The notes below the pieces were generated by a model that was not told the origin of the DNA, made no database searches, and was given only the letters and a program-made list of their open reading frames with translations. A program made the translations under genes and the position numbers. A DNA stretch of 46,976 nt from Vicinamibacteria bacterium. GTDB lineage: Bacteria; Acidobacteriota; Vicinamibacteria; Fen-336. Position 1 is the stretch's first letter; every line of letters begins with the position of its first letter. Shown in pieces: positions 1 through 46,976 of the stretch. The stretch lies in the NCBI GenBank assembly GCA_035570235.1, contig DATMML010000037.1, forward strand, positions 1 through 46,976, read 5' to 3'.

Positions 1-1
1 G

Positions 2-700
2 GCCCTGCTCTGGTCCTACGGGGGGGCCGAGCAGGACGAGGCCGGCCGCGTGATCATCAACTCGAAGGAGACGATCGAGGCCCTGAAGTACATGCGGGCC
101 CTCTACAAGGAGACCATGACCTCCGAGATCTTCACCTGGGATCCCTCCTCCAACAACCGGGGCATCCTGGCCGGCAAGCTCTCCTTCGTCCAGAACGCGA
201 TCTCCGTGACGCGGCAGGCGGAGAAGGACAATCCCGAGATGTCCAAGCAGATCCAGCTCACACCCGCCCTCAAGGGACCCGTCCGGGGGATCGCCGCCGA
301 GCACGTCATGGACTGCTACGTGATCTGGAACTTCGCGGAGAACAAGGAGGGGGCCAAGCAGTTCTTGGTCGACCTCGTCGACACGTTCAACACCGCCTTC
401 AAGGCCAGCGAGTTCTACAACTTCCCCTGCTTCCCCTCCACGGTCCCGGACCTCGGCACCCAGATCGCCAACGACCCCAAGGCGGTTCCTCCCGACAAGT
501 ACAAGGTCCTGGGCAACGTGCTCGAGTGGGCGACCAACGTCGGCTTCCCCGGCTACGCGAGCGCGGCCATCGACGAGGCCTTCAACACCTTCGTCCTGCC
601 CACCATGTTCGCCAAGGTGGCCCGGGAGGAGATGACTCCCGAGGAAGGGGTCAAGGTCGCAGAGACGGAGCTGAAGCGCATTTTCGCCAAGTGGGCGTGA
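2..700 (+). CDS. ABC transporter extracellular sugar-binding protein, C-terminal part (5' end outside window)
   Basis: This is the C-terminal 232 residues of an extracellular solute-binding protein of the carbohydrate (CUT1-like) ABC importer class. The frame is open to the window edge, so the gene begins upstream, and the GTG at 50 is an internal valine codon. Visible features are the 'SYGGAE' segment near the edge, the helical 'SKETIEALKYMRALY' stretch and a C-terminal 'EEGVKVAETELKRIF', which match the last lobe of such proteins. It lies 19 bp upstream of the ATPase gene and heads an ATPase-permease-permease operon, which supports the role. The substrate cannot be named; a sugar or polyol is inferred from the transporter class. 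Confidence 0.85.
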   Translation, partial: ALLWSYGGAEQDEAGRVIINSKETIEALKYMRALYKETMTSEIFTWDPSSNNRGILAGKLSFVQNAISVTRQAEKDNPEMSKQIQLTPALKGPVRGIAAEHVMDCYVIWNFAENKEGAKQFLVDLVDTFNTAFKASEFYNFPCFPSTVPDLGTQIANDPKAVPPDKYKVLGNVLEWATNVGFPGYASAAIDEAFNTFVLPTMFAKVAREEMTPEEGVKVAETELKRIFAKWA

Positions 701-719
701 CGGGGACCCCGGGAGCGCG

Positions 720-1769
720 ATGGCGGTCGTCGAAACGCGGGATCTGACCAAGGTCTTCAAGGAAGGCGAGCTCGGGGCGGTCAACAGGGTCAACCTGGAG
801 AGCCGGGAGGGTGAGTTCCTGGTCCTGCTGGGCCCGTCCGGGTCCGGCAAAACCACTCTCCTGCGCATGATCGCGGGGCTGGAGGTGCCAACCTCCGGCG
901 AGGTCTGGATCGGGGGGGTGAACGTAACCCCCTTCCCGCCCCGGGAACGCCGCATCGCCATGGTGTTCCAGAGCTACGCCCTCTACCCCCACCTGTCCGT
1001 CTTCGACAACATCGCCTTCCCCTTGCGGGCGCAGGGGGTCAAGAAGGAGCTGCGCCGGCCGAAGGTCGAGTGGGCCTCTTCCCTTCTCGGCATCGGCTCC
1101 CTCCTCGCCCGCAAGCCGCGCGAGCTCTCGGGGGGCGAGCGGCAGCGGGTGGCCCTGGCCCGGGCCATCGTCCGCGAGCCCACCCTGTTCCTGCTCGACG
1201 AGCCGCTTTCGAACCTGGACGCGAAGCTAAGAGCCTCGGCCCGGGAGGAGCTGCAGCAGTTCCACGGCCGGGTCGGGACGACCACGCTCTACGTGACCCA
1301 CGATCAAGTCGAGGCCATGGCCATGGGCGACCGCATCGTGGTCATGAACCAAGGTCAGGTCCGCCAGGTGGGGGCGCCCACCGAGGTCTACGACGATCCC
1401 GCGGATACCTTCGTGGCCACCTTCCTGGGCTCTCCACCCATGAACCTGCTGGAGAGCCCGGACGTGATCGTGGGCTTCAGGCCCGAACACCTGCACCCCG
1501 CGGACCTGAAGGTGGAGGGCGCCCGCGTTCCCGTCCATTTCCGGATCAAGCACACCGAATACCTGGGAGCGGAGCGCATCCTGTACGGCGTGGTGGAGGG
1601 GGGCGGTTTCCAATCCCGGGAGGCCGTCGTCTCGCGGCTGTCCGCGACCCTGCCCGCCCCCTACGCGGTCGGTTCGCTCTACGACTTCTCGGTGCGCGAA
1701 CGCGATTTGAAGTTCTTCGACCGCGGCACCGGCAAGCGTACGGCGCCGCGCCCGCTGGCCGGACTATGA
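720..1769 (+). CDS. Sugar ABC transporter ATP-binding protein (MalK/UgpC type)
   Basis: This 349-residue ATPase energises the importer encoded around it. Walker A is GPSGSGKT (residues 38-45), the Q-loop is in MVFQSYALYP (81-90), the ABC signature is LSGGERQ (136-142), Walker B is LFLLDE (156-161), the D-loop is SNLD (164-167) and the switch histidine is H194. The C-terminal part after about residue 235 is the OB-fold/TOBE region typical of MalK/UgpC proteins, here containing 'VGFRPEHL'. Its length is normal for the family. The stop overlaps the start of the next gene by 4 bp (ATGA), so the two are probably translationally coupled. The family is certain and the substrate unknown. Confidence 0.95.
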   Translation: MAVVETRDLTKVFKEGELGAVNRVNLESREGEFLVLLGPSGSGKTTLLRMIAGLEVPTSGEVWIGGVNVTPFPPRERRIAMVFQSYALYPHLSVFDNIAFPLRAQGVKKELRRPKVEWASSLLGIGSLLARKPRELSGGERQRVALARAIVREPTLFLLDEPLSNLDAKLRASAREELQQFHGRVGTTTLYVTHDQVEAMAMGDRIVVMNQGQVRQVGAPTEVYDDPADTFVATFLGSPPMNLLESPDVIVGFRPEHLHPADLKVEGARVPVHFRIKHTEYLGAERILYGVVEGGGFQSREAVVSRLSATLPAPYAVGSLYDFSVRERDLKFFDRGTGKRTAPRPLAGL

Positions 1770-2647
1770 AGGGCCGGCAGGCCTGGCTGGGCCCCGCGAT
1801 GTTGCTGCCGGCCGTGCTCTACATCGTGGCCCTGGTGGGGGTGCCCTTCATCCTGGCCTTCTTCTACGCGGTTGGCGACGTCAAGGTGGGCAGCGTGGGC
1901 TACCACTTCGTGGGGCTGCGAAACTTTCGGAGCATCTTCGAAAATCCCGCCTTTCTGCGCGCCCTCCGCAACTCCTTCCTCTTTACCATCTCCTCCCAGG
2001 TGCTGGTGCTTACGGGCTCCCTCACCTTGGCCCTCGCCCTAAAAGAGAAGTTCCCCGGGCGGGGGATCGTGCGTTTCGTGATCCTCCTCCCCTGGGTCGC
2101 CCCCATCTCCATCGGGTCTATCGGCTGGAAATGGATCCTGGACTCCCTCTACAGCGTCATCAACTGGGTGCTGGTGGCGCTCCATCTCGTCAAGCCCTTC
2201 GCGGCCCCCATGTGGCTGGGCGAGCCCAGCCTGGCCATGATGTCGGTCATCGCCGTCCACGTCTGGCGCATCCTGCCTTTCTCGACCGTCATCATCCTGG
2301 CTGGGCTCACTTCCATCCCCAAGGACATCCCGGAGGCAGCGGCCGTGGATGGGGCGGGCTTCTTCCGTACGCTCTTTCAGATCACCCTACCCATGCTTCG
2401 TCCCATCCTGAACGTGGCCATGCTCTTCGGCGTGATCTTCGCCGTCACCGACATGACCGTCATCTACATCCTGACCCGGGGCGGGCCCTATGACACGACC
2501 CAGGTCCTGCCCTCCCTCGCCTTCTTCACCGGGATCCTGGGCGGCGATCTCGCGGAGGGCGCGGCGATATCGCTCTTCCTCGTACCCCTCCTGGCCGTGG
2601 TGGCCTACCTCATGCTGCGCGTGGCCCGCCGCGCGGAGGTGACGTGA
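1766..2647 (+). CDS. Sugar ABC transporter permease (MalF/UgpA type)
   Basis: This is a 293-residue inner-membrane permease with an N-terminal hydrophobic helix (after MKGRQAW) and about six membrane segments. The EAA loop that docks with the ATPase reads 'EAAAVDGAGFFRTLFQI', about 80-90 residues from the end. The ATG at 1766 overlaps the ATPase stop, and the frame is also open far upstream, but that upstream extension only shadows the ATPase gene, so I start at 1766. The 3' end overlaps the next permease by 4 bp (GTGA). It belongs to the binding-protein-dependent transport inner-membrane family and forms a heterodimer with the next gene product. Confidence 0.93.
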   Translation: MKGRQAWLGPAMLLPAVLYIVALVGVPFILAFFYAVGDVKVGSVGYHFVGLRNFRSIFENPAFLRALRNSFLFTISSQVLVLTGSLTLALALKEKFPGRGIVRFVILLPWVAPISIGSIGWKWILDSLYSVINWVLVALHLVKPFAAPMWLGEPSLAMMSVIAVHVWRILPFSTVIILAGLTSIPKDIPEAAAVDGAGFFRTLFQITLPMLRPILNVAMLFGVIFAVTDMTVIYILTRGGPYDTTQVLPSLAFFTGILGGDLAEGAAISLFLVPLLAVVAYLMLRVARRAEVT

Positions 2648-3495
2648 GGCCGGGAGGGCGCCTGGGCGCGCCTCTCCGGCGGGCGGGGCACGTCCTGGTG
2701 CTCGCCTTCTTCTTCCTGGTCCTGGGCTTCCCCTTCTACTGGATGACCATCACCACCTTCAAGCAGGGGAGCGACCTCTACAACCTGAAGAACAACCCCT
2801 TCATCTTCAACGCCCCGCCCACCCTCGAGCACCTCCGGCTGCTTTTTGGCGAAACCCTCTTCCTGCGGTGGCTGGGCAACACCGCCCTGGTGGGCGTGCT
2901 CGTGGTGGGAATCACGCTCCTCTTCGCCCTCCCCGCCGCCTACGCCCTGGCCCGGCTCACCGGCCGCTGGGGTGAGCGCCTGGGCATCGCGATCTTCCTA
3001 ACCTATCTGGTCCCGTCCACCCTGCTCTTCATCCCCCTCTCCCGGGTGGTGGCCAACCTTGGGCTCCAGGACAGCCTGGGGTCGATCATCCTCGTCTATC
3101 CCAGCTTCACCATTCCCTTCTCGATCTGGCTCCTCATGGGCTTCTTCAAATCCATCCCCCGCGAGCTGGAGGACGCGGCCATGGTGGACGGCCTGAGCCG
3201 GTTCGGGGCCTTCGTCAAGCTCGTCATCCCCATGTCGACCTCCGGCATCCTCACGGTGGTGATCTTCACCTTCACCCTCGTCACCCAGGAGTTCGTGTAC
3301 GCGCTCACCTTCATCTCCTCCGCCGCCCACCAGACGGTGGGGGTAGGGGTCCCGATCTTCCTCGTCCGCGGGGATGTCTACTACTGGGGATCGCTGATGG
3401 CGGCCTGCCTGATCGCGAGCCTGCCCACCGCCTTCGTCTACAACCTCTTCCTGGACCGTTTCATCGCCGGCTTCACGGTGGGCGCGGTCAAGTGA
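2644..3495 (+). CDS. Sugar ABC transporter permease (MalG/UgpE type)
   Basis: This 283-residue second permease starts at a GTG that overlaps the previous stop. It has about six membrane segments. The EAA-loop motif 'LEDAAMVDGLSRFGAFV' is placed as in MalG-like subunits, and the protein ends shortly after its last helix ('FLDRFIAGFTVGAVK'), also as in that class. Together with the previous permease, ATPase and binding protein it completes a CUT1-type importer. It is the last gene of the operon and is convergent with the acyl-CoA synthetase gene downstream. Confidence 0.93.
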   Translation: MRPGGRLGAPLRRAGHVLVLAFFFLVLGFPFYWMTITTFKQGSDLYNLKNNPFIFNAPPTLEHLRLLFGETLFLRWLGNTALVGVLVVGITLLFALPAAYALARLTGRWGERLGIAIFLTYLVPSTLLFIPLSRVVANLGLQDSLGSIILVYPSFTIPFSIWLLMGFFKSIPRELEDAAMVDGLSRFGAFVKLVIPMSTSGILTVVIFTFTLVTQEFVYALTFISSAAHQTVGVGVPIFLVRGDVYYWGSLMAACLIASLPTAFVYNLFLDRFIAGFTVGAVK

Positions 3496-3496
3496 G

Positions 3497-3523
3497 GGTG
3501 GGCCCCTGGCATCGGTGCCACCC
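3497..3523. terminator. Possible bidirectional hairpin between convergent genes
   Basis: Within the 34-bp gap between the permease and the minus-strand synthetase, TGGCA (3507-3511) and TGCCA (3516-3520) pair around a TCGG tetraloop. Alternatively GGGTGG (3497-3502) pairs with CCACCC (3518-3523). There is no T-tract, so termination is inferred from position only. Confidence 0.35.
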
Positions 3524-3529
3524 GAGGGC

Positions 3530-5464
3530 TCACTCGCTGGCGATCGTTCCCTTCGCCCCCCTAGCGTAGCCCAGGGTCCGCAGGGCCTCCTTGATCTCGT
3601 CCAGGGTCAGGGGATCGTCAATGGTGGCGGGGACCTTGAACGGGTCCCCGTTCGCGATGTCGCGCATGACCCCGCGCAGGATCTTGCCCGAGCGGGTCTT
3701 GGGTAGTCTCTTGACGATCGCGGCCTGCTTGAAGTTCGCCACCGGCCCCACCTGCTCACGGACGAGGGCCACGACCTCGGGCAGGATGTCGGCCGGGGGG
3801 CGGGTCACGCCCGCCTTGAGCACGAGCATCCCCACCGGTAGCTGGGTCTTGAGCGGGTCCTTGACCCCGAAGACGGCGCACTCCGCCACGTCGGGATGGC
3901 TGGCGATGGCCTGCTCCATGCTCCCGGTCGAGAGGTTGTGGCCGGCGACGATGATCACGTCGTCTATCCGGCCCATGATGAAGACGTAGCCGTCCTCATC
4001 GATGTACCCCCCGTCCCCGGTCAGGTAATAGCCGGGGTATTTGGCGAGGTAGGCCTGCTTGAACTTTTCGTCGTTCTGCCACAGCGTGGTCAGGGTGCCG
4101 GGGGGCAGGGGGAGCCGCAGCGCCACCGCCCCCTCCTTCTCCGGGGACAGGGGCTGCCCCGTCTCGCTTAGGATCTCCACCCGGTAGCCGGGAACGGGTT
4201 TGGTGGGCGAGCCCGGCTTCACAGGCAGGGGCTCCAGGCCCATGCAGTTGGCGGCGATGGGCCATCCCGTCTCCGTCTGCCACCAGTGGTCGATCACCGG
4301 CCGGTCGAGCAGGCTCCGCGCCCAGTGATATGTGTCGGGATCGAGCCGCTCGCCGGCCAGGAAGAGGTAGCGGAAAGCGGAGAGGTCGTACTTCTGCCGG
4401 TACTCTCCGCGGGGGTCCTCCTTCTTGATGGCCCGGAAGGCGGTGGGAGCGGTGAAGAGCACGCGCACCCCGTACTCCTCGATCACCCGCCAGAATCCGC
4501 CGGGGTCGGGGGTGCCCACCGGCTTCCCTTCGTGGACGACGGTCGTGCATCCGTGGAGGAGGGGGGCGTACACAATGTAGGAGTGGCCGACGACCCAGCC
4601 CACGTCGGAGGCGGTCCAGAACACCTCGCCCGGCTGCATCCCGTACACATTCCGCATGGACCACTTCAAAGCCACCGCGTGGCCGCCGTTGTCGCGCACC
4701 ACGCCCTTGGGCCGGCCGGTGGTGCCCGAAGTGTAGAGGATGTAGAGCGGATCCGTGGCCTTGACCGGCACGCAGTCGACGGGATGCGCAGCGGCCATCA
4801 ACTCGTGCCAGTCGTGGTCCCGGCCGGGAGTGAGCGGGCAGCGCTCCTGCTCGCGTTGGAGGACGATGCAACGGGCCGGCTTGTGCGCGGACAGCTCCAG
4901 CGCCCGGTCGAGGAGCGGCTTGTAGGCCACCACCCGCTTCACTTCGATCCCGCAGGAGGCGGAGACCACCACCTTGGGCGCGGCATCCTCGATGCGGACC
5001 GCCAGCTCGGAGGCGGCGAAGCCCCCGAACACCACGGAGTGGATGGCCCCGATCCGCGCGCAGCCGTACATGGCGATCAGCGCTTCCAGCGTCATGGGCA
5101 TGTAGATGACGACGCGGTCGCCCTTGGTCACGCCCAGGGAGGTGAGGACGCCCGCGAAGCGCGCGACCTCGCCCCGAAGCTGGCGGTAGGTCAGCTTGCG
5201 CTTGGTCCCCGTGACCGGGCTGTCGTAAATCACAGCCAGCTGATCGGCGCGGCCGTTCTCGACGTGGTAGTCGATCGCGTTGTGGCAGGTGTTCAGCTCC
5301 CCCCCCACGAACCAGCGATACAGCGGAGGGTTGGAGGCGTCGAGGACCTTCTCGTAAGGCCGGTACCAGTCAATCTCCTGGGCGGCCTGGCCCCAGAAAG
5401 CCTCAGGGTCGTCGAGGCAGGCCCGGTAGGCCCGCTCGTAGGCACCTTGCATGATCGGCTCCAA
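3530..5464 (-). CDS. prpE: Acyl-CoA synthetase, propionyl-CoA synthetase (PrpE)-like
   Basis: This is a 644-residue AMP-forming acyl-CoA synthetase that activates a short-chain acid with ATP and CoA. The AMP-binding P-loop is YTSGTTGRPKG (244-254). The N-terminal segment 'NPPLYRWFVGGELNTCHNAI' resembles PrpE/ACSS3 rather than acetyl-CoA synthetase, which has a different motif there. The C-terminal catalytic lysine is in RSGKIL (K594), a residue often acetylated in this family. Length matches PrpE (about 630). The start at 5464 gives MEPIMQGAYERAY; a second Met at residue 5 is equally usable. It stands alone between two convergent or co-directional units, with no methylcitrate genes nearby. 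Propionate is the likely but unproven substrate; acetate or another short acid is possible. Confidence 0.88.
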   Translation of the reverse strand: MEPIMQGAYERAYRACLDDPEAFWGQAAQEIDWYRPYEKVLDASNPPLYRWFVGGELNTCHNAIDYHVENGRADQLAVIYDSPVTGTKRKLTYRQLRGEVARFAGVLTSLGVTKGDRVVIYMPMTLEALIAMYGCARIGAIHSVVFGGFAASELAVRIEDAAPKVVVSASCGIEVKRVVAYKPLLDRALELSAHKPARCIVLQREQERCPLTPGRDHDWHELMAAAHPVDCVPVKATDPLYILYTSGTTGRPKGVVRDNGGHAVALKWSMRNVYGMQPGEVFWTASDVGWVVGHSYIVYAPLLHGCTTVVHEGKPVGTPDPGGFWRVIEEYGVRVLFTAPTAFRAIKKEDPRGEYRQKYDLSAFRYLFLAGERLDPDTYHWARSLLDRPVIDHWWQTETGWPIAANCMGLEPLPVKPGSPTKPVPGYRVEILSETGQPLSPEKEGAVALRLPLPPGTLTTLWQNDEKFKQAYLAKYPGYYLTGDGGYIDEDGYVFIMGRIDDVIIVAGHNLSTGSMEQAIASHPDVAECAVFGVKDPLKTQLPVGMLVLKAGVTRPPADILPEVVALVREQVGPVANFKQAAIVKRLPKTRSGKILRGVMRDIANGDPFKVPATIDDPLTLDEIKEALRTLGYARGAKGTIASE

Positions 5465-5546
5465 ACGGGAGAGGCCGGTGCGCGGCCCTCATGAGTCGGG
5501 GACACCCTTGCCGGGCGGGCACGGCCGGCCGCGGCGAGAGCGTCGC

Positions 5547-6446
5547 CTAGCTTCGGGCGGGCTCGGATACGCGGATTCGCTCGACCCCCGCATAGACGTT
5601 GAAGCGCTCCCCGCGCAGGAAGCCAACGAGGGTGATACCGAAGTCCTTGGCCAGGGCCACCGCCAGCGTGCTGGGTGCCGACACCGCGCAGAGGATGGGA
5701 GCGCGCGCCATCAGGCACTTCTGGAGGATCTCGAAGCTGGTCCGGCCGCTCACCATCACGATGTGCTCGTCGAGGGGCAGCCGGCCTTCGCGAAGGGCCC
5801 AGCCCACGAGCTTGTCCAGCGCGTTGTGGCGGCCCACGTCCTCCCGCAGGGCGAGGAGCTCCCCCTTGGAATCGAAGAGCCCCGCCGCGTGCAGTCCCCC
5901 CGTAGCCGCGAACACACCCTGGTGCGCGCGCAGCTTCTCGGGCAGGCTCCAGAGTACGGACGGCTCCACCTCCGGCCCCGGCCGGGAAAGGCGATCCGCC
6001 TGCAGGTGCAGGGCCTCCAGGCTGGCCTTGCCGCAGACCCCGCAGGCGCTCGTGGTGTAGAAGTGCCGCTCCAGCGCCTTGAGGTCCGGCAGACGCTCCC
6101 TGCTGAGCTCCACGTTCACGATGTTGTGGCGGCGGTCCTCCTCCACCGCGGGGTCGGTGCAATGGGAGATATCAGCGATGTCCGCGGCGCCCTTAACGAC
6201 GCCTTCCCCGTAGAGGAACCCCGCCGCCAGCTCGAAGTCGTGCCCCGGGGTGCGCATGGTGATGGCCACCGTCTGCCGCAGTTCGCGGGGCGCGCCCAGG
6301 TCCGGAGCGAGGAGGAGCCGCGGCCCCCCCCGGGCCAGAAGGCGGATCTCGAGGGGCTCCTCCGCGGCGAGCTGGTCCGCTCGCTCTTCCGGCACCCCTC
6401 CCTCCACCCTCCAGACCCGGGCCGCGACCTTGCTTTGGGAGCTCAT
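5547..6446 (-). CDS. fdhD: Formate dehydrogenase accessory sulfurtransferase FdhD
   Basis: This 299-residue cytoplasmic protein passes sulfur from the IscS persulfide to the molybdenum cofactor of formate dehydrogenase, without which the enzyme is inactive. The catalytic loop SACGVCGKAS carries the two conserved cysteines C135 and C138. The segments 'TPGHDFELAAGFLYGEG' (67-83) and 'REDVGRHNALDKLVG' are typical of FdhD, as is 'SGRTSFEILQK' further on. It is divergent from mrp, with 76 bp between the two starts, and lies beside the fdn genes it serves. A possible -10 box (TAGTCT on the minus strand, 6477-6472) lies 25 bp before the start. Confidence 0.95.
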   Translation of the reverse strand: MSSQSKVAARVWRVEGGVPEERADQLAAEEPLEIRLLARGGPRLLLAPDLGAPRELRQTVAITMRTPGHDFELAAGFLYGEGVVKGAADIADISHCTDPAVEEDRRHNIVNVELSRERLPDLKALERHFYTTSACGVCGKASLEALHLQADRLSRPGPEVEPSVLWSLPEKLRAHQGVFAATGGLHAAGLFDSKGELLALREDVGRHNALDKLVGWALREGRLPLDEHIVMVSGRTSFEILQKCLMARAPILCAVSAPSTLAVALAKDFGITLVGFLRGERFNVYAGVERIRVSEPARS

Positions 6447-6508
6447 GGTGCGAGGGGTGAAACCAAGGACGAGACTACGCCCCCGCCCGGGGAGGGGTCA
6501 AGGCGGGG

Positions 6509-6514
6509 TATCCT
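6509..6514 (+). promoter_or_regulatory. Candidate -10 box for mrp, 8 nt before the start
   Basis: TATCCT ends 8 nt before the mrp ATG, so transcription would begin almost at the start codon. No -35 match is visible. It is one of several such sites in the window (see findings). Confidence 0.3.
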
Positions 6515-6522
6515 GCCGCCGC

Positions 6523-7293
6523 ATGGACCTCCTCCCCCAAGTTCGCTTCAAGGTCGCGGTGGCCTCGGGCAAGGGTGGAGTGGGCAAATCCACTCTGGCC
6601 GCCAACCTGGCCGTGTCCCTGGCCCGCCTTGGCCAGCGGGTGGGGCTTCTGGACGCGGACATCTACGGTCCCTCCCAGCAGATCATGATGGGGATCGACG
6701 AGAAGCCCTTCGTGGACAAGAACGACAACAAGCTCCTGACCATCGAGCGGCACGGGGTGCGGGTGGCCACGCTGGGCGCGGTGATGAACGCCGATCAGCC
6801 CGCGGCCTGGCGGGGGCCCATGGTCATGAAGGCGGTCGACCAGCTCTTGGCCGGGGTGCGCTGGGGACGGCTGGACATGCTCATCGTCGACCTTCCGCCC
6901 GGCACGGGGGATGTCCAGCTCACCCTCACCCAGCGTGTTCCTCTTTCCGGCGCCGTTATCGTCACCACCCCCCAGGAGGTGGCCTTGATCGACGCCCGCA
7001 AGGGCCTGAACCTGTTCCGCAGGTCGAGCATTCCCCTCCTGGGCATCGTCGAGAACATGTCTTATTACCTGTGCCCGCAGTGTGGCCGCGAGGAGGCAAT
7101 CTTCACACGGGGGGGAGGACGGAGGACGGCGGAGGCGCTAGAGGTTCCTTTCTTGGGCGAGATCCCTCTCGACCCCCGGATCGTGGTCGGGGGGGACTCC
7201 GGGAGCCCCATCGTCGCCCTCGCCCCCGAATCCCCAGCCGCCCGCGCCTACGTGGCGGTCGCGGAGGCGGTAGCCAAGAGCCTCGCGGGCTGA
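6523..7293 (+). CDS. mrp: Mrp/NBP35-family P-loop ATPase (iron-sulfur carrier)
   Basis: This 256-residue protein carries and delivers Fe-S clusters in the cytoplasm. The deviant Walker A KGGVGKST lies near residues 17-24, followed by 'DADIYGPS', the switch 'DLPPGTGDVQL' and 'TTPQEVALIDARKGL'. The CPQC pair (C184, C187) is the cluster-binding CxxC found in Mrp and NBP35. The frame is open upstream to 6250, but that part shadows fdhD, so I start at ATG 6523, where 'MDLLPQVRFKVAVASGKGG' gives a normal N-terminus lacking the MIP18-like domain of longer homologues. It sits directly before the formate dehydrogenase genes, whose subunits hold several [4Fe-4S] clusters, so a maturation role there is a reasonable inference. 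Confidence 0.93.
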   Translation: MDLLPQVRFKVAVASGKGGVGKSTLAANLAVSLARLGQRVGLLDADIYGPSQQIMMGIDEKPFVDKNDNKLLTIERHGVRVATLGAVMNADQPAAWRGPMVMKAVDQLLAGVRWGRLDMLIVDLPPGTGDVQLTLTQRVPLSGAVIVTTPQEVALIDARKGLNLFRRSSIPLLGIVENMSYYLCPQCGREEAIFTRGGGRRTAEALEVPFLGEIPLDPRIVVGGDSGSPIVALAPESPAARAYVAVAEAVAKSLAG

Positions 7294-7320
7294 GGGGGGC
7301 GCACCGGGGCGACAAATCCC

Positions 7321-7350
7321 TTGACAACACCGATCCGCGGGTCCCAGACT
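7321..7350 (+). promoter_or_regulatory. Possible promoter of the fdn genes
   Basis: TTGACA at 7321-7326 matches a sigma-70 -35 box. CAGACT at 7345-7350, 18 bp on, is a poor -10. It lies in the 80-bp gap between mrp and fdnG. The fdn genes could equally be read through from mrp. Confidence 0.35.
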
Positions 7351-7373
7351 TAAGACCCATCCCAGGAGGCCCC

Positions 7374-10300
7374 ATGGAGCGTCGGACTTTCCTCAAAGCC
7401 ACGACCGTTGGGGGCGCCGTCGCCATAGGCTTCGATGTCTCGACCGCCCGGGCGGAGATGCGCGAGCTCAAGATCTCGCGCACCACCGAGACCCGGAGCA
7501 CCTGCCCCTACTGCGCGGTCTCGTGCGGTGTGATCATCCACACTCTGGGCGATAAGGCCAAGAACGTCACTCCCGCCGTGGTGCATGTGGAGGGGGACCC
7601 CGACCACCCGATCAGCCGCGGGACCCTCTGCCCCAAGGGAGCGACCCTCAAGGACGACATCACCCACAAGAACCGGATACTGGCGCCCAAGGTGCGCCGC
7701 CCGGGCTCGGAGCGCTGGGAGGATATATCGTGGGACGAGGCGATCTCCAAGATCGCCCGCCACGTCAAGGACACCCGGGACCGGTGCTTCGTGGCAAAGA
7801 ACGCTAAGGGACAGGTGGTGAACCGCAACCCCGGACTGGCCATGATCGGGGGGTGCACGGACACCAACGAGTTCAACCTCCTCCAGTGGAAAGCGGTGAC
7901 GGCTTGGGGAGTCGCGTACCGCGACACCCAGGCCCGTGTTTGACACGGCCCCACGGTGGCCAGTTTGGCCGCCACCTTCGGCCGGGGCGCAATGACCAAT
8001 GGCTGGGTCGACATCAAGAACGCCGACGTCATCCTGGCCATGGGGGGCAACGCCGCCGAGAACCACCCCGTCGGCTTCAAGTGGTTCATCGAGGCCAAGA
8101 TCACGCGCGGCGCCAAGCTCGTCGTGGTCGACCCCCGCTTTACGCGTACGGCGGCGGTAGCCGACTTCTATTCCCCCATCCGGGTCGGCACGGACATCGC
8201 TTACCTCTACGGGATCATCCGCTACGCCCTCGAGAACAAGCGCTACCACGAGGACTACGTCAAGCTCCACACCAACGCCGCCCTGCTCATCAACGAGAAG
8301 TTCGCGTTCAACGACGGGGTCTTCTCCGGCTTTGACGAGAGCAAAGGGGACTACGCGAAGGACTCTTGGGCCTACCAGCTCGACGCCAAGGGCTTCGCCA
8401 AGTCCGATCCCACCCTAGAGAGCCCGAACTGCGTCTTCCAGCTCCTGAAGAAGCATGTGGACCGCTACACCCCGGAGATGGTGGAGCGGATCTGCGGCGT
8501 TCCCAAGGACACCTTCCTGAAAGTCGCGGAGATCGTGACCTCGACCGGTAACGCGGAGCGGGTCGGCACCATCACCTACGCCCTGGGCTGGACCCAGCAC
8601 TCCACCGGCGTGCAGATCATCCGGGCGGGCGCGATCCTCCAGTTGCTCCTCGGCAACATCGGCCGTCCGGGGGGCGGCATGAACGCCTTCCGCGGCCACT
8701 CCAACATTCAGGGCGCCACCGACACCGCAGGCACGTTCGAGATCCTGCCCGGCTACCTGAAGACGCCCGCCGGGCCCTGGCAGACCCTGAAGGAGTACCT
8801 CGACGTCAACACCCCCAAGCCGCTCGAGTCGGCTTCCATGAACTACTGGCAGAACTACCCCAAGTTCATGGTGTCGCTGCTGAAAACGGCCTACGGCAAG
8901 GCCGCCACCAAGGAGAACGACTTCGGCTATGCCTGGCTCCCCAAGGTCGACGGGAACTACTCCTGGATGTACATCTTCGACGACATGTATCGCGGCAACT
9001 CCACGCGAGCGGGGGGCAAGGAACCGGGGCCCGAGGGCTTCATCACCTTCGGCATGAACCCGGTGGGGCTGGGCCCGAACTCCAAGAAGATGGTGGCCGC
9101 GCTGTCCAAGCTCAAGTGGATGGTCGTGGTCGAGAATGCGGAGACGGAGACGGCCGGTTTTTGGAAGGCCCCCAAGGAGTACGACGGTCCGGAGCCGGCC
9201 AAGATCCAGACCGAGGTCTTCCTCCTCCCCGCCGCCACTTTCGCGGAGAAGGACGGCACCTTCACCAACTCCGCCCGCTGGCTCCAGTGGAAGTGGAAGG
9301 CCCTGGATCCCCCCGGCCAGGCCAAGGCCGACCAGGAGATTCTGGCCCGGTTGGTCCTGGCCGTGCGCGACCTCTACAAGAAGGAGGGCGGCGCCCTACC
9401 GGAGCAGGTCCTGAACCTGAGTTGGGGCTACTCCAATCCCGTGAACCCCGACCTCGGCGAGGTCCTGAAGGAGATGAACGGCAAGGCCCTGGCCGACCTC
9501 CACGATCCCAAGGACAAGACCAAGGTCATCAAGACCGCCGGCCAGCAGATTGACGGCTTCGGCCAGCTCATGGACGACGGCACCACCATGTGCGGGAACT
9601 GGCTGCACTCCGGCGTCTACACGGAGGGCGGAAACAACGCCCAGCGTCGCAACAACTCCGACCCCACCGGCCTCGGCATGTACCACAACTGGGCGTTCGC
9701 CTGGCCGGCCAACCGCCGCATCATGTACAACCGGGCCTCGGCCGACGCTGAGGGCAAGCCCTGGGATCCGAAGCGCGCGGGCATCTCCTGGAACGGCGAG
9801 AAATGGGTGGGCGACGTCCCGGACATGAAGCCCGACGCCCCGCCCGGCACCTACGGGGCCTTCATCATGAACCAGGAGGGAGTGGCGCGTCTGTTCGCTT
9901 CCAGCCTCAGCGACGGGCCCCTGCCCGAGCACTACGAGCCGGTGGAGGCGGCGCTGGACAATCCCCTCCACCCCAAGGTGACCTCGAACCCCTGCTTCAA
10001 GAGGTTCTCCTCCGACAAGGACGTGTACGGCAAGAGGGAGGACTTCCCCATCATCTGCACCACCTACCGCCTCACGGAGCACTTCCATTACTGGACCCAG
10101 CACCAGCACCAGGGGCATCTGAACGAGCTCCAGCCGGGATTCTTCGTGGAGATTCCGGAGGCGCTGGCCCGCGAGAAGGGGATCGCCAACGGCTCCCAGG
10201 TGAAGGTCATTTCCGCGCGCGGCCAGATCCAGGGCCTGGCCATGGTGACCAAGCGCCTCCGAACCATGACCGTCGACGGGAAGCAGATGTGGCAGATCGG

Positions 10301-10439
10301 CTTCCCCATCCACTGGGGTTACGCCGGCGATCCGGGGCACACGGGGACGCTGGCCAACCTGCTGACGGCCTCGGCCATGGACCCCAACACCTGGACGCCG
10401 GAGTTCAAAGCCTTCCTGGTCCGGCTCGAGAAGGCCTGA
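7374..10439 (+). CDS. fdnG: Formate dehydrogenase-N/O catalytic subunit, selenoprotein (Sec at codon 190)
   Basis: This 1021-residue molybdopterin enzyme oxidises formate to CO2 on the periplasmic side. ATG 7374 follows AGGAGG (7364-7369). A twin-arginine signal starts the protein (MERRTFLKAT), so it is exported folded with FdnH. The [4Fe-4S] ligands are C44, C47, C51 and C86, followed by K88. Codon 190 is TGA (7941-7943) in the context 'ARV-U-HGPTVASLA', the position of the selenocysteine that ligates Mo in E. coli FdnG/FdoG. The same frame then stays open to 10439 with the family's C-terminal domain. A SECIS-type hairpin follows the TGA. Length fits FdnG (about 1015). Automatic callers will split it at the TGA into 7374-7943 and 7956-10439; this is one intact gene. 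Confidence 0.96.
7941..7976 (+). promoter_or_regulatory. Selenocysteine UGA and SECIS hairpin of fdnG
   Basis: After the UGA (7941-7943) comes an 11-nt spacer, then GGTGGC (7955-7960) pairing perfectly with GCCACC (7971-7976). In an alternative register GGCC (7958-7961) pairs with GGCC (7967-7970) and leaves the loop AGTTT. The loop G-U (7963-7964) lies 20 nt after the UGA, as in the E. coli fdhF/fdnG elements bound by SelB. Confidence 0.85.
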
Positions 10440-10448
10440 GGAGGAGCG

Positions 10449-11309
10449 ATGAGCGCCCAGACCCTGCAGATCCGCCGCTCCTCGGCTTCCCTATGGGGGG
10501 GCCGGACCGGCATCCGCCAGCTGCCCGTGGTCTCGAAGTACATCGACACCTCGACCTGCATCGGCTGCAAGGCCTGCGAGGTGGCGTGTCAGGAGTGGAA
10601 CGACCTGGGGCCGGTGCCGACCGAGCAGACGGGCACCTACCAGACCATGCCCGCCCTGGACCCCGAGTTCTGGAACCTGATCCGCTTCAACGAGCAGGAG
10701 TTCGAGGGGGGCGTGGCCTGGCTGATGCGCAAGGACCAGTGCATGCATTGCGAAGACCCCGGCTGCCTGGCCGCCTGCCCCGCCCCCGGCGCCATCGTGC
10801 AGTACGAGAACGGCATCGTGGACGTGAACCCCGAGCAATGCATCGGCTGCGGCTACTGCGAGACCGGCTGCCCCTTTGAGGTGCCGAAGTTTTCCGCCAA
10901 GACGGGCAAGATGGCGAAATGCACGCTCTGCGTGGACCGGGTGGAGGTGGGCCTGGAGCCGGCCTGCGTGAAGGCCTGCCCCACCGGCTGCCTGACCTTC
11001 GGGACCAAGGACGACATGGTGGCGCGGGGCAACACCCGCGTGAAGCAACTCCAGGCCGGCGGCTTCGCGAACGCTGCCCTCTACAACCCGTCCGGCGTGG
11101 GCGGCACGGGTGTCGTCACCGTCCTCGCCCACGGCGATAAGCCCGAGTGGTATGGCTTGCCCCGCGACCCCCACGTCCCCACCGCCGTCCGCGTCTGGAA
11201 GTCGGTGCTCAGGCCCTTCGGCCTGCTCGCGATGTTCGGGGCCATAGTGGGAACCTTCGGGCACTTCATGAACCACGGTCCCAAGGAGGCCCGGGAGGCA
11301 GACCGATGA
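10449..11309 (+). CDS. fdnH: Formate dehydrogenase iron-sulfur subunit (FdnH/FdoH type)
   Basis: This 286-residue beta subunit conducts electrons from FdnG to the membrane cytochrome. It has four groups of cysteines for four [4Fe-4S] clusters: CIGCKACEVAC, CMHCEDPGCLAAC, CIGCGYCETGC and the group starting CTLC and ending in CVKACPTGC. One C-terminal transmembrane helix ('FGLLAMFGAIVGTFGHFM') anchors it on the periplasmic face. It has no signal of its own and would be exported with the Tat signal of FdnG. ATG 10449 follows GAGGAG and lies 9 bp after the fdnG stop. The stop overlaps fdnI by 4 bp. Confidence 0.95.
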   Translation: MSAQTLQIRRSSASLWGGRTGIRQLPVVSKYIDTSTCIGCKACEVACQEWNDLGPVPTEQTGTYQTMPALDPEFWNLIRFNEQEFEGGVAWLMRKDQCMHCEDPGCLAACPAPGAIVQYENGIVDVNPEQCIGCGYCETGCPFEVPKFSAKTGKMAKCTLCVDRVEVGLEPACVKACPTGCLTFGTKDDMVARGNTRVKQLQAGGFANAALYNPSGVGGTGVVTVLAHGDKPEWYGLPRDPHVPTAVRVWKSVLRPFGLLAMFGAIVGTFGHFMNHGPKEAREADR

Positions 11310-12007
11310 GCGCCAGCATTCCGAACCCCGCTCTCGACCCCGCGGTCATCCGGGCCCGCGATGCGGAAGACGTGGCGGTGGGCGACCAGATCGTCCGCCA
11401 TCGGCTGTCGTCCCGCCTGATCCACTGGTCGGTGGCTCTGGCCTTCGCGGTCGCCCTCCTGACTGGGATGCCCATCTGGACCCCCATCTTCGGCTGGATG
11501 GCCCCGCTCTTTGGCGGGCTTTCGGTATGCCGCTGGCTCCACCCGTGGGCGGGCTCGACCTTCTTCTTGGCCTCGAGCGTGATGTTCTTCCGCTGGCTCT
11601 CCGAGATGGTTCTTCTCCCCAGCGAGAAGGACTGGTTCGGGTCCAAGCTCTTCGCGTACATGAGGCACGAGGCCATCGACGACTGGGAGACCGGCAAGTA
11701 CAACGGAGGGCAGAAGATCTTCTTCTTCGCGGTCTCCCTGGGGGCCCTCGGGCTCTTGGCCTCGGGCCTCATCCTGTGGTTCCCGCTGAGCTTTCCCCCA
11801 TGGTTGAGGGAGCTCGGGATCGTCATCCACGAGATCACCTTCATCCTCTTTGCCGTGGCCATCATCTTGCACATCTACTTGGGGACGGCGGCAGAGCCGG
11901 GGACGTTCCGCTCCATGACCCGTGGCACCGTGGCCCGCTCCTGGGCCCGTCTGCACCATCCTCGCTGGTATCGCGAGATCACGGGTGACCAGTCCCGCCA
12001 CCCCTAG
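11306..12007 (+). CDS. fdnI: Formate dehydrogenase cytochrome b556 subunit (FdnI/FdoI type)
   Basis: This 233-residue gamma subunit holds two b hemes and passes electrons to quinone. It has four predicted membrane helices. Candidate heme histidines lie in 'RLIHWSVALAF', 'CRWLHPWAG' and the last helix with 'IHEITFILFAVAIILHIYLG'. Its length is near that of FdnI (217). The frame extends upstream to 11147 over fdnH; the ATG at 11306 within the ATGA overlap gives the natural N-terminus (MSASIPNPALD). It completes the FdnGHI complex. Confidence 0.93.
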   Translation: MSASIPNPALDPAVIRARDAEDVAVGDQIVRHRLSSRLIHWSVALAFAVALLTGMPIWTPIFGWMAPLFGGLSVCRWLHPWAGSTFFLASSVMFFRWLSEMVLLPSEKDWFGSKLFAYMRHEAIDDWETGKYNGGQKIFFFAVSLGALGLLASGLILWFPLSFPPWLRELGIVIHEITFILFAVAIILHIYLGTAAEPGTFRSMTRGTVARSWARLHHPRWYREITGDQSRHP

Positions 12008-12800
12008 GGAGCCGGCCGAGGCCGCGTTTGCCCGCCGCGCGGCGCGCGCGGACGAACTCGCGGGCTCGTCCCGCGCCGCCCTTGGCCCGCTGCGCTTCGC
12101 GGCCGGCCTCTACCGGGCCCAGGCGACTCTCGCCGCGGCCGTCGCGAGCGCCCACCGGCAGCGGCCCCTCGTGGGGCGGCTCCAGAGCGACTTGGACGGG
12201 TTCGCGGGCGCCCTCCGGGCTCTCCTCCGCTACGCCGCAGGAGCGGGTCCCCCCGCCCTGGCCGAGGAAGCGCGCTCGCGGGAAACGGAGGACATGGGAG
12301 TGGCGCGGGCTCGGCTTGAAGCCTGCTGGAGCGGCGACTGTGCGACCGGAGAGGACTACCTCTCGCGCGCCCTCCTGCGGCCCTACCTCGAGGTCCTGGC
12401 CGGGCTGGGCATCGCGCCCGACCGATCACAGCGCCCGGGAGGCTGTCCGTTCTGCGCGGCTCCCCCCTGGATCGCGGCGCGGCGGTCGAGCCCGGATGTG
12501 GACGGGGCCCGTCGCTTCCTGGGCTGCTCCCTCTGCGGAGGAGAGTGGCCCGTCAACCGGGTCCGGTGCCCGGCCTGCGAGGAGGAGAACCCCGCCCGGC
12601 TCCCCTCCTTCCAGACCGACGCCCACCCCTTTGTTCGGATCGAGGGCTGCGAGACCTGCCACCGCTACTTGAAGTCGATCGACCTCACGGTGGACGCGCG
12701 GTCGATCCCGGAGGTGGACGACCTCGTCTCCCTGGCCCTGGATCTTTGGGCCGCGGAGCAAGGGTTCCAAAGGATCGAGCCGGGCCTGGCCGGCGTCTGA
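11985..12800 (+). CDS. fdhE: Formate dehydrogenase accessory protein FdhE
   Basis: This 271-residue cytoplasmic rubredoxin-like protein is needed for maturation or redox control of exported formate dehydrogenases. Four Cys-containing knuckles are visible: CPFC, CSLCGGEW, CPAC and CETCHRYLKSID, the last a hallmark of FdhE. E. coli FdhE is 309 residues, so the N-terminus is somewhat shorter here. I chose GTG 11985 (V-T-S-P-A-T), which overlaps fdnI by 23 bp. The frame is open back to 11922, so an earlier start is possible. It ends the formate dehydrogenase transcription unit. Confidence 0.9.
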   Translation: MTSPATPREPAEAAFARRAARADELAGSSRAALGPLRFAAGLYRAQATLAAAVASAHRQRPLVGRLQSDLDGFAGALRALLRYAAGAGPPALAEEARSRETEDMGVARARLEACWSGDCATGEDYLSRALLRPYLEVLAGLGIAPDRSQRPGGCPFCAAPPWIAARRSSPDVDGARRFLGCSLCGGEWPVNRVRCPACEEENPARLPSFQTDAHPFVRIEGCETCHRYLKSIDLTVDARSIPEVDDLVSLALDLWAAEQGFQRIEPGLAGV

Positions 12801-12821
12801 AGCCTCGCGGGCGTTCCTGAC

Positions 12822-13121
12822 TCAGCCCAATTGGGGCAAGTCGAGCCCGGCTTCCTCCTCCCGGGCCCGGAGGGCGGCGTACGCCTCCGCCAGGCGCTCC
12901 TGCTCCCAGCCCAGGAAGATCCCGTCGCCCCGGTAGTGGGCCTCGCCGCTCGGGGGCTCGACGAGCACGATGGTGCCCGGGCCCTGATCGGATGTGACCT
13001 CCAGCCGCCAGGCGGAGACGGTGACGCTCGCGGAGCGGGTGCGGATCGGGACCCGGGCGAGGGCCTGGGCGCTCACCCCGCTGAGGCCGGCGATCTCGTG
13101 TGCGTTCTCGGGGGCGGGCAT
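12822..13121 (-). CDS. Small conserved-looking hypothetical protein
   Basis: This 99-residue protein has no signal peptide or membrane segment. Amino-acid use is balanced, with a central 'GTIVLVEPPSGEAHYRGDG' stretch and an acidic C-terminal helix (ERLAEAYAALRAREEEAG). I do not recognise the family. It is preferred over the opposite-strand frame, whose translation is Gly/Arg-rich shadow sequence. It is convergent with fdhE, and a divergent strong promoter lies upstream for the next gene. Confidence 0.55.
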   Translation of the reverse strand: MPAPENAHEIAGLSGVSAQALARVPIRTRSASVTVSAWRLEVTSDQGPGTIVLVEPPSGEAHYRGDGIFLGWEQERLAEAYAALRAREEEAGLDLPQLG

Positions 13122-13235
13122 GACGCGGATACGGAGAGACTATGCGCGCGGCCGCTTCGGGGTCAAGCCGGAGGCAGGAGGCAGGAGGCAGCCCGAGGCG
13201 GTCGGGCCTGTCGCGCCACCGACCGATTCGGTGCG

Positions 13236-13265
13236 TTGACGAGCCGAGGGGCGCGCTCCTATGAT
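13236..13265 (+). promoter_or_regulatory. Sigma-70-like promoter for the 13338 membrane protein
   Basis: TTGACG (13236-13241), 18-bp spacer, TATGAT (13260-13265). This predicts a leader of about 65 nt before the ribosome-binding site AGGAGG and ATG 13338. Confidence 0.6.
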
Positions 13266-13337
13266 CGGGCCTTCGTCGCCCCCGGTTTTCCGTTGTGAAG
13301 GCGCCGGGCGGGGCCCCACCCCGCAGGAGGAGATGCC

Positions 13338-13898
13338 ATGGTGACACTCGGGACGCTGTGGTTGCCCATCGTGCTGTCCGCGGTCCTCGTCTTCATCGCG
13401 AGCTCACTCGTCTGGATGGCCCTGCCCCATCACAAAGGCGACTGGAAGCCCCTCCCCGACGAGGCGGGCGCGATGGAGGTCCTGGGCCGGACGGCTCTTC
13501 CCCCGGGCCAGTACCGCTTCCCCTGGGCCGCCGATCAAAAGGCCATGCAGACGCCCGCCTTCCTCGAGAAGCAGAAGAAAGGACCCGTCGGCCACCTCGT
13601 GGTGATTCCTCCTGGTCCCTTCTCCATGGGCCGCACCCTGTCCGTGTGGTTCGTCTATCTGCTCGTGGTCTCCGTGTTCGTGGCCTATCTCACCGGTCGC
13701 ACCCTCGGCCCGGGGACGGACTACCTGCGGGTCTTCCGGGTGGCGGGGACAGTGGCCGTGATGGCCTACGCGGTGGGCCACGGCACCAGCTCCATCTGGT
13801 GGGGCCGCCCTTGGAGCGTGACCCTCAAGGACATGGCGGACGGCCTGCTCTACGCGCTGCTGACCGCGGGCATCTTCGGCTGGCTCTGGCCCCGTTAG
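13338..13898 (+). CDS. Conserved multi-pass membrane protein, function unknown
   Basis: This 186-residue protein has about four membrane helices: residues 7-28, one near 97-120, one near 131-148 and one at the C-terminus. The pattern is one I remember as a widespread uncharacterised family, common in Acidobacteria: an early 'ALPHHKGDW' segment, 'PPGQYRFPW', 'PFSMGRTL' before helix 2, 'SSIWWGRPW' and a terminal 'TAGIFGWLWPR'. ATG 13338 follows AGGAGG, and a good promoter lies 70 bp upstream. It is a single-gene unit ended by a hairpin at 13991-14018. No function is known to me. Confidence 0.85.
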   Translation: MVTLGTLWLPIVLSAVLVFIASSLVWMALPHHKGDWKPLPDEAGAMEVLGRTALPPGQYRFPWAADQKAMQTPAFLEKQKKGPVGHLVVIPPGPFSMGRTLSVWFVYLLVVSVFVAYLTGRTLGPGTDYLRVFRVAGTVAVMAYAVGHGTSSIWWGRPWSVTLKDMADGLLYALLTAGIFGWLWPR

Positions 13899-13990
13899 CC
13901 ACGCGCGCCCCCGGGGCACGGGTTCGGGCCCCTCGGCCCCCGGGCCCCGGCGCATGAAGGGGCCGCCGCGCGTGCGCGTTGTCATCGAGG

Positions 13991-14018
13991 AGCGCCGCTC
14001 AACACAGGGGCGGCGTTT
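13991..14018 (+). terminator. Rho-independent-like terminator after the 13338 gene
   Basis: CGCCGC (13993-13998) pairs with GCGGCG (14010-14015) around an 11-nt loop and is followed by TTT. The stem can extend by A-T and G-U pairs at its base. It lies about 90 bp after the stop codon. Confidence 0.5.
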
Positions 14019-14141
14019 CTGCCCACCGACCTCCTGAGCGCGGGAGCATCGCAACGGCACTCGAGGTTCTTGGGCTCTCCCTCTCCCCCCACCGTCCGTC
14101 CACCTTGGAGCACGGGTGGGCCCCGGGAGCCGCTCTCGGGT

Positions 14142-14147
14142 TAGAGT
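14142..14147 (+). promoter_or_regulatory. Candidate -10 box, 6 nt before a GTG start
   Basis: TAGAGT lies directly before the deaminase start with a 6-nt gap, which predicts a leaderless mRNA. No -35 box is evident. Confidence 0.35.
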
Positions 14148-14153
14148 GACGAC

Positions 14154-15557
14154 GTGCGCACCCTCATCCACGACGCGCGCCTGGTCGCGCCCATGGACGA
14201 CGCGCGGACCCGGCTCCCCGAGGGCCACGTCCTGATCGAGGACGATCGCATCCTCCTCGTCGGAACCGGAACCGTACCCCTGGCGGGCAAGATTGATCGC
14301 CGGATCGACGCCCGGGGCAAGGTGGTCCTGCCCGGTCTCGTGAACACCCATCACCACCTCCCGCAGGTTCTCACCCGCAACGTGCCCCGCGTGCAGGAGG
14401 CCCCCCTCTTCCGCTGGCTGAGCGAGCTCTACGAGGTCTGGCGGGGCCTGGACGCGGCGGCGGTGGAAGCCGCCGCTCGCGTGGGCCTGGGCGAGCTGCT
14501 GCTCACAGGGTGCACCACCACCAGCGACCACCTCTATCTCTTTCCCCGGGGCCAGGAGCGCCTGATCGACGCCGAGATCTCGGCCGCCCGCGACCTCGGC
14601 ATCCGTTTCCATCCCAGCCGCGGGTCCATGAGCCGGGGGAAGAGCCAGGGCGGCCTTCCCCCCGACGACGTCTGTGAAGACGAGGAGACGATCCTCCTCG
14701 ACTCTCGGCGGCTCTTCCGCGAGTACCACGACCCTCGCCCGCGTGCCATGACCCGCATCGCCCTCGCCCCCTGCGCGCCCTTCTCGGTGAGCAACGACCT
14801 CATGCGGCGCACCGCCGAGCTCGGCCGCGAGCATGGCCTCCGCCTCCACACCCATCTCGCCGAGACCCGGGACGAGGAGCGCTATTGCCAGGAGGTCTAC
14901 GGCTGCCGGCCCCTGGAGTACTTGCGCCGCCTGGGCTGGCTGGGAGCGGATGTCTGGCTCGCCCATTGCGTGCACCTCTCGCCCCCGGAGGTGCGGCTCC
15001 TGGGCGAGACCGGCACCGGCGTCGCCCACTGCCCCTCCTCGAACTTCCGCCTGGGCTCCGGCCTTGCCCCCGTGCGGGCCATGCTCGAGGCGGGGGTTCC
15101 GGTGGGACTAGGCGTGGACGGGTCCGCCAGCAACGACAGCTCAAACATGCTGGCCGAGGCCCGCCAGGCCCTGCTCGCCCCCCGCCCGGGGGCCGACCCC
15201 TCGCGCTGGCTCACCGCGGAGGAGGTGCTGTGGATGGCCACCCGCGGGGGGGCCCGCTGCCTGGGGCGCGACGACATCGGCAGCCTGGAGCCGGGCAAGG
15301 CCGCCGACCTCATCCTCATCGACACCCGCCGGCTTTCCTACGCGGGGTCGGGAAGCGACGTGCTCGCCGCCCTCATCTTCTCGCCCTTCCCCGAGCCCGT
15401 AGACACCGTGATCGTGAACGGCCGGATCGTGGTCGAGCGAGGAGAGGTGGTGGGCTTGGACGTGCCCGTCCTCGTAGAACGGGTGGAGGCGATATCTCAA
15501 GCCCTGCTGAGGTCCGCCTCCCGAGCCACTGGGCGCGACTACTTCCAGAAAGGCTAG
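14154..15557 (+). CDS. 8-oxoguanine deaminase-type amidohydrolase (SsnA/AtzB-like)
   Basis: This is a 467-residue metal-dependent hydrolase of the amidohydrolase superfamily. Metal ligands are visible as the HxH in 'NTHHHLPQ' (H66, H68), a histidine in 'HTHLAETRDE', one in 'AHCVHLS' and the catalytic aspartate in 'GVDGSASND'. The stretch 'SMSRGKSQGGLPPDDV' and the 'LFPRG' loop match proteins characterised as 8-oxoguanine deaminases, which convert 8-oxoguanine to urate. The related guanine deaminase or SsnA activities cannot be excluded from sequence alone. GTG 14154 is the only sensible start. It is 13 bp upstream of the FAD/2Fe-2S gene and heads a purine-related operon. Confidence 0.82.
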   Translation: MRTLIHDARLVAPMDDARTRLPEGHVLIEDDRILLVGTGTVPLAGKIDRRIDARGKVVLPGLVNTHHHLPQVLTRNVPRVQEAPLFRWLSELYEVWRGLDAAAVEAAARVGLGELLLTGCTTTSDHLYLFPRGQERLIDAEISAARDLGIRFHPSRGSMSRGKSQGGLPPDDVCEDEETILLDSRRLFREYHDPRPRAMTRIALAPCAPFSVSNDLMRRTAELGREHGLRLHTHLAETRDEERYCQEVYGCRPLEYLRRLGWLGADVWLAHCVHLSPPEVRLLGETGTGVAHCPSSNFRLGSGLAPVRAMLEAGVPVGLGVDGSASNDSSNMLAEARQALLAPRPGADPSRWLTAEEVLWMATRGGARCLGRDDIGSLEPGKAADLILIDTRRLSYAGSGSDVLAALIFSPFPEPVDTVIVNGRIVVERGEVVGLDVPVLVERVEAISQALLRSASRATGRDYFQKG

Positions 15558-15560
15558 ACT
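15555..15560 (+). promoter_or_regulatory. Candidate internal -10 box before the FAD/2Fe-2S gene
   Basis: TAGACT overlaps the stop codon of the deaminase gene and ends 10 nt before ATG 15571. It could give a second, nearly leaderless transcript inside the operon. Confidence 0.25.
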
Positions 15561-15570
15561 AGCCCCGCCC

Positions 15571-16959
15571 ATGCTGGCCCGAGGCATCCGCAGTTACCAT
15601 CGGCCCACCCGCCTGGAGGAGGCCATGAGCCTGGTCGCGCAGGGGGCCGTCCCCCTGGCGGGGGGGACGCGCCTGCTCGCCACCAGCGCGGAGGTCCCGA
15701 ACATCGTGGATCTCTCGGCCCTCGACCTCATGGGCATGAAGACCGAGGATGAGGACCTGGTGCTGGGCTCCATGGCCACCCTGCAGGACGCGATGGACTC
15801 CCCCCTCGCCTACCCCGCCACCGCCGGCCTCCTCCCCACCGCCTGCCGCGCGCAGTCCGCCTCGCGCATGATCCGCGGCATGGCCACCCTGGGCGGAGAG
15901 TCGGTCCACGGCGACCGTGACTCCGAGGTGGTGGCCGCGCTGCTCGCCTTGAACGCGGTCTACATCGTCGCCCACCCGCAGGAATCGCGCGAGAGCCCGG
16001 CCCTGCGCTTCCTGCGCAATCCCGCGGAGGACCTAGTGGGGGGCGGGATCGTACAGGCCATCGTGATTCCGGGCGCCCCGGACGGGGCGGCTCTGGAGCG
16101 GCTGGCGGTGGCGCCCTCGGCCCCCCCTCTGCTGTCCGTGGCCGCTACCGTCACCTTCGCGGGCGAGAACTGCTCCCGGGCCCGCATCGCCCTCACCGGC
16201 CTCGAGACCCGTCCCGCCCGCGTGCTGGAAGCGGAGGCCTACGTGGAAAGGACGGGCGGCGACGAGAAGGCGCTCGTGCGGTGCGTGGACCAAGTGGTGG
16301 CGCGGGCGCCCTTCCGCGAGGATGGCCAGGTGTCCGCCGCCTACCGGCGGCGGGTGGCCCGCGTCCTGACCCTGCGCGCGCTAAGGCGGGCGGTGACCCA
16401 GGCCCGCCGGCGTTCCCCCCTCGAGATCCCCCGCCTGCGGCCCCGCCTGTCGCAACGCGCCCCCACCACCCTGCCCTACTTCACGTCGGGGCGCATCGAG
16501 GTCACCGTGAACGGCCATCCCTTGCGCGCGGACGTGGAGGCTCGCACCACCCTCCTCGCCCTCCTGCGAAGCCAGGGCCTCCAGGGGGCCAAGCTCGGAT
16601 GCGAGACCGGGGACTGCGGGGCGTGCGCCGTGCTCTTGGACGGGCGCCCCGTGAACGCCTGCTTGAAGCTGGCCGTGGGGGCCCAGGGCCGGAGCGTCCA
16701 TACCGTGGAGGGCCTGGGTCGGGCGGACGAGCCGCACCCCTTGCCCTCCGCCTTCCGGGACTCGGGAGCCATTGGTTGCGGCTTCTGCACCAGCGCCATG
16801 CAGCTCTCGGCCAAGGCCCTCCTGGATGCGATCCCCGACCCCGACGAGGGCGAGGTGCGGGACGCCCTCGCCGGCTGCCTCTGCCGCTGCACGGGGTACG
16901 TCAAACCGGTGGAGGCCGTGCTGCGAGCCGCCTCCGCCGGGGGCGAGAACGCCGGATGA
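15571..16959 (+). CDS. Xanthine dehydrogenase-family FAD domain fused to C-terminal 2Fe-2S domain
   Basis: This 462-residue protein joins two electron-transfer modules of molybdenum hydroxylases. Residues 1 to about 285 are the CoxM-like FAD domain, with 'PLAGGTRLL' (28-36) and 'ATLGGE' (105-110). Residues from about 306 are the CoxS-like 2Fe-2S domain, with ligands C344, C349, C352 and C364 for the first cluster and C403, C406, C438 and C440 for the second. The order FAD then 2Fe-2S is the reverse of that in the 38801-40147 protein. The FAD motif normally reads ATLGGN(L/I) and here has Glu, and the usual 'QCGxCxPG' is 'GCGFCTSA', losing the Gln that faces molybdenum. All cluster cysteines are kept. 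It overlaps the next gene by 4 bp. Confidence 0.88.
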   Translation: MLARGIRSYHRPTRLEEAMSLVAQGAVPLAGGTRLLATSAEVPNIVDLSALDLMGMKTEDEDLVLGSMATLQDAMDSPLAYPATAGLLPTACRAQSASRMIRGMATLGGESVHGDRDSEVVAALLALNAVYIVAHPQESRESPALRFLRNPAEDLVGGGIVQAIVIPGAPDGAALERLAVAPSAPPLLSVAATVTFAGENCSRARIALTGLETRPARVLEAEAYVERTGGDEKALVRCVDQVVARAPFREDGQVSAAYRRRVARVLTLRALRRAVTQARRRSPLEIPRLRPRLSQRAPTTLPYFTSGRIEVTVNGHPLRADVEARTTLLALLRSQGLQGAKLGCETGDCGACAVLLDGRPVNACLKLAVGAQGRSVHTVEGLGRADEPHPLPSAFRDSGAIGCGFCTSAMQLSAKALLDAIPDPDEGEVRDALAGCLCRCTGYVKPVEAVLRAASAGGENAG

Positions 16960-19118
16960 CGGTCTCCCTCGCCGTCGGTCCCGCCCGCTTCGCCGACGAC
17001 ATCCTCCTCCCGGGCATGCTCTATGCCCGAGTGCTTCGCTCCCCGCACGCGCACGCCCAGATCGTCCGCCTCGACGCCTCCCCCGCGCGCACCCTCCCGG
17101 GGGTGGTCCTTGTGCTCGCGGCCGAGGACCTCTCTCCCCCCGGGTCCGCCCCTCCCATCCTGGACCGGACGGTGCGGTTCGTCGGGGACCGGGTAGCGGT
17201 GGTGGCGGCGGAGGACCCGGACGTGGCCTACCGCGCCGCCGAGGCCGTCCGCGTCGAGTACCAGGTCCTGCCCGCAGTGCTGGACCCCGAAAGGGCGGGG
17301 GAACCGGAAGCGCCGCTGGTCCACGAGGGGCCGGGCAACCTGGCGGGCGAGGTCCAGGTCGAGGTGGGGAACGTCGACCGCTCCTTCGCCGAGGCCGACC
17401 GGGTGTTCGAGGCGACGTACCGCGTGGCCCCCGGGTTGGCGGGGATGCTCGAGCCGCACGTCGCCCTCACTTGGCTGGACCCGGACCGGCGGCTCATAGT
17501 CCGGACCTCGAGCGCGGTCCCTTTCCACGTGCGGCGGAGCCTGGCCGCCCTCCTGGGCATGCCCGCGGCCGGAATCAAGGTGATTGCCCCCGGAGTGGGG
17601 GGCGGTTTCGCAGGCAAGCACGACCTCATCGTGGAAGACCTCTGCGGCCTTGTCACCCTGCGCACGGGACGCCCGGTCCGCCTTCTGCACACGCTCGAGG
17701 AAGAGCTCACCGCCACCAGCGCGCGGCCCGCTCAGGACCTGACCCTGAAGACGGGGGTGAAGGAGGGAAGGATCACCGCCATCGAGGTACGGGTCCTGGA
17801 GAACGTGGGGGCGCGCCGGGGATCCGCCGCGGAGGGCTTGCGCGAGACGGGGAGGGAGACCCTGGGCCTCTACCGCGTCGCGAATGCTCGTTTCCAGGGC
17901 CGGGCTCTCCGCACCCACCTGCCTCCCGGAGCGCTGTTCCCAGGGGGAGCGGGCCTCTTTGCTCTCGAGAGCCACGTGGACGAGGTGGCCGCCGCCCTCG
18001 GCGAGGATCCGCTGGAGTTCCGTCTGCGCAACCAGGCCACGCCGGGAGACAAAGCGGCGATCGTGGAGGCGCTCGGGGGGGCGGGCGAGATCGCGCAGGG
18101 CTCCCGCCTGGTCGAAGCCGCCCGCTTGGGCGCGGGGGCCATCGAGTGGGGCCGTCGTTGGAAGCCTTCCCCGGGGCCGGGGCCCCTGCGGCGCGGGATC
18201 GGCCTCGCCCTCGCCCGCCACGCCCCCTCCCGGTCCAGCGGGGAGCGCGGCGTCGCCGCGCTGAAGATGACCGAGGACGGCTCCTTTGCCCTGATCGTGG
18301 GCCCGGCCGCCCTGGGGGCGGGGGCGGAGAGGATCTATCGTGAGGCGGCCGCCCGCTGCTTGGGGGTGGCCGTCGAACGGGTCGTGCTCCAGGCGTCGGA
18401 CACGGATGCCTCCCCCTTCGACCCGGGCGCGACCGCTCCCACCCCCCAGCCCACGGAACGAGCGGTGCAGCGGGTGGCGGAACTCTTGCTTGAGCAGATC
18501 CGCGCCACCGCGGCCCGCTTGCTGCGCCGGGACACCCGGGACCTCACGGTGGAGGACGGATGGGTGCGGGCCGGGGACGGAGCCGCAGCCAGCCTTGCCG
18601 AAGTCGCCCTCGCGGCCATCCGTCACGGCACCCCCGTGGGCGCGGAGGCCTTCCACTCCGTGGCCGACGCCCCCCCCGCGGGCGTCGCGGTCTTCGCGCA
18701 GGTGGAGGTCGACCTGGAGACGGGGCGGGTGCGGGTGCTGAAGCTGGTCGAAGCCCTGGACGTGGGGCCGGTGGAGCAGCCGCGCATCGTGGAGGCGCAG
18801 GTCGAAGGCGACACCCTCCGCGCGCTGGGCGAGGTTCTCCACGAGCAGGCGCCCACGGACCGGATGGGTGGCCGGACGTTCCGATCCCTCCGGGATCACC
18901 TGATCCTCACCGCTATCGACGCCCCCGAGATCGTCGTTCTGCTGGCGGGCTCCGGCCCCGCGTCCCCCCTGGGCGCGAAGGCCCTGGGCGGCCTGGCCGC
19001 CTGCGGCCCCGCCGCCGCCATCGCCAACGCCGTTGCCCATGCCACCGGCGCTCGAGTGCGCGAGCTTCCTCTCGCCCCCGCTAGGGTGGTGGCCGCAATT
19101 GATGGGATGGGGGCATGA
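16956..19118 (+). CDS. Molybdenum hydroxylase large-subunit homologue with degenerate catalytic motifs
   Basis: This 720-residue protein has the fold of the xanthine dehydrogenase/CoxL large subunit, recognisable from 'FADDILLPGMLYARVLRSPH' at the N-terminus to 'PLGAKALGG' near the end. Compared with the canonical copy at 40140-42371, the key sites are changed. GGGFGGKE is GGGFAGKH (215-222), GAFRGFGEP is GALFPGGAG (325-333), TETGQG is AALGAG (451-456) and GPTGASRT is GATAPTPQ (491-498). The catalytic Glu of GxGE is Gly679 (18990-18992). The N-terminus is also shortened. The frame is intact and well kept, so it is not a decayed pseudogene. A conventional hydroxylase activity is doubtful; a structural, redox-partner or new catalytic role is possible. 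The ATG overlaps the previous stop. Confidence 0.85.
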   Translation: MTVSLAVGPARFADDILLPGMLYARVLRSPHAHAQIVRLDASPARTLPGVVLVLAAEDLSPPGSAPPILDRTVRFVGDRVAVVAAEDPDVAYRAAEAVRVEYQVLPAVLDPERAGEPEAPLVHEGPGNLAGEVQVEVGNVDRSFAEADRVFEATYRVAPGLAGMLEPHVALTWLDPDRRLIVRTSSAVPFHVRRSLAALLGMPAAGIKVIAPGVGGGFAGKHDLIVEDLCGLVTLRTGRPVRLLHTLEEELTATSARPAQDLTLKTGVKEGRITAIEVRVLENVGARRGSAAEGLRETGRETLGLYRVANARFQGRALRTHLPPGALFPGGAGLFALESHVDEVAAALGEDPLEFRLRNQATPGDKAAIVEALGGAGEIAQGSRLVEAARLGAGAIEWGRRWKPSPGPGPLRRGIGLALARHAPSRSSGERGVAALKMTEDGSFALIVGPAALGAGAERIYREAAARCLGVAVERVVLQASDTDASPFDPGATAPTPQPTERAVQRVAELLLEQIRATAARLLRRDTRDLTVEDGWVRAGDGAAASLAEVALAAIRHGTPVGAEAFHSVADAPPAGVAVFAQVEVDLETGRVRVLKLVEALDVGPVEQPRIVEAQVEGDTLRALGEVLHEQAPTDRMGGRTFRSLRDHLILTAIDAPEIVVLLAGSGPASPLGAKALGGLAACGPAAAIANAVAHATGARVRELPLAPARVVAAIDGMGA

Positions 19119-20857
19119 ACGGCCGCCACTGGAGTCCCACCCGAATGGATTGGCCCCCTCCCGCCCTGGCCCTGCGCCAGAGCCTGCGCAAGGGCTACGG
19201 GCTCGCCGGCCTGCGCGCCGATCTCATGGCAGGGATGGTGGTCGGTGTCGTGGCCCTGCCCCTTTCCATGGCCCTGGCCATCGCTGCCGGCGTCCCCCCC
19301 CAGCACGGGCTCTACACCGCCATCGTGGCCGGGGGGCTGATTGCCCTCCTCGGGGGGTCGCGGGTCCAGGTCTCGGGCCCCACCGCCGCCTTCGTGGTCA
19401 TCCTTTCCCCGATCTCCCAACGCTTCGGCTTGGGAGGCCTGCTCCTCGCCACCCTCATGGCCGGCCTGCTCTTGATCGCGATGGGCGTGGCCCGCATGGG
19501 CCGACTGATCGAGTTCGTCCCCTACCCCGTCACGACCGGCTTCACCGCCGGCATCGCGGTCGTGATCGGGACGCTCCAGATCAAGGATTTGCTGGGCCTG
19601 ACCGTTGAGGCGATGCCGGAACACTACCTGGACCGGCTGGAGGCGCTGGCTCTCGCCCTCCCCTCCACGCGGCTGGAAGATGTCCTGATCGCATCGCTGA
19701 CCCTCGCCCTCCTCATCTGCTGGCCCCGGGTGACCACCAGGATCCCCGGCCCGCTGGTGGCCCTGGCCGTGGGCGCGGGGGCGGCCGCGCTCGCCGCGCG
19801 CTTCATTCCCGGCTTCGAGGTGGCGACGATCCAGAGCCGGTTCCACTACGTCCTGGACGGAGCTACCCTGCCCGGTATCCCGCGCACTCCCCCCCTCCCG
19901 GTTCTGCCCTGGAACATGCCCGGGCCCGACGGCCGGCCGCTCTTCATCTCCTTCCCCCTCATCCGCCTCCTCGCTCCCTCCGCCTTCGCTATCGCCCTGC
20001 TGGGGGCCATGGAGTCGCTTCTTTCCGCGGTGGTGGCGGACGGAATGACCGGCTTTAAGCACGACCCCGACGTGGAGCTTCTGGCCCAGGGGGTGGGCAA
20101 CCTGGTGGTCCCGTTCTTCGGGGGGATCGCGGCCACGGGCGCCATCGCCCGCACCGCCACCAACGTCCGCTCCGGGGCCCGCTCCCCCCTCGCCGCTTTC
20201 TTCCACGCCCTGGTGGTGCTGGGCGCCGTCCTCGCCCTGGCCCCCCTGCTCGGCTACCTGCCCATGGCCTCCCTGGCCGCCCTCCTCCTCCTCGTGGCCT
20301 GGAACATGAGCGAGCGCGACCACTTCGTGCGCATGCTGCGGGTGGCCCCCCGCTCCGACGTGGCCGTACTCCTCATCTGCTTTGGCCTCACCGTCCTTTT
20401 CGACATGGTGGTCGCGGTCACGGTGGGAGTGGTGCTGGCCTCGCTGCTCTTCATGAAGCGCATGGCCGAAGTGTCGGGGGTGCGGCTGGTCGAAGAGCAT
20501 CCCCTCACCCTGGACAAGCCCTTACCCAAGGGGGTCCTCATCTACGAGGTGGCGGGCCCGCTCTTCTTCGGGGCCGCCCACCAGGCCATGGCCGCGCTGA
20601 AGGAGGTCGATACGGGGGTGCGGGTGGTGATCCTGGATCTGCGCTCCGTGCCCGCCATGGACGCGACCGCCCTCGTGGGCCTGGAATCCGCCTTCGAGCG
20701 GCTCCACCGCGACCAGATCTTCGTGATTCTGGCCGGGGTCCAAACCCAGCCCCTGCGGGTCATGGCGCGGGCGGGATGGCGCGACCGCCATGGCCGGCTG
20801 GCCATCTATCGCTCGTTCGAGCGGGCCGTCGACGAGGCCCGCAAGGCGTTCGAATGA
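19115..20857 (+). CDS. SulP-family anion transporter with C-terminal STAS domain
   Basis: This 580-residue inner-membrane transporter has the SulP N-terminal signature region ('LRADLMAGMVVGVVALPLSM', then 'GVPPQHGLYTAI'), roughly 10-12 membrane segments, and a cytoplasmic STAS domain from about residue 450, with 'VVILDLRSVPAMDATAL' near 504. SulP proteins carry sulfate, bicarbonate or organic anions. Their fold is related to that of NCS2 nucleobase transporters. Its place inside a purine-catabolic operon, overlapping both neighbours by 4 bp, suggests an anionic purine such as urate as substrate, but this is inference; sulfate or bicarbonate remain possible. Confidence 0.92.
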   Translation: MNGRHWSPTRMDWPPPALALRQSLRKGYGLAGLRADLMAGMVVGVVALPLSMALAIAAGVPPQHGLYTAIVAGGLIALLGGSRVQVSGPTAAFVVILSPISQRFGLGGLLLATLMAGLLLIAMGVARMGRLIEFVPYPVTTGFTAGIAVVIGTLQIKDLLGLTVEAMPEHYLDRLEALALALPSTRLEDVLIASLTLALLICWPRVTTRIPGPLVALAVGAGAAALAARFIPGFEVATIQSRFHYVLDGATLPGIPRTPPLPVLPWNMPGPDGRPLFISFPLIRLLAPSAFAIALLGAMESLLSAVVADGMTGFKHDPDVELLAQGVGNLVVPFFGGIAATGAIARTATNVRSGARSPLAAFFHALVVLGAVLALAPLLGYLPMASLAALLLLVAWNMSERDHFVRMLRVAPRSDVAVLLICFGLTVLFDMVVAVTVGVVLASLLFMKRMAEVSGVRLVEEHPLTLDKPLPKGVLIYEVAGPLFFGAAHQAMAALKEVDTGVRVVILDLRSVPAMDATALVGLESAFERLHRDQIFVILAGVQTQPLRVMARAGWRDRHGRLAIYRSFERAVDEARKAFE

Positions 20858-21870
20858 CCCCGGACGACCTCGCCCGCATGCCCAAGGCCGAGCTGCACCT
20901 GCACCTCGAGGGAACCATCTCCGCGGACGCCCTTTGGGCCATGGCGGAGCGCAACCACGTAGCCCTGCCTGTGGGAACGCGAGGGGAGCTGAAGGCGCTC
21001 TACTCCTTTGAGAGCTTCGAGAAGTTCATAGCGCTCTGGCTGGCCATGTGCGCGTGCCTCAAGACCGCCGCCGACTACGAGCTCATGGTGGACGGCTTCC
21101 TGGGCGAGTGTGGCCGCCAGAACATCCGCTACGTGGAGGCCCATTTCACCCCCTACAACCACGAGATTTACGGTTTCGGGGCCCGGCGCGCGCTCACGGT
21201 CGTTACCCGGCGGCTTGAGGCGTCGGAGCAGGCGGGAGGCCCGGTGGTCCGCCTCATCACCGACATCCCCAGTGAGTCCGCTCCCGCGAGCGGCCTCTTT
21301 ACGGCCAGCCTCCTGGAGGAGGAGGCCAACCCGCTGGTGGTCGCCCTGGGCTTGGGCGGACCCGAAGCCGGCTTCCCCCGCGCCGCCATGGCCCCCTACT
21401 TCGAACGAGCCCGGGCCGCCGGCTACCCCGCGGTGGCCCACGCGGGCGAAACGGGGGGGGCGGAGCATGTGCGCCAGGCGGTGCTGGACCTGAAGGCGCG
21501 ACGGGTGCAGCACGGCGTGCGGGCGGTGGAGGACGAGGCCGTCCTCCGGCTCCTGGCCGAACGCGGGATCTGCTGTGATGTCGCCCTCACCAGCAACGAG
21601 TGCCTGGGGGTCGTATCCGCGGTCCGGGCGCATCCCCTTCGCCGGATGATGGCGGCGGGCGTTCCCGTGACCCTCTCCACCGACGATCCGCCGTTCTTCG
21701 ACACGGACTTGAACCGAGAGTATGAGCGGGCCCACCGCGAACTGGGCTTGAGTCCGGCCGAGCTCTGGGAGCTGAACCTGAACGGCCTCCGCTACGGCCT
21801 GGCGGAGACGGGGACGCGCCGGCGGTTGTTCCGGGAGTTCCAGGAGGCGGGACGGAGCCTGGGGTTCTAG
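20854..21870 (+). CDS. add: Adenosine/adenine deaminase
   Basis: This 338-residue cytoplasmic deaminase hydrolyses the amino group of adenosine or a related adenine compound. Zinc ligands are in HLHLEG (H15, H17), the HAGE motif (H196, E199), and 'STDDP' (D277, D278) near the C-terminal end of the barrel. Length is normal. The frame is open back to 20776, but ATG 20854 sits in an ATGA overlap with the SulP stop and gives the standard N-terminus (MTPDDLARMPKAELHLHLEG). It ends the operon. Adenosine and adenine deaminases cannot be told apart safely by eye. Confidence 0.9.
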   Translation: MTPDDLARMPKAELHLHLEGTISADALWAMAERNHVALPVGTRGELKALYSFESFEKFIALWLAMCACLKTAADYELMVDGFLGECGRQNIRYVEAHFTPYNHEIYGFGARRALTVVTRRLEASEQAGGPVVRLITDIPSESAPASGLFTASLLEEEANPLVVALGLGGPEAGFPRAAMAPYFERARAAGYPAVAHAGETGGAEHVRQAVLDLKARRVQHGVRAVEDEAVLRLLAERGICCDVALTSNECLGVVSAVRAHPLRRMMAAGVPVTLSTDDPPFFDTDLNREYERAHRELGLSPAELWELNLNGLRYGLAETGTRRRLFREFQEAGRSLGF

Positions 21871-21941
21871 GCCCGCGACGGCTCGCCCCCTGCCGGTGCG
21901 CGACCCGGTGGAACCCCTCCGCGGGGGCAGGTCCGAGGTTG

Positions 21942-21947
21942 TATACT
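21942..21947 (+). promoter_or_regulatory. Candidate -10 box for the M28 peptidase gene
   Basis: TATACT matches five of six bases of TATAAT and lies 62 bp before GTG 22010. No clear -35 is seen. Confidence 0.4.
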
Positions 21948-21998
21948 CCGGCCCGGCAACCAACGGCCAGACCTGCGACCCTGGGTTCCTCTCCCCTC

Positions 21999-22004
21999 GG
22001 AGGT
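21999..22004 (+). promoter_or_regulatory. Ribosome-binding site that decides the GTG 22010 start
   Basis: GGAGGT lies 5 nt before GTG 22010, which begins a signal peptide. The earlier in-frame start at 21896 has no such site. Confidence 0.7.
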
Positions 22005-22009
22005 GTCTC

Positions 22010-24106
22010 GTGAAAGCGCTCTCCCGCCTGGTTCTGACCATCCTCCTCTTTCTGCCCCCCGGACTGAGCGCCCAGACCTCGCCCTTCTTGCCGGATCCCC
22101 TCTACTACCACCTCGTGAACGAGATCTCCGGGGACCGGTCCTTCGAGAACGTGCGCCACCTGACCCACTATCACAAGACGGCGGGGAGCCAGGACTTCTT
22201 TGCCGCCACGGAGTGGATCCGGGGCGCAGCCGAGGCGGGGGGCCTGGAGGAAGTGAAGCTCATTCGCCAGCCCTGGGAGGGCCACGGCTGGTCCTGCCGC
22301 TTCGGCCAGGCGTGGCTGGTCGAGCCCGAGTTCAAGCTCGCATCCTACGGAGACGTCGCCATGTCGATCGCCGATGACAGCCGCACCACCCACCTCACGG
22401 CCGAGCTCGTGGACGTGGGGGCGGGGGTGACGGAGGCGGATTATCAGGGCAAGGAGGTGAAGGGCAAGGTCGTGCTGGCCTCGGGGGTGGTGTCCACGGT
22501 CACCCGGGAGGCGGTCTGGAAGCGGGGCGCGCTGGGCATCCTGTCCGCCATGACGAACCGACCGGAGGCCTTCGACGCCCCCGACCAGGTGGCATGGGGG
22601 CACATGCCCTACGCCGCCGGGGAGGAGGACGGGGTCAAGGAGGGCACGCCCGGCACCTTCGCGGTCATGATCTCCCCCCGCCGGGGCCGCTGGATTCAGC
22701 GGCAGATGGCGGCGGGGGCCAAACCCCTCCGGGTGAAGATCGACATCGAAGCCAGCTACCCCGATAAGCAGGAGCAGGCCATGGTCGAGGGTTGGATCCG
22801 GGGGAGCGAGATCCACGATCAGCAGATCGTCTTCACCGCCCACATCCAGGAGACGACCTCGGCCAACGACGACGGCAGCGGCTGCGCCAACATGCTGGAG
22901 ATCGGCCGCGCCCTCGCCCGCCTCATCAAGGAGGGGAAGATCCCCCGGCCTCGCCGCGACCTCCGTTTCTGGTGGGTCACGGAGCTGAGCAGCGAGCCCC
23001 GCTACTTCCGGGACAACCCCAAGGAGCCGCGGCGGATCCTCATCGACCTGAACCAAGACATGGTGGGGGCCCGCCAGAGCTGGGGCGGCCGCGTGCAGTA
23101 CGCCTCACGCCTGCCCTGGAGCCTGCCCCATCCCCTGGAGGACGTGCTCGAGAGCGTGCTCACCACCATCCGGGACGGGAACACCTCCTTCCTGGCCCTG
23201 CGGGGGACGAAGATGCCCACCCCCTTCAGCCGCGAGATCACCGCGGTGAAGGGCTCGCGAGAGCCCTTCCAGGCCGGCATGGTCCCCTACTACGACTCCA
23301 CCGACCACCACGCCTTCACCCCTGCCCGCGTGGGGGTCCCGGCCAGCAGCCTCACCAACTGGCCCGACGAGTTCATCCACAGTACCGCGGACGACCTCGA
23401 GAACATTGACCCCACCCAGCTGGGACGGAACGCAGTGGTGGTGGCGGCAGTAGCGCTCTACTTTGCGAACGTGGGGGACGAGGACGCTCCCGCCCTGGTC
23501 GCCTACGCGGCGGCCCGGGGCCGGGCCCGCATCGCGGGGGACGTGGCCACCGCCCTCGCCCATATCGCGGAAGCAGCGCCCGGCGCGCGCGAGGCCGCCT
23601 TCCGGGAGGCCCGCAGCCTGGTCCGCGAGTCCTACCGGCGGGAAACGTCGGCTCTGGCCTCGGCCCGCCGCCTGGGGCCCCGGGGGCGGACGGCCGAATA
23701 TGTGGCCTCGGCCAGCGGCCAACTCGAGTCCGCGCTGGGTGCCGAGTACGCGGGCTTGGAGCGCGCCTACACGGCGATGACGGGCAAGACCCCCCCCAAC
23801 GTGGACCTGAGCCGGGACGAACGCGCCATGGCGGCCAAGGTCTTCGTGCCGGAGGCGGATTTCGGGGCCCAAGAGGATGCCCTCCAGAAGGTGAAACCGG
23901 TGGAGGGTCTCCATCCCCTGATGAGCTTCGAGGTCTACAACTTCGCGGACGGCCGCCGCAACGCCTACGAGGTGTACGAGGCGGTGGCCGCGGAGGCCCT
24001 GGCCGCGGGCGAGTGGTACTACGGCTCGGTGCGGGCGGCCGACGTGCTGGAGACCCTGGAGCGGGCGGCCCGGGCGGGCGCCTTCTCCGTGAAGGCCGCC
24101 AAGTAG
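22010..24106 (+). CDS. Secreted M28-family peptidase-like protein
   Basis: This 698-residue exported protein has a signal peptide ('ALSRLVLTILLFLPPGLSAQ'), a PA-like insert in its first 250 residues and an M28 zinc-peptidase core. The retained metal-site residues are H278, D287 (in NDDGSG), D350 (in 'NQDMVG'), the 'STDHHAF' motif (D432, H433) and H457 in 'IHSTADD'. Two positions are unusual: the HxD motif reads H-I-Q (Q280), and the usual Glu-Glu pair is Glu-Leu (E325, L326). The C-terminal 200 residues form a helical domain. It may be an active peptidase with a shifted metal site or a binding protein; related secreted proteins are common in Acidobacteria. It is followed after 57 bp by another secreted protein. 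Confidence 0.82.
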   Translation: MKALSRLVLTILLFLPPGLSAQTSPFLPDPLYYHLVNEISGDRSFENVRHLTHYHKTAGSQDFFAATEWIRGAAEAGGLEEVKLIRQPWEGHGWSCRFGQAWLVEPEFKLASYGDVAMSIADDSRTTHLTAELVDVGAGVTEADYQGKEVKGKVVLASGVVSTVTREAVWKRGALGILSAMTNRPEAFDAPDQVAWGHMPYAAGEEDGVKEGTPGTFAVMISPRRGRWIQRQMAAGAKPLRVKIDIEASYPDKQEQAMVEGWIRGSEIHDQQIVFTAHIQETTSANDDGSGCANMLEIGRALARLIKEGKIPRPRRDLRFWWVTELSSEPRYFRDNPKEPRRILIDLNQDMVGARQSWGGRVQYASRLPWSLPHPLEDVLESVLTTIRDGNTSFLALRGTKMPTPFSREITAVKGSREPFQAGMVPYYDSTDHHAFTPARVGVPASSLTNWPDEFIHSTADDLENIDPTQLGRNAVVVAAVALYFANVGDEDAPALVAYAAARGRARIAGDVATALAHIAEAAPGAREAAFREARSLVRESYRRETSALASARRLGPRGRTAEYVASASGQLESALGAEYAGLERAYTAMTGKTPPNVDLSRDERAMAAKVFVPEADFGAQEDALQKVKPVEGLHPLMSFEVYNFADGRRNAYEVYEAVAAEALAAGEWYYGSVRAADVLETLERAARAGAFSVKAAK

Positions 24107-24150
24107 AGGTGGGAAGCGTCCCCCCTCTGGGCTAGAGTGGGGCGGGAACG

Positions 24151-24159
24151 AGGAGGTGA
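24151..24159 (+). promoter_or_regulatory. Strong ribosome-binding site for the 24164 gene
   Basis: AGGAGGTGA is a near-perfect anti-16S match and sets the start at GTG 24164. A TAGAGT hexamer at 24133-24138 could be a local -10 box. Confidence 0.65.
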
Positions 24160-24163
24160 AATC

Positions 24164-24952
24164 GTGAGCTGCGTCCGACTAATCCCCGTGGCCGTTGTGT
24201 TGGCCTTGGCCGCCCAGCTGCGGGCCGCCGAGGACAAGCCGGTAGCCGGGTCCCCGCCCTCGGCGGCGGCGATTGCCGACCGGGTCATGCATGCCCTTGG
24301 CGGGCCCGAGGCCTGGAACGACACGCGGTACCTCCGCTTCGAGTTCGCGGTGGACCGCGAGGGCAAGACGGTGGTCTCCCGCTCCCACACCTGGGACAAG
24401 TGGACGGGGCGGTATCGGCTGGAGGCCAAGACCAAGGAGGGCGACCCTTACACCGTCCTCGTGAACGTCAACACCAGGGAGGGTTCGGCCTGGTTGAAGG
24501 GCAAGCGACTCACGGGCGAGGAGGAGAAGAAGTACCTGGAGCAAGCCTACGCCACTTGGGTGAACGACACCTATTGGCTGCTCATGCCCTACAAGATGCG
24601 GGATCCCGGCGTGATCCTGACCCTGGACGGGGCGGAGAAGAAGGGAAACGACACCTGGGACAAGGTGGTTCTCACGTTTGACGGAGTGGGCCTGACCCCC
24701 AAGGACAAGTACTGGGTCTACGTGAACCGCGACACCGGCCTCGTGGACAAATGGGAGTACATCCTCAAGGGGGGCCCCGGCCCCGCCACCCCGTTCCTTT
24801 GGAAGGGCTGGGTCCGCTACGGTAAGGTCCTCCTCGCCAACGATCGCGTGAACCCAAAGGACGGCACCCGCATCTACTTCCCCGTGCTGGAAGCCCCGTC
24901 AACGGTGCCGGACACCACGTTCACGTCACCCGAGCCCGCTCCCGCGAAGTGA
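24164..24952 (+). CDS. Secreted DUF6503-like protein of unknown function
   Basis: This 262-residue protein has a signal peptide ('CVRLIPVAVVLALAAQLRAA'). The mature part carries 'HALGGPEAWNDTRYLRF', 'HTWDKWTGRYRLEA', 'VNDTYWLLMPYKMRDPGV' and 'DKYWVYVNRDTGLVDKWEY', the pattern I remember for DUF6503-type periplasmic proteins, which resemble LolA-like beta folds. Its function is unknown; lipid or lipoprotein binding is only a guess from the fold. GTG 24164 follows AGGAGGTGA; the upstream ATG at 24137 would place charged residues before the signal peptide. It ends with a Pro/Glu-rich tail and is convergent with the ROK regulator. Confidence 0.78.
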   Translation: MSCVRLIPVAVVLALAAQLRAAEDKPVAGSPPSAAAIADRVMHALGGPEAWNDTRYLRFEFAVDREGKTVVSRSHTWDKWTGRYRLEAKTKEGDPYTVLVNVNTREGSAWLKGKRLTGEEEKKYLEQAYATWVNDTYWLLMPYKMRDPGVILTLDGAEKKGNDTWDKVVLTFDGVGLTPKDKYWVYVNRDTGLVDKWEYILKGGPGPATPFLWKGWVRYGKVLLANDRVNPKDGTRIYFPVLEAPSTVPDTTFTSPEPAPAK

Positions 24953-25031
24953 TGGCCCGCGGTCTCCCGGCCCGGGCCTGACGGCCTGTCGAGCGTCACC
25001 GCCTTCGCGGGCTCCGCTCGTTTCAACCCAT

Positions 25032-25049
25032 GGCCCGCGTCGACGGGCC
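25032..25049. terminator. Hairpin between convergent genes
   Basis: GGCCCG (25032-25037) and CGGGCC (25044-25049) pair around a 6-nt loop in the 111-bp gap between the DUF6503-like gene and the ROK regulator. There is no T-tract. Termination is inferred from position. Confidence 0.4.
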
Positions 25050-25063
25050 GTCTCCCGGCACCC

Positions 25064-26287
25064 CTAGGCCGTGGCGGCGCCCCCGGCCACGAAGATCTGT
25101 GCCCCCACGAGCGCAGATGCGCCCCGCAGCCGTGGATGCTCGTGAGCGGCGACGGGCACAATCTCGACGTCGGCCGCGCTCTCCAGCAGGGCTCTCTGCG
25201 CGAGCCCCCGGCGCACGTCCGCCTTCATGAGGTCCCAGGCGGCCATGATTTCGCCACCTATGTAGATCCGTTCCGGATCGAAGGCGTTCACGATCGAGGC
25301 CAGCCCCAGGCCAAGGTAGTGAGCCGTAGACGCGAGCGCGGATACCGCCTTCGCATCACCCTCCTCAACCCGGGCCATGAAGTCCCCGATGCTGAGCTGT
25401 GCGACCTCGGAGGACACGGGTTGCCCGGGTCGGATCGGGGTCCCCAGGTACCGGGACAGGGTGGCCAGATTGGAGACGTAGGCCTCCCAGCAGCCGACCG
25501 CCCCGCAGGCACAGGGCGGGCCGCCGAGGTCGAGGGGCAGGTGCCCGAACTCTCCCGCGATGTTGTGACGCCCGCGCAGGACATCGCCCGCGATCAGGAG
25601 CCCGACGCCCAGGCCGTCGGAGACGCTCACAAACGCGAGATCCCCGGGCGGTGCCTCGCCATGAAGGCTCCACATCTGAGCAAAGACGCAGGCGCGGGCC
25701 GCGTTCTCCAACTCCACCGGCAACCCGAGGGCAGCGGAGAGAAGACGCTTTAGGGGCACGTTTCGCCAACCGAGGGCGGGCGCGCGAAGAACGATGTTGC
25801 CCGGCCGATCGAGCATGCCCGGGAAGGCAATGCCCACGCCGTGGCATTGCCCCGCCTCGTTGTGGTCGGCAACCAAACGCCGCACCTCGCCGGCGAGGTG
25901 GGACGCAAATGACTTCGGGTCGGCATCGGTAACGAAGCTGCGGATGGGCGACAGCTCGTTACCGACGAGATCCGTGATGACCAAGAACGTTCGGGTGACG
26001 CGAACGTCCACCGCCACCGACCAGCGACCACGCGAATCAAGATGAAGGAGGGTTGGCTTGCGGCCGCGATCCGCGTCCCCGGGCCCACCTTCGCGCACCA
26101 GACCGTCCGAGATGAGACCGTTCACGATGCGCCCGATCGCGCCGCGTTGCATGCGGAGCCGGCGGGCGAGTTCGGCCCGCGAGATCGGCTGATACGCGCG
26201 GAGCAAGTTGAGCACGACCTGGCGGTTGATGGCCCGGTGTGTCCCCCGCGTGGCGATGGCCAGGAGCTTGGGGTGCAATTTTCGCAA
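25064..26287 (-). CDS. ROK-family transcriptional regulator (NagC/Mlc-like)
   Basis: This 407-residue regulator has an N-terminal winged-helix domain ('PISRAELARRLRMQRGAIGR') and a C-terminal sugar-kinase-like ROK domain with the zinc motif 'CACGAVGCWEAY' and the glycine-rich 'SVSDGLGVGLLIAG'. Such proteins repress sugar uptake genes and are released by a sugar ligand. The frame is open to 26368. I chose TTG 26287 because it yields MRKLHPKLLAIATRG, like the N-terminus of related regulators, and because the DNA upstream is clearly AT-richer and looks intergenic. It is divergent from the TonB-dependent receptor, which is its likely target. The start is uncertain; the family is not. Confidence 0.88.
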   Translation of the reverse strand: MRKLHPKLLAIATRGTHRAINRQVVLNLLRAYQPISRAELARRLRMQRGAIGRIVNGLISDGLVREGGPGDADRGRKPTLLHLDSRGRWSVAVDVRVTRTFLVITDLVGNELSPIRSFVTDADPKSFASHLAGEVRRLVADHNEAGQCHGVGIAFPGMLDRPGNIVLRAPALGWRNVPLKRLLSAALGLPVELENAARACVFAQMWSLHGEAPPGDLAFVSVSDGLGVGLLIAGDVLRGRHNIAGEFGHLPLDLGGPPCACGAVGCWEAYVSNLATLSRYLGTPIRPGQPVSSEVAQLSIGDFMARVEEGDAKAVSALASTAHYLGLGLASIVNAFDPERIYIGGEIMAAWDLMKADVRRGLAQRALLESAADVEIVPVAAHEHPRLRGASALVGAQIFVAGGAATA

Positions 26288-26386
26288 CGCTCTGGTAATC
26301 CCTCTTCTTGCACCTAGTCGGCGCAAACACTTGACAGCTAGCGCACCGTGGCCCCGACCAGAAGCCACGCATTTACCCTATGTTAC

Positions 26387-26401
26387 AGCACCCTCTGTGC
26401 T
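26387..26401. promoter_or_regulatory. Inverted repeat in the ROK/TonB divergent region
   Basis: AGCAC-CCTCT-GTGCT is a perfect 5-bp palindrome with a 5-bp spacer, 27 bp upstream of the receptor -35 box. It could be an operator of the ROK regulator. The arms are short, so it may be chance. Confidence 0.3.
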
Positions 26402-26427
26402 TTTCTACTCCCTCCGCATAAAGTTTG

Positions 26428-26456
26428 TTGACATCCTGAGGCCTTTTGCATACTTT
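26428..26456 (+). promoter_or_regulatory. Strong sigma-70-like promoter of the TonB-dependent receptor gene
   Basis: TTGACA (26428-26433), 17-bp spacer, TACTTT (26451-26456), in the AT-rich gap between the divergent genes. The predicted start near 26463 gives a leader of about 80 nt. Confidence 0.75.
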
Positions 26457-26490
26457 AGGTCCAAAATCGCGTTCCGAGGATCCCCGGTTT

Positions 26491-26509
26491 GCGACCGTCC
26501 TGCGGTCGC
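26491..26509 (+). promoter_or_regulatory. Leader hairpin upstream of the TonB-dependent receptor
   Basis: GCGACCG (26491-26497) and CGGTCGC (26503-26509) form a perfect 7-bp stem with a 5-nt loop inside the predicted leader, 21 nt before AGGAGG. It may stabilise the mRNA or act as an operator. Confidence 0.45.
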
Positions 26510-26542
26510 GTTGACCATGTTTCCCCGTCGAGGAGGCATCCC

Positions 26543-29500
26543 ATGAGTGGAGCGATCAGGCCGTTGAATTGGATCTTGGCCTCCCGGCGCGGATGGGGCG
26601 TGGCCTTGGGGTTGTTGCTTGCGCCCGCAGCGTGGGCGCAAGGCACGAGCGGCCGGATTTCGGGCAGGGTTGCCGACAGCTCGGGCGGGGTGCTGCCCGG
26701 TGTCACCTTGACGGCCACGGAGACCGGACAGCACTTCATGAGGACCGCGACCACCGACGCGCGGGGCGACTACGTCCTCGTGAGCCTGCCCCTCGGCATC
26801 TACTCGGTGACCGCGGAACTGAGCGGATTCCGGAAGGTCAACAAGACGGGCTACGTGCTCGTCGCCGACGGACGACTCACGGTGGACTTCAACCTCGAGG
26901 TGGGGGGAGTGACGGAGGCGCTCGAGGTGAGGGCGCCCGGGGAAACCGTGAACACGGTCTCGGGGGAGATCGCGAGGGTCGTGGACCGGGAGCAGGTCCA
27001 GGATCTGGCCCTGAACGGCCGCAACTACATGCAGCTCGCCACGTTGATCCCGGGCTCGCCCGTCCTCGATACGAACGCCCTCAACATCATGGTGGGCCTC
27101 GGCATCAACACCTCGATCAACGGAAGCCGCGGCAACTCCAGCCTGCTTCTGGTCGATGGCGGCTTCAACATGGACTCCGGCTCCAACAACAGCCAGATCA
27201 GCAACGTCGGCCTAGACTTCATCGACCAGGTCTCGATCAAGACCGCGAATTTCTCGGCGGAATACGGCCGAAACTCCGGGGCCGCGATCAACGTCATCAC
27301 GAAGAGCGGCAGCAACCAATTCCACGGCAGCGCGTACGAGTACGGCCGCAACGACCACCTCGATGCCAACGACTTCTTCAACGACGCAAAGGGCGTTTCC
27401 AAGGCCAAGCTTCGCTATAACGATTTCGGCTGGAGTCTGGGCGGCCCGATCAAGAACGACAAGCTCTTCTTCTACGCGGGAGAGGAATGGAAGAAGATCA
27501 GCCGCCTTTCCACATTCCCGCTCGGCACGCTGCCCACGAGCGCCATGGAAGGGGGTGACTTCAGCGCGCTCCCGACGCCCATCCGCGACCCGCTCACGGG
27601 CCAACCCTTCCCCGGGAACATCATCCCCGCGAATAGGATTACGCCCGATGGGCGAGCCATCGCCGCGGTCTACGCCGGTGCGGAGCAGGTGGCGCGCTCC
27701 TTCACAGACCGTGCCGTCCCCAACAACGCCTTCTTCCAGGGCGACAACCCGTTTGACTTCCGGCAGGACCTCATCCGGCTGGACCTGCAGCAATCGCAAA
27801 CCCAGCGCTTCACCCTGCGGATCCTTCTCGATGACTACGACACCGTGGATCCGACGGGCACCTTCATCACCTCGGCGATTCCCACGGTGCCAAACGACCG
27901 CAAGCGGCCGGGGAGAAACATACAGCTCGGACACACATGGACCATCCACTCCAACCTCATCAACGAGTTCAAGGCTAACACCTCCTGGAACAGCCAGCGC
28001 GTACCCCCCATCGGCGACGCCTGGAAGCGCGATACCTACGGTTTCACATACCCTCAGATCTTCTCCGGTGGCGGGCCGTACAAGAACAGCATTCCGGACA
28101 CCACCGTCAGCGGCTACGCGAGCTTCTTCGGCGCCGCTCGCTCCCTGATATCTCCCACCACGGACATCCAGCTCAGCGACAACCTGAGCTGGATCAAGGG
28201 CGCGCACACCCTCAAGACCGGTGCCCTCGTGATCCGCGACCGGAAGGACCAAAATGGGCGCTCTCTCTACGCCGGTTCGCTCGCCTTCAACCCGTCCGGA
28301 AACCCCAACTCCACCGGCAACGCCTTCGCGGACGCGCTTCTCGGCAACTTCCGCACCTACTCCGAGTCGCAGCTCGACCCGGTCGGGTTTTTCCGTTTCT
28401 GGCAGGCGGAGGGCTTCGTCTCCGACGACTGGCGCGTCTCGCGCAGGTTGAGCTTGGAGATGGGCGTGCGCTACACGTGGCATCAGCCCATGTACACCCA
28501 GGCCAACAACATGGCGAGCTTCGATCCCGCGCTCTACGACCCGAGCCAAGCCGTCACCGTGAACCGCAAGGGAACCCTCGTTCCCGGCTCCGGCAACCCT
28601 TTCGATGGAATGATCCGGGCGGGAAACGGGGTTCCGGCCAGCGAGCTCTCCCGCGTCCCCGTCGGCAACAGCCCCACCGTTCTGGCCGTGCCCGCGGGCG
28701 CCCCTCGCGGCTTCTATCAGACCCAGAACCTGTTCGCACCGCGCTTCAGCTTCGCGTGGACCCCGACTGACGACGGCAGGACCGCGATACGCGGGGGGGT
28801 CGGACTCTTCTACGACCGGCCGGAGGGAAACCTTCTCTTCGGGGGGGGCGCCAACGGAACGCTCAATGACCCCCCCTACAACTTGAGCGCCCAGTACGAG
28901 AATGGAAACCTGGCCGCGCCCGGGGGCGGGAGCGTCCCCGCGCCCGCGCCCCTCGGCGCCATTGCCGCCGTCGACCCCAACCTGAGTGTGCCCCGCGAGT
29001 GGAACTGGAGCATCAGCTTCCAGCGGGAGCTCCCCTGGGGCGTCTTCGGCGAGATCGGCTACATCGGGAGCAAGGGCCAGAACCTCCTCCGCGAACCCGA
29101 CATCAATCTCCCCTCCTTAGACAGTCTCGCCGCCAACGCGGCGTTGCCGGCCGCCCAGCGGGCCAACATGAACTTCCTGCGCCCCTACAAGGGCTACTCG
29201 CAGATCTTCCAGCGCGTCTCGGACGCGAGCTCGAGCTACAACGCGATGCAGCTGTATCTGGCCAAGCGCCTGGGCAGCCTCCGTTGGACGGTGAGCTATA
29301 CGCTCTCCCGCGCCCGTGACAACGCCAGCTCGAACACCGCGGGCACGGGCGCCACGGAGACGATCGACTTCGCCTTGAGTCGAGACTACAACTACGGACC
29401 CAGCGACTTCGACCGGCCACACATCGTCGTGGCTACCTGGACCTGGAAGCTTCCCTTCTTCAAGGAAGAGAAGGGCCTGGGCGCTGTCCTGGGCGGCTGG

Positions 29501-29947
29501 GAGGTGAGCGGCATCGCCCGCTACCAGTCGGGGGCGCCCCTCACCGTCACCGGAAACACGGTCATCGGGAACCGGCGCGCAGACTACATAGGCGGAGACC
29601 CCTATCTCTCCGGTTCCAACGGGTCGAAGACGCCGGGTACCCTTTACTGGCTCAACCCCGCGGCCTTCGCTCCCGCGCCGGACGGCCGGCTGGGCAACAC
29701 CACGCGCGGCCAGTTCAGGGGGCCGAGCTACAAGACCATCGACCTGTCCTTCCGCAAGGGACTCCCCCTCAAGGGGGACGTGCGGCTCGCCATCCAGGCC
29801 GACTTGTTCAACGTCCTCAACCAGACGAGCTTCACGACCGGAACTGCGGCGTCGGTGACGACGAACCTGGCCGCGGGTGGCTTTGGGACGCTCAACCAAG
29901 CGGCGCCGCCGCGCAACGTTCAACTCGGGGCAAGGCTCACCTTCTGA
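26543..29947 (+). CDS. TonB-dependent receptor with carboxypeptidase-regulatory-like domain (Oar-like)
   Basis: This 1134-residue outer-membrane transporter follows AGGAGG and begins with a signal peptide ('GVALGLLLAPAAWAQ'). Next come a CarboxypepD_reg-like domain ('GRISGRVADSSGGVLPGVTL' to about residue 115), a plug domain ('LALNGRNYMQLATLIPG', 'INGSRGNSSLLLVDG') and a long beta barrel that ends in the aromatic C-terminus 'NVQLGARLTF'. Such proteins are abundant in Acidobacteria and usually import plant or microbial glycans or their fragments, driven by TonB. It is divergent from a ROK sugar-type regulator, which supports a carbohydrate substrate. It is transcribed alone, with a strong promoter and a 305-bp gap after it. 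Confidence 0.93.
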   Translation: MSGAIRPLNWILASRRGWGVALGLLLAPAAWAQGTSGRISGRVADSSGGVLPGVTLTATETGQHFMRTATTDARGDYVLVSLPLGIYSVTAELSGFRKVNKTGYVLVADGRLTVDFNLEVGGVTEALEVRAPGETVNTVSGEIARVVDREQVQDLALNGRNYMQLATLIPGSPVLDTNALNIMVGLGINTSINGSRGNSSLLLVDGGFNMDSGSNNSQISNVGLDFIDQVSIKTANFSAEYGRNSGAAINVITKSGSNQFHGSAYEYGRNDHLDANDFFNDAKGVSKAKLRYNDFGWSLGGPIKNDKLFFYAGEEWKKISRLSTFPLGTLPTSAMEGGDFSALPTPIRDPLTGQPFPGNIIPANRITPDGRAIAAVYAGAEQVARSFTDRAVPNNAFFQGDNPFDFRQDLIRLDLQQSQTQRFTLRILLDDYDTVDPTGTFITSAIPTVPNDRKRPGRNIQLGHTWTIHSNLINEFKANTSWNSQRVPPIGDAWKRDTYGFTYPQIFSGGGPYKNSIPDTTVSGYASFFGAARSLISPTTDIQLSDNLSWIKGAHTLKTGALVIRDRKDQNGRSLYAGSLAFNPSGNPNSTGNAFADALLGNFRTYSESQLDPVGFFRFWQAEGFVSDDWRVSRRLSLEMGVRYTWHQPMYTQANNMASFDPALYDPSQAVTVNRKGTLVPGSGNPFDGMIRAGNGVPASELSRVPVGNSPTVLAVPAGAPRGFYQTQNLFAPRFSFAWTPTDDGRTAIRGGVGLFYDRPEGNLLFGGGANGTLNDPPYNLSAQYENGNLAAPGGGSVPAPAPLGAIAAVDPNLSVPREWNWSISFQRELPWGVFGEIGYIGSKGQNLLREPDINLPSLDSLAANAALPAAQRANMNFLRPYKGYSQIFQRVSDASSSYNAMQLYLAKRLGSLRWTVSYTLSRARDNASSNTAGTGATETIDFALSRDYNYGPSDFDRPHIVVATWTWKLPFFKEEKGLGAVLGGWEVSGIARYQSGAPLTVTGNTVIGNRRADYIGGDPYLSGSNGSKTPGTLYWLNPAAFAPAPDGRLGNTTRGQFRGPSYKTIDLSFRKGLPLKGDVRLAIQADLFNVLNQTSFTTGTAASVTTNLAAGGFGTLNQAAPPRNVQLGARLTF

Positions 29948-30112
29948 TCATGCTCTGACGGGCGTCGATGCCGGGGCGGGAGGAAACGCCTTGAAGTCGA
30001 CGGGGCGTATTCGGCTATTGCGGCCTCGCTCTGAGCGCGCGTGTAGATCGGGCCCATTTCCTGATCCCGATAGCGGATCGCCGGTCGACGGGCTCACCGA
30101 CAACGTCTGTTG

Positions 30113-30141
30113 TTGACAGCCCGTGCCCTGCAACCTATCAT
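30113..30141 (+). promoter_or_regulatory. Strong sigma-70-like promoter of the DUF1326 gene
   Basis: TTGACA (30113-30118), exactly 17 bp, TATCAT (30136-30141), matching eleven of twelve consensus bases. The leader is about 105 nt. Confidence 0.8.
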
Positions 30142-30242
30142 CGCCTCCGGCTCCCTCAAGCGAGAAAAGAGTGTTTGCCCGACAGGCCAACCCAGGCGGT
30201 CAGAGCCGGGAACAGTTTGGCTCGGGTCAACCGTGAGGTCAC

Positions 30243-30250
30243 GGAGGTGA
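30243..30250 (+). promoter_or_regulatory. Ribosome-binding site fixing ATG 30253
   Basis: GGAGGTGA precedes ATG 30253 by 2 nt (about 6 from the core GGAGG). The earlier in-frame start at 30175 lacks such a site and would bury the signal peptide. Confidence 0.6.
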
Positions 30251-30252
30251 TC

Positions 30253-30999
30253 ATGTTGCGAAGGTCATTCGCGGCCGCAAGCGTTTTCGTCTGTATCGTC
30301 GTCCTCGGCGTGGGGACATCCTCGCGCTCGGTAACGCGGGCCGCGGAGCCGGCGGGCCCGGAGTGGTCCGTGAATGCCACCGCCATCGAGGCCTGCAGTT
30401 GCCCCATGTTCTGCCAGTGCTACTTCAACACCAAGCCCGCCGGCCATCACGAGCACGCGGGGGCGGGAGAGCATTTCTGCCGCGCCAACCTCGCCTACAA
30501 GGTCAACAAGGGCCGCTACGGCACTGTGAACCTGGACGGCGTGAAGTTCTGGGTGGCGAGCGATCTGGGCGGCGATTTCGAGAAGGGGATGGACTGGGCC
30601 GTCCTCTACTTCGACAAGGCCATGACCAAGGAACAGCGCGACGCGGTGGGAGCGGTAATGGGGCACGTGTTCCCCGTGAAGTGGCGTTCCTTCACCACCG
30701 CCGAAGCCAACATCGACACCTGGGTGTTCAACAAGGACGAGGCCCACGCCGCCATGGATGGCGGGAAGACGGCCGAAGTCCGGCTCAAGCGCTTCCCCGG
30801 CAACACCGCGGAGCCCGTGCTGATCAAGAACCTCAAGTACTGGGGCGTCCCCCGCAACGACGGCTTCGTCCTCATGCCCAACGAGGTGGAAGCTTATCGG
30901 GTGGGACCCAACGCCTTCGAGTTCAAGGGCACCAACGGTTTCATGATCACCTGGGACATCAACTCCAAGGACGTCGCCCCCGCGCCCGCGAAGAACTGA
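30253..30999 (+). CDS. Exported DUF1326-domain protein with Cys/His-rich motif
   Basis: This 248-residue protein has a signal peptide ('SFAAASVFVCIVVLGVG') and a DUF1326 domain. The start of the mature part carries C48, C50, C54 and C56 (CSCPMFCQC) and then a His-rich segment (KPAGHHEHAGAGEHFC), which together look like a metal site. DUF1326 has no assigned function that I know. The rest shows repeated beta-type strands and ends 'FMITWDINSKD' plus a short Ala/Pro tail. It has its own strong promoter. A hairpin separates it from the convergent dehydratase gene. Confidence 0.85.
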   Translation: MLRRSFAAASVFVCIVVLGVGTSSRSVTRAAEPAGPEWSVNATAIEACSCPMFCQCYFNTKPAGHHEHAGAGEHFCRANLAYKVNKGRYGTVNLDGVKFWVASDLGGDFEKGMDWAVLYFDKAMTKEQRDAVGAVMGHVFPVKWRSFTTAEANIDTWVFNKDEAHAAMDGGKTAEVRLKRFPGNTAEPVLIKNLKYWGVPRNDGFVLMPNEVEAYRVGPNAFEFKGTNGFMITWDINSKDVAPAPAKN

Positions 31000-31020
31000 C
31001 GGCGTTCCCCTCCAGAATCG

Positions 31021-31048
31021 GGCCGCACGGTCGCTTGGCCGTGCGGCC
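31021..31048. terminator. Bidirectional terminator hairpin
   Basis: A perfect 10-bp stem, GGCCGCACGG (31021-31030) with CCGTGCGGCC (31039-31048), has an 8-nt loop and lies between the convergent stops at 30999 and 31052. It is the strongest hairpin I saw in the window. A T-tract is missing. Confidence 0.65.
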
Positions 31049-31051
31049 TCC

Positions 31052-32035
31052 TCACTCGGCGGGAAGCTGCCGGAAGAGCTCCAGGGCAGCCAGAAGATCC
31101 ACGTTGCCACCGCTGAGGATGGCCCCCACCCGCTTGCCCGCCACCGTCACTCTCCCCCGGTAGGCCGCGGCCAGGCCCAGGGCCCCCGTGGGCTCGACCA
31201 CGAGCTTCATCCTCTCCCATAGAAAGCGCATGGTGCGGACCAGGTCGTCGTCGGAGACGGTGACCATGTCGTCGACGTGCTGCCGCACGAGCGGAAAGGT
31301 GAGCGCCCCCAGGGAGGGGGTGCGCGCCCCGTCCGCGATGGTGCGGGGATTGTGGACAGTCTGGAGCTCCCCCGTCCGGAAGGAGCGGGTGGCATCGTCG
31401 GCTAGCTCCGGCTCCACTCCCAAAACCCGTCCCCCGGGAGAGAGACGGCGCATGGCCAGGGCGCAACCGGAGAGCAGCCCGCCCCCGCCGCAGGGCACGA
31501 GGAGGAGGTCGAGGGGCCCCGTGTCCTCCAGCAGCTCCTGCGCGGCCGTGCCCTGGCCCGCGATCACATCGGGGTGGTCGTAGGGCGGGATCAGCACGGG
31601 GTCGGTCTCCGCCTGCAGCCGGCGCGCGACCTCCTCCCGCTTCTCGGTGGCGGGGTCGTAGGGGACGATCCGCGCCCCGTAGCCCTCGGTCGCCCGGCGC
31701 TTGGCCGCGGGGGCGTCCCGGGGCATGACGATCGTGGCCGCCGCCCCCAGCAGCCGGCTGGCCAGGGCGATGGCCTGGGCGTGGTTACCCGAGGAGTAGG
31801 TGAGAACTCCCCGCTGCCTCTCGCCCGGAGAGAGCCGCGAGATCGCATGGTAGGCCCCGCGGAACTTGAAGGCCCCCGCCCGCTGGAGGTTCTCGCACTT
31901 CAAGAAAACCTGTGCCCCGAGCTCGTGGTCCAGGGTCCGCGAGGTCATGACCGGAGTCCGGGAGGCCACCCCCTGCAGGCGGCGCGACGCCGCCGCCACC
32001 TCCTCGTAGGTGACGCTTCCGACCATCCCGACCAT
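31052..32035 (-). CDS. PLP-dependent threonine/serine dehydratase (ammonia-lyase)
   Basis: This 327-residue fold-type II PLP enzyme probably converts threonine to 2-oxobutanoate, or serine to pyruvate. The PLP lysine is K57 in 'AFKFRGA', 'SSGNHAQAIA' holds the substrate loop, and 'PCGGGGLLSG' binds the cofactor phosphate. It lacks the C-terminal ACT-like regulatory domains of biosynthetic IlvA, so a catabolic TdcB-like enzyme, serine racemase or threo-3-hydroxyaspartate ammonia-lyase are alternatives. The start at 32035 gives MVGMVGSVTYEE; the Met at residue 4 is also possible. A TAGCAT -10-like box lies 10 nt upstream. It is divergent from the DedA-rhodanese gene. Confidence 0.88.
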   Translation of the reverse strand: MVGMVGSVTYEEVAAASRRLQGVASRTPVMTSRTLDHELGAQVFLKCENLQRAGAFKFRGAYHAISRLSPGERQRGVLTYSSGNHAQAIALASRLLGAAATIVMPRDAPAAKRRATEGYGARIVPYDPATEKREEVARRLQAETDPVLIPPYDHPDVIAGQGTAAQELLEDTGPLDLLLVPCGGGGLLSGCALAMRRLSPGGRVLGVEPELADDATRSFRTGELQTVHNPRTIADGARTPSLGALTFPLVRQHVDDMVTVSDDDLVRTMRFLWERMKLVVEPTGALGLAAAYRGRVTVAGKRVGAILSGGNVDLLAALELFRQLPAE

Positions 32036-32045
32036 TGGAGCTGCG

Positions 32046-32051
32046 ATGCTA
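32046..32051 (-). promoter_or_regulatory. Candidate -10 box for the dehydratase gene
   Basis: On the minus strand TAGCAT ends 10 nt before the start at 32035. No -35 is evident. Confidence 0.3.
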
Positions 32052-32084
32052 GCAGACTGGGCGCGTCCGGCGCCATGGATCGGT

Positions 32085-32090
32085 CATAAT
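32085..32090 (+). promoter_or_regulatory. Candidate -10 box for the DedA-rhodanese gene
   Basis: CATAAT matches five of six bases of TATAAT and ends 6 nt before the TTG at 32097. It supports a leaderless start there. Confidence 0.35.
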
Positions 32091-32096
32091 CAGGGC

Positions 32097-33068
32097 TTGG
32101 CTGGAGTCTCCCCCACGGGCCCGCTCGCCTTCCTCCTCCACCACCCCCTGGCCGTGCTCTCGGCGGCGGTGTTGGCGGACCAGCTCGGCCTGCCCCTCCC
32201 CACGGGGCCGCTCCTCCTTGCCGCAGGGGCGCTCGCGGGGCAGGGCCGACTGGACATCGCTTCCGCGCTGAGCGTCTGCGTCGTCGCCTCCGTGCTCGGC
32301 GAGCTCGCTTGGTACGAGGCAGGGCGCCGCCGGGGGAGCTCGATTCTCAGCCTGCTCTGCCGCATCTCCTTGGAGCCCGACTCTTGCGTGCGCCGGACGG
32401 AGGATGTTTTCATCCGCCACGGCGCGCGCACCCTGCTCGTGGCCAAGTTCGTTCCCGGCCTCGCCACCGTGGCCCCGCCCCTCGCCGGCGTCATCGGCAT
32501 GCGCCTTTCCCGATTCGTCCCCTGGGCGGGGGCGGGAGCCCTGATCTGGGCCGCGACCTACTTCTTCCTCGGCTTCATCTTCAGCGACCAGCTGGAGGAT
32601 GTGGCTCGGCACGCGGCCACCCTGGGCGCCTTCTTCGTCGCCGCTTTCGTCGCGTGGCTGGCCTGGAAGTACGCCCAGCGGCAGCGCTTCCTCCGCGACC
32701 TGCGGATGGCCCGCATCAGCCCCCAGGATCTCCACCTCAAGCTGGGTGCGGGGGAGGAGATCGTGGTCGTGGACCTGCGGGGCGCCCTCGACTTCGCGGC
32801 CGACCCGAGTGTGATCCCGGGGGCGCTGCGGGTGTCCGCGGAGGAGCTCGCGGAGCGGCACGACTTGATCCCCCGCGACCGGGAGATCGTCCTCTACTGC
32901 ACGTGACCGAACGAGGCCACGAGTGCCCGGGTGGCACTGCTCTTGAGGGCGCGCGGGATCACGAGGGTGCGACCCCTGGCCGGTGGGTTGAGCGCCTGGC
33001 GAGGCCTCGGGCTGCCCGTGGAGACGCGCGAGAACCCGGGGGAGTCCTCAGAACCTCCCCTGCGTTGA
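32097..33068 (+). CDS. DedA-family membrane protein fused to rhodanese domain, probable selenoprotein (UGA at codon 270)
   Basis: This 323-residue fusion has a DedA/SNARE-associated membrane domain in residues 1-195 ('VLADQLGLPLPTGPLLL', 'VAKFVPGLATVAPPLAG') and a cytoplasmic rhodanese domain after about 205. The frame meets TGA at 32904-32906 in 'IVLYCT-U-PNEATSARVA' and then continues in the same frame with the rest of a rhodanese fold ('RVRPLAGGLSAWRGLGLPVE') to TGA 33066. Relatives, as I remember them, have Cys at the UGA position (YCxCPNEAT). A hairpin fitting the bacterial SECIS rule follows. Reading UGA as selenocysteine gives a C268-x-U270 pair. A nonsense mutation of TGC, or a sequencing error, is the alternative. 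The start is uncertain: TTG 32097 or ATG 32046, which has GGAG 5 nt upstream. Confidence 0.75.
32904..32942 (+). promoter_or_regulatory. Candidate selenocysteine UGA and SECIS hairpin in the DedA-rhodanese gene
   Basis: After UGA (32904-32906) comes a 15-nt spacer, then AGTGCC (32922-32927) pairs perfectly with GGCACT (32933-32938) around the loop CGGGT. The first loop G (32929) is the second loop base and lies 23 nt after the UGA. GAG (32913-32915) and CTC (32940-32942) can form a lower helix. The geometry is close to that of the fdnG element. Confidence 0.6.
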
Positions 33069-33093
33069 CAGGGAGGGCACCCGGGCATACCGT
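33065..33093 (+). promoter_or_regulatory. Possible promoter for the bd-like oxidase genes
   Basis: TTGACA (33065-33070) overlaps the final stop of the DedA-rhodanese frame. A 17-bp spacer follows, then TACCGT (33088-33093), 9 nt before ATG 33103. The -10 is weak. Confidence 0.4.
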
Positions 33094-33102
33094 GCCGCCG
33101 GC

Positions 33103-34443
33103 ATGAACTTCCCGGTCTGGGATCTGCCTCTGCTGGGGGGCGGCGTTCTCATCGGTTTGATCGCCATCCTCCACGTCTTCGTCTCCCATTTCGCGGTGGG
33201 GGGGGGACTGTTCCTTGTCCTGACCGAGGCCCGGGCCTACCGCCGAAACGATCCCGCCCTCCTGGCCTACCTGAAGCGGCACTCTCTCTTCTTCGTGCTG
33301 GTGGTGCTCGTCTTCGGGGCCGTGAGCGGGGCCGGCATCTGGTGGACCATCGGTCTCGTCCACCCCACCGCCACCTCTACCCTGATCCACGTCTTTGTTT
33401 GGGCCTGGGCCATCGAGTGGGTCTTCTTCTTCGTGGAGATCGCGGCGGCTTTCGTCTACTACTACGGCTGGGAGCGGCTGGACCGGCAGACCCACCTCAC
33501 CGTGGGGTGGATCTACTTTGGGGCGGCCTGGCTCAGCCTGGCCGCGATCAACGGGATCCTGACCTTCATGCTCACCCCGGGGGAATGGCTGAGCAGCCAC
33601 CGCTTCGTGGACGCCTACTTCAACCCCACCATGCTTCCCTCGCTGCTCATCCGCACCGCGGTGGCGGTGGCCCTGGCCGGCCTCTACGCGCTGCTCACCG
33701 CCTCCACCATCGAGGACCATCACCTCCGCCAAGGGGTCACCCGTGAGGCGGCGGGCTGGGTGCTCGCGGGCTGCCTGCCCATCCCCCTCCTGGGTCTGTG
33801 GTACATCGGCCAGATCCCGCCCCTGGCCCGCGAGATCTCCATGGGCGGCGCTCCCGCGGTGGCGATCTTCGCCGCCCTCTCCGTGGCCCTCTCCGTTGGC
33901 GTGGTACTTCTCACGTTTTTTGGCCCCTTCCGCCGACCGGAGGAGACGGGGGTGGTGCTGGTGGCAGTGATCGCCTTCCTGGGTCTGGCCGTGACGGGGG
34001 TGACGGAGTGGGTGCGGGAGGCGGTGCGCAAGCCCTACATCATCTACGGCTACATGTACTCCAATGCGGTGCGGGTCGGGGAGGAGGGGCGTTTGGGGCA
34101 GCGGGGAGTGCTCGCCACCGCCAAATGGGTCTCTTCCCACGACGTGAACGACCCCGATTGGCGCCGGACCGGCTACGAGATCTTCCGTGTGGAGTGCCGG
34201 AGCTGCCACACCATCGAGGGCTACAACGGGATCCGCATCATGGTGAAGGGCTGGCGGGAGGACTTCATCGAATACCAGCTCCGCCACCTCAACGAACTCA
34301 AGGGCTTCATGCCGCCCTTCACGGGGACGGACGAGGAGCGGCATTTGCTCGCCCGTTGGCTGGCCGGGCTCACCGGTGAGAAGCCGTTAGGCCCCCCCTT
34401 TCTCAAGGCCGCGGCTCCCCGAGGGGAAGAGACCCGCCCTTGA
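33103..34443 (+). CDS. Cytochrome bd-like oxidase subunit with C-terminal cytochrome c domain
   Basis: This 446-residue membrane protein has about nine helices that match the CydA family ('ILHVFVSHFAVGGGLFLVL', 'GIWWTIGLVHP', 'WAWAIEWVFFFVEIAAAFVY'), then a C-terminal c-type heme domain with CRSCH (C365, C368, H369) and a likely Met ligand in 'KGFMPPFTG'. The heme-ligand His near the N-terminus (in VSHFAVGGG) is conserved with CydA, but the long GRQPW quinol loop is absent. This fits the cytochrome-c-containing branch of the bd superfamily (OR-C type, from memory), whose electron donor and activity are poorly known. It overlaps its partner by 4 bp. Confidence 0.82.
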   Translation: MNFPVWDLPLLGGGVLIGLIAILHVFVSHFAVGGGLFLVLTEARAYRRNDPALLAYLKRHSLFFVLVVLVFGAVSGAGIWWTIGLVHPTATSTLIHVFVWAWAIEWVFFFVEIAAAFVYYYGWERLDRQTHLTVGWIYFGAAWLSLAAINGILTFMLTPGEWLSSHRFVDAYFNPTMLPSLLIRTAVAVALAGLYALLTASTIEDHHLRQGVTREAAGWVLAGCLPIPLLGLWYIGQIPPLAREISMGGAPAVAIFAALSVALSVGVVLLTFFGPFRRPEETGVVLVAVIAFLGLAVTGVTEWVREAVRKPYIIYGYMYSNAVRVGEEGRLGQRGVLATAKWVSSHDVNDPDWRRTGYEIFRVECRSCHTIEGYNGIRIMVKGWREDFIEYQLRHLNELKGFMPPFTGTDEERHLLARWLAGLTGEKPLGPPFLKAAAPRGEETRP

Positions 34444-35528
34444 GCCCAATCCTGCCCGACCCCGACCCCCTCGGCCTCCCCGCCCCCGCCTGGGTCCTCA
34501 AGACCCTGCTCGTCGCGACGTTCGCGCTCCACCTCCTGCCCATGAACCTGATCGTGGGCGGCGCCTTCGTGGCCGCCTGGGCGGCCTTCAAGGGCCGGGC
34601 CGGCGGAGCGGGGGCCCTCCCCTGGCGGTTGCTCACGGGAGATCTGGCTCGGCTCCTCCCCCCCGCCACCGCCTTCACGATCACCACCGGCATCGCGCCC
34701 CTGCTCTTCCTCCAGGTTCTCTACGGCCAGCTCTTCTTCACCTCCTCGGTGCTCATGGCCTGGAGCTGGCTGGCCGTGATCGGCCTCCTCCTCGTCGGCT
34801 ACTACAGCACCTACGGCTTCTCCCTCGGCCGAGGGTCGGGCCCGAGCCCCGGGCTCGCCCTCTTGAGCGCGGGCGCATTCTCCGTGATCGCCCTGATCTT
34901 CACCAACAACATGACCTTGATGCTGAGGCCCGAGATCTGGGCGGCGCTCTACGCGGGGGACGAGCGGGGCCTGCACCTCAATCTGGCCGACCCCGTCCTC
35001 TGGCCCCGCTTCCTCCATTTCTGGATTGCATCCTTCGCCCTGACCGGCCTGGCGGTGGCCCTTCTCGGACGCGGGCGCGAGAAGCGCGACCCGGAAACCG
35101 GGGGCTGGATGAAGCGGTTCGGCCTCCGCCTCTTCTCCCTGGCCACGCTCGTCCAACTCGCTTCCGGCCTCTGGCTCCTGCTCTCCCTGCCCGGGCCCGT
35201 CCGCACCCTCTTCCTGGGGGGCGACCCCGCCGACGCCGCCCTCCTCTGGGGGTCGGTTGCGCTGGCCCTCCTGTCCCTGGCCGTGGTTGGCCGTCACCTG
35301 CTCGCGGGCATGGGCCTGGTGGGGGCGGCCCTGACGGGGATGGCGATCGTCCGGCATCGCGTGCGCGAGGCTTCGCTGGCCCCTCATTTTTCGGCGGGGA
35401 GGCTGCGGGTCGAAGCCCAGACGGCCCCCTTTGTCCTCTTCCTGGTCCTGTTCCTGGCCGGGATCGCGGTGGTGGCGTGGATGGTGGGACGGCTGGCGCG
35501 GGCGGCGGGGCCAAAAGGCGCCGGCTGA
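34440..35528 (+). CDS. Second membrane subunit of the bd-like oxidase
   Basis: This 362-residue protein has about nine membrane helices. Its N-terminal helix ('TFALHLLPMNLIVGGAFVAA') resembles the matching helix of the previous gene, so the two look like distant paralogues forming a heterodimer, as in CydA-CydA'-like pairs. No CydB-like protein or heme c motif is present. TTG 34440 overlaps the previous stop (TTGA), with a purine-rich GAGGGGAAGA upstream. Translation coupling to its partner is likely. The family call rests on this pairing more than on motifs. Confidence 0.7.
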   Translation: MSPILPDPDPLGLPAPAWVLKTLLVATFALHLLPMNLIVGGAFVAAWAAFKGRAGGAGALPWRLLTGDLARLLPPATAFTITTGIAPLLFLQVLYGQLFFTSSVLMAWSWLAVIGLLLVGYYSTYGFSLGRGSGPSPGLALLSAGAFSVIALIFTNNMTLMLRPEIWAALYAGDERGLHLNLADPVLWPRFLHFWIASFALTGLAVALLGRGREKRDPETGGWMKRFGLRLFSLATLVQLASGLWLLLSLPGPVRTLFLGGDPADAALLWGSVALALLSLAVVGRHLLAGMGLVGAALTGMAIVRHRVREASLAPHFSAGRLRVEAQTAPFVLFLVLFLAGIAVVAWMVGRLARAAGPKGAG

Positions 35529-35536
35529 GGCCAGGT

Positions 35537-35542
35537 TAGAAT
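35537..35542 (+). promoter_or_regulatory. Candidate -10 box for the methyltransferase gene
   Basis: TAGAAT matches five of six consensus bases and ends 8 nt before ATG 35551, with no ribosome-binding site between them. Confidence 0.4.
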
Positions 35543-35550
35543 CACCCACC

Positions 35551-36435
35551 ATGGAAATCCCGCCCGAGGTCTCTGCCTTCTACGGGCAGGGCACGGAGGC
35601 GGGGCGGCTCGACCAGGAGTTCCGGCTCGAGCAGGCCCGCACCCGGGAGCTTCTCACCCGCTATCTGCCGCCCGCCCCCGCGGTGATCCTGGACGTGGGG
35701 GGCGCGGCCGGGGCTTACGCGCTCTGGTTGGCCGGGCAGGGCTATGAGGTCCACCTCGTAGACCCCGTGCCCCTCCACGTGGAGCAGGCGCAGCGGGCCT
35801 CCACCGCCCAGTCGGCCCCGCTGGCCAGCGTGAGGCGGGGAGAGGCGCGCTCCCTGGAGCGAGCCCGCGCCAGCGTGGACGTGGTCCTGCTTCTGGGGCC
35901 GCTCTACCACCTTCTGCGGCGCGCCGAGCGACTGGCCGCTCTCCGCGAGGCCCGACGGGTCTTGCGGCCGGGCGGCCTCCTCTTCGCGGCCGCCATCTCC
36001 CGCTTCGCCTCTCTCCTCGATGGCCTCCGGGGAGCGCTCTTCGCGGACCCCGACTTCCAGCGGATCGTGGAGCAGGATCTCGTCGACGGCCAGCATCGCA
36101 ACCCCACGGACCGGCCGCAGTACTTCACGAGCGCCTTCTTCCACCGGCCGGAGGAGCTGCGGAGCGAGGTCCGCGCAGGGGGACTCATCGTAGACGACCT
36201 CGTCGCCCTCGAGGGGCCCGGAGCCTTCCTCCACGACCTCGACCTCCTTTGGGCCGATCCCCGGCGGCGGGACACCCTGCTCCGCTTCGTGCGCGCGGTA
36301 GAGCGTGAGCCTTCCCTGATCGGGCTCGGCCCCCATCTGCTGGCGGTAGCCCACCGACCGCGCGCCTCCGGATCCGCTTCCCGGCCGGGAGCCAGGCGAC
36401 GACCCGACGCCCCTCGGAAGCGACGGACGCCTTAG
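35551..36435 (+). CDS. SAM-dependent class I methyltransferase
   Basis: This 294-residue cytoplasmic methyltransferase has motif I 'VILDVGGAAGAYALWL' (SAM binding), the acidic end of strand 2 'HLVDPVPLHV', then 'DVVLLLGPLYHLL' and 'EARRVLRPGGLLFAAAISR', all in Rossmann order. The substrate is unknown. The frame is open back to 35431, but ATG 35551 gives a normal N-terminus and follows a -10-like TAGAAT. The C-terminus ends in an Arg/Pro-rich tail. It stands alone between the oxidase and a minus-strand hypothetical. Confidence 0.85.
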   Translation: MEIPPEVSAFYGQGTEAGRLDQEFRLEQARTRELLTRYLPPAPAVILDVGGAAGAYALWLAGQGYEVHLVDPVPLHVEQAQRASTAQSAPLASVRRGEARSLERARASVDVVLLLGPLYHLLRRAERLAALREARRVLRPGGLLFAAAISRFASLLDGLRGALFADPDFQRIVEQDLVDGQHRNPTDRPQYFTSAFFHRPEELRSEVRAGGLIVDDLVALEGPGAFLHDLDLLWADPRRRDTLLRFVRAVEREPSLIGLGPHLLAVAHRPRASGSASRPGARRRPDAPRKRRTP

Positions 36436-36650
36436 CCCCTCTCCGCCCGCCGGAAAGCGTGAGGCCGAAGCGCGCCCGAGCTAGCTCACCGGCCCGCGGC
36501 AGCCCCTTCGAGGACGTGATCGTGTGGACGGCGAAGAAGCGTCCGCTCGACGGCGCGAGGAGCCCTCACGTGTCCCCGGGGGAAAAGCCTTCAGACCTCT
36601 TCCCTCCAGCCCGTCGAGCAAAGAACCCGGCGTTCGATCAGGGGCTTCTC

Positions 36651-37988
36651 TCAGCCTCCCCCGAAGAGGGCGAAGACATCCGCGCGCAGAGCGGAGAGTG
36701 CGTCGCCGCTGAAGCGGTCGGCTTCCTCCTCGGCCCCTCCCCGGAAGGCGCCCACCATGGATCCGGCGGAGCCCCCCAGCCAGCGTAGGATCCAGCTCTC
36801 CTTGACCTCGAGCCGGTACTCGAACGAGAGAACGCTGGGCGACCCGTCGCGAAGGGCGAAGGCGAGGAGGGCTCCTTCTCCGCTGAAGGGGTGACGCAGG
36901 GGCGATCGGATGAGGGGCTCGACCAAAAGGGGCAGCTGCCAATCCGGTGGCTGCCGGAAGCGGGCGGCAAAGCCTTTCTCGTGGGGCTCGCGGACGAGGG
37001 TCACTTCCGTTTCCAGGCTTCGGAAGCCTAGGCGAAAAAAACCGGGCTTGAGCGAATAGTCGATTCGGAGGTGGAGAGTCTCGGGCAGCCTGCGCGGTGG
37101 CCCTTCGAGGGAAGCCAGATCACCGTCGTGAATGCGAGCGCGCAGGGTGAAGCGCCCGTCCGCTCCTTCGATTTCCCAGAAGCGCTCGCCCGCGGCGGCG
37201 GACGCGACCGCACGCAATCGCATGGGGAGAGTGAACCGCTCCAAGAACGCCGCATAGTGGGGGAAGTCCGCCCGAATCCTCGGGGGGGAAAGCTGGAACC
37301 CGATTGTGACCGCGGCGCCCCCGGAGGCAGCGGGGGCGAGGGTCAAGGTCTCCAGCGAGAATAGCCGCCCGAGGGCCAGCGTCGTCCGGGGCAAGGCCTG
37401 CCGCGCCTGGGCCCCCCCCTCCGCGCCGCTCAGGCCCTCCGACCCCCTGAAGAGGACGGTGAGCACGCTGGCCAAGCCCTGGGCCCGCACATCGCCCACC
37501 GCCAGCTCTTCCCGCAACCACCACTCGAACTGGCCTTCTCCTACCTTGCGCAGCCGGAGGCGGCCCCGGTAGTCTCCCGGCTGCTCGGGGCTGGGAGCGA
37601 TGGCGCGCACGCCAAGCCGATACCGCCCGCCCCGGCGGCCTCCCAGAAAGTCGACCGCGCGCGTGTCCCCGCCGCCCCCCAGCCAGGCGGTTCCGTCATC
37701 AAAGACCAGGGAGGGGACAAAGGCGGCCCGCAACAGCTTGGGCCGAAGGGCCGCGAAAGCCGGCTCCAGCTCCAGGGGACCGAAACGCGAAGCCAAGGCC
37801 CCGAGGAGGAGGTCGCCCTCCGCCTGGGCCTCGAGGGGGCTCGGGGCCAGGGCGCGGGCCGCGTCGCCGCACCCCACGGTCGGGCCGAGCCCCAGAACGC
37901 CCCCGAGCAGGATCAGGGGCCAGGGGAGCCGACCGCCCCCCGGCCCCCGCGCGGTCGCCGCCGGATCGGGACCAGCCACTCGCCTCAT
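36651..37988 (-). CDS. Hypothetical exported protein or lipoprotein
   Basis: This 445-residue protein has a hydrophobic N-terminal segment ('PWPLILLGGVLGLGPTVGC') that may be a lipoprotein signal with C40 as the anchor, although the lipobox (TVGC) is not ideal. The rest is beta-rich, with Arg/Glu patterns and repeated 'LRLRK', 'FRLGFRSLETEVTLVRE' style strands, and no motif I recognise. Composition and codon use are those of a real gene. It is divergent from the small lipoprotein at 38204, with 215 bp between them, and the two may share a function in the envelope. Confidence 0.7.
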   Translation of the reverse strand: MRRVAGPDPAATARGPGGGRLPWPLILLGGVLGLGPTVGCGDAARALAPSPLEAQAEGDLLLGALASRFGPLELEPAFAALRPKLLRAAFVPSLVFDDGTAWLGGGGDTRAVDFLGGRRGGRYRLGVRAIAPSPEQPGDYRGRLRLRKVGEGQFEWWLREELAVGDVRAQGLASVLTVLFRGSEGLSGAEGGAQARQALPRTTLALGRLFSLETLTLAPAASGGAAVTIGFQLSPPRIRADFPHYAAFLERFTLPMRLRAVASAAAGERFWEIEGADGRFTLRARIHDGDLASLEGPPRRLPETLHLRIDYSLKPGFFRLGFRSLETEVTLVREPHEKGFAARFRQPPDWQLPLLVEPLIRSPLRHPFSGEGALLAFALRDGSPSVLSFEYRLEVKESWILRWLGGSAGSMVGAFRGGAEEEADRFSGDALSALRADVFALFGGG

Positions 37989-38203
37989 GTTGGCATAGGG
38001 GTCTGCCCGCCTCCACCTGCTTTCCGTGATTTGTCGAGCGGGCGGAGGCGCGCTGCGAGGAGCGAATGGTGTGGAATACTACGCGGCGAAACAGATCCTG
38101 GAGCGGCGAGCGTGACCAAGGCACCGATGGACCCCACAGGGCGCGGGCGGCGCCGGTTGTTTGGGGTGCCAGAGGGGCGTAGAAAGACAGGGGGGAGGGG
38201 TGA

Positions 38204-38737
38204 ATGAATAGGCTCGCCGCAGTCGTCGTTCTCGCCATGACGGGGGTGGGCTGCTACGAGTCCGAGGTGCCTCTCGACCAGGCCCCGCAGGCCAGCATCG
38301 ACCCGGCCCTCGTCGGCGCCTGGCGTTGCCTGTCCTTCGGGGCGGGTTCGGACGTGGAGGCGGCCACCCTTACCGTCGGCCGCAAGACCGACGTCGTGTA
38401 CGCCATTGCCTTCCAGGAGGGGCAAGGAGAGGCGGAGCGATACGAGGCCCACGCGTCGCTCTTGAAGGGAACCACGCTCCTCAACGTCAAGGACCTCGAT
38501 CCCCGGCTGCCCGCCAAGCCGTGGACCCTGGCCCGATACTCCTTGCTGCGGCCCGATGTCCTCCACGTAGAGGTCGTGGGGAAGAAGCTGCTGACGGGCG
38601 CTCTGGCATCGCCCGCTTCCCTCCGCAAGGAGCTGGAACGGCTCTATGATCGACCGGACCTGTACCAGGATTTGATGGTCTGCGTGCGGGTGCGGCCGGA
38701 GTCCAAGAAAGTCGTGGACGGCACGGTCCCACGCTAG
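38204..38737 (+). CDS. Small hypothetical lipoprotein
   Basis: This 177-residue protein has a lipoprotein-type signal (MNRLAAVVVLAMTGVGC, C17). The mature part starts 'YESEVPLDQAPQASIDPALVGAWRC' and continues as a lipocalin-like beta domain ('LVGAWRCLSF', 'VVYAIAFQEG', 'ARYSLLRPDVLHVEVV'). The 'GxW' near the start of the domain resembles lipocalin-like DUFs. ATG 38204 follows a purine run (GGGGGAGGGG). No function can be named. It is convergent with the molybdenum hydroxylase genes downstream. Confidence 0.72.
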   Translation: MNRLAAVVVLAMTGVGCYESEVPLDQAPQASIDPALVGAWRCLSFGAGSDVEAATLTVGRKTDVVYAIAFQEGQGEAERYEAHASLLKGTTLLNVKDLDPRLPAKPWTLARYSLLRPDVLHVEVVGKKLLTGALASPASLRKELERLYDRPDLYQDLMVCVRVRPESKKVVDGTVPR

Positions 38738-38800
38738 GGGGCGTCCGGCTCCCGGGCCGCAGGTGGGGCCCGGTCTCACGGGCGGGGGCCCGGCCGCCGC

Positions 38801-40147
38801 TCAGGCTTCGGTCAGCCTCCGGATGGCACGTTCCAGGAGCACCGCCGACATCTCCCGCCGGTATTCGCGGCTCGATCGCAGGTCGTCGACGGGTCGAACC
38901 TCCTGCTTGACCGCGGCCAGCGCCTGCCGGAGCGCGTCATAGCCGCCCCCCATGAGCGCCTTCTCCGTCTCCGTGGCCCGGATCACGGTGGGCCCCACCG
39001 CCCCCAGGGCCACCCGCACCCAATCGGGGCGCCCGTCCCGGAAGGTCATGGCCACCGCGATCGAGACCTTGGAGATGGCTTGGGCCTGGCGCTGGCCCAG
39101 ACGCAGGAAGGCGGCCCGCACGCCCGGACGCCGGGGCACCTTCACGCCCAGGATCAGCTCGTCGGGAGCGAGCACGCTCTTGCGGGGGCCGGTGAAGAAT
39201 TCGGCGATGGGAACGTCCCGCCGCTCGGACACGGAGACGACCTGAACCACGGCATCCGCCGCGTAGAGGGGGGGCACGGTGTCGGCGGCGGGGGCGGCGT
39301 TGGCCAAGTTCCCGCCGAGGGTCGCGCGGTTGCGGATCTGCGGCCCCCCTATCCACGCGCAGGCCATGGGCAGGGCGGGACAGTAGCGGTCGACCAGGGC
39401 CGAGCCCACGATCTCGGCATGAGTGACCCCGGCCCCGATGCGGAGATGGCCGTCCTCCTCCTCGATGCCCTTGAGCTCGGGGACGGAGTTGAGATCGAAG
39501 AGGGCGGCGGGGTTGACGAGGCCGTCCTTGGCCAGGACCAGAAGGTCCGTCCCCCCCGCCAGGGGCCGCACCTCCCCCGCCCGCTGGACCAGGATCTCGA
39601 GGGCTTCCTCGAGCGACCGGGGCCGGTAGTATGCGGGGGCGAGGGGCTCGATCGCGAGCGGGGGAGGGGCCGCTTGAGCTACGCCCCCGGACCGGGCCAC
39701 GGCAGCCAAGATCTTGCTGTAGCCCGTGCAGCGGCAGAGGTTGCCGGCCAGGGCCTGGCGGATATCTTCGGGCCCGGGAGGGGCCGGGCTCCGGTCCAGG
39801 AGCGCCTTGGCCGCCATCAGCATCCCGGGGATGCAGATCCCGCACTGCACGCTGCCCTGCTCGATGAACGCCTCCTGCAGGGAGTGCAGCTGGTCACCCT
39901 GGGCCAGACCCTCGACCGTCTCCAGCCGCGCCCCGTCCGCCTGGTAGGCCATCATCAGGCAGGAGTCGACGGCCTGGCCGTCCACGATCACCGTGCAGGC
40001 CCCGCACTCGCCCTTGCCGCAACCCTCCTTGGCGCCCGTGAGGCGCAGGTCCTCGCGGAGGACGTCCAGCAGCCGCTGGTCGCTCCGCACCCGGAGCCGC
40101 CGGGGGTGCCCGTTCAGGGCGAAGGCGACGTCGAGGATCTCAGCCAA
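38801..40147 (-). CDS. Molybdenum hydroxylase small subunit: 2Fe-2S domain fused to FAD domain
   Basis: This 448-residue protein transfers electrons from the molybdenum subunit. The N-terminal 2Fe-2S part has C43, C48, C51 and C63, then C102, C105, C138 and C140, with the canonical 'QCGICIPGM' and 'CRCTGY'. The C-terminal FAD part has 'PLAGGTDLL' (195-203) and 'ATLGGNLANAAPAAD'. Every motif is intact, unlike in the 15571-16959 protein, and the domain order is the opposite. The start is a TTG (40147-40145) that overlaps the stop of the large-subunit gene by 8 bp. With the large subunit and YgfK it forms an SDMH-type (selenium-dependent molybdenum hydroxylase) unit, probably acting on xanthine or another purine. 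Confidence 0.9.
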   Translation of the reverse strand: MAEILDVAFALNGHPRRLRVRSDQRLLDVLREDLRLTGAKEGCGKGECGACTVIVDGQAVDSCLMMAYQADGARLETVEGLAQGDQLHSLQEAFIEQGSVQCGICIPGMLMAAKALLDRSPAPPGPEDIRQALAGNLCRCTGYSKILAAVARSGGVAQAAPPPLAIEPLAPAYYRPRSLEEALEILVQRAGEVRPLAGGTDLLVLAKDGLVNPAALFDLNSVPELKGIEEEDGHLRIGAGVTHAEIVGSALVDRYCPALPMACAWIGGPQIRNRATLGGNLANAAPAADTVPPLYAADAVVQVVSVSERRDVPIAEFFTGPRKSVLAPDELILGVKVPRRPGVRAAFLRLGQRQAQAISKVSIAVAMTFRDGRPDWVRVALGAVGPTVIRATETEKALMGGGYDALRQALAAVKQEVRPVDDLRSSREYRREMSAVLLERAIRRLTEA

Positions 40148-42371
40148 GCAGTTCCTCGGGCTCGGCCGGGCTGGTCGGCGGCGGGGTTCCGCTCGCCTGG
40201 CCGCGCAGAGCCGAGAAGACCCGCTCCGGCGTGGCCGGGATTTCCCGCAGCCGCACCCCCGCCGCGTTCGCGATGGCCGCGGTCACGGCGGGGGCGATGG
40301 CGATGATCGGGATCTCGCCCAGGCCCTTGGCCCCGTAGGGGCCGTCGGGCGAGTTGTGCTCCACGAACACGGTGCGGATCTCGGGCACGTCGAGGGGGGT
40401 GGGAACGAGGTAGGTGGAGAACTGGTCGTTGAGGATCCGGCCATCCTTGAGCAGGTGCTCCTCCAGGAGCGCGTAGCCCAGCCCTTGGACCACGCCGCCC
40501 TCCACCTCGCCTTCGCCCGTGGTGGGGTTCACGACTCGGCCCGCGTCGTGCCCGGAATGCACGCGGATCACGCGGGTCTCCCCGGTGTCGGTGTCCACCT
40601 CCACCTCCACCACGTTCGCGGAGAAGGAATAGGAGCTAAAGGGCTCGCCCTGGCCCGTGGCGGGGTCAAAGCTGGTCTCGGGCGGGACCGACCAGCCGTA
40701 GGCGGCCAGGCCGATCTGTTTCTTGACGCAGGCGTGCACCGCCGCCCGCCAGGCCAAGCCATGGTCCGCCACCACCGGGTCCATCGCGGCCCGAATCTTG
40801 CCCGCGGCATCGCGGATGGCGTTGCCGCTCATCACGGTGGTGCGGCTGGCCCCCGTGGGCCCGCTGTCGGGCACGCGGGAGGTGTCGGCCTCTACGATGC
40901 GCACGAGCTCCAGGGGGCAACCCAGAGCCGCGGCCGTGATCTGGGAGAGCACCGTGAGCATGCCCTGCCCAGTCTCGGTGGTCCCCACCGCCACCGTCAC
41001 GCTCCCGTCCGCCGCCACCACCACGCTCGCGCCCGCCGGGTTCAGATGCCGGCCCATAGCCCCGAGGCCGACCCCGTAGTAGCAGGCGGCGAGGCCGATC
41101 CCCCGCCGGACCGGGCCCTTGTCCCCCGCGTAGGCCTTCCGCCGGCGCACCCAGTCCGAGGAGTCAGCCACGCGGTTCAGGACCTCCTTGAGGCCTACGC
41201 TGGCCGTGAGCTTCTGGCCGGTGATGGTCTCCTCCCCAACATCCAGGGCGTTCCGGCGGCGCAGCTCCAGAGGGTCCATGCCCAGCCGCTCCGCGAGCAG
41301 GTCCATCTGACTCTCGCCGGCAAACACGACTTGTGGCTCCCCGAAGCCGCGGAAGGCGCCGCAGGGGACTTTATGGGTGCGCACCACGCGCGCGTCCACC
41401 CGCACGTTGGGGACGCGGTAGGGGCCGCAGGCGTGCACGGTGCCGCGGAAGAGCACGACCGGGGAGAGAGTGGCGTAGGCCCCACCGTCCAGCAGGTAGT
41501 CCACCTCCGCCGCAAACAGGAAGCCGTCCTTGGTGGCTCCCGTCCGGCAGCGGATCCGGGCTGGGTGGCGCTTGGACATGACCGCCATATCCTCCTCCCG
41601 CGAGAGGACGAGGCGAACGGGACGTCCGGTGGCCACGGCCAGGAGCGCGGCCTGGGCCGCGGGGCCGCAGGGGGCGTCTTCCTTCCCCCCGAAGCCGCCT
41701 CCCGTCACGGCCTGGATGATCCGCACGCGGTTCAGGTCCCAGCCCAAGACCGAGGCCACCGCCTTCTGCGCATAGAAGGGACACTCCAGGGAGCCGTGCA
41801 CCACGACCCCCCCCGCCCCATCGAGCAGCGCAATCACTCCATTGGGTTCGATGTAGGCGTGCTCCTGGTAGGGGGTGTGGTACGTCCCCTCCACCACCAC
41901 GAGGTCGCTGCGGCTCATGGCCACCGAGGCCTCGCCCCGCCGGATCTTCCAGTGGGCCATCACCTCCCCCGCGGCCAGGGCCGCCTCCATGTCCAGGGTC
42001 GCGACCAGGGGCTCGTAGGCCACGGTGATGGCCTCCAGGGCCTGACGCACGGCCTCGCGGGTCTCCGCCGCCACCAGGGCCACAGCCTCCCCCACGTGCC
42101 GGACGTACTCCCCGGCCAGCACCGGCCAGTCGGGCTGGATAAGGGGGATCAGGTTCTGGCCCGGGATGTCGCGGGCGGTGAGGGCGGCCCGCACCCCGGG
42201 GACGGAACGGGCCGCGGACACGTCGAGATCCGTGATGCGCGCGTGGGGGTGGGGCGAGCGCAGCACCCCGGCCCAGAGCGAGCCCCCGAAAGCCAGATCC
42301 TCGACGTAGAGGGCGGTGCCCTTGACCTTGCCGGGGGCGTCGGGGCGGCGCACCCGCTGGCCGACGATCAT
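40140..42371 (-). CDS. Xanthine dehydrogenase-like molybdenum-binding subunit (XdhD type)
   Basis: This 743-residue catalytic subunit holds the molybdopterin-cytosine-dinucleotide site. All key motifs are intact: 'GGGFGGKEDAP', 'GAFRGFGEPQ', 'TETGQGMLT', 'GPTGASRTT' and 'GAKGLGEIP', the last with the catalytic E686. It begins directly at the hydroxylase domain ('MIVGQRVRRPDAPGKVKGTA'). In E. coli the xdhD-ygfK-ssnA-ygeW-ygeY genes form a similar cluster, in which the Mo site is believed to carry a labile selenium. The same genes here suggest a selenium-dependent purine hydroxylase; the substrate is not proven. Confidence 0.9.
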   Translation of the reverse strand: MIVGQRVRRPDAPGKVKGTALYVEDLAFGGSLWAGVLRSPHPHARITDLDVSAARSVPGVRAALTARDIPGQNLIPLIQPDWPVLAGEYVRHVGEAVALVAAETREAVRQALEAITVAYEPLVATLDMEAALAAGEVMAHWKIRRGEASVAMSRSDLVVVEGTYHTPYQEHAYIEPNGVIALLDGAGGVVVHGSLECPFYAQKAVASVLGWDLNRVRIIQAVTGGGFGGKEDAPCGPAAQAALLAVATGRPVRLVLSREEDMAVMSKRHPARIRCRTGATKDGFLFAAEVDYLLDGGAYATLSPVVLFRGTVHACGPYRVPNVRVDARVVRTHKVPCGAFRGFGEPQVVFAGESQMDLLAERLGMDPLELRRRNALDVGEETITGQKLTASVGLKEVLNRVADSSDWVRRRKAYAGDKGPVRRGIGLAACYYGVGLGAMGRHLNPAGASVVVAADGSVTVAVGTTETGQGMLTVLSQITAAALGCPLELVRIVEADTSRVPDSGPTGASRTTVMSGNAIRDAAGKIRAAMDPVVADHGLAWRAAVHACVKKQIGLAAYGWSVPPETSFDPATGQGEPFSSYSFSANVVEVEVDTDTGETRVIRVHSGHDAGRVVNPTTGEGEVEGGVVQGLGYALLEEHLLKDGRILNDQFSTYLVPTPLDVPEIRTVFVEHNSPDGPYGAKGLGEIPIIAIAPAVTAAIANAAGVRLREIPATPERVFSALRGQASGTPPPTSPAEPEELLG

Positions 42372-42457
42372 GCGGTGGATTCCCCCGTGCGGGTAACCAT
42401 GGCTCTCGTCACGCGGTCGCCTAGCATGAACGAGCCGGCCCCGACATTCAAGCGCGG

Positions 42458-44542
42458 TCAGGAGGCCGCATTCACCGGGTTGGCGCGGTGGTGGTCGAGG
42501 ACGCCGTCCACCGCGAGGGCCATGTTGAGGTAGGCCGAAAAATCGAGGACGTGTCCCTCCACCGCCCCCGGCCCCACCGTGGCCTTGAGCGGCCTCCTCT
42601 CGCTGTGCCGCAACTCGAGCTTCACGCTCCCGTCGGTGAAGAGGCTGCGGTCGCGCGCCCGGTCCACCTCCAAGTGATACTCGCGGCCCTTAAGCCGTCC
42701 CCAGATTGCGTCCACGTCCTCCCCCCGGCGGGCAAAGAAGCCGTCCCGCTCCTTGAGCCGCCGCCAGCCCTCGAGGGAGCCGAAGAAGCGGGGCTTCTCG
42801 AGGTAGGGCCCCCCGTCCTCCGGGCAGAAGGTGTCGCAGTTCCCGCAGTCGTTGCAAAAGTCCTGAAAGGTCGCGATCTGATGGGCCTCGCGGACCTCGA
42901 AGCGGCCGCCCGGCACCCGCACCGCCTCCCCCCTCACGACCCGGTAGTTTTCGTAGTCGGCGGCGTGGGCGTGGGTCTCGTAGACGAAGTTGGCGTCGTT
43001 GGGGCAGGCGGGCACGCACTTGTCGCAGTTGATGCAGTCGAAGAGGGCCAGGCGGGAGCCGATCTTCCGGGGAAGGCCGCGGTTCTCTTCCGCGCGGTAG
43101 CGGGGGTCGGCGGTGACGCGCGCGACGACGACGGGGGTGTTGAGGAGGGAGGCCGTTTGCACCAGGCGGTCGTGGAGAGCCTCCTGCCCGGCGGCGGCCA
43201 GGATGGCCCGCAGCTCTACCCTCTCCGACGCCAGGGAGGCGAGGAGAGCCTCCCGCAAGGGGGAGGACCCGACCAACGTGCGCACCGCCTCCTCCCCCTT
43301 CCCGCCCGCCTTGATCACGTAGTCGCGCAGGTCCTTGACGCCCAGCCTCCGCATGCGCTCCTCGAGGTTCTCCAGATAGCGGGGCAGCCGGCCGTAGCCC
43401 CCGGGACGGAGCAGATCCGAGCAGGCGGTGATGGGAGCGAAGCCCAGGGCCACACAGTCGGGGAAATTCCGATTGTCGACGCCGGCGGAGAAGGAGATGG
43501 GCACCTCCGGTCGCGCCCGGCGGTACCTCTCCACCAGGTTCAAGGTGACAACGTGCAAGGGGGCCCCCGAGAGGTACATCACCGCCTCCCCCTTGGGGAA
43601 GAAGGGGCGGTGGTTCTTGACCACCAGGGTGTTGGAGAACTTGACCCGGAAGGTGCGGCCGAGCGCGCGCGCCCGCTCCGCCAGCCGGTCCGTCATCTCC
43701 AGGGCCGGCCCCCACTGCAGGTCCTTCTCGAAGTCCTCCCGCCGGGTCTCTATCTCCCCGTAGCCGAGCGCGTCGTGGAGGAGGCCGTCCACCGCCTCCT
43801 GCCCGAGGAGGGTGGGGTTGAGCTTCACCGTCACGTGGAGGTCCATCTCCTCGAGCAGGAAGCGCACGATGCCCTCGATTTCGTGGGCGGGGCAGCCGTG
43901 GAAGGTGGAGAGGGTGACCTGGTCGGAGAGGGCGGTCCGGAAGTCCAGGTCGCGGAAGCGGCGGAGGTCGTCCGGGATCTGAAGGCGCAAGGCCTCCACC
44001 GAGGCCCGGGCGTCCTTCATGGACGCGATCCAGGACCGTACCGCGGGGGAGCTGATCCCCGCCAAGTCGTAGCCGACGCTCATGTCGAGGATGGTGGCGT
44101 CCTTGGCAGGGTCCGAGGGGCGGCCGAGGAGGTTGACCTCGCGGAGGACGTCGAGGAGCATGGAGCCCGCCACGTACTCTCGCAGGCTCTCCCCCAGGCG
44201 AAGCTCCTGGCTCCACTCCACGTTGTACCCCACGTTGGTCATGTCGATGCAGGGACGGGGGATGGTCAAGCGGTCGTTGATCTGGACCGTCTTGAGCTCC
44301 AGGATGCGGCTTCCCGCCAGCCAGGAGAGGACGATGTTTTGGGCCATCTGGCCGTGGGGCCCGGCGGCGGGGCCCACGGGGTTGGCCGCCCGATGCCCAT
44401 GGAGGAGGACGGAGGTGTCGAGGTCGGGGGAACCGTGCCAGAACTTCCGCGCGGGCAGGTCGTAGACCTTGCCCTCCCCCTCGAACTCGTGGAACAGGCG
44501 CCGCAGGAGGGCCGCGAACGGAGCCGGAATCAGTTCAGCCAC
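42458..44542 (-). CDS. ygfK: YgfK-like protein (putative selenate reductase/SDMH accessory), short form
   Basis: This 694-residue protein has a dihydroorotate-dehydrogenase-like TIM barrel ('NPVGPAAGPHGQMAQNI', 'FHGCPAHEIEGI', 'VKLNPTLLG') and a C-terminal double [4Fe-4S] domain with C503, C506, C509 and C513, then C563, C566, C569 and C573. E. coli YgfK has about 1030 residues because a GltD-like FAD/NAD(P)H domain lies between these parts; that domain is missing here. I chose GTG 44542 (VAELIPAPFAALL), which aligns with the YgfK N-terminus. GTG 44578 is an alternative. It is the first gene of the minus-strand unit and is divergent from the shell-protein gene. Confidence 0.87.
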   Translation of the reverse strand: MAELIPAPFAALLRRLFHEFEGEGKVYDLPARKFWHGSPDLDTSVLLHGHRAANPVGPAAGPHGQMAQNIVLSWLAGSRILELKTVQINDRLTIPRPCIDMTNVGYNVEWSQELRLGESLREYVAGSMLLDVLREVNLLGRPSDPAKDATILDMSVGYDLAGISSPAVRSWIASMKDARASVEALRLQIPDDLRRFRDLDFRTALSDQVTLSTFHGCPAHEIEGIVRFLLEEMDLHVTVKLNPTLLGQEAVDGLLHDALGYGEIETRREDFEKDLQWGPALEMTDRLAERARALGRTFRVKFSNTLVVKNHRPFFPKGEAVMYLSGAPLHVVTLNLVERYRRARPEVPISFSAGVDNRNFPDCVALGFAPITACSDLLRPGGYGRLPRYLENLEERMRRLGVKDLRDYVIKAGGKGEEAVRTLVGSSPLREALLASLASERVELRAILAAAGQEALHDRLVQTASLLNTPVVVARVTADPRYRAEENRGLPRKIGSRLALFDCINCDKCVPACPNDANFVYETHAHAADYENYRVVRGEAVRVPGGRFEVREAHQIATFQDFCNDCGNCDTFCPEDGGPYLEKPRFFGSLEGWRRLKERDGFFARRGEDVDAIWGRLKGREYHLEVDRARDRSLFTDGSVKLELRHSERRPLKATVGPGAVEGHVLDFSAYLNMALAVDGVLDHHRANPVNAAS

Positions 44543-44558
44543 CCGCCACCCCCCGGCG

Positions 44559-44564
44559 AGTTTA
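44559..44564 (-). promoter_or_regulatory. Candidate -10 box for ygfK
   Basis: On the minus strand TAAACT lies 16 nt before GTG 44542 and would fall inside the gene if 44578 were the start. This supports the shorter version. Confidence 0.3.
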
Positions 44565-44583
44565 CCCCGCCCGGGCACCCGCG

Positions 44584-44612
44584 TTGACCCGATGCCGTCT
44601 TACCGCTAAGGT
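44584..44612 (+). promoter_or_regulatory. Candidate promoter of the shell-protein gene
   Basis: TTGACC (44584-44589), 17-bp spacer, TAAGGT (44607-44612), 7 nt before GTG 44620. It lies in the short divergent gap with ygfK. Confidence 0.45.
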
Positions 44613-44619
44613 CTCAGGC

Positions 44620-45261
44620 GTGGCCGACTTCACCCTGCGCACCTACGTGTTCATCGACAGCATGCAGCCCCAGCTCGCCGGCTTCATCGGCACCATCGCC
44701 CGGGGCTACCTCCCGGTGGGGGGGGTAGCGGCGATGTTCATCGAGACCGCCCCCGGCCTGGTCATCAATCGGCTCACCGACGTGGCCCTGAAGACCACCG
44801 CCACCACCCCCGGGATCATGGTCGTCGAGCGATCGTTCGGACTCCTCGAGGTCCACCACCAGGACCAGGGACAGGTGCTCCTGGCCGGCAAAGCGGTCTT
44901 GGACCACCTTGGCCTGGCGGAGACGGACCGGCTCAAGCCGCGGGTGGTGTCGGAGGAGGTGATCCGCGGCGTCGAGCCCTATCATGCCCAGATCATCAAC
45001 AAGACGCGCTTCGGGGACATGATCCTGGGCGGGGAGTCGCTCTACATCCTGGAGGTCGAGCCCGCCGGCTACGTAGCCTTCGCCGCGAACGAAGCCCTGA
45101 AGACGGCGAGGGTCAACCTCGTCGACGCCTCGCTCTTCGGGGCCTACGGCCGCCTCTACATGTCCGGGCCCGAGGCCCAGATCGACGCCGCGCTCGAGGC
45201 CTCCCGACGCGCCATTGCCGGGATCACGGGCCGGGACCTGCCGGGAGCCCGGAGCGGTTAG
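44620..45261 (+). CDS. Bacterial microcompartment shell protein, tandem BMC domains (BMC-T)
   Basis: This 213-residue protein would build trimers in a protein shell. Two BMC-type repeats are visible: residues 38-97 ('MFIETAPGLVINRLTDVALK' onward) and 140-202 ('LYILEVEPAGYVAFAANEAL' onward, then 'GAYGRLYMSGPEAQIDAA'). Each has the pattern of an acidic residue near the first strand, a helix rich in Ala/Lys and a gly-rich strand. GTG 44620 was chosen because 'ADFTLRTYVFIDSMQPQLAG' is the usual beginning of this type; the frame extends to 44584. It lies beside ygfK and ygeW. No other shell gene is in the window, so the full shell must be encoded elsewhere or beyond the edge. Confidence 0.82.
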   Translation: MADFTLRTYVFIDSMQPQLAGFIGTIARGYLPVGGVAAMFIETAPGLVINRLTDVALKTTATTPGIMVVERSFGLLEVHHQDQGQVLLAGKAVLDHLGLAETDRLKPRVVSEEVIRGVEPYHAQIINKTRFGDMILGGESLYILEVEPAGYVAFAANEALKTARVNLVDASLFGAYGRLYMSGPEAQIDAALEASRRAIAGITGRDLPGARSG

Positions 45262-45278
45262 CGGCCGCGAAGTTGCGG

Positions 45279-45284
45279 CATAAT
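45279..45284 (+). promoter_or_regulatory. Candidate -10 box for ygeW
   Basis: CATAAT lies 10 nt before ATG 45295 in the 33-bp gap after the shell gene. No ribosome-binding site follows it. Confidence 0.35.
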
Positions 45285-45294
45285 CGGACCCGCG

Positions 45295-46407
45295 ATGACG
45301 AGCGCCTCCGACCCCCTGCGGGCCCTTCTCGGACGGAGCCTGCTCACCACCGAGGATGCGTCGACCCCCGAGTTGGAAGCGCTCCTGGGCCTGGCCACGC
45401 GGCTGGAGGCTCGGGATCGCGAGGGGCGGCCGACGGCGCTGCTCCCGGACGAGCTCGCCTACGCCCTCTTCTTCGACAACTCGACGCGCACGAAGTCGGC
45501 CTGGGCGGGGGCGGCGGCCCGCCTGGGGATGAAGCCGGTCATCGTGGACGGCTCTTCCACCCAGGTAGCCCACGGGGAGACGGCGGCGGAGACGGGGGCC
45601 ATGCTGGGCATGAACGCTCACGCCCTCGGCATCCGCCATGACCTCATCCTTGGGGAAGGCAACCGCTTCATGCGGGAGGTCAAGAAGGGGATCGACGCCT
45701 ACCTTAAGGCCACGGAGGCGCGGAGGCGGGTGCCCATCGTCAACCTCCAGTGCGACGAGGACCACCCCACGCAGAGCCTCGCCGACCTCCTCTGGCTGCG
45801 CGAGCACTTCCGCGGCTCCCTGCGGGGCCGGACCATAGCCGTCTCCTGGGCCTACTCCCCGAGCTACGCGAAGCCGCTCTCCGTCCCCCAGGGGCTGATC
45901 ACCCTCCTTCCCCGTTTCGGCGCCCACGTCCGGCTCGCCCATCCCGAGGGCTACCCCTTGCTCGCGGGCTCCCTGAAGAAGGCGGAGCACAATGCGGGGG
46001 AGGCGGGCGGGAGCTTCCGGATCGTGCCCACCATGGACGAGGCCTTCAAGGGAGCCGACGCCGTCTATCCCAAGTCCTGGGGGCCCTTCGCGCTCATGCA
46101 GGAGCGGGTGGAGGCCAACCGGGCCGGGGACCGGGGGCGCCTGGCCGAGATCGAAGCTCGCGCCCTCGAGACGAACGCCCGCCACCGGGACTGGATCTGC
46201 GACGAACGGCGAATGGGCCTGACCAAGGAGGCGCTCTACCTCCACTGCCTCCCCGCCGACATCGGGGCCGAGGTGTCGCCGGGAGTGATGGAGCGCTTCC
46301 GCCTCGCCGTCGCCCGCCAAGCCAACAAGAAGGTCTACGTCATCATGGCCCTCTTGGCCGCAGCCAAGGTCGAAGCCCTGGCCGCGCACCTCGAGGCCCT
46401 CGCCTGA
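45295..46407 (+). CDS. ygeW: YgeW-like knotted carbamoyltransferase
   Basis: This 370-residue enzyme belongs to the aspartate/ornithine carbamoyltransferase superfamily. The carbamoyl-phosphate loop is 'FDNSTRTKSAW' (STRTK, 63-67), 'DEDHPTQSLADL' is the HPxQ region, and 'HCLPAD' lies near residue 320. The extended loop and its sequence match the YgeW branch, whose physiological substrate is unknown. In E. coli ygeW neighbours ygeX, ygeY and the xdhD-ygfK genes. Its place here next to a BMC gene and YgeY supports a role in purine-derived nitrogen breakdown, perhaps working in the phosphorolytic direction to yield carbamoyl phosphate. Confidence 0.9.
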   Translation: MTSASDPLRALLGRSLLTTEDASTPELEALLGLATRLEARDREGRPTALLPDELAYALFFDNSTRTKSAWAGAAARLGMKPVIVDGSSTQVAHGETAAETGAMLGMNAHALGIRHDLILGEGNRFMREVKKGIDAYLKATEARRRVPIVNLQCDEDHPTQSLADLLWLREHFRGSLRGRTIAVSWAYSPSYAKPLSVPQGLITLLPRFGAHVRLAHPEGYPLLAGSLKKAEHNAGEAGGSFRIVPTMDEAFKGADAVYPKSWGPFALMQERVEANRAGDRGRLAEIEARALETNARHRDWICDERRMGLTKEALYLHCLPADIGAEVSPGVMERFRLAVARQANKKVYVIMALLAAAKVEALAAHLEALA

Positions 46408-46421
46408 AGCGGAGGCAATCG

Positions 46422-46976
46422 ATGCCCTCTCTCGACGACCAGGTAGCGGAGCTCGCGGGCCGCTACCGTCCCCTCGCGGCCAAGATCCTCCAGGAGGCGA
46501 TCCGCATCCCCGCCGACTACGTGGACCGGGCTCCGGAGGAGGGCGGCGATCCCCTCTGCGGCCTCAGCAACCACGAGGGACCGCGGCTCGAATACCTGCG
46601 GCGGGCGGTGGTGGAGATCGGCGCCGTGCGTCGACCGGAGGACGCGTCCTTCGATGAGTACGGGAACCTGGTCTGGGTGGTCCAGGACGAGGCGGACGGG
46701 GTCCCCCCCCGCGACAAGCGGGTCATCTACATGGACGGCCACACCGACACCGTGCAGGCCCTCCGCCCCCAGTGGCGTGCGAAGCTAAACGGCTCCATCG
46801 ATTGCTACCAGGGCCTGATCGACCCCGGGCGCGTGGATCGCGCCGCCCTCCGGGGCGTGCTCGGTTACCTTCCCCCCGACAACGAATGGGAGCACTTGCT
46901 CTTCGGGCGGGGGGCGGCGGATCAACTGAGCGGCGTGGTGGCCCAGATCGTGGCCACCAAGATCCTCCTGGAGCTC
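46422..46976 (+). CDS. ygeY: YgeY-like M20 family hydrolase (3' end outside window)
   Basis: The first 185 residues of a zinc-dependent M20 amidohydrolase/peptidase are present; the gene runs off the window. The metal motif 'YMDGHTDTV' is intact and 'GRGAADQLSGVVAQIVATKI' continues the core. The N-terminus 'MPSLDDQVAELAGRYRPLAA' and 'RIPAD' match the YgeY group, linked to selenium metabolism loci. A GGAGG lies 6 nt before ATG 46422, 14 bp after the ygeW stop, so the two form an operon. The likely activity is cleavage of a carbamoyl- or acyl-amino compound; the substrate is not known. Confidence 0.88.
   Translation, partial: MPSLDDQVAELAGRYRPLAAKILQEAIRIPADYVDRAPEEGGDPLCGLSNHEGPRLEYLRRAVVEIGAVRRPEDASFDEYGNLVWVVQDEADGVPPRDKRVIYMDGHTDTVQALRPQWRAKLNGSIDCYQGLIDPGRVDRAALRGVLGYLPPDNEWEHLLFGRGAADQLSGVVAQIVATKILLEL

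Follow-up and report, generated by a model that had tools for sequence, protein, structure and literature searches.

Fusions of a DedA membrane domain with a rhodanese are known in their cysteine form, for instance PA1209 of Pseudomonas aeruginosa (PMC12893004), and combinations of COG0586 with PF00581 have been described (PMC10127716). The DedA proteins of COG0586 are flippases of undecaprenyl phosphate (UndP), rhodanese fusions occur among them, and the link between DedA and the fused rhodanese was called unclear (PMC10127716). Selenocysteine-containing rhodaneses are on record, too: a 2026 review lists a rhodanese-like form 3 with a CxU motif (PMC13188914), which corresponds to the type of NF041203. 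The locus described here lies in a contig of a Vicinamibacteria bacterium, of which a stretch of 46,976 nucleotides (the window) was analyzed. Taken together, our data are very probably best explained by a real selenoprotein that joins a DedA domain to a CxU rhodanese and has a predicted role in sulfur/thiol redox chemistry.

The gene occupies positions 32097 to 33068 of the forward strand, including its stop codon TGA 33066-33068. A single TGA at 32904-32906 interrupts the frame before this stop. An earlier sequence-only reading had proposed that coding continues across it up to TGA 33066, and this was borne out, with the Pfam match of the rhodanese spanning the codon. A DedA/VTT domain (VTT_dom, PF09335; 32196-32573, residues 34-159, 49.5 bits) precedes the rhodanese (PF00581; 32721-33002, residues 209-302, 43 bits) within one protein. 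The fold predicted with 34 relatives in the alignment had a mean pLDDT of 87.9, and its rhodanese part matched 3tp9 with a Z of 17.4, so that both Pfam and structural comparison assign it to the rhodanese fold. The start codon is uncertain. TTG 32097 agrees with the N-termini of relatives; the alternative ATG 32046 has a GGAG upstream and would add 17 residues that have no counterpart in relatives and for which the confidence of the model was low.

Standard annotation would end the gene at 32906. Read in this way, the UGA would genuinely terminate translation or stem from a sequencing error or nonsense mutation, and the rhodanese half would be truncated or decaying. The 53 open codons that follow do not contradict this by themselves: base composition would leave such a stretch open with a probability of about 0.35, and its openness alone therefore proves nothing. 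The evidential weight comes from comparison, since the downstream half was kept in all homologues, the column in question holding either TGA or a codon for Cys.

This comparison drew on a first survey of 149 related genomes, which yielded a few fusions, four of them in addition to that of the window with an in-frame TGA, and on a second one, a profile search of the GTDB species genomes, which gave 565 relatives, 80 of which were kept. Together with the fusion loci of the first survey, and after removal of duplicates, they formed a set of 84 genes. A contig search with a single-protein query had returned no matches; an alignment query succeeded. The aligned codon was TGA in 65 genes and TGC or TGT in 19, whereas TAA, TAG or a sense codon for another amino acid did not occur in any of the 84. 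All fusion genes thus carry Cys or Sec where the sequence-only reading had suggested to look for it. These proportions are subject to two opposite biases: pattern 1 of the profile search required Cys to be encoded at the Sec site and favored Cys, and the ranking by likeness to the Sec query favored Sec. A less biased survey drew 396 genomes evenly from the phylum; 70 of them carried the fusion, and 29 of these 70 had the in-frame TGA. All 17 new readable TGA loci from this draw, some of which may belong to genomes already counted, had their TGA at the CxU site. Named contigs with the fusion belonged to Acidobacteriota, Methylomirabilota, Rokubacteria, Nitrospirota and Deltaproteobacteria/Myxococcota; the Sec fusion is common in Acidobacteriota and present in several further phyla. 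In one Cys copy (L009, G008:C8), the DedA and rhodanese halves lie in different frames near position 2229, owing to a frameshift, a sequencing error or a split gene.

Among the Sec genes, differences over codons +11 to +33 amounted to 0.295, 0.219 and 0.613 for the three codon positions and rose to about 0.74 at all positions beyond the true stop, a pattern indicating that the half downstream of the UGA is under purifying selection. A base error is untenable because 65 genes share the TGA. That these genes come from several phyla and have it at one column, followed by constrained sequence and a SECIS hairpin, makes a stop or an error at this codon very improbable; judged from the sequences, conservation already refutes it.

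The hairpin lies just 3' of the UGA, at 32922-32938 (AGTGCC-CGGGT-GGCACT), and has a 6-bp stem and a 5-nt loop. It had been pointed out before as a candidate SECIS element, a role that is now backed by synonymous freezing and compensation. Codons +6 to +10 of the Sec genes read AGC (63) or AGT (2), GCC (65), CGT (41) or CGG (23), GTG (57 of 57 Val codons) and GCG (63) or GCA (2). Measured against the codon usage of the genes themselves, positions +6, +7, +9 and +10 were frozen with z values of 10.5-15.7, versus a largest z of 4.6 for the same codons in the 19 Cys genes. The resulting consensus is AGYGCC-loop-GGCRCT, with stem pairing of 98.9% in Sec genes vs 85.1% in Cys genes. Only the window gene and L057 deviated from AGC...GCG, and in both of them the two sides of the stem were altered together, from C-G to U-A. 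This double change concerned one stem pair in two sequences; strict synonymous freezing limits covariation, so that few compensations arise. A covariance model, a check called for by the sequence-only reading, gave one match in the whole genome, namely the hairpin at UGA 32904 (61.4 bits). Folded alone, a 48-nt segment did not exceed its shuffled versions in stability (z 0.39). One clade at a greater distance (L145, L152, L155, L156) had a different lower stem but retained the apical GCC-loop-GGC.

Standalone rhodaneses with an in-frame TGA were observed across the class (L021, L030, G003:C17:14728-15060, G013:C2:42120-42425 and others). Since L021 and L030 share the identical hairpin at identical codons with the fusion, Sec in fused and standalone selenorhodaneses probably has a common origin.

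The genome encodes the machinery required to read this signal, as the sequence-only reading had expected: selA (524 bits), selB (342), selD (353) and tRNA-Sec (71 bits) were all found. Its SelD gene (L128, G000:C103:141313-142233) itself has an in-frame TGA and probably encodes a selenoprotein. Within the window, fdnG has a Sec codon (RVUHGPTVASLA) and, at 7938-7996, a match to Rfam SECIS_3 of 68.1 bits. Decoding of the UGA as Cys or Trp, whether through suppression or through a deviant genetic code, would be in line with the aligned Cys of the remaining homologues, but TGA terminates these genes, that of the window included, and a complete Sec machinery is present together with a SECIS-like hairpin. 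This possibility is even less credible than a true stop. Insertion of Sec at UGA 32904 is, on these comparative grounds, almost certain.

Of the 37 Sec genomes, 33 contained SelB, vs 6 of the 20 Cys genomes. With tRNA-Sec counted as well, SelB or tRNA-Sec was present in 36 of 37 vs 7 of 20, a comparison whose Fisher values ignore relatedness. The one Sec genome where neither was found (G185) is a MAG of 2.0 Mb, and its incompleteness is probably the reason. The tree requires at least seven changes between Sec and Cys, all seven forced by well-supported branches. L111 (6467), a Cys gene with TGT and the sister of the Sec gene L070 (6793), retained the hairpin sequence in a genome with tRNA-Sec; it probably represents a recent replacement of Sec by Cys with a fossil SECIS.

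The presence of Sec in the active site might suggest that the special task of the protein is the handling of selenium, for example delivery of selenide to SelD or reduction of selenite at the membrane. Rhodaneses can indeed carry selenium. Resistance to selenite has, in addition, been connected with a DedA protein (Ledgham 2005, as cited in PMC10127716). Against this, Cys forms persist in 13 of 20 genomes where both SelB and tRNA-Sec went undetected, which argues that the task needs no Sec metabolism, and no sel genes were recognized among the conserved neighbors of the fusion loci. We therefore consider selenium handling quite unlikely. Among the roles that the sequence-only reading had offered, this one is disfavored; the most likely role is one in sulfur/thiol redox chemistry at the membrane.

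The putative active site, Cys268-Thr-Sec270 (32898-32906), reads YCTU, a CxU motif placed after a beta-strand. Both the pair and the YCxCPNEAT loop, which had been expected from relatives, proved correct. In ATG numbering, C105, C114, C285 and C/U287 were invariant in 34 of 34 aligned proteins. Judged by the predicted strand and by alignment to 3tp9, it is the first Cys of CxU that takes the catalytic position, and Sec follows two residues on; the loop that starts at this Cys departs from the six-residue active loop, the alignment with 3tp9 needing two extra residues. Most likely these features belong to a sulfur/thiol redox enzyme that is anchored in the membrane and works through a Cys-x-Sec pair. 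With the hairpin at 32922-32938 directing SelB, UGA 32904 would be decoded as Sec, giving a protein with its DedA-fold domain N-terminal in the membrane and its rhodanese C-terminal, probably on the cytosolic side. Cys268 would take up a sulfane sulfur to form a persulfide, which would then be attacked by the selenolate of Sec270. Reduced sulfur would be released or passed on while a selenenylsulfide forms between Cys and Sec. This bond would then be reduced by a thiol donor, for which a thioredoxin and the C-x8-C pair in the DedA domain are candidates. Deduced from the motif, persulfide formation on Cys268 and its resolution by Sec270 are proposed tentatively, with a little less than even confidence.

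The surroundings of the gene varied. A nitroreductase gene was found nearby in up to 27 loci, mostly of Acidobacteriota and usually directly upstream, with a YceI gene before it in 25 loci; MarR-like and SDR genes, both named by eye, were also close. In Terriglobia the order SDR, MarR-like, YceI, nitroreductase, DedA-rhodanese was repeated (L044 3254-5965 and similar loci), and in several Methylomirabilota and Nitrospirota a pirin gene was nearby. In many Terriglobia the fusion gene thus appears to share an operon with those for YceI, a nitroreductase and a MarR-like protein, which suggests a setting of oxidant or electrophile stress. None of the YceI, nitroreductase, MarR-like, SDR or pirin genes was seen around the window gene, which is flanked by a divergent gene for a PALP enzyme and by one for a cytochrome bd subunit I-like protein (33103-34443) with a C-terminal cytochrome c (CBB3-type) domain. 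The latter is followed by a membrane protein gene devoid of Pfam matches (34440-35528). The placement before an oxidase, to which the sequence-only reading had attached meaning, did not hold up: the oxidase clusters with no other fusion locus and was rejected as functional partner.

For the DedA part, a role as an undecaprenyl-phosphate flippase has to be considered, with the attached selenorhodanese governing its activity through its own redox or persulfide state. The frequent neighbor YceI belongs to a polyisoprenoid-binding family, and weak matches to UptA models were obtained; moreover, the COG0586 flippases include rhodanese fusions (PMC10127716). However, the residues do not fit. At the first re-entrant tip, the position of the second acidic residue (Asp51 of YghB; window position 54 in ATG numbering) is hydrophobic or Gly in 34 of 34 fusions. 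At the second one (Arg130 and Arg136 of YghB), Lys134 is kept and position 140 is Ser, Gly, Asn or Ala in all 34, whereas plain DedA paralogues retain both the second acidic and the second basic flippase residue. Because the fusion lacks the second acid and the second Arg, both of which are required in flippases, flipping of undecaprenyl phosphate by it appears unlikely, and so does a flippase under redox control.

Instead, the DedA part has an invariant C-x8-C pair at 32358-32387 (Cys88 and Cys97 counted from TTG 32097; 34 of 34 in the alignment), which was not present in the plain DedA paralogues compared. By analogy with DsbD and CcdA, this pair might exchange electrons or sulfane sulfur with C-x-Sec, the whole acting as a membrane redox device. 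We regard this as improbable; if true, a DedA scaffold lacking two flippase residues would serve in a role like that of DsbD or CcdA. More generally, the loss of flippase residues together with the invariance of four Cys/Sec positions suggests, from sequence comparison, that some DedA domains do not move undecaprenyl phosphate, and our findings bear on the reason for the fusion of DedA to rhodanese (PMC10127716). The gene, with the same TGA and signal, is carried by dozens of uncultured bacteria from soil and groundwater, and annotation that takes the UGA as a stop yields a truncated DedA entry. As Sec and Cys forms occur naturally side by side among close relatives, the advantage of Sec can be put to the test.

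How, then, does the fusion compare with known systems? With the single-domain rhodaneses GlpE and PspE it shares the fold (Z 14.4 to GlpE 1gmx) and the position of the catalytic Cys after a strand, which Cys268 likewise occupies; in the fusion the loop is extended by about two residues and contains a second Cys/Sec. Close to it in the active site is NF041203 (rhodanese_LYCAU, 'rhodanese-related (seleno)protein'), the named family of CxU selenorhodaneses; the sequence-only reading had itself noted that Sec-containing rhodaneses are reported from metagenomic surveys. NF041203 shares the rhodanese domain and the YCxU motif with Cys variants, but its model covers 126 positions and has no membrane domain, whereas the fusion has DedA. 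The window protein scored 79.2 bits, below the cut-off of 115, as did the standalone L021 and L030 with scores under this cut-off; it reached no cut-off in NCBIfam, where we found no model of the Sec fusion. TsoB (NF045694), a rhodanese/DsbD fusion-like selenoprotein, also combines a selenorhodanese with a redox-type partner, but carries two Sec in a UxxxxU motif (PMC13188914), its partner being DsbD-like and not DedA; its model matched weakly in 16 of 34 fusion members. PA1209-type and COG0586-PF00581 fusions have the same DedA-then-rhodanese order, PA1209 being compared by description only, and unlike the window fusion are not described as selenoproteins. In a non-exhaustive search of the selenoprotein and DedA literature we found no description of a Sec-type DedA-rhodanese, and DedA is not mentioned in deep-Sep (PMC12013277) or in the selenoproteome reviews of 2022 and 2026. 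The CxU selenorhodanese and the Cys fusion are thus each known already; the novelty is the DedA-fused Sec form, which adds a membrane-anchored member to the selenorhodaneses.
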